Shown piece after piece: positions 1 through 40,617 of a DNA stretch of 40,617 nucleotides; position 1 is the stretch's first letter; each line of letters opens with the position of its first letter. Origin of the DNA: Desulfobacteraceae bacterium. Its GTDB lineage: Bacteria; Desulfobacterota; Desulfobacteria; Desulfobacterales; Desulfosalsimonadaceae. The notes below the pieces were generated by a model. It was not told the DNA's origin. It saw nothing but the letters and a program-made list of their open reading frames with translations, and did not search any database. The position numbers and the translations under genes are program-made. The stretch lies in assembly GCA_021737225.1 (NCBI GenBank), contig JAIPEJ010000004.1, forward strand, positions 1 to 40,617, in the 5' to 3' direction.

Positions 1-390
1 GGGGTTGGCCGCGTTGTTGTCGCGTTTCGCGATATCCAGGAAGACGACAAGATCATGCCGTTTATGCCCCGACCGCAAAAAATGGCCCTCAAACCCGGAA
101 TTTCGGGTTTAGAGGGAAAGATTATCAAGTCGGAAGACGACTGGGAGGTTTTTGGCGATCAATTCATTGCCTTTATTGACAAAGGCAGCGATCACGGCAT
201 TGAAGTCGGCCAGCAGTACAAGGTTCTGTGCCGGATCATGAAAGAATCTGCCAGCTCTTCGGAAGAAATCAAACGCGAGGAAGTGGGCTCACTGGTAGTC
301 CTGCACACGGAGGATCAGACCGCAACCGCGCTGATAACCCATTCAAAACAAGCCCTCAACGCCGGGATGCCCATCCAGGCAATGCGTTGA
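1..390 (+). CDS. C-terminal part of a LysM-type envelope protein (5' end outside window)
   Basis: The reading frame is open from the first base and ends with TGA at 388-390, so only about 129 C-terminal residues are present. What is visible is a beta-rich segment with the pattern FIDKGSDHGIEVGQ followed by EVGSLVVLHTEDQTATALIT. This resembles the C-terminal repeat of LysM peptidoglycan-binding proteins found in Desulfobacterota and Geobacter relatives; that family assignment is from memory of the pattern. No LysM repeat itself lies in the window, so the cell-wall role is inferred. An HDOD gene follows on the same strand after 187 bp. A partial protein of another SH3-like family remains possible. 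Confidence 0.55.
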   Translation, partial: GVGRVVVAFRDIQEDDKIMPFMPRPQKMALKPGISGLEGKIIKSEDDWEVFGDQFIAFIDKGSDHGIEVGQQYKVLCRIMKESASSSEEIKREEVGSLVVLHTEDQTATALITHSKQALNAGMPIQAMR

Positions 391-421
391 AGAACTGACA
401 TTCCGCCAAAATTCTTTCAGT

Positions 422-461
422 GCAGGCGGGGGCGCACATCATCGTGCCGTCTTTCGCCTGC
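422..461 (+). other. Intergenic hairpin between the LysM-type gene and the HDOD gene
   Basis: GCAGGCG at 422-428 is perfectly complementary to CGCCTGC at 455-461, with an inner GCAC/GTGC pairing at 434-437 and 444-447. A short T-run (TTTT) follows about ten bases downstream, so it may be the terminator of the upstream gene. The distance to the T-run is long for a canonical intrinsic terminator. Confidence 0.3.
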
Positions 462-577
462 CCTGAAACTTTTCCCCGATCTCCGGTTAAAGATTTCCGC
501 TCCCCCGTCGATATGACAAGTGAAGGCAGATCCGCCACACATACAGACGTTCATTCAGAAGGGGGTTACAAATAACT

Positions 578-1420
578 ATGCCGGATGCAGGACAAGAATT
601 GATGGGAAAAATCATCAAAACCGCCAGGGCCCTGCCGCCAATGCCGCAGATCATCGTCCGGGCCACAGCGGTTTTGTCAGACGAGAACGCCGGTTTCAGG
701 GAGATCGCTCGGGTGCTGGAAACCGACCAAGCCATGGCCACCCGGGTGTTAAAGCTTGCCAACTCCGCCTATTACGGCCTGAGGGTGCCAGTAAATTCTG
801 TGCAGCAGGCTTCGGCCCTGCTCGGAACAAAAACCCTGTTTGAAATGATCACCGTGGTGAGCTCCTCGAAAATGATGGGAAAGCGCTTGGACGGCTACGA
901 TATCCCGGCCCGGGATGTCTGGCGGCATTCACTTTTCACTGCCCTCGGCGCAAAGGCAATTGCAGAAGACCAATTCCCGGACTTGGCAGATGATGCATTC
1001 ATGGCCGGTCTGCTCCACGATGCAGGTATGTTAATTCTCGATGACTACATAACAAAGGAAAAAAGTCGTTTTGAAAAGCTCCTGGAAAACGGCAAAACCA
1101 TCTCCCGGGCAGAAAGCATGATATTCAAATTCAGCCATGCACAGCTGGCATCAGAATACCTGAAAAAATGGAAACTGCCTGCAAGCCAGACCCATGCCAT
1201 TGAATTCCATCATCAGCCCTCGTCTTCCGGAGGCGACACCCTCTCCTATATCCTGCATGCAGCAGATGCCATGGCCAACCAGAAAACCCTTGAACAAAAC
1301 TTTGCCATGGAACCCGATGCAGAGGCATTTATCAATCTGGAACCTGAAAAAATCCAAACCATGGAGGAGTCCGTGCGCGAGTCAGTAGATAGCCTCCTTG
1401 CCTCCTTGGAGGAGAACTGA
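578..1420 (+). CDS. HDOD domain protein
   Basis: Protein of 280 residues that is essentially a single HDOD domain (about residues 10-215), the degenerate HD-like output domain of bacterial signal-transduction proteins. Typical features are the ALPPMPQI segment (about 18-25), KLANSAYYG (59-67), the conserved amphipathic helices, and an HD pair at H147-D148 in GLLHDAGML. No receiver, GGDEF or kinase domain is fused, so it is a stand-alone HDOD protein, probably cytoplasmic, acting in regulation of motility, cell cycle or second messengers; the exact role cannot be read from sequence. The start at 578 follows a GGGGG ribosome-binding site at 561-565; an in-frame ATG at 602 is the alternative. 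It converges on the DUF4124 gene with only 12 bp between the stop codons. Confidence 0.85.
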   Translation: MPDAGQELMGKIIKTARALPPMPQIIVRATAVLSDENAGFREIARVLETDQAMATRVLKLANSAYYGLRVPVNSVQQASALLGTKTLFEMITVVSSSKMMGKRLDGYDIPARDVWRHSLFTALGAKAIAEDQFPDLADDAFMAGLLHDAGMLILDDYITKEKSRFEKLLENGKTISRAESMIFKFSHAQLASEYLKKWKLPASQTHAIEFHHQPSSSGGDTLSYILHAADAMANQKTLEQNFAMEPDAEAFINLEPEKIQTMEESVRESVDSLLASLEEN

Positions 1421-1432
1421 TCAAGGTGGGAC

Positions 1433-1969
1433 TTATTCTGCCGCCTGTTCGCTAGCTTCGGCATTAAAGGATTCTACCTTCTTTTCATAGGCTTCGGCCT
1501 TTTCTTTATAGGACTCTATGCGCTTATTCAGCTCGCGCACTTTCTGGGAATATTCATATTTCTGCTCATCGGAAGCCGACTCTTCCGGCGGATTATTCAC
1601 CATTTTTTCCCGTTTTTCCTTGATCTGTTCATATTCCTTTGTGAGTTCCTTGTGCTTGGCAGAAAGGGATTCCGCCTTTTCTGTAAGATCTGCGGCCTTT
1701 TTCTCATCGCCCGAAACCTTTTCAGCACCAGATTCATCGGGCGCCTTTTTCTTGTCAAAATCCGAGTCCTTCCCATCTTGGCCTTGAACCGGCATGCTCT
1801 CGATTTCCGGCCGGGACTCCATATCCTGGCGATACTTTTCCGGTACCTCGCTTGAATCGTCGGTAAAATGAGTAACGCCGTCTGAATCCGTGTACTGATA
1901 TAATTCAGCATGACCCTGGGCTGCAAAAACCAATCCCAGTATTAAGACAAACACAGATATTAAACGCAT
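1433..1969 (-). CDS. Exported DUF4124 protein with C-terminal coiled coil
   Basis: 178-residue protein with an N-terminal signal peptide (hydrophobic residues 3-15, probable cleavage after GHA). A DUF4124 motif follows directly (YQYTDSDGVTHFTDD), and then a long Lys/Glu-rich segment with heptad character (about residues 85-165) that should form a coiled coil. DUF4124 is a small envelope domain of unknown function common in proteobacteria. The start was placed at 1969 because AAGGAG lies seven bases upstream; the longer frame from 1987 would run through that site. It is the last gene of the minor-pilin operon on this strand, 41 bp after the preceding gene. A periplasmic scaffold role near the pilus machinery is only a guess. 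Confidence 0.75.
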   Translation of the reverse strand: MRLISVFVLILGLVFAAQGHAELYQYTDSDGVTHFTDDSSEVPEKYRQDMESRPEIESMPVQGQDGKDSDFDKKKAPDESGAEKVSGDEKKAADLTEKAESLSAKHKELTKEYEQIKEKREKMVNNPPEESASDEQKYEYSQKVRELNKRIESYKEKAEAYEKKVESFNAEASEQAAE

Positions 1970-2010
1970 TGTGGCACTCCTTTCCATAAACTGCTTGCCT
2001 ATAGAATCAT

Positions 2011-2397
2011 TTACCTGGGAGGTTTTTCAGACCATGCACTGCTGCCGAAATCAGATTCTTCAATGACATTTATTTCCTTGACCCAAAAAGATCCCTTCTG
2101 TGGCCCATAATAAACGATTTCCGCTTTGCATGGAAATACCAGGCTCCGAAGACTGATACGGTCGCCGTCGGTACCTTGGACAATGGTATCTTGGGCGATC
2201 ATAAATTTTCGGGCATCTTTGGTCACGATATAATCCGGTCGCTTTATTTCAATGCCTGTATTTATTGTATAGGTTGGCGAACCTTTTCCCTCAGCCATTT
2301 CCTGAGAAAACCCAGGGGCGGAGACAACAGTAATTGCCAGCGCTACCAGCACGGTAAGGATATATTTTTCCACGGTGCAAGCTTTTGATAATTTCAT
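2011..2397 (-). CDS. Small exported protein of the minor-pilin operon, function unknown
   Basis: 128-residue protein. Residues 14-32 form a hydrophobic signal segment (ILTVLVALAITVVSAPGFS), followed by a mature part of about 95 residues rich in beta-strand patterns, with one cysteine (FPCKAE). I do not recognise a family. The start is at 2397, preceded by GGGAGAGG at a workable distance; the longer frame from 2418 overlaps that site. It begins 35 bp after the pilY1 stop and precedes the DUF4124 gene, so it is probably translated from the same transcript. A small periplasmic or outer-membrane accessory of the pilus tip complex is one reading, resting on position only. Confidence 0.65.
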   Translation of the reverse strand: MKLSKACTVEKYILTVLVALAITVVSAPGFSQEMAEGKGSPTYTINTGIEIKRPDYIVTKDARKFMIAQDTIVQGTDGDRISLRSLVFPCKAEIVYYGPQKGSFWVKEINVIEESDFGSSAWSEKPPR

Positions 2398-2432
2398 ATG
2401 CAATACCTCTCCCATCATTATGAGCTAACCCG

Positions 2433-5400
2433 TTACTTTGTACGCCAACCCCGCAAACCGGACCGAATATCCAAGGCCGGATCCAGGTTCATTTTTAAAA
2501 TCTCGCCTGTGCTTTGCTGGAGGTATGCACTAGCGCCTTCCCCCCTGCCTGCATGCAGACCGATCGATGGAGGCGGTGCGCCGACAAAGCTTCCGGCCTT
2601 TGTTGTCACCTTTGTATAATCATCGCCGTCATAGTTTACGGTTCCGCCGGTATAACCCAATAACACATGTTCAGCATAGGCTGTGCCGGTTTCGTAGTAA
2701 AGCCCATAAAGATTCGATGTGCCTCCGAACATGCATGGATCCCAGTCCGGGGTATAACCGGAAGCCAAAACAATTCCCCCGATAACAGCCGGTTTCCCGG
2801 TCACCCGTTCAGATGGCGAGGACGGTCCCTCAAGATCCACGACCCAGCCGTCTTTTTCCTCCTGTACATAATCCACCAAGGTGTCCCATCTTCCCTCAGT
2901 ACCGTAAGTCGGAGCCCCATCATCCCAAAGAATGTTTGTGCCTGCGTCAAAAACCCTTGTGGTTGTGACTCCCGCTGATGGCTCAAACACCGCCACATCC
3001 ACGCTGTTGGAGTCAAACAGGTCATAGCTGGTGGAACTCACTGATTGGAAAGTATGAAAATAGGTATCACTGTCCCGGGTTCTGTCGTAATAGGGGTCCT
3101 TGATGCCGTAGAGGTACTGTTGTTCCTCATCTTGCCGATCATTGAATATCGGCCCTGTATCTCCTCCGTCTACAGCTCCGATAAAACGTCCCGTACCAAA
3201 ATAAATCCATATGTTGTCGCGTGTATCCTGACTTAGCGAAACTGGTGAAGTCAAGGGTTTACCGGTTTCAAATATCTGCTCCATCTGCCAGTCGGATGGA
3301 CCCTTGTAATCAGATGGAACTCCGAGATTTGACCACGTCACCGGCACATTGATCTTGTAAAGATTGCTTTGCCAGTCGGTTTCAGTGTTTTTATAATCCG
3401 CATCAGCGGTGGCATCATATGTTTCAGCCAGATAAATGGCATCCACGTTGAAATTAAGATCCTTGTCAAGGCTCACAGGAGAGTTGAAAAATGATTTTTG
3501 AGTATCCGTGGTAAAAAGGTAATCATTGCTTCCGTCTCCGGAGACAGGGGCGCCGGTTTCCAGGTCAACCACATATACATGGGACTGCTGGCTTTCCGTC
3601 CATCCCTCCAGGTCGGCTTTCCTGTAGCGATCGCTGTCTTTGGGACCCGACCCGAAAACCGCATACCAGTCATCATTATTCTTAACAATGGCTGGCCGGG
3701 AAAAGCTCATGCCGAGGTCATCGTAACTGCGCTCCCATACAACCTCGGGATCGCGTGGTTCAGTCACATCAATGAGCGTATAGGTGGGGTAATAATCCTG
3801 CTGTGCGCCGGAACTGTCTTGCGTCCAGATATGCTTTCCGCCCATGCGAAGACCCTGCAAAATGAACGTGCCCCACCCTGAGCCATCTGTATCACCATAC
3901 CCCGGGATTTTCGCGTCAAACACCTTGGGTTTCTGGTCCACATAGTAGACATGGCTGTATTCCGGGTCAGCCAGCCATTTCAGGTGGGGCAGAAGAGTAC
4001 CCGGGATATAGGCCCAGACCTCTGTTCCCAGCGCATCGCCGGAGACCGGGTCAAAACCTGAAGTCGTCCTTTTCCCGTGGGTAAAAGCATGAAGCATCCC
4101 GTCGTTTGCGCCCACATACACCATGGTTTCCCGGTCTCTGCGGTCGCGTATGTACTTGTTGTAAGAGCTGTCACTGTAGAGAATGTGATAATTTTCCACG
4201 GGTCCGCTCACAGTTACCGGGGTTGAATGTGCGATATCACCGAGCTTCCATACCCCCTCGCCGTTGTCTGTGGTAACCAGCCTGCTTCGGATGGAATCTC
4301 TGGCAACATCGGCTCCTCTTATAAAATTAATCAGGTTATCTGCCCGCTGGCTTTCCGTGTCACCCAGGTAGCCGCAGTCTGCGCAGGACTCGTCATTTAC
4401 ACCCAGCTCAGGCGTAATTTCGGTATCGTTGCCTTCAATAAAATCTACCCGGCTTCCGTCGATGCGGGTAAAAATCGTCCTGTCGGTTGTTCCGTATCCT
4501 TTTTCATGCAATTTTTTCCCCGCCGCAAAAATCGGCTGAACTTCGCTGAGGCGAATTTCCTCTCCTTTGCCCGGGTTCTGGTCAAGATCCGGGTGGTCAA
4601 GCTTGCATGCGTTTTTGGAATACGGATTATTGACATCATAAATGGGGTGATCCGTATATCTTACCACTTTTGTTTCGGAATTTTCTGCATCATGGACAAA
4701 TCTGATGATTTTATCCGCACCATCACCACCCGTCAAATCCAGTTGATTGGTGTTGGCCCCGCTGTCGTCTCTTATATTGCCGCAGGGATCGATCCACAGG
4801 GACTGGAGATAGCCCAGCCAGGTAGCTTCCCCGGACTCTGTAATAACAGAGGGGTTAAAATACGCCTGGAGCATAGATCCCTCGCCTTCCTCATTGGTGG
4901 AGAGAATCGAGGCGGAAGTTCCTGACGATGCTCGGTTTAAAATACCCAGAATCGCCTTTTCAAGTGCACGTTCCAGCTTGTAACCGTCCTTGGCCTCAAA
5001 ATAGGAGTCCGGATCTTTGTCAGCATTTTTATCCCATTCCTCCTGGGAACTGGGCTTGCCGTCGCCGTCCCTGTCCTCGAAACCGCCCATACGCGCGGCT
5101 TCTTTCAAAAGTTTTTCGGCATTTGGGTCTTCTTCAAAGGCAAATACTATATAAGGAATAATGGGGAGGATTTCCTCGCCATTATCCAGAGTCCTCAAAT
5201 CGTTTGTCCTTGCCCAGTAGGCCACATCTTTGAGATAATCTGACCCATAGTCTTCAAAACTTTCGTCACCCTGCAAAAACTCATTATCAACCCTACTGTC
5301 TGCATAATCCTCGAGATAATCCGGCAGGGCCTGATCCTGTGTCGAGGCGCCGTCAGTTAGCATCAGCACGAAATTTTTGGCGCACCAGTGGCTATAATCA

Positions 5401-6341
5401 AAGGGATCTTGATTATCTGCTGCAGCTTGCGAGTGATAACCCATGGATGTTGGCGCTTCTTCCTGGCGGAAATGCTGCATAGCCACGTAATATGACTCGG
5501 CAAGCGGGGTCCAGGTATCGCAGGGTTTATTACGTATGTCGTTGATCATATTGGAAAATTGTGCATGTTCACCAATGGGGTTTGAAATTTTTCCGCCCTC
5601 ATAACTACCCTCAACAAACCAACTGTTTCCCCAATACGCTTCATCGCCGAATTTCTGCATCACGCCGCCAAGATAGTAAACATCTTCCGAATTTTCATAA
5701 TAATCTTCCGGCTCATACTTATACCTTTTCTGAACCTCTACCCCTTTGCTGGAGGTGTATGGGGAGTTTGGATCATCTGTAACATAAATGGTACCATCGT
5801 CTCTTATCTCGTATGTATGGCTTTCTCCGTCATGCGGCGGCGCATCATCCCCTTTATATTCAACAACATGAGAATCAGGATAGCCGGTTTCTTCTTCCGC
5901 TATAAGCGTCCCTTTACCGTCAGCCAGATCATTTACCTTGCCGCCGGTCAAAACTTTGCGTACCACATCAATGCGCCGCATGGTCAGAAAATTCAAAAAA
6001 CTGCCTGACCATGCACCCGTTTCCGGCGGCTCAATCTCAAAAACTTGGTTCTTATTGCTCCCATAATCGTACCTATGATCAGGGGAAAAATACCCGTAGT
6101 ATTCTTTGCTCGAATCATACGTTTCATCCTCATAGACGTAACTGTTCATGCTTCCGGAGTTATCCAGCATAATCAATATATTTGGTTTCACTGAAGCCTG
6201 CTGGACAAAATAGGGAACAGCAGTGTAATCCTCCATGGCGGGCTGTGCCGATGCCAAGGGCGATACGAAAATTATCAAAGCCAGCAACACGCCCGCTGCA
6301 GCTAACAAGGTTCCGGCTTTTTTTATTATTTTGTTATCCAT
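2433..6341 (-). CDS. pilY1: PilY1-type pilus tip adhesin / biogenesis factor
   Basis: 1302 residues. Residues about 11-32 are a signal peptide. A von Willebrand A-like domain follows with the MIDAS motif D60-N-S62-G-S64 (LMLDNSGSMN), a possible MIDAS threonine around T278-T281, and the later LMLTDG segment (D330). An EF-hand-like acidic loop DRDGDGKPSSQEEWD lies at 423-437. The C-terminal half is the PilC/PilY1 beta-propeller, shown by VYVGANDGMLHAF (741-753), GWGTFILQGLRMGGKH and later acidic loops that probably bind calcium. In the known family PilY1 sits at the pilus tip, primes assembly with minor pilins and senses surfaces. AAGGTGA precedes the ATG. The gene follows pilX by 62 bp in the minor-pilin operon. 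Length is in the usual range (1000-1300). Confidence 0.93.
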   Translation of the reverse strand: MDNKIIKKAGTLLAAAGVLLALIIFVSPLASAQPAMEDYTAVPYFVQQASVKPNILIMLDNSGSMNSYVYEDETYDSSKEYYGYFSPDHRYDYGSNKNQVFEIEPPETGAWSGSFLNFLTMRRIDVVRKVLTGGKVNDLADGKGTLIAEEETGYPDSHVVEYKGDDAPPHDGESHTYEIRDDGTIYVTDDPNSPYTSSKGVEVQKRYKYEPEDYYENSEDVYYLGGVMQKFGDEAYWGNSWFVEGSYEGGKISNPIGEHAQFSNMINDIRNKPCDTWTPLAESYYVAMQHFRQEEAPTSMGYHSQAAADNQDPFDYSHWCAKNFVLMLTDGASTQDQALPDYLEDYADSRVDNEFLQGDESFEDYGSDYLKDVAYWARTNDLRTLDNGEEILPIIPYIVFAFEEDPNAEKLLKEAARMGGFEDRDGDGKPSSQEEWDKNADKDPDSYFEAKDGYKLERALEKAILGILNRASSGTSASILSTNEEGEGSMLQAYFNPSVITESGEATWLGYLQSLWIDPCGNIRDDSGANTNQLDLTGGDGADKIIRFVHDAENSETKVVRYTDHPIYDVNNPYSKNACKLDHPDLDQNPGKGEEIRLSEVQPIFAAGKKLHEKGYGTTDRTIFTRIDGSRVDFIEGNDTEITPELGVNDESCADCGYLGDTESQRADNLINFIRGADVARDSIRSRLVTTDNGEGVWKLGDIAHSTPVTVSGPVENYHILYSDSSYNKYIRDRRDRETMVYVGANDGMLHAFTHGKRTTSGFDPVSGDALGTEVWAYIPGTLLPHLKWLADPEYSHVYYVDQKPKVFDAKIPGYGDTDGSGWGTFILQGLRMGGKHIWTQDSSGAQQDYYPTYTLIDVTEPRDPEVVWERSYDDLGMSFSRPAIVKNNDDWYAVFGSGPKDSDRYRKADLEGWTESQQSHVYVVDLETGAPVSGDGSNDYLFTTDTQKSFFNSPVSLDKDLNFNVDAIYLAETYDATADADYKNTETDWQSNLYKINVPVTWSNLGVPSDYKGPSDWQMEQIFETGKPLTSPVSLSQDTRDNIWIYFGTGRFIGAVDGGDTGPIFNDRQDEEQQYLYGIKDPYYDRTRDSDTYFHTFQSVSSTSYDLFDSNSVDVAVFEPSAGVTTTRVFDAGTNILWDDGAPTYGTEGRWDTLVDYVQEEKDGWVVDLEGPSSPSERVTGKPAVIGGIVLASGYTPDWDPCMFGGTSNLYGLYYETGTAYAEHVLLGYTGGTVNYDGDDYTKVTTKAGSFVGAPPPSIGLHAGRGEGASAYLQQSTGEILKMNLDPALDIRSGLRGWRTK

Positions 6342-6403
6342 AATTCACCTTCTTACTGGTTTGCTTTATTTATGCTCGCTGTTTATTTTATGTTCAACAT
6401 CGG

Positions 6404-6991
6404 CTACAGTCCGCCGGTTATGCCGAGCACATAGCGGTATCTGGCATATACCTTGGCTTTGCTTTCCCTGGGAGAGCCTCCAACAGAAAAAAGACCGTAA
6501 TTCACAAGCCCTCCTCCCGCACCGATTCCTTCGGCACCTGAGGCAAATTCCACGCCCCCGCCGGCAACATGCTCTGCGGAAATTCTTTCCACGTCAACTT
6601 TTACCGGATTGCCGGAAAGCTCGTATTTAATATCGTTCTCTCCGCCATCATAGGTGTCATAGCCCATTAAATGCTTATAAAAATAATTGCCGTCCTTACC
6701 GTCCGCACTGCCGCCATCGCTTAGGTAGGTAATTTGATCATTAAGTTCCGAGGAGGAAAGCGGGTCACCCTCCCGCAAAACCGCCCGGATAAGCTTCGGC
6801 GTAGCGTAAAGACCGCTGTCAGCATTGGAGAAAGCAATCTTATGCAGCTGGTCGTTTACAGCGATCCGGTTTTCCACGACTGTCGTGCTCGTGGACGTTA
6901 TCCCTATAATGGTCAGGATAAGCAAAAGCATCATGGCAACAAGTATCATTGAGCCATCCTGGTTGTTTATCCTGGAGAGAAAAAACTTCAT
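6404..6991 (-). CDS. pilX: PilX-like minor pilin / pilus assembly protein
   Basis: 195-residue protein with a short basic leader and a long hydrophobic helix (SMILVAMMLLLILTIIGI), followed by STTVVENRIAVNDQ, the PilX N-terminal pattern (conserved E-x-R-x-A-x-N after the helix). The leader reads NNQDGSMILV, so the peptidase site would be G/S, with no Glu at position +5, as is common in PilX. The rest is a glycine-rich globular part with no recognisable enzyme motif. The ATG at 6991 was preferred over 6997 because GGAGG lies eight bases upstream of it and only two bases from the other. It sits between pilV and pilY1, the canonical order; the product is expected in the inner-membrane priming complex with PilV, PilW, FimT and PilY1. 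Confidence 0.85.
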   Translation of the reverse strand: MKFFLSRINNQDGSMILVAMMLLLILTIIGITSTSTTVVENRIAVNDQLHKIAFSNADSGLYATPKLIRAVLREGDPLSSSELNDQITYLSDGGSADGKDGNYFYKHLMGYDTYDGGENDIKYELSGNPVKVDVERISAEHVAGGGVEFASGAEGIGAGGGLVNYGLFSVGGSPRESKAKVYARYRYVLGITGGL

Positions 6992-7006
6992 TGACATAAC
7001 CTCCGT

Positions 7007-7465
7007 TTACATCCGCGGAATGATATATGAAAGAGTGAGCTGCCGGTTGCCTCCGCGCCTTTCATCCGTTACGGTCAGTGTAAGGGTCTTGGTATCGCCG
7101 ATAATATCATCCTGGTCCAGTGTGCATTCCACAGTAAATCTGCCGTCATTCGTTGTGTTACCGCTACCAAAGCTCACCCCTGTCATGTTATTTATCTGAG
7201 TGGGGGTCAAGTCGACATTGCTGCCGTCCGGCAAATCATCATAAGAAACGCTTGTGAGTTTTTCCATCAGGTCTCCGGCAAAAGCGGTCTGCTCCGTGCT
7301 GATCCTGGCCGTAGTATTGGCGCTGGTGGACTGGATCTGCATGGCGCTGATGCCCAGCATGCCGATTGCAAAAATGGCGAGTGCCACCAATACCTCGATC
7401 ATTGTGAAACCGTTTTCATTCAGGGGTTGTGCCATTGTTTGATTGTCCATGGGTTTAAATTTCAT
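7007..7465 (-). CDS. pilV: PilV-like minor pilin (type IV prepilin)
   Basis: 152 residues. The prepilin peptidase site is clear: ENG/FTMIEVLVALAIFAIG, with Gly at -1, Phe at +1 and Glu at +5, after an unusually long leader of about 19 residues. The hydrophobic helix is followed by MQIQSTSANTTAR, the PilV pattern, and a short beta-rich head. The function is as a minor pseudopilin that helps initiate fibre assembly. The stop lies 15 bp before the chosen pilX start, and the gene follows pilW by 17 bp, so translational coupling is likely. The Shine-Dalgarno sequence is weak (AAGAGA). The long leader could mean a later start at the internal ATG six codons in. Confidence 0.87.
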   Translation of the reverse strand: MKFKPMDNQTMAQPLNENGFTMIEVLVALAIFAIGMLGISAMQIQSTSANTTARISTEQTAFAGDLMEKLTSVSYDDLPDGSNVDLTPTQINNMTGVSFGSGNTTNDGRFTVECTLDQDDIIGDTKTLTLTVTDERRGGNRQLTLSYIIPRM

Positions 7466-7482
7466 AAAAAAGGTCTCTTCTC

Positions 7483-8208
7483 TTACCCGGCATTTCGCAC
7501 ACGCACCCGTGTTTCGAGCATAACACGACGGAAACTGTCGCCTGGACTCGATACCAAGACTTCACTCTCTTGGGTTGTATAGGTTTGGTTGTTCGTGTAC
7601 GGATACATAAACCCCGGCACGCTTTCACCGGAACGGGCCACCAGAGAAATCAGAACGGAATGGATGTCATCAAGCCTATTAGGGGCAACAGAGGTTGAAA
7701 TGGCATTTCCGTCCTCATCATAATAATTGAACTGGAGGGCATCGAAATTCCTGGCAACCACTTGCTGGCCGCCTGCGTTATTATCCGTCCGGACGATATT
7801 GCCGTTGTTGTCGATAGAGTAGGTTATGTTCTCTCCTGTGTTCCCTGCATTCTCGTCAGCACCCGAAAATTGATAATCCGCTGTTCCATCACCATCAAAA
7901 TCAATCTGGTAACTGCCGTCACCCGCAAAATCCATGGTAAACGTAATGGAATTGTCGTCTGCACTGGTAATCCCTGTATCCGCGTTTCCGGTAGGATCGC
8001 ACCCGGCCATGCGGATTTCGTTCACCATGAAATGCATTGCAGCCCGGGCGTTTTGATGCATTTCCACAACGGTTTCCTGGGTGACATAAGTTTTTACCTG
8101 GCTCTGCTGGAAGGCGAACATTGCTGCCGCCACGATCCCGGCCATTGCCATGGCCACCATCAACTCGATCAGGCTGAAGGCTTTCTGGTTGTTCACAGGG
8201 GTTTGCAT
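7483..8208 (-). CDS. pilW: PilW-like minor pilin (type IV prepilin)
   Basis: 241 residues. The N-terminus reads NNQKA/FSLIELMVAMAMAG, a type III signal sequence with Glu at +5 but Ala rather than Gly at the -1 position, which is uncommon though tolerated in some prepilins. The helix is followed by the PilW signature (AAMFAFQQSQ, ARAAMHFMVNEIRMAGCDP). The head contains DFDGDGTADYQF, an acidic loop resembling calcium-binding repeats. GGGAGG lies six bases before the ATG. It is the second gene of the minor-pilin operon, 19 bp after fimT. The product should be processed by PilD and join the priming complex. Confidence 0.88.
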   Translation of the reverse strand: MQTPVNNQKAFSLIELMVAMAMAGIVAAAMFAFQQSQVKTYVTQETVVEMHQNARAAMHFMVNEIRMAGCDPTGNADTGITSADDNSITFTMDFAGDGSYQIDFDGDGTADYQFSGADENAGNTGENITYSIDNNGNIVRTDNNAGGQQVVARNFDALQFNYYDEDGNAISTSVAPNRLDDIHSVLISLVARSGESVPGFMYPYTNNQTYTTQESEVLVSSPGDSFRRVMLETRVRVRNAG

Positions 8209-8227
8209 CGAATTCCTCCCAAAAATA

Positions 8228-8731
8228 TCAGCTATTGCTAACCTGCACGCTTCCGGCGTTGGACAGCTGTATCTGCTTATCAGTTGCCCCGGACAGGGAA
8301 ACGGTTCCGCCGCCCAAATTTCCGTTTATGTCCACCGGGAGTCCGTCAGGTCGAAAAGTGATCGCCGGCTTACCTGCATTATTCTGCGTAAAAGCGGCCC
8401 CCGTCATCTGCACACTACCGAATTCCGAAAATCTTACGGTTTTCAATACCGTTTCCCCTGCATCATACTCCAAATTGGGTGATACCGGCTTTTCAAGAAA
8501 AACCTCGTATTCATTGATGGTGGTATCAAACACAATCGTACAGTTCATGTTATTTTCCACTGCCTCGGATTTGGCCATTTGAAAGCCGGAATACATGTCG
8601 CGGGCCGCGGCATTTGCCTGCGCATTGTTGCGCCACTGAATTACGTTCGGAACGGCAATCGCGCTTAAAATCCCGATAATCGCGATTGCCACCATCAACT
8701 CCATTAGTGTGAAGCCGCTTTTTTGTTTCAT
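8228..8731 (-). CDS. fimT: FimT/GspH-type minor pilin
   Basis: 167 residues with a short leader MKQKSG and cleavage site G/FTLMELMVAIAIIGIL (Glu at +5). The downstream pattern PNVIQWRNNAQANAAARDMYSGFQMAKSEAVENN is the GspH/FimT family signature of pseudopilins at the pilus tip. The C-terminal head is beta-rich (FRPDGLP motif), as in the family. GAGAGGG lies six bases before the ATG. It is the first gene of the operon, with the sigma-54-like element about 40 bp upstream. Gene order fimT-pilW-pilV-pilX-pilY1 matches other type IVa minor pilin operons. In some species FimT binds DNA for uptake; that role is not testable here. Confidence 0.88.
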   Translation of the reverse strand: MKQKSGFTLMELMVAIAIIGILSAIAVPNVIQWRNNAQANAAARDMYSGFQMAKSEAVENNMNCTIVFDTTINEYEVFLEKPVSPNLEYDAGETVLKTVRFSEFGSVQMTGAAFTQNNAGKPAITFRPDGLPVDINGNLGGGTVSLSGATDKQIQLSNAGSVQVSNS

Positions 8732-8770
8732 CGTGCCCTCTCGCAGGTATTATAATTCATTTACATTCGT

Positions 8771-8786
8771 ACAAGTATTGTGCCAA
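8771..8786 (-). promoter_or_regulatory. Sigma-54-like (-24/-12) promoter candidate for the minor-pilin operon
   Basis: On the minus strand the sequence TTGGCAC, five spacer bases, then TTGT matches the RpoN consensus TGGCAC-N5-TTGC at all but the last position (T instead of C at -12). The predicted start would be near 8760, giving about 30 bases of leader before the fimT ribosome-binding site. More than 200 bp of AT-rich sequence upstream (8787-8998) could hold enhancer sites for a PilR-type activator. Pilin genes in related bacteria are often RpoN-dependent. The -12 deviation lowers confidence. Confidence 0.4.
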
Positions 8787-8961
8787 AACGATTTTTGTAT
8801 TGGGACCCAGATCGCACAAGAGTCCTATATTTTAATTTTCCGGTGCAAATTAAGAATCTTACATTTGGAGCTATTCAGAGGGAGGAAGTAAAGAAAAAAA
8901 TTGCAGGGTTCGCAGGCAGGCAAAAATTTAAAAAACATAAAAATATTTAATACACAGCTAT

Positions 8962-8986
8962 AAAAAAAATTAATAGCGAGTGCGCT
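8962..8986 (-). terminator. Weak terminator candidate after purQ
   Basis: Reading leftward from purQ, a 4-bp GC hairpin (AGCG/CGCT, 8975-8978 and 8983-8986) is followed after five bases by a run of eight T. The stem is very short, so this is a marginal intrinsic terminator. The rest of 8787-8961 is AT-rich with no gene visible. Confidence 0.25.
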
Positions 8987-8998
8987 GTTACATTTATT

Positions 8999-9829
8999 CT
9001 ACTGCAGCAAATACTTCACCGCATTTTCAAAAATCCGGATGCCCGTGGTATGTAAACTATCTGCCTGCGCATGCCCGATGGATGATTGTTTAATTAAGGG
9101 CCAGTCCGGATGGTTGGAGGGATGGTTGAATGCTTCCGGATGCGGCATGAGGCCGAAGACGCGGCCGGTGGGGTCACAAATGCCTGCCATGTCCTGCATG
9201 GAGCCGTTGGGGTTGGCGGGAAATCGGCCTTGTGCCGGGGTTCCTTCCCGGGTGGCGTATCTGCAGACCACTTGGTTTTGCTCTACCAGTCGGTCTATTA
9301 TCGGGCCGTCAGCTATGAGCTTGCCTTCCCCGTGGCGCACTGGCAGTTCCAGGTGATCGATGCCTTTGGTAAATACGCACGGTGATGCCTGGTTGATCTG
9401 CAGATGTACCCAGTCGTCTCTGAAGTTGCCGCAGTCATTGTGGGTCAGGGCAACGGATCGGTGCCTGTAATTGTCGTCAAACCCGGGCAGAAGGCCCAGG
9501 TTGACAAGGGTCTGGAACCCGTTGCAGATGCCCAGCACCAGGTTGCCGCTGTCAATGAATTTCAGGATTTTGTCGCCTGCGTTCTTCTTCATGCGAACGG
9601 CCTGGATCACGCCGGCGCCGTGGTCATCGCCCCAGGAGAAGCCGCCGATAAAAACCATGATCTGAAAATCATCCAGGGCCACCGCACCCGAAATCACGTC
9701 GTTTATATGCACGCATCTGGCCCGGGCGCCGGCCAGTTCGCAGGCATGGGCGGTTTCCACGTCGCAGTTCAGGCCATATCCGGTCAGCACCAATGCGTTG
9801 ACGGTGTTATCTGTGCGGTTTGAAGCCAT
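8999..9829 (-). CDS. purQ: Phosphoribosylformylglycinamidine synthase, glutaminase subunit
   Basis: 276 residues, a class I glutamine amidotransferase that supplies ammonia to PurL in step four of purine synthesis (FGAR to FGAM). The nucleophile elbow is GICNGFQ with catalytic Cys102. The oxyanion strand is FIGGFSWGDDHGAG, and the catalytic His-x-Glu is in LMPHPEAF near residue 234. It is longer than Bacillus PurQ (about 227) and resembles the glutaminase domain of large PurL proteins. It starts 16 bp after the purL stop, with AAGGAG just before the ATG. The pair is co-transcribed with rseP and the upstream lipid genes. Cytoplasmic. Confidence 0.93.
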   Translation of the reverse strand: MASNRTDNTVNALVLTGYGLNCDVETAHACELAGARARCVHINDVISGAVALDDFQIMVFIGGFSWGDDHGAGVIQAVRMKKNAGDKILKFIDSGNLVLGICNGFQTLVNLGLLPGFDDNYRHRSVALTHNDCGNFRDDWVHLQINQASPCVFTKGIDHLELPVRHGEGKLIADGPIIDRLVEQNQVVCRYATREGTPAQGRFPANPNGSMQDMAGICDPTGRVFGLMPHPEAFNHPSNHPDWPLIKQSSIGHAQADSLHTTGIRIFENAVKYLLQ

Positions 9830-9845
9830 CTTCTCCTTCTTCAGG

Positions 9846-12839
9846 CTATATCAGGTTCTCAAATGGTTGTTTCCAGGCGGATTTGAGATCAGTCACCGGC
9901 ACTGAGATCAGGGATCGTCCCTTCCATCTGCCTTCAAGCCTGGGAGACTCCGTGACCTCTCCGATGCATCTGCAGGGATAATTTTTTAGCAGGGACTCGA
10001 ATTCCGCCCGGTTTTCGGGTGAAACAGCGGCAATGAACCGGCCCGGTGTCTCTGAAAACAGCAGGCGGTCGGCCCGCAGATCCTGTTGTGCCGGGATGCG
10101 GTCCAGATCCGCGCTCAACCCGAGATTGCCGGCCATGGCGCACAAGGCCAGGTGCACGCCCAGGCCGCCCCGGTATACCCCGTGCACCGATGTCACAAGC
10201 TGCCGGCAGACGGCCCGGTGCAGGTCCCTGTACATGGGCAGAAACGCTTCGGGTTCCGCGCGCGGAACGTTGCGGCCGATGTACCCGAACCGGTCGTAGT
10301 ATTCCGAGGCGCCGAGTTCGTCTTTTGTTTCGCCCAGCACGTAGAGCAAATCGCCCGGAAACTTCACATCCATGGTCACGCAGCAGTCGATGTCCGCGAT
10401 CACGCTGGTGGCGGAAAACTGCATGGTTTCCAGCGCCGAAAGCTTGTGGGTCTCGCCGTACGCACCGGGCAAATGACCGTCCACGTACATGCTGTCCTTG
10501 CCGGAAAGCAGCGGGATGCCAAAGGCCAGGCAGGTATCTGCCAGCGCCCGGCAGGAACGCACCAGTTGGGCGGCCTTGAACTTGCCATCCGGGTTGCCTT
10601 TTGAATCATACTGGATATTAGGCCAGCAGAAGTTGTCCACTCCGCCGATATGTTCGGGGTCGCCGCCCACTGCCATCAGGCGGCGCACCGCCTCGTCAAT
10701 GGTGCATGCGGTCATGTCATAGGCATCAATTGCCGAATAAAACGGCAGCAGCGCCTGGGAAAAGGCAAGGCCGCGCTCGGAGGAAAGCACCGGCCGGAGA
10801 ACCGTTGCATCGCTGTTGACATCCCGGTCCCTTCCAACCAGCGGCTTGACTACACTGGTGCCCTGGACCTCGTGGTCGTACTGGCGGATGATCCACTCCC
10901 TGGAGCAGATATTGGGCCGGGCCAGGAGATCTTTCAACAGTTCGGCATAATCCGAAGGCTCGCCAAGCACGGGTTCATGCAGCCCCCGCATCTCCGGCGG
11001 AGACCATTGCGCCTCAAACTCCCACTGGGGAAAGCCCCGGGTGAGAAAATCCATGTTGATATACGCACAGGTCTCGCCTTCGTATGTTATATGCAGTTTT
11101 CCGGAATCCGTGTACTGGCCGATCACCGTGCTTTCCACCGCGTGTTTCCCGGACAGTTCGAAAAAACGGGCTGCGTCATCGGGATGCACGGCCACGGTCA
11201 TGCGCTCCTGGGACTCGGAGACCCATATTTCCCACTGGTCCAGGCCGGCGTATTTGAGCGGCACGCAGTCGAGCTGTACCTCGCAGCCCCCGGAAAACCG
11301 GGCGGATTCGCCCACCGAGGAAGACAGCCCCCCGCCGCCGTTATCCGTGATAAACCGTATAAGGCCCTCGTCTCTTGCCTGGAGCAGAAAATCGTGCATC
11401 TTTTTCTGGGTGTAGGGGTCGCCGATCTGCACATGCCCGGCGGGCGTACTTTCGGAAAAAATCTCCGAGGATGCGGTCACCCCGTGAATGCCGTCTTTTC
11501 CCACCCGGCCGCCGCACATCAGGATCAGTTCCCCGGGCGAGGTGGTTTTCTGCTCTGCAGGCGTTCCTGCAACTGTTGCGGGCATCATCCCCACTGCGGT
11601 CACAAATACCAAGCACTTGCCCATGTAGCCGTGATGGAATGTCACCTGGCCGAAAGGCGTTGGGATGCCGCTCTTGTTGCCCCCGTCGCGTACGCCCTCG
11701 ATCACGCCGTCAAGCAGCCGGCGGGGATGCAGTTTGGGCTTGAGTTCTCCGGTGTAGTCCCGGTCGCCCACACAAAACCCATAACTGCCCATGATCAGAC
11801 GCGATCCCTTTCCGGTGCCAAGCGGATCGCGGTATACGCCCACGATACCGGTAATGGCCCCGCCGTAGGCCTCCATGTTGGACGGCGAGTTGTGGGTCTC
11901 CCCGGTGATCACGTAATAATGATTCTCATCAAATCGCCCGACCCCGGCATTGTCCCAGAGCACGGAGACCACCCAGTCCTTTTGCTCCTGGAGACGGCGC
12001 GTGGGCGCCTCGATAAAGGTTTTAAACAGGTTGTCTATGGTCTCGGCGTGCCCGGTTTCCAGGTCCCTGTAAAAAAACCGGCCCTGGAAGGTGTTGTGAT
12101 TGCAGTGATCGCTTCTGGCCTGGGAGATGTATTCGAGTTCCACGTCCGTGGGTTCTTGCAGCCCCATGGCCCTTCTTTCGGCCTGCACTTCGGGCTCCAG
12201 GAAATACTTGCGGATCACGGGAATGTCATTGGCATTGAGCGCCAGGTTGCGCGCATCGCTTATCTCCTGCAGGGCCTGATCCGAATCAATGGCAATGGTG
12301 GTCACCGTGGGGGTGTGGTCCAGCCGCACTTTGGGGATAATGATGCCCACGCCCGTGTCCGGGTCCCATTCTTCTGCGGAATACACCCGGACCTGCTGGA
12401 TAATGTCGTTTGACAGGAGCTCTTTTGCAATGATTTCCGCATCCTGCCGGCGCAAATCCCCGCCCCGGATGCAGAAGCGCCTGGAGGTGTACACGCCCTG
12501 TTCCGGACCGAAACCAATGCCCAGCACATCCGCCATAGCCTCGACAGCCGTGTGCCCGGCATTATCCTTGACCCCGGGGCGGTAGCCCACCCAGATACAC
12601 CAGTCAAAGGCCAGATCCAGGGGCTGAAAATCGGATATTTGGGTGACCGGGTTGGTAAAAATCTCCGTGCGCACGGTTTCGAGCTGATCCGGGGACAGGT
12701 CCGCATCAATGGTCACGATATGGACGGTCCGGATCGCCTCCGGGCAGATATTGAAATAGTTTGCGGCCTTGCTTTGGATTCCGGCGCCCTCGGCGTCAAA
12801 AAGCTCCGGTTTCAGGGCGATTTCCAGTCGGTGCGGCAT
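9846..12839 (-). CDS. purL: Phosphoribosylformylglycinamidine synthase, PurS-PurS-PurL fusion
   Basis: 997 residues from the ATG at 12839, chosen because GGGTGA lies six bases upstream and the start then falls four bases after the rseP stop. Residues about 1-70 and 80-160 look like two tandem PurS-like domains (PHRLEIALKP; FDWCIWVGYRPGVKDNAGHT). The ATP-dependent FGAM synthase core follows: the SDHCNHNTF motif of the linker region, GETHNSP, the glycine-rich loop DNGGGGLSSSVGE, and the second AIRS-like half with SGKDSMY. It has no glutaminase domain; that is the separate PurQ next door. No free purS is present in the window, consistent with the fusion. This layout is intermediate between Bacillus PurS/L/Q and the 1300-residue enterobacterial PurL. 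Confidence 0.93.
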   Translation of the reverse strand: MPHRLEIALKPELFDAEGAGIQSKAANYFNICPEAIRTVHIVTIDADLSPDQLETVRTEIFTNPVTQISDFQPLDLAFDWCIWVGYRPGVKDNAGHTAVEAMADVLGIGFGPEQGVYTSRRFCIRGGDLRRQDAEIIAKELLSNDIIQQVRVYSAEEWDPDTGVGIIIPKVRLDHTPTVTTIAIDSDQALQEISDARNLALNANDIPVIRKYFLEPEVQAERRAMGLQEPTDVELEYISQARSDHCNHNTFQGRFFYRDLETGHAETIDNLFKTFIEAPTRRLQEQKDWVVSVLWDNAGVGRFDENHYYVITGETHNSPSNMEAYGGAITGIVGVYRDPLGTGKGSRLIMGSYGFCVGDRDYTGELKPKLHPRRLLDGVIEGVRDGGNKSGIPTPFGQVTFHHGYMGKCLVFVTAVGMMPATVAGTPAEQKTTSPGELILMCGGRVGKDGIHGVTASSEIFSESTPAGHVQIGDPYTQKKMHDFLLQARDEGLIRFITDNGGGGLSSSVGESARFSGGCEVQLDCVPLKYAGLDQWEIWVSESQERMTVAVHPDDAARFFELSGKHAVESTVIGQYTDSGKLHITYEGETCAYINMDFLTRGFPQWEFEAQWSPPEMRGLHEPVLGEPSDYAELLKDLLARPNICSREWIIRQYDHEVQGTSVVKPLVGRDRDVNSDATVLRPVLSSERGLAFSQALLPFYSAIDAYDMTACTIDEAVRRLMAVGGDPEHIGGVDNFCWPNIQYDSKGNPDGKFKAAQLVRSCRALADTCLAFGIPLLSGKDSMYVDGHLPGAYGETHKLSALETMQFSATSVIADIDCCVTMDVKFPGDLLYVLGETKDELGASEYYDRFGYIGRNVPRAEPEAFLPMYRDLHRAVCRQLVTSVHGVYRGGLGVHLALCAMAGNLGLSADLDRIPAQQDLRADRLLFSETPGRFIAAVSPENRAEFESLLKNYPCRCIGEVTESPRLEGRWKGRSLISVPVTDLKSAWKQPFENLI

Positions 12840-12843
12840 AATT

Positions 12844-13908
12844 TCACCCGGATACAATTCGCGAGATATCATTATAAAAAACAAACACCATCAGCAGCAT
12901 CAGCAGAAAAATGCCGACCTGGGTGGCGATTTCCCGGGTGCGCAGGGACACGGGCTTCCCCTTGACCCCCTCGATGACAAAAAACAACAGGTGCCCCCCG
13001 TCCAACACCGGCACGGGCAGCAGATTTAAAATGCCGAGGTTCACGCTGACAAGCGCAATAAAGGACAGCAGGTTCACGGCCCCGTGCTGGACCTGTTCGC
13101 CTGCCATCTGGGCGATCATGATCGGTCCTCCAAGGGTTTCCACGGACAAAGTCCCCTGTATGAGCTTAACCACGGAAACCACCGTCAGCTTGATGATCAG
13201 ATAGGTCCTGGAAAGGCTTTCCCCCATTGCCGAAATCGGGTTGAGGCGCTCAGCGAGGGTCTCGCCGGCCGCGGAAACCCCGATCAAGTACCGCTCGTGG
13301 GATTCACCGAAGATGTCCTCGACCGTATTTTTTTCCGGCTTGACGGTCTTTTCGATCCGGCGGCCGTCCCGCTGGATTGTAAAGGAAACCGGGTTTCCCT
13401 GGCTGTCTGCGATCACTTCTGCCATCCCGGACCAGGTTTTAATGGCATCGCCTTCTGCGGCCACAATGGTGTCGCCGCTTTTTAGCCCTGCGGCCTGTGC
13501 CGGGGTATCTGCCTTGACCTCGCCGATCACGGGCTTCATGCTCATCACCCCGGTAGTGCTGAAAATGCCGAAAAATATGAGGATGCACAGCATGAAGTTG
13601 AAAACCGGCCCGGCTGCCACAATTAACATCCGCTGCCACACGGGCTTGTGGGTAAAGGAAAATTCCATGTCTTCCGGGGCGATCTCCGCATCCGGCTGCT
13701 CGCCCACCATTTTTACATACCCGCCAAGCGGCAGCGCCGAAATGCAGTACTCGGTGCGCCCGACCTTTTTCGTGGCCAGCTTGGGGCCGAACCCCAGGGA
13801 AAAGCGCTCCACGCCCACCCCAAAAGCCTTGGCCATCACGAAATGCCCGAGTTCGTGAAAAAATATCAATACGCCCAGTACAATCACCAGGCCGATTACC
13901 ATGCTCAT
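12844..13908 (-). CDS. rseP: Site-2 intramembrane metalloprotease RseP
   Basis: About 354 residues. The zinc-binding HELGH is in the first membrane helix (about residues 18-22), followed by the conserved FSLGFGPKL and LPLGGYVKM segments. There is one PDZ domain in the middle (GLKSGDTIVAAEG) instead of the two in E. coli RseP, and the second catalytic motif NLLPVPVLDGGH, with the zinc-ligand Asp, is near residue 300. The enzyme cleaves anti-sigma factors and signal-peptide remnants within the membrane. The start is at 13908 or 13902 (ATGAGCATG); both lie just past the dxr stop and the longer extension into dxr is unlikely. It sits between dxr and purL. Confidence 0.92.
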   Translation of the reverse strand: MSMVIGLVIVLGVLIFFHELGHFVMAKAFGVGVERFSLGFGPKLATKKVGRTEYCISALPLGGYVKMVGEQPDAEIAPEDMEFSFTHKPVWQRMLIVAAGPVFNFMLCILIFFGIFSTTGVMSMKPVIGEVKADTPAQAAGLKSGDTIVAAEGDAIKTWSGMAEVIADSQGNPVSFTIQRDGRRIEKTVKPEKNTVEDIFGESHERYLIGVSAAGETLAERLNPISAMGESLSRTYLIIKLTVVSVVKLIQGTLSVETLGGPIMIAQMAGEQVQHGAVNLLSFIALVSVNLGILNLLPVPVLDGGHLLFFVIEGVKGKPVSLRTREIATQVGIFLLMLLMVFVFYNDISRIVSG

Positions 13909-13913
13909 CTCAT

Positions 13914-15092
13914 CTACCCCGTATCGTGACCAAATGGGGCCGTCAGGGCTTGTGCAGCCTGCCGGGCCCATCGGTCTGCTTCCAGTATGTCTTCCACGTC
14001 CTGCGCTATCACCGGCTCGTATTGATCCATTACACGACCGATTAATGAAGGAATGCGGTCAAAGGCGATTGCGCCGTCCAGAAATGCGGCCACGGCCACC
14101 TCGTTTGCCGCGTTCATCACCGCCGGCATGGTGCCGCCCTGTCTGCAGGCCGTATATGCCAGGGCCAGGCACGGAAATTTCTCAGCGTCCGGCGCCTGAA
14201 AAACCAGTTGCCCGAGCTCGGCAAAATCCGGACAGGACAGTCCCAGCGGCAACCGCTCCGGGCATGAAAGCGCATAGGCAATTGCCGCCTTCATGTCCGG
14301 CAGGCCCATCTGGGCCATAACCGTGCCGTCGCGATAAGCCACCATGGAGTGCACGATACTCTGCGGGTGAATGACCACCTCGATCTGATCGGCGCTCAAG
14401 GCAAACAGGTGCCCGGCCTCAATCACCTCCAGGCCCTTGTTCATCAGGGTGGCCGAATCGATGGTGATCTTGTCGCCCATCTGCCAAGTGGGATGGTCCA
14501 GGGCGTCGGCCGGCGTAATTTTTGAAAAATCCGCACCGGGCAGATTTAAAAACGGCCCGCCGGATGCGGTCAGCAGGATCCGATTGATATCCTCCTCCCG
14601 GTTTCCGCAAATGCACTGGAAGATGGCGCTGTGCTCGCTGTCCACCGGCAGGATGCGCACCCCGCGGGCCGCAGCTTCCCGGATGACCAGGTCTCCGGCC
14701 ATGACCAGGGTTTCCTTGTTTGCAAGGGCAACGTCCTTGCCTGCACAAATCGCGGCCAGGGTGGGCAGCAGTCCGGCGGAACCCACCATGGCGGAAACAA
14801 CCGTGTCCAGCGGCGGGTATTCGGCAGCCGCGCGGTATCCATCCGCCCCGAAAAGGATCTCGGTGGAAATATCTGCAGGCAGCATCTGCCTTAACGCTTC
14901 AGCCCCGGCCTCATCGTAGACCACTGCCATATCCGGCCCAAACTCCCGGATCTGCCGGGCCAGAAGATCAATATTGCCCCCGGCGGTCAGCACCCTGACC
15001 GAGAAACGCTCCGGAAACCGGGCCAGCACTGAAAGCGTACTTTGCCCGATGGACCCCGTGGATCCGAGTATGGCTATTTGCCGAGGACTCAT
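13914..15092 (-). CDS. dxr: 1-deoxy-D-xylulose-5-phosphate reductoisomerase
   Basis: 392 residues, the second enzyme of the MEP isoprenoid pathway (DXP to MEP, NADPH- and metal-dependent). GSTGSIGQ at 10-17 is the NADPH loop. LANKETLVMAG, PVDSEHSAIFQC (metal-binding Asp and Glu) and the substrate loop HPQSIVHSMV are all intact, as is the C-terminal MNAANEVAV helix. The length is typical (about 390-400). It is separated from cdsA by 351 bp containing two repeat elements, while it almost abuts rseP downstream. It supplies precursors for undecaprenyl phosphate, made by UppS in the same cluster. Cytoplasmic. Confidence 0.96.
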   Translation of the reverse strand: MSPRQIAILGSTGSIGQSTLSVLARFPERFSVRVLTAGGNIDLLARQIREFGPDMAVVYDEAGAEALRQMLPADISTEILFGADGYRAAAEYPPLDTVVSAMVGSAGLLPTLAAICAGKDVALANKETLVMAGDLVIREAAARGVRILPVDSEHSAIFQCICGNREEDINRILLTASGGPFLNLPGADFSKITPADALDHPTWQMGDKITIDSATLMNKGLEVIEAGHLFALSADQIEVVIHPQSIVHSMVAYRDGTVMAQMGLPDMKAAIAYALSCPERLPLGLSCPDFAELGQLVFQAPDAEKFPCLALAYTACRQGGTMPAVMNAANEVAVAAFLDGAIAFDRIPSLIGRVMDQYEPVIAQDVEDILEADRWARQAAQALTAPFGHDTG

Positions 15093-15140
15093 GCTTATGG
15101 CTTCATATTATCAGATACAAGAAAAACTCTTAAAACAGCA

Positions 15141-15228
15141 ACCACGAAGGGCACGAAGAACACGAAGAAGGAGAAATTCCATGAGACGGAACAATGTCTC
15201 CTTCGTGCACTTCGTGTGCTTCGTGGTG
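15141..15228. repeat. CACGAAGNN inverted element, copy 1
   Basis: The left arm (15141-15175) contains three tandem 9-base units CACGAAGNN. The right arm (15196-15228) is their near-complement, with three CTTCGTG units. Together they make a hairpin with about 30 paired bases around a 20-base loop. The same unit recurs at 31966-32040 with the arm order reversed. It lies between cdsA and dxr and encodes nothing recognisable. Confidence 0.8.
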
Positions 15229-15296
15229 GTAAAATACCTACCCAATGTCTAAACCTAAATTGACCCGTGTAAAAATTTGAAACGCTTAATTTAGGA

Positions 15297-15441
15297 TAGT
15301 GTCCATCCAGAGATCGGATAATTTGTTCAAGTTCAAGGAAGGCGAAAATTTTAACCGCAGGAATACTCTAAGTATTTTGAGGATTAAAATTTTCGCCTGA
15401 CGCAGAAATTGGGCAAATTAGCCATTTCTGGATGGGCACTA
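15297..15441. mobile_element. MITE-like 145-bp palindromic element
   Basis: The ends are inverted repeats: TAGTGTCCATCCAGA at the left and the complement of TAGTGCCCATCCAGA at the right. The two halves stay complementary inward through a TAATTTG block and a GGCGAAAATTTTAA block to a small centre with ATACT/AGTAT. No reading frame is present. The right end stops two bases beyond the cdsA stop codon. The structure fits a miniature inverted-repeat element. The 15229-15296 stretch to its left shows nothing else. Confidence 0.65.
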
Positions 15442-15443
15442 GG

Positions 15444-16253
15444 CTAAAATACAAACAGATAAAAAGCATACGCCACGGGCGAAGCAAAGATCAGCGCATC
15501 CACGCGGTCCAGCATGCCGCCGTGGCCCGGCAGAATTCCCCCCGAGTCCTTGATGCCTGCAGCCCGCTTGAGCTCGGATTCAAAAAGATCCCCGATCTGG
15601 CCGGCAATCCCGAGCGCCAGGGCGAATAACACCACAAATCCGCTCGAAAGCTCCGGCAGCAGCAGGGTTTTAAAAACCAGGGCAACCACGATATTGACCG
15701 CCAGGCCCCCGAGCGCACCTTCCACGGTTTTACCCGGGCTGATGGCCGGACTGAGCTTGTGCCGGCCCAGGTAGGTGCCCACGTAAAAGGCGGCCACATC
15801 TCCCAAAAACACCACAAACAGCACGAAAAAAATCCATGTCAGCCCGTCGGGCCGGCTCCGCAGCAGCACCAGCGTGGCAAGGGCAAGCGGGATGTAGACC
15901 ACGCCCTGGACCTGTCTTGCCACGGTTTCCATGATCTGCGGCCCGGACCGGTAAGCAGGCATTGACAGCAATGCGCCGATGCCCAGAGAAGCAAACACCA
16001 GCAGAAGCATCACCGAAAAGGCGCCATAGAGGGCTGCCGCGATCACAAGCAATCCGGCTGCAGCCCCGGCAACGGGAATCGGTTTCAACTGAGCGGTTTT
16101 GTGGCCGCTTGAGACAATGTAGAAATACTCCCACATGGAAAGGATGGCAATAAGTGCAATCAACCCGGCAAAAACCGCAGGGGGCCCCTTGATGATCAGG
16201 AGGACCAGTACCGGTATGGCGACAATGGCTGTAATCCAACGTTTTAAGTGCAT
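15444..16253 (-). CDS. cdsA: Phosphatidate cytidylyltransferase (CDP-diacylglycerol synthase)
   Basis: 269 residues, an integral membrane enzyme with about seven or eight hydrophobic helices. The C-terminal family signature is complete: SELKRAAGIKDSGGILPGH followed by GGMLDRVD, with the metal-binding Lys-Asp and the HGG..DR..D motif. It activates phosphatidate with CTP to CDP-diacylglycerol, the branch point of phospholipid synthesis in the inner membrane. It follows uppS by 67 bp containing a small hairpin, and the stop codon is directly followed by the MITE-like element, so transcription to dxr passes through that repeat. Confidence 0.95.
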   Translation of the reverse strand: MHLKRWITAIVAIPVLVLLIIKGPPAVFAGLIALIAILSMWEYFYIVSSGHKTAQLKPIPVAGAAAGLLVIAAALYGAFSVMLLLVFASLGIGALLSMPAYRSGPQIMETVARQVQGVVYIPLALATLVLLRSRPDGLTWIFFVLFVVFLGDVAAFYVGTYLGRHKLSPAISPGKTVEGALGGLAVNIVVALVFKTLLLPELSSGFVVLFALALGIAGQIGDLFESELKRAAGIKDSGGILPGHGGMLDRVDALIFASPVAYAFYLFVF

Positions 16254-16296
16254 GGCATCTCATCCCGGCTGGATAATTGAGCTTGTATATGGGCGG

Positions 16297-16319
16297 AAAA
16301 ACTGCTCAAAAGCAGTTTT
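16297..16319 (-). terminator. Small hairpin with T-run between uppS and cdsA (attenuator or partial terminator)
   Basis: On the minus strand a perfect 9-bp stem, AAAACTGCT/AGCAGTTTT, with a 4-base loop is followed by one more T, giving five T in a row. Only three pairs are G-C, so it would be a leaky terminator. It begins one base after the uppS stop, inside an otherwise tight operon, and may lower cdsA and downstream expression. Confidence 0.4.
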
Positions 16320-16320
16320 A

Positions 16321-17064
16321 TCAGGACGAAACCCGGCCGAAGCGGCGTTCCCGATCCTTAAAGTGCTTCAGAATATCGAGGTATTCCTCGCGGGTAAAAT
16401 CCGGCCATAGGGTGGGCGTGACAAAAATTTCCGTGTAGGCGATCTGCCACAGCAGGAAATTGCTGACCCGCATTTCCCCGCTGGTGCGGATGAGCAGTTC
16501 CGGGTCCGGGATTTCCGATGTATACAAATACCCGGCCAGGTATTCCGGGGTAATTTCCTTGACATCGATTTGTCCGTCCTTGACCGCCTGCGCCGCGGCC
16601 TGTGCCGCCCTGGCGATCTCGGCGCGCCCGCCGTAGCTCAGCGCCAGTGTCAGGCACATCCCGTCATTGCCGCCTGTGGCCGACAGGGTCTGATCGAGTA
16701 CAGTCTGTACATCCTCAGACAGGCGCTCTTTTTCACCGATAACGTTCAAGCGGATATTGTTATCCACCATCTCCCGGGTTTCCGAGTCCAAAAAACGCTT
16801 CAGCAGGGTCATCAGGGCAGTAACTTCGGTTTGCGGCCGCTGCCAATTCTCGGTGGAAAAAGCATACAGCGTCAGGTATTGGAGGCCGATCTCCCTGCTC
16901 GTGCGAACCACCGTGCGCACCGTATCCGCCCCGCGTTCATGGCCTTTTACCCGGTTTAACATGCGCTTTTTCGCCCACCGGCCGTTGCCGTCCATGATCA
17001 CGGCAACGTGCCCCGGCAGGTCCGAGGGGTCCGGAGCGGCACTGTCTGCAGACTTAGACTTCAA
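16321..17064 (-). CDS. uppS: Undecaprenyl diphosphate synthase (cis-prenyltransferase)
   Basis: 247 residues. It condenses eight isopentenyl diphosphates onto farnesyl diphosphate to give the C55 carrier for cell-wall synthesis. HVAVIMDGNGRWA at 19-31 holds the catalytic Asp25. The RVKGHERGAD, TLYAFSTENWQRP and SGEMRVSNFLLWQIAYTE motifs are all present, and the length matches the family (about 250). The ATG overlaps the end of frr by 11 bases, so translation is coupled. Isoprenoid substrate ultimately depends on dxr in the same cluster. Confidence 0.96.
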   Translation of the reverse strand: MKSKSADSAAPDPSDLPGHVAVIMDGNGRWAKKRMLNRVKGHERGADTVRTVVRTSREIGLQYLTLYAFSTENWQRPQTEVTALMTLLKRFLDSETREMVDNNIRLNVIGEKERLSEDVQTVLDQTLSATGGNDGMCLTLALSYGGRAEIARAAQAAAQAVKDGQIDVKEITPEYLAGYLYTSEIPDPELLIRTSGEMRVSNFLLWQIAYTEIFVTPTLWPDFTREEYLDILKHFKDRERRFGRVSS

Positions 17065-17611
17065 GGATCTCCTTTTCCTTGTCCTTGTATATCTCGTCGA
17101 TCTGCTTGATATGCTCGTCGGTCAGCTTCTGAACTTCGTCAAAACCCTTGCCGACATCGTCTTCCGAGGCATCCCCGTCCTTTTTGAGGGTCTTTAACGA
17201 ATCGTTGGCATCCCTGCGGATATTGCGCACCGCGATCCGGTAGTCCTCGCAGGTCTTGTTGACCTGCTTGACAATGTCCTTGCGCCGGTCCTCGGTCAGC
17301 GGTGGAATGGTAATGCGGATAATTTTTCCGTCGCTTGAAGGCGTCAGCCCCAAGTTGGATTTCATGATCGCTTTTTCGATCTCCTTGACCGCCGACGGAT
17401 CCCAGGGCTGAATTGTAATTAAACGGCTTTCCGGGACCGAAAGCGAGGCGATCTGGTTCAGCGGAGTGGGCGTACCGTAATAATCCACCCGCACGTCATC
17501 CAGGATGCTCAACGAGGCGCGCCCGGTACGGATCTTCTGGAGATCCTTTTTCAGCGCGTCCACCGACTTGTTCATCTTTTCCTTTGCTTCGCTGATAATC
17601 GAATCGATCAT
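17054..17611 (-). CDS. frr: Ribosome recycling factor
   Basis: 185 residues, the usual length. The first half carries KIRTGRASLSILDDVRVDYYGT and the second PPLTEDRRKDIVKQVNKTCEDYRIAVRNIRRDAN, the signature of the three-helix-bundle domain. It splits post-termination ribosomes with EF-G. The final glutamate-rich helix ends in IYKDKEKEILEV, as usual. It follows pyrH after a 137-bp spacer with repeats and overlaps uppS. The order tsf-pyrH-frr-uppS-cdsA is conserved across many bacteria. Confidence 0.97.
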   Translation of the reverse strand: MIDSIISEAKEKMNKSVDALKKDLQKIRTGRASLSILDDVRVDYYGTPTPLNQIASLSVPESRLITIQPWDPSAVKEIEKAIMKSNLGLTPSSDGKIIRITIPPLTEDRRKDIVKQVNKTCEDYRIAVRNIRRDANDSLKTLKKDGDASEDDVGKGFDEVQKLTDEHIKQIDEIYKDKEKEILEV

Positions 17612-17623
17612 GGCCGCTCACCT

Positions 17624-17658
17624 GTTCAAGGTTCAAGGTTCAAAGTTCAAGGTTCAAG
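17624..17658. repeat. Tandem GTTCAAG heptamer array (5 units)
   Basis: Five consecutive 7-base units, GTTCAAG four times and GTTCAAA once, between frr and pyrH. A degenerate second array of the same heptamer lies at 22365-22406. Noncoding; function unknown. Confidence 0.85.
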
Positions 17659-17702
17659 GTGTGTCCAGATCCGGAATCTGTGCCATTATGTTGCGCCCGA
17701 AT

Positions 17703-17727
17703 GGGGACGCAAATTTTATCTGTCCCC
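17703..17727. repeat. GGGGAC/GTCCCC palindrome (REP-like)
   Basis: GGGGAC at 17703-17708 pairs with GTCCCC at 17722-17727 around an AT-rich loop (GCAAATTTTATCT). A related CAGATTT-type palindrome occurs at 29007-29027. The pattern is like REP-type elements. Confidence 0.45.
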
Positions 17728-17748
17728 GGAATACGGGAAAACTTATCC

Positions 17749-18474
17749 CTACTGGGTAATTTCGTAAATGCGCGTGCCGATGGATTCCCCGCAGATCACA
17801 CCGCGGGTATTGCCTTGCTGCTTGAGATTGAAAACCACCAGCATCAGCCGGTTATCCATGGCCAGCGAAATCGCGGTGGAATCCATGACGTGCAGCCGCT
17901 TTTCCAGCACAGACATGTAATCGATGTTGTCGATAAACCGGGCCGCCTTGTCATGCACCGGGTCCATGTCATAGACGCCGTCGACCTTGGTGGCCTTGAG
18001 CAATACCTCGGCGTGTATTTCCGCGGCTCTTAAAACTGCGGCCGTATCCGTGGTAAAATACGGATTTCCGGTACCTGCGGCAAATATCACCACCCTTCCC
18101 TTTTCCAGGTGCCGAATGGCCCTGCGGCGGATATAGGGCTCGGCCATCTGGTGCATGGAAATGGCCGAAAGTACCCGCGTGGGCACGTCGACTTTTTCCA
18201 GGGCATCCTGGAGGGCCAGGCTGTTCATTACCGTGGCCAGCATGCCCAGATAGTCGGCCGAAGCCCGATCCATTCCCTGGGAACTTCCGGCCATGCCCCG
18301 GAATATATTGCCGCCTCCCACCACCAGAGCAGTTTCCACGCCGAGTGCGGCGATGGATTTTACTTCCTCGGCCACATAGCGGAGGGTCTCCGGGCTGATG
18401 CCGTACTGCTCATCGCCCATGAGGGCTTCGCCGCTTAACTTAAGTAGTACGCGCGAAAACTTGGGTTGCTCCAA
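17749..18474 (-). CDS. pyrH: UMP kinase
   Basis: Amino-acid-kinase-fold enzyme that phosphorylates UMP to UDP. Seen: [14 protein letters not shown] at the N-terminus, [10 protein letters not shown], the [13 protein letters not shown] phosphate-binding segment, and [13 protein letters not shown]. The start is assigned to TTG at 18474: it gives 241 residues, the family's usual length, sits four bases after the tsf stop and has GGGGAG about nine bases upstream. The longer frame from ATG at 18531 would overlap tsf by 53 bases and add 19 residues with no family match. It is the third gene of the rpsB-tsf-pyrH-frr block. Confidence 0.94.
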
Positions 18475-18478
18475 AATT

Positions 18479-19078
18479 TCAGCTCTCCCCGATCTGAAAG
18501 CGGGCAAACCGGTTAATGGTGATTTTCTCACCGGTTTTTGCGATCATTTCGTTGATCACGTCTGAAATCGTCAGGTTCGTGTCCCGGATGTAGAGCTGGT
18601 TCATCAGGCACGATTCCTTGTAGAATTTGTTCATCTTGCCTTCGACGATTTTCTCTGCAACATCCTCGGGCTTGCCCATTTCAAGCGCCTGCTGGCGATA
18701 GATTTCCTTTTCCCGGGCGACCGCGTCCTCCGGAATATCTTCCGGGACCACGCCGAGCGGGCTGGAAGCCGCGATATGCATGGCAATATTCTTGGCAAAC
18801 TCCTTGAATTCGTCGGTCTTGGCCACAAAATCGGTTTCGCAGTTGACTTCCACGAGCACCCCGATTTTGCCGCCCATGTGAATATAGGATTGGATAACGC
18901 CGTCTGCGGCCACCTTGCCGGCCCGCTTTTTCGCGGTGGCAAGCCCTTTTTTACGCAGGTAATCGGCTGCTTTTTCCATATCGCCTTCGCACTCGGTGAG
19001 TGCTTCCTTGCAGTCCATAATCCCGGCCCCGGACCGGTCGCGGAGCTGCTTGACCATATCTGCACTTATCGTTGCCAT
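18479..19078 (-). CDS. tsf: Elongation factor Ts (short form)
   Basis: About 199 residues, the nucleotide exchange factor of EF-Tu. The N-terminal UBA-like part [20 protein letters not shown] and the [16 protein letters not shown] core motif are present. The protein is of the short type with one core subdomain, against about 283 residues in E. coli, as in many thermophiles, cyanobacteria and Desulfobacterota. The ATG at 19078 is preferred over 19081 because GGAGAG then sits seven bases upstream; the rpsB stop TAA overlaps the other ATG. Co-transcribed with rpsB. Confidence 0.95.
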
Positions 19079-19080
19079 CA

Positions 19081-19986
19081 TTACTCTCCTGTATTTGCCG
19101 CTTCTTCAGATTCTTCGGATTTTCCGGGTGCTTCCGCCTGGGTGTCGGCTGCATCAGACTCCTTGCCGGCCGATGCCTTGCGGATCACCTCGACCACCGG
19201 TCCCTGTTCGTCTTCTTCCATCATGCGGCGTTCAACCGTGCCCTCGGCCTGCTGTTCGGTCTCCTCGGCCTGCTTGTCCTTCTCGGCCTGCAGCTTTTCC
19301 TCCCGGCGCTGGGCGCCCTCGATTGCAGCATCCGCAATCCTGGAGGTAATGAGCCGGATAGAGCGGATGGCATCATCATTGCCCGGGATCACGTAATCGA
19401 TCGTGTCCGGATCGCAGTTGGTGTCCACGACGGCCACCACCGGAATCCCCAGCCGGATGCCCTCGCGCACGGCGATGGCCTCTTTTTTGGGGTCCACGAT
19501 AAACATCGCACCGGGCAGGTTCTTCATGGCGCGAATACCGCCGAGGTTGCTGTCCAGCTTGGCCCGCTCCTTTAACATATATACCCGTTCCTTCTTGGGG
19601 TACATGTTAATGGAGCCGTCGTTTTCAATGGTATTTAAGTAATTGAGCCGCTCGATGCTTTTTTTCACCGTTGGAAAATTGGTGAGCATCCCGCCGATCC
19701 ATCGGTTGTGCACGTAAAACATTTCGCACCGATTGGCTTCCTCGTAGATCGATTCCCGCGCCTGCTTCTTGGTGCCCACGAAAAGCACGCTTTTGCCGCC
19801 TGCCACCGTATCTGCCACAAAGTCATAGGCGGTCCGAAACATCCGGACCGTCTGCTGCAGATCAACAATGTAAATCCCGTTTCTGGCCCCGAAGATGTAC
19901 TTTTTCATCTTGGGATTCCATCGCCGGGTCTGGTGACCGAAATGGACACCCGCCTCGAGCAGTTCCTTCATTGTCACGTACGCCAT
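19081..19986 (-). CDS. rpsB: 30S ribosomal protein S2 with acidic C-terminal tail
   Basis: 301 residues. The S2 core (about 1-230) is intact: [40 protein letters not shown] and [13 protein letters not shown]. It is followed by about 70 extra residues rich in Glu, Gln and Ala, a low-complexity acidic tail not found in E. coli S2 (241 residues). The start at 19986 was chosen because AAGGAG lies seven bases upstream; a 12-residue extension to 20022 lacks homology. First gene of the long minus-strand cluster. Confidence 0.96.
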
Positions 19987-20112
19987 GGTCATACTCCTTT
20001 TGCTGCGGTTTTTGGATGCCACCGCCTTTATCCCCCCGGCCGCCGACTTTTCAAAAAAAGCACCGTAGCAAGCCGGTCCAAAGGCGTGTGTAGTTGGTTC
20101 AAAAATTGACTA

Positions 20113-20141
20113 CCTATAACAAAACAGATCCGGGTCCGCAA
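20113..20141 (-). promoter_or_regulatory. Possible promoter of the rpsB cluster
   Basis: On the minus strand TTGCGG (20136-20141), 17 bases, then TATAGG (20113-20118), directly after prmC and about 120 bp before rpsB. The hexamers are imperfect. The long leader would leave room for autoregulation by S2, but I see no defined structure. Confidence 0.3.
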
Positions 20142-20152
20142 TATTTTTATTA

Positions 20153-21046
20153 TCACATTTTCTGCAATATCGCGACCCGGTCATGGCCGGCATAATCCCG
20201 TATAAACCCGGGATCCCCGTAAACGCCGACCTGATCGGAAAATTCCAGGATCGCCGCCTTCTGATCGTATCCGATTTCCAGCAGCAGAACCCCTCCCGGG
20301 GCCAGGTGTTGCGGCGCCCCGCGGATAATTGTCTCGATCGCCGCCATCCCCCTGCCCTGCCCGTCCAGGGCCATGCGGGGTTCATGATCGTGGATCTCTG
20401 GCTGCAGTTCCCCGATCTGCCCGGAAGGCACGTACGGCGGATTGGATACGATCAGGTCAAATCCGGGACCATCTTGCCGGATGGCTTCCATCCAGCTGCC
20501 GGCAAAAAAATGAATACGGCCGGAAACCCCGTTTTGCCAAGCGTTTTTCCGGGCCACCCGCAGGGCTGCATGCGAGCGGTCCACTGCAAAATAAATATGC
20601 CCGGGCCGATCTGCTGCCAGCGAGACCGCTACGGCGCCGGAGCCAGTGCCCAGGTCGATCACCCGCCTGGCGGGGTCGGTTTCATCGGGCAGACGCGCCA
20701 GGGCTGCCTCCACCAGGTGCTCGGTCTCCGGGCGCGGGATCAGCACGTCCGGGGTAACCAAAAATTCCCGGCCCCAGAACTCCTTTTCCCGGAGAATGTA
20801 AGCCACGGGTTCGCGGCGCACCCGCCGGCGGATCATTTCCCGGTAGCCTGCCAGCTCGGGGCCCGACAACGGCTGATCGTGCCGGATATATAAATCAATG
20901 CGCTGCAGCCCCAGAACGGCTGCAAGAAGGATTTCGGCTGTCAGACGGGGGGAATCGATATGGTGGGTGTCAAAATACCCGGCCGTCCATTGAAGTGCGT
21001 CAAGAACGGTCCAGGTCTGCGGTTTCTGCGACTTGTGATTCGGCAT
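20153..21046 (-). CDS. prmC: Peptide chain release factor N5-glutamine methyltransferase
   Basis: 297 residues. An N-terminal helical domain ([27 protein letters not shown]) is followed by a Rossmann methyltransferase domain with the SAM loop [16 protein letters not shown] and the catalytic [14 protein letters not shown]. PrmC methylates the Gln of the GGQ motif in RF1 and RF2. It overlaps the end of prfA, its substrate's gene, by 47 bases, a conserved pairing; no better start inside the frame was seen. Length is close to E. coli PrmC (277). Confidence 0.95.
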
Positions 21047-22100
21047 TCTGTAAAGCCTGTGCCTGGTAATGGGTGGTCAGCTCGTCGACGATTTCATCCA
21101 GGGCGCCCTGCAGCACCTGCTCGAGCTTATACAGGGTCAGTCCGATCCGGTGATCGGTCACGCGTCCCTGCGGAAAATTGTAGGTCCGGATCCGCTCGCT
21201 TCTATCCCCGCTGCCCACCTGGTTGCGCCGCTCCTGGGTGATCTTATCATTTTGCTCCTGGACCTGGATGTCGTAGAGCCGGGCCCGCAGCACCTGCATG
21301 GCCTTTGCCTTGTTTTTGTGCTGGGATTTTTCATCCTGGCAGGTGACCACCAGTCCGCTGGGTGAATGGGTGAGCCTGACAGCGGAGTCCGTGGTGTTAA
21401 CCGACTGCCCGCCCGGACCGCTGGAGCGGAACACATCCACCTCGACGTCGTTGGGATCAAGGTTGACCTCCACGTCCTCGGCTTCGGGCAGAACCGCCAC
21501 GGTAACCGCAGAGGTATGAATCCGGCCCTGGGTTTCGGTGCTGGGCACCCGCTGCACCCGATGGGTGCCGCTTTCGTATTTCAGATTGCTGTAGGCACCC
21601 CTGCCCTTGACCATGGCAATGACTTCCTTGAAGCCGCCCGAGTCCGTCCAGTGGGTATCAATGAGCTCCACTTTCCAGCCCTTGGATTCTGCGTACCGGG
21701 AATACATGCGGAACAGGTCCCCGGCAAACAAGCTGGCCTCTTCGCCGCCGGTTCCGGCGCGGATTTCGAGGATCACGTTTTTTTCGTCATTGGGATCCTT
21801 GGGAATCAGCAGCTTTTTCAGGGATGCTTCCAGTTCGGCCTTCCGGGCATTAAGCGATTCGATTTCGCTTTTGGCCATATCCCGGATCTCCGGGTCGCTG
21901 TCTGAAAGCAATTCCCGGCTCTGTTCAAGCTCCTGGCACACCTGGCGGTACTGCCGGTAAACCTCGACGATCTTTCCCAGTTCCGAGTGCTCCCGGACGT
22001 ACTTGGGATACAGCTCCCGGTCGCCTACCACCGCAGGATCTGAAAGCAGGGTCTCCAGCTCCGCGTAGCGCTTTTCAATTCCCTCTAAACGTTCAAACAT
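21000..22100 (-). CDS. prfA: Peptide chain release factor 1
   Basis: 366 residues. RF1 reads UAA and UAG. The codon-recognition tripeptide of the PxT type is PST at 186-188 within [18 protein letters not shown]. The hydrolysis motif GGQ is at 230-232 in [17 protein letters not shown], with Gln232 the PrmC target. The PxT rather than SPF motif separates it from RF2. It follows rpmE by 17 bp and overlaps prmC, so rpmE-prfA-prmC form one unit. Confidence 0.97.
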
Positions 22101-22117
22101 GGACGATCAGCGCCTGT

Positions 22118-22342
22118 TTACTTTTTGCCCTTGGGCTGATAACCGGCTTGCGCATATTTGCGGCGGAACCGCTCAATCCGGCCGGCCGAGTCCACCAGCT
22201 TCTGCTTGCCGGTGTAAAATGGATGGCACTGGGAGCAGATTTCCACGGAAATATTGTCGCGGGTGGAGCCCACGGTAATTTCGTTGCCGCATGCACAGTG
22301 GATGGTTGTTTCCTGGTATTTCGGGTGAATGTCTTTTTTCAT
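22118..22342 (-). CDS. rpmE: 50S ribosomal protein L31, zinc-binding form
   Basis: 74 residues from MKKDIHPKY. The zinc ribbon cysteines are intact: C16-x-C18 and C36-x-x-C39 ([13 protein letters not shown]), so this is the C+ type rather than the zinc-free RpmE2 form. The ATG at 22342 has GAGG eight bases upstream; an upstream GTG three codons earlier is less likely. It lies between rho and prfA, as in many Desulfobacterota. Confidence 0.96.
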
Positions 22343-22364
22343 CTCACGCACCTCAATATTTAAA

Positions 22365-22406
22365 GTTCAAGGTTTAAAGTTCAACGTTCAAGGTTCAGGG
22401 TTGACG
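22365..22406. repeat. Degenerate GTTCAAG heptamer array (6 units)
   Basis: Six 7-base units resembling GTTCAAG lie upstream of rpmE, running into a GACGGCTTCGTAAAAAGTC stretch (22403-22421) that resembles another dispersed repeat of deltaproteobacterial genomes. Noncoding. Confidence 0.7.
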
Positions 22407-22465
22407 GCTTCGTAAAAAGTCTATCCAAAGATATTTGAAATTTCATCATGCAAAGACTCCTAAAT

Positions 22466-22500
22466 TCTGACTCCTGACTTCTGACTCCTGACTCCTGAAT
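22466..22500. repeat. Tandem (T/C)CTGACT heptamer array (5 units)
   Basis: Five 7-base units of TCTGACT or CCTGACT, the last degenerate (CCTGAAT), run right up to the rho stop codon. It shares the 7-base period of the GTTCAAG arrays but has a different sequence. Confidence 0.8.
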
Positions 22501-23747
22501 TACGAGTTCATTGCGTCCAGAAACTCTTTGTTCGTTTTCGTGCCCTTCATCTTATCGAGCAAAAACTCAAGACTGTCAACAGGATTTAAGGGAGAAAGCA
22601 GCTTGCGCAGGATCCAGACCCGGTTTAGCGCGTCCGCGTCCAGGAGCAGTTCTTCCTTTCGGGTACCGGAGCGATTGATGTCAATGGCCGGGTACATGCG
22701 GCGGTCCGACAGCTTACGGTCCAGGTGCAGCTCCATGTTGCCCGTGCCCTTGAATTCCTCAAAGATCACCTCGTCCATCCGGCTGCCGGTGTCAATCAGG
22801 GCCGTTGCGATAACCGTGAGGCTGCCGCCTTCCTCGATATTTCGGGCGGCCCCGAAGAACCGCTTGGGCCTGTGCAGGGCATTTGCATCCACACCGCCGG
22901 AAAGCAGCTTGCCGCTGGAAGGCACCGTCATGTTGTATGCCCGGGCCAGTCGCGTAATACTGTCGAGCAAAATGACCACGTGGTTTTTGTGCTCCACCAG
23001 GCGCTTGGCCTTCTCGGCCACCATCTCGGCCACCTGCACGTGGCGCTCGGCCGGCTCATCAAAAGTGGAGCTGACAACTTCGGCATCCACGGAGCGCTGC
23101 ATGTCCGTGACTTCTTCCGGGCGTTCATCAATTAACACCACAAACGGCATAACATTTTTATGGTTGCCGATGATGCTGTTGGCGATATTTTTAAGGAGCA
23201 TGGTTTTTCCGGTTCGGGGCGGGGAAACGATCAACCCGCGCTGGCCGAAACCCAGCGGCGTCATCAGGTCCATGATCCGCATGGAGTAATTGTCCGGCTC
23301 CCGTTCCAGCTTGACCTTCTTTTCCGGAAACAGCGGCGTGAGGTTGTCAAACAGGATCTTTTCCCGCGCGGACTCGGGCTCCTCGAAATTGATCGCCTCC
23401 ACCTTGAGCAGGGCGAAATATCTTTCCGATTCCTTGGGCTGGCGGATCTGCCCGGATACGGTGTCTCCCGTCTTCAGGCTGAAGCGGCGGATCTGGGAGG
23501 GAGATACGTAAATATCATCCGGTCCCGGAAGATAGTTGCAGTCATGAGACCGCAAAAACCCGAATCCGTCCGGCAGGATTTCCAGGGTCCCCTCGCCGTA
23601 GATCAAACCGTTTTTTTCAATGTGCGCCTGCAGCAGGGAAAAAATCAGCTCCTGCTTGCGCATCCGGCCAACGTTTTCAATGTTGAACTTCTTGGCCATC
23701 CGGGTGAGTTCGTTAATTTTTTTGTTTTTTAATTCAACAATGTTCAT
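22500..23747 (-). CDS. rho: Transcription termination factor Rho
   Basis: 415 residues, close to E. coli Rho (419). The N-terminal helical domain ([19 protein letters not shown]) leads into the RNA-binding cold-shock-like domain ([18 protein letters not shown]80 region). The ATPase core follows, with Walker A SPPRTGKT (175-182), Walker [18 protein letters not shown], the Q-loop region [12 protein letters not shown] and the R-loop. It acts as a hexameric RNA translocase that ends untranslated transcripts. No insertion is seen in the RNA-binding domain. The 325-bp leader holds two palindromes and a promoter candidate, which could relate to the autoregulation known for rho genes elsewhere. Confidence 0.97.
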
Positions 23748-23792
23748 TTAGTACCATTCCCTGTTTTTTCTCCTAATTTTTACCCTGAACGA

Positions 23793-23820
23793 TTGATACA
23801 AAAGTACAATCGTGATTCAA
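23793..23820 (-). promoter_or_regulatory. Possible rho promoter within two palindromes
   Basis: Minus-strand TTGAAT (23815-23820), 16 bases, TATCAA (23793-23798), about 45 bp before the rho ATG. The -10 overlaps a palindrome CGATTG...CAATCG (23790-23812), and the -35 overlaps a second, CAATATT-GCAT-AATATTG (23818-23835). Hexamers are imperfect. The remaining spacer up to coaE (23836-24072) shows no gene; it has only short hairpins such as CCGC/GCGG around 23885-23900. Confidence 0.3.
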
Positions 23821-24072
23821 TATTGCATAATATTGCGGCTGCACCCGCGCCTCCCGCGCCGATTTTCGGCAGTCAATTACCGAAATCCGCTTTTGCGGGG
23901 CATCTGCAGCGACAAATCACAAGCATTTGTGTCTATTCAAGAATTAGGTAATAAGAGGCCTGATTTAAGATGTTTAAGAAGGAAACGCGACAACGATATT
24001 AAACGTCCGGGAGGCATGTACGTTTATTTAATGAATAAGACACAAAGATTTACATGTCAATCATTTTCGCCC

Positions 24073-24717
24073 TTATTTTTTACATGCCGCGCGCAATTCT
24101 GCATAAATCCGGTCCACTTCCTCCTGCATTCGACCGATGCTCCCGTTGTTGTCAATAACATAATCCGCGCGTTTTCGTTTCTGCGCTTCGGGCATCTGGG
24201 TCTTCATCAACGCCCCGGCCTCCTGCCGGCTCACATTGTCCCGGTCCATCACCCGCTGAAGCCGATTCTCCATGTCCCCGCTGACCAGGATGACCGCATC
24301 GAAAAACGATTCCAGGCCGGCTTCAAACAATAACGGGACTTCAGCGGCGGCCATGGATGCCCCTTGTTTTTCTGCGTCCGCAAAATGCTTTTCCATCTGC
24401 CGCATTACCTCGGGGTGAACAAAGCCTTCCAGGGTTTTCCGGGCCGCGTCATCGCCAATGATAATCCGGCGCAGGCCGGCCCGGTCGATGCCTCCGTCAG
24501 GGGTCAGGACTTGCCGGCCAAAGTGGTGCACGATTTGATCGTAAGCTTTAGTTCCGGGCTCAACTGCCTGTCGTGCCAGCTCATCGGCGCTGCACACCGA
24601 TACGCCGAGTTCCTGGAGCCGCCGGCACACCAGCGACTTGCCCGAGCCCACGCCGCCGGTCACACCGAGTTTAGGCAGGCGGCGGCAGCCGTCTGTGCGG
24701 GAATCTTTGATATTCAT
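24073..24717 (-). CDS. coaE: Dephospho-CoA kinase
   Basis: 214 residues, the last step of coenzyme A synthesis. The P-loop is GVTGGVGSGKS (about 19-29). The CoA-binding segment VSVCSADELARQAV, FVHPEVMRQ and the EVPLLFEAGLE motif, with Asp/Glu neighbours, are in place. The first 15 residues are not conserved, so the true start may be slightly later, although no better start codon with a ribosome-binding site is seen. It is transcribed divergently from the CCA-type transferase, with 66 bp between starts containing a 6-bp palindrome, and precedes rho on the same strand. Confidence 0.93.
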   Translation of the reverse strand: MNIKDSRTDGCRRLPKLGVTGGVGSGKSLVCRRLQELGVSVCSADELARQAVEPGTKAYDQIVHHFGRQVLTPDGGIDRAGLRRIIIGDDAARKTLEGFVHPEVMRQMEKHFADAEKQGASMAAAEVPLLFEAGLESFFDAVILVSGDMENRLQRVMDRDNVSRQEAGALMKTQMPEAQKRKRADYVIDNNGSIGRMQEEVDRIYAELRAACKK

Positions 24718-24735
24718 TGCAACAGCGTATCTTTT

Positions 24736-24752
24736 CCGCTAATGAGTAGCGG
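24736..24752. promoter_or_regulatory. Palindrome between divergent coaE and cca-type genes
   Basis: CCGCTA, five bases, TAGCGG: a perfect 6-bp inverted repeat flanked by T4 on the left and A-rich sequence on the right. It could be an operator or a small RNA hairpin. It also encloses the upstream candidate ATG (24742) of the + strand gene, which argues for the later start. Confidence 0.25.
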
Positions 24753-24783
24753 TAATAAAAGAAATAACCTCTTACCCGAAAAA

Positions 24784-26157
24784 ATGATTTTAATCAACCC
24801 GAAATTTTTACCCCGCAAGCCCGGCATTTATCTGGTGGGCGGAACCGTGCGCGACTGGATGATCGGCAGGCCAACTGCGGATTATGACCTGGCTGTCACC
24901 GGAGATCCCGCCGGGGTCGCCGAATCCATTGCCGCTGCGGCCGGCAGGCGGGTCGTGGTCATGGGCAGACCCGGCCAATGCGTGTATCGCATCGTTACCG
25001 GCACGGAAACCTATGACGTATCGGCTATCCAGGGAAAAGACATCACCAATGACCTGCTGCGCCGGGACTTTACAATAAATGCCATGGGGCTCCATGTCAA
25101 AACCGAAGAAATCATTGATCCGGCCTGCGGCAGAAAAGACCTGGCCGAACGCCTGGTGCGCATGGTTGCGCCCGGGGCATTTGACGCCGATCCGCTCCGA
25201 CTGCTCCGTGCTTTTCGAATGGCCGCGGTCCTGGACTTTTCCGTGGAGCACCAGACCCTGGCCGCCATTGCCCGGCGGCCGCAAAAAATTGCCGGAGTCG
25301 CCGGCGAGCGCATCCGGGAAGAATGGCTGAAGCTGCTGAAAACCCCGGATTCCACGGACCTGCTTTGGCAGATGCACCAAAGCGGCCTGCTCGAAGCCCT
25401 GATCCCGGAACTCGGAGAGCTCCGGGGCTGCACCCAGAATCAGCATCACCGGGCGGATGCATTTGAACATACCATGCAGGTATGCCAGAGGCTGGAACAA
25501 ATGCTGCGCGAAAATGCCCCGGCTCTGAGCCCCGACCGGGAAAACCGGTATCTGCAGGCAGACCCGGAAAACCTGGTCCTGATCAAGCATGCCGCGCTCA
25601 TCCATGATATAGGCAAGCCCCGGTGCAAAACCGCGGATGAACACGGCGGTATCCATTTTTACGGACACGAAACCGGGGGCGCCGAAATGGCCCGGGAAAT
25701 CAACCGGCGCATGCGCTTTTCCAATGCGGACAACGAATACGTGGTTTTTCTGGTCAAAAATCACCTGCGGCCGCTGTTTTTGTATCTTCTTCATCGGCAG
25801 GCAAAGCTCCGGTCCGAGACCGTCAGCCGGTTTTTCATGAAAACCGCGCCCTGGACGCCGGAGCTGCTCCTGCTGGCAGCCGCGGACATGGCGGGCAAAA
25901 AGGAATCGGATGGCTCCGGTTTTGCGGATTTTGCCCGCATGCTTCTTTCCGAATATGCAAACGAGCACCTGCCCGCCGCCCGCCGCCCGCCCCTGATTAC
26001 CGGCCGCGACCTCATCGAAGAATTCGGCCTTACGCCCTCGCCGCAATTTGCCCGGATTCTGCGCCAGGTGGAGGAAAAACGGCTGGCCGGAAACCTGGAA
26101 AACAGGGAGCAGGCCCTGGCGTTTGTCAAAAAAAATCTCGAAAAATCCAGCAGGTGA
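24784..26157 (+). CDS. CCA tRNA nucleotidyltransferase / poly(A) polymerase family protein with HD domain
   Basis: About 457 residues from the ATG at 24784 (24742 is an alternative; neither has a good ribosome-binding site). The class II nucleotidyltransferase head has YLVGGTVRDWMIGRPTADYDL with the catalytic D-x-D, then RRDFTINAMG and the DPLRLLRAFR motif. An HD phosphohydrolase domain follows (HAALIHDIGKPRCK and HFYGHE). It could be the CCA-adding enzyme, an A-adding enzyme or poly(A) polymerase; these cannot be told apart by eye. The tRNA in this window has its CCA encoded, so repair would be the role if it is CCA-adding. Cytoplasmic. Confidence 0.85.
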   Translation: MILINPKFLPRKPGIYLVGGTVRDWMIGRPTADYDLAVTGDPAGVAESIAAAAGRRVVVMGRPGQCVYRIVTGTETYDVSAIQGKDITNDLLRRDFTINAMGLHVKTEEIIDPACGRKDLAERLVRMVAPGAFDADPLRLLRAFRMAAVLDFSVEHQTLAAIARRPQKIAGVAGERIREEWLKLLKTPDSTDLLWQMHQSGLLEALIPELGELRGCTQNQHHRADAFEHTMQVCQRLEQMLRENAPALSPDRENRYLQADPENLVLIKHAALIHDIGKPRCKTADEHGGIHFYGHETGGAEMAREINRRMRFSNADNEYVVFLVKNHLRPLFLYLLHRQAKLRSETVSRFFMKTAPWTPELLLLAAADMAGKKESDGSGFADFARMLLSEYANEHLPAARRPPLITGRDLIEEFGLTPSPQFARILRQVEEKRLAGNLENREQALAFVKKNLEKSSR

Positions 26158-26180
26158 ACAACACAGAAAAAGCGTGCCCG

Positions 26181-26203
26181 ACTCGCCTTATCCGAGTTTT
26201 TTG
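26181..26203 (+). terminator. Weak intrinsic terminator after the cca-type gene
   Basis: ACTCG (26181-26185) pairs with CGAGT (26193-26197) over a 7-base loop and is followed directly by a T-run. The stem is only five pairs. Confidence 0.4.
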
Positions 26204-26223
26204 TATACCCGTTCAAACTGGGC

Positions 26224-26252
26224 TTGACAGCAAACATCCTTTTTAGTATTGA
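26224..26252 (+). promoter_or_regulatory. Sigma-70-type promoter of adk
   Basis: A perfect TTGACA at 26224-26229, 17 bases, then TATTGA at 26247-26252, about 75 bp before the adk ATG and just after the weak terminator. The spacing and perfect -35 support it; the -10 matches only three of six positions. Confidence 0.5.
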
Positions 26253-26328
26253 AATGCATTTTGCAAATGATACCCGTAAAACGGTTTTCGGCATTGATGT
26301 AAACCTCTGGCAAAAGGAGTAAGCGGCT

Positions 26329-27009
26329 ATGAACATTTTGTTTTTCGGGCCCAACGGAAGCGGCAAGGGCACACAGGGAGCGATTCTCAAGGAAAAATTC
26401 AACACTCCGCATATTGAATCCGGTGCCATTTTCCGGGAAAACATCAAGGGCGGGACCGAAATGGGCAAACAGGCCAAGGCCTACATTGACAAGGGCGAGC
26501 TCGTGCCCGACGATATCACCATCCCGATGATCCTCGATCGGCTCAAAGAAGACGATTGCAAGAACGGATGGCTCCTGGACGGCTTTCCCAGAAACAAGAA
26601 CCAGGCCGTCAAGCTCCACGAAGCGCTGAAAAAAGAGGGGATGAACCTGGATATCGTCGTGGAAATCGAGCTGGACCGGGAAATCGCCAAAAACCGGATC
26701 ATGGGCCGCCGGCTATGTGTCAACGACAACAACCATCCCAACAACATCTTTATTGACGCCATCAAGCCCGACGGGGACAAGTGCCGGGTATGCGGCGGCG
26801 AACTGCAGACCCGCTCAGATGACCAGGACGAGGCGGCCATCGACAAGCGCCACGGCATTTACTATGATTCGGAAAGCGGTACCCTGGCCGCGGCGTATTA
26901 CTTCCGGGATGTGGCCGAAAAAGACCCGAACATGCAGTATATAACCCTTGACGGCAAAAACAGCGTCAAGGAAGTTGCAGATGAGCTGGTCTCCAAGCTT
27001 CCCGCATAG
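26329..27009 (+). CDS. adk: Adenylate kinase with metal-binding LID
   Basis: 226 residues; interconverts ATP + AMP and 2 ADP. The P-loop is GPNGSGKGT (7-15), a variant of the usual GAPGAGKGT. AMP-site segments IESGAIFRENI and LLDGFPRNKNQ are present. The LID holds C130-X5-H136-X15-C152-X2-C155, exactly the spacing described for the Zn/Co/Fe site of Desulfovibrio gigas adenylate kinase. The helix after the LID has DDQDEAAIDKRHGIYYD in place of the usual DDN..T..RL. AAAGGAG lies nine bases before the ATG. Unlike many genomes, adk is not in the secY ribosomal operon but stands with its own promoter between a cca-type gene and rpsU. Confidence 0.95.
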   Translation: MNILFFGPNGSGKGTQGAILKEKFNTPHIESGAIFRENIKGGTEMGKQAKAYIDKGELVPDDITIPMILDRLKEDDCKNGWLLDGFPRNKNQAVKLHEALKKEGMNLDIVVEIELDREIAKNRIMGRRLCVNDNNHPNNIFIDAIKPDGDKCRVCGGELQTRSDDQDEAAIDKRHGIYYDSESGTLAAAYYFRDVAEKDPNMQYITLDGKNSVKEVADELVSKLPA

Positions 27010-27051
27010 TTTTGTTCCGGCGGACGTCTGGAGCTGCAGGGTTTCGATGGT

Positions 27052-27079
27052 TTGACATTTCTGCATAACATCTTAAGAT
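27052..27079 (+). promoter_or_regulatory. Sigma-70-type promoter of rpsU
   Basis: A perfect TTGACA at 27052-27057, 16 bases, then TAAGAT at 27074-27079, in the adk-rpsU spacer, about 40 bp before the rpsU start. Confidence 0.55.
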
Positions 27080-27119
27080 ACAAGGTAACCAAATCTTTTT
27101 GTAAAGGGGGTTGAAATAT

Positions 27120-27335
27120 TTGAAGGAAATCGCGGTCAAAGTAGAAGACAACGATCTTGAAAAGGCCATGCGCGTCCTGAAGAAAAAAATTCAGAATGAC
27201 GGCATGTTCAAGCGGTTGCGGCTGAAGAAGAACTACGAGAAGCCCAGCGAATACAGACGTCGCAAAAAACGCGAAGCCCTGCGCCGCCAGCGGATCGCCG
27301 AAGCCAAGAAGCGCATGCGATCCCGCAGGTCCTGA
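27120..27335 (+). CDS. rpsU: 30S ribosomal protein S21
   Basis: 71 residues beginning KEIAVKVEDNDLEKAMRVLKK, followed by the very basic tail (YRRRKKREALRRQRIAEAKKR) of S21. The start codon is read as TTG at 27120: AAAGGGGG ends nine bases upstream, whereas the earlier TTG at 27111 touches that site. No ATG is available at the conserved N-terminus. It has its own promoter and a strong terminator, so it is a monocistronic unit. Confidence 0.93.
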   Translation: MKEIAVKVEDNDLEKAMRVLKKKIQNDGMFKRLRLKKNYEKPSEYRRRKKREALRRQRIAEAKKRMRSRRS

Positions 27336-27378
27336 TTCCCGCAGCACCAATGCAGCAGCATAGCGACATATTTACTGA

Positions 27379-27415
27379 AAAACCCGGCCGGCTGTCATTG
27401 CCGCCGGGTTTTTTA
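27379..27415 (+). terminator. Strong intrinsic terminator of rpsU
   Basis: AAAACCCGGC (27379-27388) pairs with GCCGGGTTTT (27403-27412), with further CGG/CCG pairing inside, and six T in all follow the GC stem. Canonical in form. Confidence 0.88.
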
Positions 27416-27443
27416 CGCAGTATTTTCCCGGAAAGACAGCGCC

Positions 27444-28748
27444 ATGACGCAAAGCGCCTATGACCAGTGCCTTGCCGAAATTTTTGCCCTTGGCAGATTC
27501 GGCATCAAGCTGGGCCTGGACATCATTGATACCATGCTCGCGGGCCTGGGAAGGCCGGAAAAAAATTTTTCCGTCATTCACGTGGCCGGCACCAACGGCA
27601 AAGGCTCCATTGCCTCGGCACTTGCCGCTATCCTGCACGCGGCCGGCTACCGGGCAGGACTCTACACCTCCCCGCATTTGGTGCGTTTTAACGAGCGCAT
27701 ATGCATCAACGGACAGCAGATTCCGGATTCCGGGGTTGTTGAGGCATACCGGGCGGTAAAGGCGGTTGCCCCGGCTGAGCGGGAGCCCACGTTTTTCGAA
27801 TATACCACTGCCATGGCCTTATACGCTTTTGATAAAGCAGAGGTGGACTGGGCTGTAATTGAAACCGGCATGGGCGGCCGGCTGGATGCCACCAACATTC
27901 TGGCGCCCGCCTTGTGCGTCATTTCCAATATTTCAGTGGAACACAAATCCTACCTGGGAAACACCATTGCACAGATCGCAGCGGAAAAAGGCGGGATCAT
28001 CAAGCCGGAGACCCCGGCTGTAACCGGGGTCCACCAGAAATCGGCCATAAGCGTGTTGGAAAAAATCGCGGCTGAAAAGAACGCACCGCTTTTCCGCCGA
28101 GGCAGGGATTTCCGGATCCGGAGAAAGCAGACAAAAGGCGGGGAACCGGGATTTACCTACCTCGGCATAGACCACAGGTGGACAGACATGCGTTCTTCCC
28201 TGCGCGGGATTCACCAACTTGATAACGCCGCGCTCGTGCTTGCGTCATGTGAAATACTGATGCGGCAGAATGTCTCGCTGACACTGGATACCATAAAAAA
28301 TGGCATGGAAAACCACCGATGGCCCGGCCGCCTGGAAATCCTTGATACCAGACCGTCCATCATCATCGACGGCGCCCACAACCTGATCGCCGCGCGCCGC
28401 CTGGCCGCGTTTCTTGCCGATTACGCGGAAAACCGGCGCGTAACCATGGTGATCGGCATTCTCGATGACAAGCCCTACATGGCCATGCTCAAGTCCCTGC
28501 TGCCCCTGTGCGACCGCCTGATTTTTACCCGGCCGGTAATTGAGCGCAGCCTGCCGGCAGAAACCCTTTTGCAGGCGGCCCGGGAATTTACAGGCCCCGC
28601 CGGGATCATAGAGGACGTGGCAACGGCCGTATTTACTGCCATGGACGTGACTTCGCCTGAAGACGTGGTGTGCATCGCCGGTTCTCTATACGTGGTGGGC
28701 GAGGCCCGGGCGGCCCTGGAAAAAGGGCACTGGCTGAATGCCGGATAA
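27444..28748 (+). CDS. folC: Folylpolyglutamate synthase / dihydrofolate synthase
   Basis: 434 residues, Mur-ligase fold. The ATP loop VAGTNGKGSIASALAAIL, the ensuing YTSPHLVRFNERI, the metal-site region ETGMGGRLDATN and the NISVEHKSYLGNTIAQIAAEKGGIIK segment (with the carbamylated-Lys position) are all present. The C-terminal domain has IIDGAHNL. It adds glutamate to dihydropteroate and folates. It starts right after the rpsU terminator; GGAAAG is a modest ribosome-binding site. accD, a common folC neighbour, is not present here. Confidence 0.94.
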   Translation: MTQSAYDQCLAEIFALGRFGIKLGLDIIDTMLAGLGRPEKNFSVIHVAGTNGKGSIASALAAILHAAGYRAGLYTSPHLVRFNERICINGQQIPDSGVVEAYRAVKAVAPAEREPTFFEYTTAMALYAFDKAEVDWAVIETGMGGRLDATNILAPALCVISNISVEHKSYLGNTIAQIAAEKGGIIKPETPAVTGVHQKSAISVLEKIAAEKNAPLFRRGRDFRIRRKQTKGGEPGFTYLGIDHRWTDMRSSLRGIHQLDNAALVLASCEILMRQNVSLTLDTIKNGMENHRWPGRLEILDTRPSIIIDGAHNLIAARRLAAFLADYAENRRVTMVIGILDDKPYMAMLKSLLPLCDRLIFTRPVIERSLPAETLLQAAREFTGPAGIIEDVATAVFTAMDVTSPEDVVCIAGSLYVVGEARAALEKGHWLNAG

Positions 28749-28763
28749 AATAACAATTCCTGC

Positions 28764-28792
28764 TTGACTTCTAAATGCGCGTCCTTTATGGT
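28764..28792 (+). promoter_or_regulatory. Promoter of tRNA-Arg
   Basis: TTGACT (28764-28769), 17 bases, TATGGT (28787-28792), 11 bp before the mature tRNA 5' end, so the leader would be only a few bases. Confidence 0.55.
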
Positions 28793-28803
28793 GCTTGCCG
28801 TGT

Positions 28804-28879
28804 GCGCCCGTAGCTCAGAGGATAGAGCGTCAGCCTCCGGAGCTGAAAGTCGCAGGTTCGAATCCTGCCGGGCGTACCA
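28804..28879 (+). tRNA. tRNA-Arg, anticodon CCG
   Basis: 76 bases with all four arms: acceptor GCGCCCG/CGGGCGT (terminal G-U pair), D-stem GCTC/GAGC, anticodon stem TCAGC/GCTGA enclosing loop CTCCGGA (anticodon CCG at loop positions 3-5, reading CGG), and T-stem GCAGG/CCTGC with loop TTCGAAT. Discriminator A and CCA are encoded. It stands alone between folC and the minus-strand genes. Confidence 0.97.
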
Positions 28880-28953
28880 CTTTTCCCCTTTTTCCACCGC
28901 ACTTATTTCGGGCAGAAAAGAACGCTTTTTCGGCCCTGTCCAAAAATTTCGAC

Positions 28954-28990
28954 CATAAATTCGAAGCACGAAATCCGAAATTCGAATAAA
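28954..28990. repeat. ATTCGAAGCACGAAATCC microrepeat, copy 1
   Basis: A 37-base copy of a dispersed AT-rich sequence built of TTCGAA and CGAAATCC words. The same core recurs at 31777-31822 and, inverted, at 36831-36905. Noncoding. Confidence 0.75.
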
Positions 28991-29006
28991 GACAAAAACA
29001 GGTCTG

Positions 29007-29031
29007 GGACAGATTTCAAATCTGTCCTTTT
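29007..29031 (+). terminator. GGACAGATTT palindrome with T-run
   Basis: GGACAGATTT (29007-29016), one base, AAATCTGTCC (29018-29027): a perfect palindrome, followed by TTTT. It could end transcription from the tRNA side or be a REP-like element related to 17703-17727. Confidence 0.4.
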
Positions 29032-29051
29032 ACATGGTTGGAATTGTGCCG

Positions 29052-29252
29052 TTACTTTCGCAGGATCCACATGATGATCGAGATGATGACACTCACCAGG
29101 ATCATGGTGGTAATGGGGATGTAGACCTTCATCCCGGGCCGGTCGATGATGATGTCTCCGGGAAGGCGGCCGATGGGGAGCCTGGCCAGCCACGGCCAGA
29201 AAAGGCCCGCCAGGACGATGGCAATGCCGATGATGATCAGTGCCTTCTGCAT
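29052..29252 (-). CDS. DUF2905 small membrane protein
   Basis: 66 residues with two membrane segments: MQKALIIIGIAIVLAGLFW and, after the conserved LPIGRLPGDIII-RPGMKVYIPI stretch, ILVSVIISIIMWIL. This is the DUF2905 pattern, a family of unknown function. The start at 29252 falls nine bases after the epimerase stop, so it is probably translated by coupling. A longer frame from 29288 would overlap the epimerase and lacks family similarity. Confidence 0.82.
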   Translation of the reverse strand: MQKALIIIGIAIVLAGLFWPWLARLPIGRLPGDIIIDRPGMKVYIPITTMILVSVIISIIMWILRK

Positions 29253-29260
29253 GTACGAAA

Positions 29261-30271
29261 TCAGACCCCGTAATACTCGCGGTACCACGCCACAAAGCGG
29301 CGGATGCCGGTTTCAATGGGCGTTACCGGCTTAAATCCCACGGCATCGTACAAATCGTCGATATCCGCGCACGTGGCGGGCACGTCCCCGGGCTGCAGAT
29401 CCAGGAACTCCTTTTGCGCCTCTTGTCCCAGAACTGCTTCGAGTTCCTCGATAAAGCGCATCAACTGCTCCGGGCGGTTGTTGCCGATATTATAAATGCG
29501 GTAAGGGGCATACGAGGTGCCCGGATCCGGATCATCGCCGGACCACTTTGGATCCGGGGCCGGATGTTTAGCCATAACCCACACCACGCCCTCGATAATA
29601 TCGTCGATATACGTAAAATCCCGCTTCATTTTGCCGTGGTTAAATACCTGGATGGGCGCGTTGTTCAAAATGGCCCGGGTAAACAGGAAAAGCGCCATGT
29701 CCGGCCTCCCCCAGGGTCCGTAAACCGTGAAAAACCGCAGCCCGGTGCAGGGCAGGCCGTAAAGATGACTGTAGGTATGGGCCAACAGTTCGTTTGATTT
29801 CTTGCTGGCCGCATACAGGGAGACAGGGTGGTCCACATTGTCATGCACGGAAAACGGCATTTTCGTGTTTGCGCCGTAAACCGAGCTCGAAGAGGCAAAC
29901 ACCAGGTGCCCGACCGAGTGGTGTCGGCAGCATTCCAGCAGGTTGACAAACCCCACCAGGTTGGCCTCCACATAGGCGTGCGGGTTTTCCAGGGAATAGC
30001 GCACCCCGGCCTGGGCGGCCATGTTGACCACCGTGTCAAACCTTCCGGCTTCAAACAGTTGGTTTAACGCGCCCAGATCGCTCAGATCAATCTGATAAAA
30101 AGAAAATTTGGGCTTTTTTTCAAGGATTGCCAGGCGGGCCTTTTTCAGCGCCACGTCATAGTAGTCATTGAGGTTGTCCAGGCCCGCAACCGTGTAGCCT
30201 TCATCCGCCAGCCGGGCTGCCAGGTGAAAACCGATAAACCCGGCCGCGCCGGTTACAAGTATCTTCTCCAT
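29261..30271 (-). CDS. NAD-dependent nucleotide-sugar epimerase (UDP-glucuronate 4-epimerase type)
   Basis: 336 residues, extended short-chain dehydrogenase fold. The NAD loop GAAGFIG is at 8-14. The N-terminal NDYYDVALKKARL segment, NMAAQAGVRYSLENPHAYVEANLVGF, SSSSVYG, and the catalytic Y-x-x-x-K in YAASKKSNE are typical of UDP-glucuronate 4-epimerases (CapI/LpsL type). RFFTVYGPWGRPDMALFLFT supports it. It probably feeds galacturonate into lipopolysaccharide or capsule. The start at 30271 has GGAAGG seven bases upstream. It is isolated from other polysaccharide genes here. Confidence 0.88.
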   Translation of the reverse strand: MEKILVTGAAGFIGFHLAARLADEGYTVAGLDNLNDYYDVALKKARLAILEKKPKFSFYQIDLSDLGALNQLFEAGRFDTVVNMAAQAGVRYSLENPHAYVEANLVGFVNLLECCRHHSVGHLVFASSSSVYGANTKMPFSVHDNVDHPVSLYAASKKSNELLAHTYSHLYGLPCTGLRFFTVYGPWGRPDMALFLFTRAILNNAPIQVFNHGKMKRDFTYIDDIIEGVVWVMAKHPAPDPKWSGDDPDPGTSYAPYRIYNIGNNRPEQLMRFIEELEAVLGQEAQKEFLDLQPGDVPATCADIDDLYDAVGFKPVTPIETGIRRFVAWYREYYGV

Positions 30272-30292
30272 GTGCAATCCTTCCTTTGGTTT

Positions 30293-31762
30293 TTAGAGAT
30301 TTTCAATCACGTCAACAAGCAGCCTTACCCCGAAGCCCGTTCCCCCGGGCTGGCAATAATCACTGCCGCCCGAGCCGTAAGCCGGACCGGCAATGTCGAT
30401 ATGGGCCCATGGCGTTTTGCCGGTAAATTCCGAGAGAAACAGGGCCGCGGCAATGGCGCCGGCATAGCGGTTTTTGCCGACGTTTTTGATATCCGCGAAA
30501 TCGCTTTTTAAAAGCTCGCGATAGTCTTCGGGCATGGGCATGGACCAGCAGCGCTCATGGGTTTTTCCGCCCGAGACCACGATCTGCCCGGCAAGCGCCT
30601 CGTCGGTGGAAAACACACCGGCAATGTTTTCTCCCAGGGCTACCACGCACGAACCGGTCAAAGTCGCCATGTCAATGATCATATCCGGATTGTATTGGGA
30701 AATAGCATAATGCAGGCCGTCGGCAAGGATCATGCGCCCCTCTGCGTCGGTGTTTCCGATCTCCACGGTCTTTCCGGAAGCGGTTTTCACGATATCCCCG
30801 GGCCGACAGGCGCTGCCAGAGGGCATGTTTTCCACCAGGGGGATAACACCCACCAGCCTTTGTCCGTATCCCGCCCTGGCCGCGGAAATCAGCGCTGCGG
30901 CCACGGCAGCGGCGCCCGCCATGTCCTGCTTCATGGACTCCATGCTGCCGGCGGGCTTGAGGTTGATGCCGCCGGCGTCAAAAGTGACCCCTTTTCCCAC
31001 CAGCACAACGGTCTTGTCATATTCCCGGGGCCTGTGATCAAGCACCACCATCTGCGGCCGGCTGCTGCTGCCGGCGGAAACAGCCATCATGGCGTGCATC
31101 CGGTTTTTCTTCAAATCCCCGGTGTCCAGGACCACGGTTTCAAGCGGCTCCTTTTCCGCGGCCTTGGCAATGGAGCGGGCAAACCGGGCGGGGCGCTTGT
31201 CGTTGGGCGGCATGCTCACCCAGTCCCTGGCCAGAAGCGTGCCCGTGCACACGATCTCGGCGTGCTCGGCCAGGCGCCGGGCCCTGCCGGCAAAATCGGC
31301 GTCCGCATAAAACAGGATGGTCTTGATCGGCTTGTGCCGTTTTTCCTTTTTATACAAATCAAACCGGTAGTTGGCCAGCACCGCGCCTTCCATCATGGCC
31401 TCGGCAGCCGCCCGCCGGTCGATGTTCTCGTTTTTGAACTCCGGGATGCAAAACAGCAACGAGGTCAGGCTCGACTTGAGCACCCGGTTGACCGCCCGGC
31501 CCGCAGCCTTGCGCAGTTCCTCGCGGTCTGCGGAGTCTGCCTTGCCCACGCCCAGGACCAGCACCCGCTTTGACTTAACCCCCTGGGGTTCATAAATCAG
31601 CAGTTCATCGCCGGATTTACCGGCAAACTCCGGCCAGTCGTGGGCCCGATCCGCCAGTTCCTGCAGCTGGGGATCCAGGTATGCGGCCTGGTCTTCACAG
31701 GCAACCAGCACCAGGAGGTCGGTCTTGATCCCTGCGGGGTGATCGGTTCGTATTTTTATCAA
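30293..31762 (-). CDS. pepA: Leucyl aminopeptidase (M17 family)
   Basis: About 489 residues. The two-metal active site is complete: GKGVTFDAGGINLKPAGSM (Lys and Asp ligands), KQDMAGAAAV, and the M17 signature NTDAEGRM, with Met where Leu is usual. The N-terminal macro-like domain is less conserved. The enzyme is a cytoplasmic hexamer removing N-terminal residues. The start is placed at TTG 31762, with GGGGG five bases upstream. The frame could run on to 31813, but those 17 extra codons read through a dispersed microrepeat (31777-31822) and have no family match. It is 21 bp upstream of the epimerase, so possibly one transcript. Confidence 0.92.
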   Translation of the reverse strand: MIKIRTDHPAGIKTDLLVLVACEDQAAYLDPQLQELADRAHDWPEFAGKSGDELLIYEPQGVKSKRVLVLGVGKADSADREELRKAAGRAVNRVLKSSLTSLLFCIPEFKNENIDRRAAAEAMMEGAVLANYRFDLYKKEKRHKPIKTILFYADADFAGRARRLAEHAEIVCTGTLLARDWVSMPPNDKRPARFARSIAKAAEKEPLETVVLDTGDLKKNRMHAMMAVSAGSSSRPQMVVLDHRPREYDKTVVLVGKGVTFDAGGINLKPAGSMESMKQDMAGAAAVAAALISAARAGYGQRLVGVIPLVENMPSGSACRPGDIVKTASGKTVEIGNTDAEGRMILADGLHYAISQYNPDMIIDMATLTGSCVVALGENIAGVFSTDEALAGQIVVSGGKTHERCWSMPMPEDYRELLKSDFADIKNVGKNRYAGAIAAALFLSEFTGKTPWAHIDIAGPAYGSGGSDYCQPGGTGFGVRLLVDVIENL

Positions 31763-31776
31763 CAATGCCCCCAAGT

Positions 31777-31822
31777 AATAAATTCGAAGCACGAAATCCG
31801 AAATTCGAAGCAAATCCGAATT
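31777..31822. repeat. ATTCGAAGCACGAAATCC microrepeat, copy 2
   Basis: Shares its core with the copy at 28954-28990 in the same orientation, then continues with another AAATCCGAA word. It lies just upstream of the pepA start. Confidence 0.75.
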
Positions 31823-31871
31823 GCAGAAATCTTAATTTTCAAAACAGGTAATATTTCCCAAGGTTAAAGCC

Positions 31872-31887
31872 CCCGCCTTTAGGCGGG
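31872..31887. repeat. CCCGCC-TTTA-GGCGGG hairpin, IS605-end-like
   Basis: A perfect 6-bp GC stem with loop TTTA, preceded by AAAGCC and followed by CGGATTTATCAC. It resembles the terminal hairpin of IS200/IS605-type elements and TnpB-associated RNAs, but no transposase or tnpB lies nearby. Read on the minus strand it could alternatively serve as a terminator after the TerB-DnaJ gene, although the T-run is only three. Confidence 0.35.
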
Positions 31888-31965
31888 CGGATTTATCACT
31901 GCCTTATAATATGCTATGCTTCAATAGATGCTGGTTTTTTCCGGGCACTTATTCGATGCATATAT

Positions 31966-32040
31966 CTTCGTGCCCTTCGTGCTCTTCGTGGTAATAAACA
32001 TCAAATCAAATTAACCACGAAGTTCACGAAGAACACGAAG
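31966..32040. repeat. CACGAAGNN inverted element, copy 2 (arms swapped)
   Basis: The left arm (31966-31992) holds three CTTCGTG units and the right arm (32014-32040) three CACGAAG units, around a 21-base AT-rich centre. Compared with 15141-15228 the arm order is reversed. The surrounding 31823-32103 spacer otherwise shows only the IS605-like hairpin. Confidence 0.8.
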
Positions 32041-32103
32041 GGTGAGTTCAAGAATCATGGAGCGAGAAAACTCCTTTTTCGCGCCGCCGATCAGCCAAGA
32101 TGC

Positions 32104-32865
32104 TTACAGATTACGCTCTTTCTGTATCTCCTCGTATGCTCCCTGGATTTCCCGGAACTTGTCGTGGGCAAAGTTGACAAATTCCTCGGGCAGTCCCTTT
32201 GAAGCGATGGTATCCGGGTGATAATCCCGCACCAGTTTCCGGTACTGCTTCTTGATGGTTTCATTGTCATCGCCGGGACTGCATCCGAGCACGGAATAGG
32301 AATTCTCCGAAACAGAGACGTATCCGGATTTCATGCTCTGATAATCCGAGTCCGGAATCTGGAAAATGCGGACCGCCTTTTGAATCAGCGCCTCTTCGCT
32401 TTCGTCCATTTTCCCGTCTGCCACCGATACCCGCAACAGGATGTCGATCATCAGTTCCAGGAGCTCCGGACGATTGTGAAACTGCTGATAAAACTGGGCG
32501 GCAAATTCCTCGAACTGCTGGGGCGCGTGCAGGGCGGTATTGAATATTTTTTCCGCCATCTGCCGGCTTTCCGTATTCAAACCCAGGTCCTCGGTCATGA
32601 ACCTGCGGATGGAGGCCACTTCCTCGTCTGTAACCTCGCCGTCCACGCGGGCCAGCTTTGCCAACATGGAAAACGCGGCCACAAAGAAGGTCAACTGCGA
32701 CCGCCCCTGCTCCGACATCTGCCCGGCATTGGGCAGCACGCGCTGCTGCTGATGACTGCTGTCTGCATCCATCAGGTGCCCCAAAGAAGCCCCGGCGATC
32801 GCGCCCAGCGGTCCGCCAAGCGCCAGGCCGATGGTACCGCCCACCATTTTTCCCAGCCAACCCAT
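32104..32865 (-). CDS. TerB-DnaJ (DjlA-like) co-chaperone
   Basis: 253 residues in three parts. Residues 1-32 are glycine-rich with a glycine-zipper-like pattern (GGTIGLALGGPLGAIAGASLG), likely membrane-associated. Residues about 57-175 are a TerB-like helical domain (FFVAAFSMLAKLARVDGEVTDEEV and RVSVADGKMDESEEALI). The C-terminus is a J domain (about 187-253) with the HPD motif intact in RDYHPDT. This is the DjlA layout, a membrane-linked partner of DnaK, although the N-terminal anchor differs from E. coli DjlA. Its ATG follows the cinA stop within a few bases (TAGGAAATG), so the two are coupled. Confidence 0.87.
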   Translation of the reverse strand: MGWLGKMVGGTIGLALGGPLGAIAGASLGHLMDADSSHQQQRVLPNAGQMSEQGRSQLTFFVAAFSMLAKLARVDGEVTDEEVASIRRFMTEDLGLNTESRQMAEKIFNTALHAPQQFEEFAAQFYQQFHNRPELLELMIDILLRVSVADGKMDESEEALIQKAVRIFQIPDSDYQSMKSGYVSVSENSYSVLGCSPGDDNETIKKQYRKLVRDYHPDTIASKGLPEEFVNFAHDKFREIQGAYEEIQKERNL

Positions 32866-32868
32866 TTC

Positions 32869-34155
32869 CTATGTCTCTCCTTGCCTTTTGTCCTGTATGT
32901 CGCCTGCACCGATCAATGTCCGGCGAAGCCGGTCCAGCGCGGTTTCGGCAAAAATCCGCTTGTTTGCCAACCGGTTTTCAAACGGGAATGCATAGCGCCG
33001 GGCAAAGCTGTGGCCCGGCCCGCAAAGTCCGATGCACACCATGCCCACGGGTTTTTCCGGGCTCCCGCCGCCCGGCCCGGCAATGCCGCTGACCGAAAGT
33101 CCGTAATCCGCCCCTGCTACCCGGCGCACCCCCTCTGCCATTTCCCGGGCGGTTTCCTCTGAAACCGCACCATGGGATTCGAGTGTATCCGGAGATACAC
33201 CCAGCAGGTTGATTTTTGCCGCGTTGGCATAGGTTACCGCGGAAAACACAAAATAATCCGAACTTCCGGCCACGTTGGTCACCCGGTGGGCGATCAGTCC
33301 GCCGGTGCAGCTTTCAGCCAGCGCCAGCGTTGCGCAATGCTCTGTTAACAGGGCCCCGACCACTTCCTCCATGGTCTGCCCGGAATCGGAAAACACATAC
33401 GCACCCACCCGCTGTTGAACTTCGGCGGCGGCTTTTTCAATCCGGGCTTCCATGCCCTCCGGGTCCCGCCCCTGGGCGGCGAGCTTCACGTGAATTACCG
33501 GAAATTCGGCCAGCATGCCAAATTTTACATCGCCCGGGCTTTCTGTCAAGTCGGCAAGCCGCTCGTTTACATGGGCTTCAGGGAGCCCGAACAGCGACAG
33601 GCGCTTTTCCCGGTAAAACCCCCGGGTTTCGTCATCCGCGCACTGCGCCTGGAGTTCGACAATCACGCTGTCCCCCATCATGCGCCGCATTTCAAACGGC
33701 ACGCCGGGCAAAAAATAAAACCGGCATCCGCCCATGGCCATGGTAAAACCCGGGGCAGTGCCCACCGGGTTTAATATGGGCCGGGCAGAAGCCGGCATCT
33801 CGGCCTGCCTGGCGTCCGAATCCGAAAGCGGCCGGCCGAAGCGCTTGAAAAATTCCTCGATATAGGCCCTTGCCGTGGAATTGGCCTGCAGTGCCTCGCC
33901 CGCGGCCCGGGCTGCGGCCATGGCCGTGATGTCGTCCACCGTCGGGCCCAGCCCGCCGGTGACCACGGCAACATCTGCACGATCGGCGCTTTCGCGGAGC
34001 ACCGCTGTCAGGCGCTCCAGGTCGTCGCCCACGCAAACATGTCGCCCCACGGGTATGCCGATTTCATACAGCCGGGCGGCAATATATGCGGCATTGGAAT
34101 CCGCCACAGCCCCGGTTAACACCTCGTCTCCGGTGGATACGATTTCCGCGATCAT
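32869..34155 (-). CDS. cinA: CinA-like protein (NMN deamidase / ADP-ribose pyrophosphatase family)
   Basis: 428 residues from the ATG at 34155. The N-terminal MoaB/MogA-like domain (MIAEIVSTGDEVLTGAVADSNA, TGGLGPTVDD, FYFLPGVPFEM) is followed by the C-terminal PncC deamidase domain (LALAESCTGGLIAHRVTNVAGSSDYF and GIAGPGGG). The family recycles pyridine nucleotides and is found near competence genes in some species. The frame extends to 34239, but the first 28 codons lack family similarity and the conserved domain starts at 34155. It is divergent from the trp operon. Confidence 0.93.
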   Translation of the reverse strand: MIAEIVSTGDEVLTGAVADSNAAYIAARLYEIGIPVGRHVCVGDDLERLTAVLRESADRADVAVVTGGLGPTVDDITAMAAARAAGEALQANSTARAYIEEFFKRFGRPLSDSDARQAEMPASARPILNPVGTAPGFTMAMGGCRFYFLPGVPFEMRRMMGDSVIVELQAQCADDETRGFYREKRLSLFGLPEAHVNERLADLTESPGDVKFGMLAEFPVIHVKLAAQGRDPEGMEARIEKAAAEVQQRVGAYVFSDSGQTMEEVVGALLTEHCATLALAESCTGGLIAHRVTNVAGSSDYFVFSAVTYANAAKINLLGVSPDTLESHGAVSEETAREMAEGVRRVAGADYGLSVSGIAGPGGGSPEKPVGMVCIGLCGPGHSFARRYAFPFENRLANKRIFAETALDRLRRTLIGAGDIQDKRQGET

Positions 34156-34263
34156 TTTCCGCAAACCCCTGCCTGGTTGATCCGTTGTTTTTACAGGAGT
34201 CATACCGAAATGTGATTTCAAACACAATTGAAAAACCATGCTTCAGACAGGTCAAATTTCTGC

Positions 34264-34293
34264 TTGACAAATCATGATAAAAACTTTTATTTA
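34264..34293 (+). promoter_or_regulatory. Promoter candidate of the trp operon
   Basis: Perfect TTGACA at 34264-34269, 18 bases, TATTTA at 34288-34293; a start near 34300 would put about 54 bases before the leader peptide. I could not make out a convincing TrpR operator over it. Confidence 0.45.
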
Positions 34294-34353
34294 AGGTTCG
34301 TTATTTTGTTAACAGGCCAAAGGGCCGGATTTGAGACCAAGAGCGCGGCACAA

Positions 34354-34443
34354 ATGACACATCAGATACTGCAGACAATAAGCACGAACAAAAACTGGTG
34401 GTGGCGGATCTCCATATCAGGGTCTGCCTTCGGACCGGTTTGA
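34354..34443 (+). CDS. trpL: trp leader peptide
   Basis: 29 codons from ATG to TGA, with three consecutive Trp codons (TGG at 34396-34404, residues 15-17) in a peptide beginning MTHQILQTIS. Too short for most gene callers. The ribosome-binding site is weak (GAG at 34341-34343). It lies between the trp promoter candidate and a terminator hairpin with alternative pairing, and has the classical structure of a ribosome-mediated attenuator. Three Trp codons in 29 would be very unlikely by chance. Confidence 0.85.
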   Translation: MTHQILQTISTNKNWWWRISISGSAFGPV

Positions 34444-34499
34444 GCCAAACATAGCGCAAACAAAAGACCGAGGCGGCCCCAGGCCCCTCGGTCTTTTTT
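34403..34499 (+). promoter_or_regulatory. trp attenuator (regions 1-4)
   Basis: Region 1 (34403-34410, GGCGGATC) overlaps the last Trp codon and can pair with region 2 (34421-34428, GGTCTGCC) over 8 bp including two G-U pairs. Region 2 can instead pair from 34424-34433 with region 3 (34468-34476, CCGAGGCGG) with one bulge. Region 3 is also the 5' arm of the terminator (34462-34473 with 34486-34497, then T-run to 34499). So 1:2 plus 3:4 terminates, while a ribosome stalled on Trp codons frees 2:3 and allows read-through. Confidence 0.78.
34462..34499 (+). terminator. Attenuator terminator hairpin of the trp leader
   Basis: AAAAGACCGAGG (34462-34473) pairs perfectly with CCTCGGTCTTTT (34486-34497). 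A GGCC/GGCC pairing is possible in the loop, and six T follow the GC stem. Located 19 bases after the trpL stop. Confidence 0.88.
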
Positions 34500-34519
34500 A
34501 TTTTGCATTGATACATTCC

Positions 34520-34553
34520 AAAAAGGCCGCGGGGCAGCCCCGCGGCCTTTTTT
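34520..34553 (+). terminator. Second, stronger terminator hairpin upstream of trpE
   Basis: A 15-bp perfect stem containing GGCCGCGGGG and its complement, with a 3-base loop, followed by six T. It lies between the attenuator and trpE and appears constitutive as drawn. It has A-runs on the left too, so it could work in both directions. Confidence 0.75.
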
Positions 34554-34619
34554 ATGACTACGGTACGAAAAAAGAAAAACCGGCGAAAGATACACCAAAA
34601 AACAGGAAAGGAGCCCGGC

Positions 34620-36110
34620 ATGCTGCTGCGACAATTTCCGGACAAAGCCGCTTTTGCCGAATACTACCGAAACCATAACGTGGTGCCGGTCTGCCGCGAA
34701 ATCCTGGCGGACATGGAAACCCCGGTATCGGTGCTCAAGAAATTATACACCCGCAATTCCCCGGCGTTTCTGCTGGAAAGCGTCGAAGGCGGGGAGCGCT
34801 GGGGCCGCTACAGCTTCCTGAGCACCTCGGCCCGCACCCGGGTCCGGGTGTTTGCAGATGCCGTGGAAATGGAGACCAACGGCCAAAAGGAGCAAATCCC
34901 CCACCAGGGCGACCCGCTGCCGGTGCTGCGCGACCTGATGGAGCGCTATACCCCGACCGTGCTGCCCGGCCTTCCGCGGTTCTGGGGCGGGCTCGTGGGG
35001 TATTTCGCTTATGAAACGGTCAGCTTTTTCGAGGTCATTGAAAACCGGATGCCCGCGGACCGCCCCCTGGCGGATTTCATGATCCCGGATGAAATGCTGA
35101 TTTTTGACAACATTAAAAACACCCTGATGATGGTCGCGATTGCCTTTAAAGACGATCAGGCAGATGCTGAGGCCGCATATGATGCAGCGGAGACAAAAAT
35201 CAACCGCCTGCAGGATTCGGTGCGCGACGACAGGGCCCAACCCTATCCCGAAGCGCAGACGGGCGAAGGCATATCCCTGGCCCCGGTCCATGATGCGGCC
35301 CTGTACAAGAAGCACGTGGAAACCGCCAAGGCCCGCATCCGGGAGGGAGAAATCATCCAGGCCGTGATTTCCCAGCCGTTTTGCGCAAACCGCGTACCGG
35401 CCGATCCCACGGCCCTGTACCGGGCCCAGCGCTATATCAACCCGTCGCCGTACATGTTTTTCATGCATCTCGATGACACCGTGCTGGTGGGATCATCGCC
35501 AGAGACCATGGTCCGCCTGGAAAACAACATTGCCACGCTCCGGCCCATTGCCGGCACCCGCCCGCGCGGCAAAACCGAGCAGGAAGACCGGGCCCTGGCA
35601 GATGAAATGCTGCAGGACGAAAAGGAGCGCGCCGAACACCTCATGCTCGTGGACCTGGGCAGAAACGACCTGGGCCGGGTGGCGGAAACCGGCACCGTGC
35701 AGGTAACAGACCTGATGGTCGTGGAACGATATTCCCACGTCATGCACCTGGTTTCCAATATCACCTGCGATCTGCTGGAAAATTGCGATGCCTGGGATCT
35801 GCTGGCCGCCACATTTCCGGCCGGCACCCTGAGCGGGGCACCAAAGGTCCGGGCCATGGAAATCATCTCCGAACTCGAATCCGAGCCCCGGGGCCCCTAC
35901 GGCGGGGCCGTGGGTTATATTTCCTTTCACGGCAACATGGACCTGGCCATTACCATCCGCACCGCATGCATCCAGGACGGCAACCTCGTGGTACGGGCAG
36001 GCGCCGGCATCGTGGCCGACTCGGACCCGGATGCCGAATACACGGAAACCGTGAACAAGGCCGCGGCCATCGGCCGGGCCCTGGAACTCATGGAACATCA
36101 ACTGCAGTAA
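34620..36110 (+). CDS. trpE: Anthranilate synthase component I
   Basis: 496 residues from the ATG at 34620, which has AAAGGAG six bases upstream; a longer frame from 34554 starts inside the terminator T-run and is rejected. It converts chorismate to anthranilate using ammonia from TrpG. The feedback-inhibition motif LLES is at 51-54. The chorismate-binding core has VISQPFCANR, LRPIAGTRPRG, ERAEHLMLVDLGRNDLG and TFPAGTLSGAPKVRAMEII. First structural gene of the operon; trpG follows after 9 bp. Confidence 0.96.
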   Translation: MLLRQFPDKAAFAEYYRNHNVVPVCREILADMETPVSVLKKLYTRNSPAFLLESVEGGERWGRYSFLSTSARTRVRVFADAVEMETNGQKEQIPHQGDPLPVLRDLMERYTPTVLPGLPRFWGGLVGYFAYETVSFFEVIENRMPADRPLADFMIPDEMLIFDNIKNTLMMVAIAFKDDQADAEAAYDAAETKINRLQDSVRDDRAQPYPEAQTGEGISLAPVHDAALYKKHVETAKARIREGEIIQAVISQPFCANRVPADPTALYRAQRYINPSPYMFFMHLDDTVLVGSSPETMVRLENNIATLRPIAGTRPRGKTEQEDRALADEMLQDEKERAEHLMLVDLGRNDLGRVAETGTVQVTDLMVVERYSHVMHLVSNITCDLLENCDAWDLLAATFPAGTLSGAPKVRAMEIISELESEPRGPYGGAVGYISFHGNMDLAITIRTACIQDGNLVVRAGAGIVADSDPDAEYTETVNKAAAIGRALELMEHQLQ

Positions 36111-36119
36111 GGAGCGGAC

Positions 36120-36689
36120 ATGATATTCGTGATCGACAACTACGACTCCTTCACCTATAACCTGGTGCAATACCTGCGGCAGCTCGAAGCCGAAGTCCGC
36201 GTGTGCAGAAACGATGCCTTTGACATCAACACACTGGACACCAGCGGGTTTTCCGGCATCGTGATCTCCCCCGGGCCCGGGGTCCCGCAAAAAGCCGGGC
36301 ATTCCGTGGAAGTGATCCAACGGTTTTCCGGAAAAATCCCCATTCTTGGGGTGTGCCTGGGACACCAGGCAATTGCGCACGCATTCGGCGGCCGGATCCA
36401 GGCGGCCAAAAAGCTCATGCACGGCAAGGTCTCCACTGTGACCGCGGACGGCAAAACCATATTCTCGCGCATGAACAAGCCGTTTGCCGCCATGCGCTAT
36501 CATTCCCTGGCCGTGGACCGGCAGAGCCTGCCCGAGTGCCTGGAAATCAGCGCTGAAAACGAAGACGGCGAAATCATGGGGCTCCGGCACCGCCAACACC
36601 CCACCGAAGGCATCCAGTTTCACCCGGAATCGATCATGACCCCGGTGGGAAAGCGGATACTCCGGAACTTTCTGAAGTTATGCGAATAA
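36120..36689 (+). CDS. trpG: Anthranilate synthase component II (glutamine amidotransferase)
   Basis: 189 residues, class I glutaminase. NYDSFTYNLVQYL at 7-19, SPGPGVP (oxyanion), GVCLGHQAI with nucleophile Cys79, and the catalytic His-Glu in FHPESIMTP near residue 170. Partner of TrpE; in some bacteria the same subunit also serves PabB in folate synthesis. GGAG lies close to the ATG. The following 293 bp before trpD hold only repeats. Confidence 0.95.
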   Translation: MIFVIDNYDSFTYNLVQYLRQLEAEVRVCRNDAFDINTLDTSGFSGIVISPGPGVPQKAGHSVEVIQRFSGKIPILGVCLGHQAIAHAFGGRIQAAKKLMHGKVSTVTADGKTIFSRMNKPFAAMRYHSLAVDRQSLPECLEISAENEDGEIMGLRHRQHPTEGIQFHPESIMTPVGKRILRNFLKLCE

Positions 36690-36724
36690 AACGCTCCGAT
36701 AGATGCTTAAAAAGGGGGCAAACA

Positions 36725-36905
36725 GAAATCCGAAATCCGAATATCGAAATTCGCGCGGAGCATCCCGTAAGGGATAAACAAATATGAAATCCGAATGTCA
36801 AATTTTCAAAACACTAAGAACTCCCCGATACGTTTGTTTCGGTCATTTAAATTTCTGTGATTCGAATTTGTTTCGTATTTCGGATTTCGTGCTTCGAATT
36901 TATGG
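36725..36905. repeat. Inverted cluster of CGAAATCC/ATTCGAA microrepeats between trpG and trpD
   Basis: A left part with repeated GAAATCCGAA words (36725-36796) includes a small hairpin ATCCC-GTAA-GGGAT (36762-36775). A right part (36831-36905) carries the complementary words TTCGAATTTG, TTTCGGATTTCG and GCTTCGAATT. The right part is the inverse of the copies at 28954 and 31777. It interrupts the trp operon without any gene; 36690-36724 and 36906-36975 show nothing further. Confidence 0.75.
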
Positions 36906-36982
36906 TATGATTTTTGGAGTATATCCCGTTTCAGCAGCAGTAAACGATCATTGAATTCTGACCGATACAGGAGGCCCAACAT

Positions 36983-37999
36983 ATGTTCCGCGATCTGCTA
37001 AACAAGATTTGCCGGAGGCAGGATCTCACCGAGGACGAAGCCGCGTCCATGCTCGGCGAAATCTTTTCCGGAAACACCACGGACGCCCAGGTGGGCGCGT
37101 TCATGGCCGCGCTTGCCACCAAGGGCGAAACGTATACCGAACTTGCCGGCGCAGCCCGGGCCATGCGCAAAAAGGCCGTCCGGATCGAAACCGCCGCAGC
37201 CGACGTGATTGACACCTGCGGCACGGGCGGCGATGCGGCCGGCACCTTTAACATCTCCACGGTCACCGCTTTTGTGGTGGCCGGCTGCGGGGTCACCGTG
37301 GCCAAGCACGGCAACCGGTCCGTTTCCAGCCAGTGCGGCAGCGCGGACTTGCTCGAGGCCCTGGGCGTAAACCTGGACGTTGATCCGGAGCTCGTGGAGG
37401 AAGGCATTGCTGAAACGGGAATCGGTTTCCTGTTTGCACCCAGGTATCACGGGGCCATGAAGTATGCGGCAAACGCCCGGAAGGAACTTGGCCTGCGAAG
37501 CATTTTCAACATGCTCGGCCCGCTGACCAACCCGGCTGCTGCCAATTGCCAGTTGCTGGGCGTATTTGCCCCCCAGCTCACGGAAATGTTTGCCCGCGCC
37601 TTAAACCAGCTCGGCACAAAGCGGGCCCTGGTAGTGCACGGTCATGACGGGCTGGATGAAATCTCGGTATGCGCGCCCACGCGGGTGTGCGAACTGCGGG
37701 ACCGCCGGATTTCCACGTATGACATTTCACCGGAAACCTATTTCGGCCGCCTGGCAGACCCGGCGGAAATCCGGGGCGGAGATGCGGCGGAAAATGCCGA
37801 AATCACCCGCAGCATCCTGGCCGGCGAAAAAGGACCGCGGCGCGATATCGTGGTGATCAATGCCGCTGCCGCCCTGATGGCCGCGGGCCGGGCGGAAAAA
37901 ATCGGCCCGGGAATTGAAATGGCGGAATCAGCCATTGACACGGGCGCTGCCGCGGATAAACTGGAATCCCTGATCGCCTTTACCCGGGAGAATGCTTAA
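36983..37999 (+). CDS. trpD: Anthranilate phosphoribosyltransferase
   Basis: 338 residues, the usual length. DTCGTGGD at 77-84 is the phosphoribosyl-diphosphate loop, followed by NISTVTAFVVAG, the KHGNRSVSS anthranilate-site motif, and NMLGPLTNPA further on. It joins anthranilate to PRPP. GGAGG lies eight bases before the ATG, so translation restarts independently after the repeat-filled gap. The stop abuts the trpC start. Confidence 0.96.
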   Translation: MFRDLLNKICRRQDLTEDEAASMLGEIFSGNTTDAQVGAFMAALATKGETYTELAGAARAMRKKAVRIETAAADVIDTCGTGGDAAGTFNISTVTAFVVAGCGVTVAKHGNRSVSSQCGSADLLEALGVNLDVDPELVEEGIAETGIGFLFAPRYHGAMKYAANARKELGLRSIFNMLGPLTNPAAANCQLLGVFAPQLTEMFARALNQLGTKRALVVHGHDGLDEISVCAPTRVCELRDRRISTYDISPETYFGRLADPAEIRGGDAAENAEITRSILAGEKGPRRDIVVINAAAALMAAGRAEKIGPGIEMAESAIDTGAAADKLESLIAFTRENA

Positions 38000-38785
38000 A
38001 TGGCCGAAGATATGCTGACAAAAATCGTGGCGCACAAAAACACGGAAATCCGTGCCGCCCGTCAGCAGACCCCGGTTTCCGAGCTGGAAACCGCGGCCCG
38101 GGCAAGAACCGATTTCCGCTCTTTTCGCGCGGCAATGGAAAACACGGGTCAGGTCAACATTATCGCCGAGATCAAGCGGGCCTCGCCTTCAAAGGGAGAT
38201 ATCTGCCCGGGGCTCGACCCGGCCCGGCATGCCGCAGCATACCAACGCGGCGGCGCAGCCGCCCTTTCCGTGCTCACGGATGCGGCCTTTTTCAAGGGGA
38301 GCCTGGAAGACCTGGAAGCCGCCCGCCGGGCAACAGGACTGCCGGTTTTGCGAAAGGATTTTATCATTTCGGATTACCAGGTATACGAAGCCGCCGCGCG
38401 CGGGGCGGATGCCGTGCTGCTCATCGTGCGCATCCTGTCTGAATTCCGGCTTTCCGAACTGCTGGATTTGTGCGCGGACCTGGACATGGACGCCCTGGTG
38501 GAAGTACACACCCCGGCGGACCTGGAAATCGCGGCAAGGTCCGGCGCCGTGCTCATCGGCATCAACAATCGGAACCTGGCCTCTTTTGATACGGACATCC
38601 GCACCGCCATGGACATGGTCGCATCCCTGGAATCCGGCCAGATCCCGATTGCGGCCAGCGGCATTGCCTCGCGTGCAGACATCGAGCAGAACCTGGCGGC
38701 CGGAATCCGCAACTTTCTTGTCGGCGAAAGCCTGGTACGGGCACAGGACCCGGAAACTTTTTTAACGCACCTGAAAAACGGGTAG
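38000..38785 (+). CDS. trpC: Indole-3-glycerol phosphate synthase
   Basis: 261 residues, a TIM barrel. The catalytic Lys59 is in IIAEIKRASPSKGDI, with LPVLRKDFIISDYQVYEAAARGADAVLLI, then GINNRNLASF and the phosphate loop ASGIASRADI. It cyclises CdRP to indole-3-glycerol phosphate. The ATG follows the trpD stop directly (TAAATG). It is not fused to TrpF, unlike in enterobacteria. Confidence 0.96.
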   Translation: MAEDMLTKIVAHKNTEIRAARQQTPVSELETAARARTDFRSFRAAMENTGQVNIIAEIKRASPSKGDICPGLDPARHAAAYQRGGAAALSVLTDAAFFKGSLEDLEAARRATGLPVLRKDFIISDYQVYEAAARGADAVLLIVRILSEFRLSELLDLCADLDMDALVEVHTPADLEIAARSGAVLIGINNRNLASFDTDIRTAMDMVASLESGQIPIAASGIASRADIEQNLAAGIRNFLVGESLVRAQDPETFLTHLKNG

Positions 38786-38792
38786 ACTGTCC

Positions 38793-39479
38793 ATGTATAC
38801 CGGAGAATCCTTACACCGAGAGCACGAACGAATCCAGGTCAAGATCTGCGGCATCACCGCGGCAGAAGACGCCATGGCATGCGCCGCCTGGGGAGTTGAT
38901 GCCGTCGGCCTGGTGTTTTACCCCAAAAGTCCCAGGTATGTCACCCCGGCCCGTGCCGCGGAAATCACCGGTGTTCTGCCGGCGCACATCGCCCGGGTGG
39001 GCGTGTTTGTCAACGAATCCGAAGACACGATCATGGAGGCGGCCACCGGCTGCCGGCTGCACGCCGTACAATTGCACGGCGCAGAGCCCCCGGAACTGGC
39101 CCAACGGCTCATGGAACACGGCCTGATTGTGATCAAGTGCCTGTATGTAAACGGCCGGCCGGGGATTGCAGCGGCATCGCAATACCATGTTTCGGCTTTT
39201 CTGGTGGAATGTTCTGCCGGAAAGCTTCCCGGGGGTAATGCCATAACCTGGGACTGGTCTGCAGCGCGGGGCTTTAATGAACAATACCCGTTTGTCATCG
39301 CTGGCGGGCTCGGACCGGAAAACGTGGCCGAGGCAATTGCAGCCGCGCGCCCGGATGCCGTGGACGTGAGCTCGGGCGTGGAATCCGCCCCGGGCAGAAA
39401 GGATACAAGGCGGGTGCGGGATTTTGTTTATGCCGTGCGCCTGTCGGAAATTTCAAATCCAACAAGGAGAATATTCTGA
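38793..39479 (+). CDS. trpF: Phosphoribosylanthranilate isomerase
   Basis: 228 residues. The core starts at VKICGIT (about 16-22) with the catalytic Cys, then [28 protein letters not shown], the catalytic Asp in AITWDW, and the phosphate loop [10 protein letters not shown] with DVSSGVES. The first 14 residues precede the family start and may indicate a later initiation, but no alternative start codon is evident. The stop overlaps the trpB start (TGATG). Confidence 0.94.
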
Positions 39480-40617
39480 TGGCTGAATTACAGGCCGACA
39501 ACCCCATAACCGGATACCCGGATGAAAAAGGACATTTCGGGCCCTACGGCGGCAGGTACGTGGCAGAAACCCTGATGCCGGCCCTGCTGGAGCTAAACGA
39601 AGCCTATCAAAAATACGTCCGGGACCCCGCTTTTCAAGAAGAACTCTACGGACTGCTCAAGGACTTTGCCGGACGGCCCACCCCGCTTTATTTCGCAGAA
39701 CGGCTGACCCGGAAAATCGGGGGGGCGGCCATCTACCTCAAGCGCGAAGACCTGCTCCATACCGGGGCCCACAAGATCAACAACACCCTGGGCCAGGCGC
39801 TTCTGGCCAAATGGATGGGCAAAACCAAGGTGATCGCAGAAACCGGCGCGGGCCAGCACGGGGTGGCCACGGCCACGGCTGCGGCGTTTTTCGGCATGGA
39901 CTGCAAAATCTTCATGGGCACCGAGGACATCCGCCGCCAGGCGCCCAATGTCAACCGCATGGAACTGCTGGGCGCGGAAGTCGTGCCAGTGGAATCCGGC
40001 ACAGGCACCCTGAAGGACGCCATGAACGAAGCCATGCGCTACTGGGTATCTGCCGTGCGCGACACCTTTTACGTAATCGGCTCGGTGGCCGGCCCGCATC
40101 CGTATCCTGCCATGGTGCGGGATTTTCAGAAGGTAATCGGCGAGGAAACCCGGGACCAGGCTTTGCGGGAAATCGGCCGGCTGCCCGACCACTTGGTCGC
40201 CTGCGTGGGCGGGGGCAGCAACGCCATGGGCATGTTTTACCCGTTTGTCAACGATTCCGTGGCCATGACCGGCGTGGAAGCAGCAGGCAAGGGCATTGAT
40301 ACCGGCAAACACTCGGCCACCCTGTGCGCCGGTTCCCTGGGCGTGCTGCACGGCTCCAAGTCCTACCTTCTCCAGGACCGTTACGGGCAGATCAGCGAGG
40401 CCCACTCGGTTTCCGCGGGGCTGGATTACCCCGGCGTGGGCCCGGAGCATGCGCTTTTCAAGGATCTTGGCCGGGTAAAATACGTGAGCGTCACAGATAC
40501 CCTGGCCCTGGAGGCCTTTGCCGCCCTGTGCCGCACAGAGGGGATCATCCCGGCCCTTGAAAGTTCCCACGCACTGTCAGCCGCCATGCAAATCGCCTCG
40601 GATGCGCCAGCCGACCA
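39479..40617 (+). CDS. trpB: Tryptophan synthase beta chain (3' end outside window)
   Basis: 379 complete codons are present, out of about 400 for the family, so only the extreme C-terminus is missing. [17 protein letters not shown] is at 20-36, and the PLP Lys99 is in [27 protein letters not shown] and the phosphate-binding [10 protein letters not shown] also match. It is TrpB1-like rather than the longer TrpB2. It makes Trp from indole and serine with TrpA, expected next downstream. AAGGAGA lies eight bases before the ATG, which overlaps the trpF stop by one base. Confidence 0.96.

Follow-up and report, generated by a model that had tools for sequence, protein, structure and literature searches.

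The stretch of DNA analysed here, referred to as the window, comprises 40,617 nucleotides from a Desulfobacteraceae bacterium, and its 3′ portion carries the genes of a trp operon, all on the forward strand (Table 1). The start of trpE is likely at position 34620, as judged from the aaggag motif that precedes it, rather than at the ATG at 34554 given in the list of open reading frames. The nearest named loci come from Desulfobacterales metagenome-assembled genomes (MAGs), the best of them with a TrpE identity of 97%. Elsewhere in the window is a tRNA gene (28804-28876; Rfam RF00005, 71.3 bits).

Table 1. Leader elements and genes of the trp locus, in window positions.
Feature	Positions	Strand	Basis and remarks
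Putative leader-RNA promoter	34264..34292	+	TTGACA at 34264-34269; weak −10 at about 34286-34292
Leader peptide ORF, MTHQILQTISTNKNWWWRISISGSAFGPV	34354..34443	+	29 codons plus stop; read from sequence
Three consecutive Trp codons, presumed stall site	34396..34404	+	Sequence; at least three Trp in five codons in 66 of 82 loci
Region 1	34403..34411	+	Fold; overlaps third Trp codon, pairs with region 2
Region 2	34420..34433	+	Folds; 34420-34428 with region 1, or 34424-34433 with region 3 (34468-34476)
T1 (regions 3 and 4), intrinsic terminator with U tract (attenuator terminator)	34462..34499	+	Fold, relatives
Region 4 (3′ arm of T1 plus U tract)	34482..34498	+	Masked fold; 34484-34498 with region 5 (34520-34534)
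T2 (regions 5 and 6), predicted second intrinsic terminator	34520..34553	+	15-bp stem, 34520-34534 with 34538-34552; U run 34548-34553
Region 5 (5′ arm of T2)	34520..34534	+	Pairs with region 6 (T2) or region 4 (anti-T2)
Region 6 (3′ arm of T2)	34538..34552	+	Stem partner of region 5
trpE	34620..36110	+	aaggag at 34608-34613; TIGR00564, 522.4 bits (cut-off 517.7)
trpG	36120-36689	+	Family model
trpD	36983-37999	+	Family model
trpC	38000-38785	+	Family model
trpF	38793-39479	+	Best model 211.4 bits, just below cut-off of 215
trpB	39479-40615	+	Family model; continues beyond window

Upstream of trpE is a short open reading frame that the initial annotation had read as a 29-codon leader with TGG-TGG-TGG, and its ATG (34354-34356), Trp codons and TGA (34441-34443) are all present. 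A short leader rich in codons for the end product, positioned between a promoter and the first gene of the matching operon, is characteristic of trp-type attenuation; both features occur here, the translation of the leader being predicted and the promoter being recognised by consensus. No strong Shine-Dalgarno sequence is visible 5′ of the leader. The putative promoter does not appear in the output of an automated promoter scan, and its −10 element is far off consensus. Among related loci, 75 of 77 have a TTGAC[A/T] motif no more than 260 nt 5′ of the Trp run, the mean for shuffled sequences being 8.8.

Folding of the RNA at 34400-34510 gives −48.6 kcal/mol (z −5.28; 0 of 200 shuffled sequences as stable), and the minimum structure consists of 1:2, a small hairpin (34438-34461) and T1. 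Much of what had been annotated is recovered in it: the pairing of region 1 (34403-34410) with region 2 (34421-34428) is found as 34403-34411 with 34420-34428, region 1 does overlap the third Trp codon, and the terminator stem of 34462-34473 with 34486-34497 is present, lengthened by 34475-34478 with 34482-34485. The remaining annotated pairing, 34424-34433 with 34468-34476 (2:3), is absent from the minimum structure, as expected of an alternative pairing, and is seen with region 1 masked in a transcript that stops at region 5. As in other attenuators of the trp type, 1:2 and 2:3 and the terminator 3:4 form mutually exclusive sets, with region 1 within reach of the ribosome; 2:3 is not favoured on energy alone. 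The segment at 34354-34499, together with its flanks, is almost certainly a ribosome-mediated trp attenuator of the trp operon.

The initial annotation had called this attenuator complete and textbook, labels that proved wrong: a second conserved terminator, T2, which the four-region model leaves unexplained, sits between T1 and trpE, about 20 nt past the T1 U tract, and had been overlooked. The automated terminator scan lists T1 and not T2, which probably escaped it because the A tract of T2 pulls the U run into the stem.

Upstream regions of trpE from relatives were compared, starting from 101 loci, of which 98 had a trpE start that could be placed and yielded 82 distinct upstream regions, near relatives being counted separately. 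The Trp codons, whose retention had been proposed as a check, are kept in relatives, as are T1 and the promoter-like site, and the earlier claim of ribosome-mediated trp attenuation in Desulfobacterota is well supported, the nearest named loci being those of the Desulfobacterales MAGs. Of the 82 distinct regions, 77 gave a leader call at a minimum of two Trp in five codons and 66 at a minimum of three, some calls being doubtful and that at L016 probably spurious. No leader was called in L014, L066 and L076, for which only 198, 159 and 303 nt of upstream sequence are available, or in L050 (Priestia, 37% TrpE identity) and L073 (decayed). T1 and T2 are both present in 75 of the 82 regions, a count in which T1 was placed manually in L024 and L029 and the T2 of L031 is weak. 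The seven regions in which they were not both called are L014, L066, L050, L073, L093 (T1 only), L090 (no U run behind the second stem) and L100 (T1 not called). Loci of the same genus carry T2 at a matching position, and in a 41-row alignment of chosen loci two U-run positions behind T2 (T93 and T95) are invariant. The spacing between T2 and trpE differs widely among loci. Extra sequence separates the two in L018, L022, L038, L068, L070, L040, L032 and L088 and puts the leader stop 273-400 nt ahead of the gene; that in L018 and L022 resembles short repeats.

Relief of T1 should still leave trpE blocked if a strong terminator lies behind the attenuator, and T2 would therefore need control. We consider it probable, at roughly 0.6, that the locus is a trp attenuator with two intrinsic terminators in series, run as a relay of six segments. 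The observed basis of this reading is the parts, their conservation and their complementarity, from which we infer that the ribosome stalls, that the segments fold in a set order, that both terminators stop transcription and that 4:5 acts in the cell. In the OFF state of the relay, 1:2, 3:4 and 5:6 would be paired, and in the ON state 2:3 and 4:5. With ample Trp-tRNA, the ribosome would pass the Trp codons, so that 1:2 could form, 3:4 (T1) would form and RNA polymerase would be stopped; any polymerase leaking past T1 would then meet 5:6 (T2). With scarce Trp-tRNA, the ribosome would be stalled on the Trp codons and would cover region 1, and region 2 would take region 3 once the latter had been synthesised. 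Region 4 would then be free to pair with region 5 ahead of the synthesis of region 6, such that 2:3 and 4:5 would prevent both T1 and T2 and trpE would be transcribed. The 4:5 duplex of the window has 14 pairs and one mismatch (−21.5 kcal/mol).

Folding with region 1 masked and unmasked had been put forward as a check of the attenuator, and its outcome depends on where the transcript ends. When the transcript of the window ends at region 5, it adopts 1:2 with 3:4 if unmasked and switches to 2:3 with 4:5 if the ribosome footprint is masked; the masked transcripts of 65 of 73 loci likewise adopt 2:3 with 4:5, the mean being 21% when region 5 is shuffled. Unmasked transcripts with the same end have 2:3 in 34, 4:5 in 40 and 3:4 in 35 of the 73 loci, and masking is not a clean switch at every locus in these predictions. 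Transcripts that end at the T1 U tract mostly do not show the expected switch: when masked, 66 of 73 loci have 3:4 in the minimum structure and nine have 2:3. A reading based on thermodynamics alone thus fails, and one has to invoke the order in which the segments are synthesised. Full-length masked RNA favours T1 and T2 (57 and 66 of 73 loci, with 4:5 in nine) and thus fails as proof of the ON state, which would have to be kinetic and dependent on folding order.

T1 and T2 share sequence in the alignment, and similar complementarity of 4:5 and 3:6 would be expected had T2 arisen simply by copying of T1. The duplex energies of 75 loci average −17.9 kcal/mol for 4:5 and −12.0 kcal/mol for 3:6, with 4:5 stronger in 70 and weaker in three, an advantage that comes in part from the A/U tracts. 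With the A/T tracts trimmed, by an automatic procedure that left odd ends in a few loci (e.g., L003 and L040), 4:5 averages −12.6 and 3:6 −8.9, with 4:5 the stronger in 60 loci and the weaker in 13 (Wilcoxon p 1.5e-8). Own partners give 4:5 a better mean than swapped partners do in 10000 of 10000 permutations; for 3:6, 265 of 10000 reach the own-partner mean. Of the 4:5 cells in the 41-row alignment, 92.3% are paired and 25 have changes on both sides; the paired share is 81.7% for 3:6 and drops to 43-60% when 4:5 is slid by one to three columns. The percentage paired, doubly changed cells and covariation score of 4:5, measures that related rows inflate, are each reached by 0 of 500 shuffles, and its doubly changed pairs (six) and pair types by 43 and 50 of 500, respectively.

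Individual columns can be compared in the same way. At column 42:76, 4:5 reads U:G in 30 rows and U:A in 11, with none unpaired, and its 3:6 counterpart reads A:C in 28. At column 44:74 there are 20 rows with U:A, 13 with C:G, six with U:G and one unpaired; in four of these C:G rows (of 41 rows in all), the G of region 5 faces C in region 4 and only U in region 6. On a TrpE tree that is rough because 11 of the 41 TrpE sequences are short fragments, branch-wise co-change for 4:5 amounts to 5.5 where 2.5 would be expected (a value reached in 19 of 1000 null draws), weaker than in the positive controls 3:4 (13.0, expected 3.3) and 5:6 (16.5, expected 3.6). The corresponding value for 3:6 is 5.0 against 3.0 expected (153 of 1000), and slid pairs show no excess (at least 399 of 1000). 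Tree-aware covariation for 4:5 is modest. In 400 kb of one relative (G004), a stretch that also includes another attenuator of like kind, none of 146 other terminator-like hairpins pairs with region 4 of that relative as well as its own region 5 does, the best foreign hairpin being close (−18.6 versus −18.7); five of the 146 foreign 3′ arms pair with region 5 as well as or better than its own region 4.

Similar arrangements exist elsewhere in the order. A covariance model of T1-T2 (R1), searched in 12 relatives and then in 247 genomes of the phylum, scores strongly only at the trp locus in the window's own incomplete genome and finds similar tandems behind other leaders in the 12 relatives. 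Several matches, at first sight gene ends, proved to be attenuators in reverse complement. Family models were run on L133, L145, L155, L153, L156 and L158, and the remaining genes of the relatives were named by eye. Tyr/Phe-rich leaders precede the gene for 2-amino-3,7-dideoxy-threo-hept-6-ulosonate (ADTH) synthase in eight genomes of the order (L133, L143, L142, L137, L138, L144, L147 and L139, the last with a single U-tailed hairpin called), and L140 has such a leader before the same gene with one hairpin at the match; ADTH synthase is an archaeal-type aromatic entry step. Loci for DAHP synthase have a Tyr/Phe-rich leader in L145 and Trp leaders in L135 and L155, a fusion of DAHP synthase and prephenate dehydratase follows a Phe-rich leader in L156, and trpD follows an aromatic leader in L158. 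Phe-rich leaders with tandem hairpins also precede phenylacetate-CoA ligase-like genes in L153 (just below the PaaK cut-off), L154, L157 (one U-tailed hairpin called) and L149, a placement that would fit the use of phenylacetate for aromatic amino-acid synthesis.

Across the phylum, R1 has matches at E ≤ 1e-5 in 93 of the 247 genomes. Twenty-six phylum loci were inspected, followed by 60 more, 51 of which have a tandem and a leader above a score threshold of our own setting that also admits poor leaders. The genes behind these tandems include trpE, trpD, ilvB and those for DAHP synthase, ADTH synthase, a TrpB-like enzyme, an aminotransferase and a periplasmic binding protein. Tyr-rich leaders (YYYYGY, YYGYGY) with tandem terminators lie before a periplasmic binding protein gene in L246 (assigned to Peripla_BP_6), L271 and L244 (both by eye), which suggests attenuation of an uptake system. 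Tandem terminators also follow possible branched-chain leaders before ilvB (L229, L261), leuA (L239, L264) and leuB (L257); the leaders of L239, L264 and L257 are under the score threshold, and family models were used for L229, L239 and L257 only. A simple scan of the available upstream sequence for four His in seven residues gave no His leaders before hisG in 30 loci (L185-L214), where hisG may not lead the operon.

The preference for 4:5 over 3:6 extends to these loci to differing degrees. The means are −19.4 and −14.0 in 15 Desulfobacterales loci other than trpE (12 stronger, three weaker; trimmed core p 0.003), −20.2 and −15.0 in 23 phylum loci (21 stronger, two weaker; core 11 versus 12, not significant), and −19.7 and −17.4 in the 51 loci (33 stronger, 18 weaker; core 29 versus 19, p 0.006). 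All three sets were drawn with a two-hairpin model and are uninformative on how frequent tandems are. In an independent sample of 60 upstream regions outside the order, chosen by TrpE protein, leaders were called in 38 (22 with tandem terminators, 11 with a single one and five with none) and not in 22, two of the latter being tandem, with several calls that look spurious; 4:5 is stronger than 3:6 in 15 of the 22 tandem loci and weaker in seven. The tandem is near universal in the sampled trpE leaders of the order, not in those of the phylum. We would give even odds to a broader proposal, that double-lock attenuators are widespread in Desulfobacterota. In these, one stalled ribosome would flip two serial terminators through 2:3 and then 4:5 and would keep leakage very low with no repressor involved; the leaders concerned would be those of the Trp, Tyr/Phe and perhaps branched-chain types, and the genes behind them would serve biosynthesis, aminotransfer and uptake.

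The same data can be read in other ways. It could be that an ordinary single attenuator is followed by an independent, partly efficient backup terminator, with T2 a copy of T1 and 4:5 an idle by-product. The sequence shared by T1 and T2 would be accounted for in this manner, as would the 81.7% pairing of 3:6, the modest co-change of 4:5 on the tree, the leaders with one terminator found in the phylum, and the lack of a 4:5 advantage in the trimmed cores of one set outside the order (11 stronger, 12 weaker). Plain duplication of T1 as the entire account is nevertheless disfavoured by the comparisons of 4:5 with 3:6: the former is the stronger in 70 of 75 loci, column 42:76 pairs in all 41 rows of 4:5 while its 3:6 counterpart is A:C in 28, and the four rows with a region 5 G opposite C in region 4 offer that G only U in region 6. 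A strong T2 outside control should, in addition, reduce expression in the ON state as well, and we regard an independent backup terminator as unlikely, though a reading to be taken seriously.

Conceivably, the second hairpin is no terminator in vivo and instead shields or processes the 5′ end of the trp mRNA, or insulates the operon. Its place 5′ of trpE, an A tract that pairs much of its own U run and its omission from the terminator scan would all suit such a role, which requires neither a U run nor complementarity to region 4; the invariance of T93 and T95 and the widely varying distance between T2 and trpE make it quite improbable. That the arrangement is due to chance or to a dispersed repeat can be given almost no weight: GC-rich palindromes are easy to find in GC-rich sequence, but this arrangement is conserved across the order at a fixed place, and the fold has a z of −5.28. 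When 34300-34620 was compared with the window's own genome (77% complete), the only matches were to itself and to the reverse complement of T2, and T2 as a dispersed repeat was rejected.

The six-segment relay can be placed beside attenuators that are already known. In the E. coli trp attenuator (Rfam RF00513, Trp_leader), the leader has a single known terminator and is organised into regions 1-4 with 2:3 as the antiterminator. The window shares its leader with tandem Trp codons, its regions 1-4, 3:4 terminator and 2:3 antiterminator and its location 5′ of trpE, and differs in adding a second terminator and the 4:5 pairing and in that TrpR was not found in 40 genomes. The search for the TrpR family covered the window's own genome and relatives and was negative in all 40, with E. 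coli and B. subtilis positive among 14 controls. Against the RF00513 model, the window scores 16.1 bits (E 1.2), below the gathering threshold of 41 bits, and no Rfam family reaches gathering over 14 related loci.

The his attenuator of Salmonella and E. coli works by a six-segment exchange of A:B/C:D/E:F for B:C/D:E, in which only the last hairpin is known to be a terminator. Like it, the window has six segments that can form exclusive sets of three and two helices, as judged from complementarity and folding; unlike it, both 3:4 and 5:6 of the window have U tracts. A model paper (PMC1183508) puts forward that the additional his hairpin, which is situated between the pause hairpin and the terminator, keeps basal read-through down where an operon is governed by attenuation alone, and holds that the E. 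coli trp operon, having a repressor, requires leakage. In some Gammaproteobacteria, the rimP-leader has a tandem second terminator and a potential antiterminator, and the passage describing it reports no leader peptide, whereas the window has one (PMC2965389). In Desulfovibrio vulgaris, an attenuator is predicted before aroA'-aroB'-aroQ/pheA-aroF-tyrA-[trp operon], and this prediction resembles the window in placing aromatic genes of a deltaproteobacterium under attenuation (PMC1173090). The open-access papers searched yielded no report of tandem terminators combined with a leader peptide and attenuation, nor of attenuation with tryptophan and a leader peptide in Deltaproteobacteria. The element belongs to a known kind, the trp attenuator; its two-terminator relay was not found in the open-access papers searched, and priority is not claimed.

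Placing T2 under the same control as T1 would likely serve low leakage in genomes where TrpR was not found. Overall, the loci point to amino-acid attenuation being common in the phylum and yet going unmatched by the Rfam library used here. The relay proposes a route by which two terminators may be coupled to one sensor and, if true, would explain how an operon can be tightly shut off by attenuation alone.
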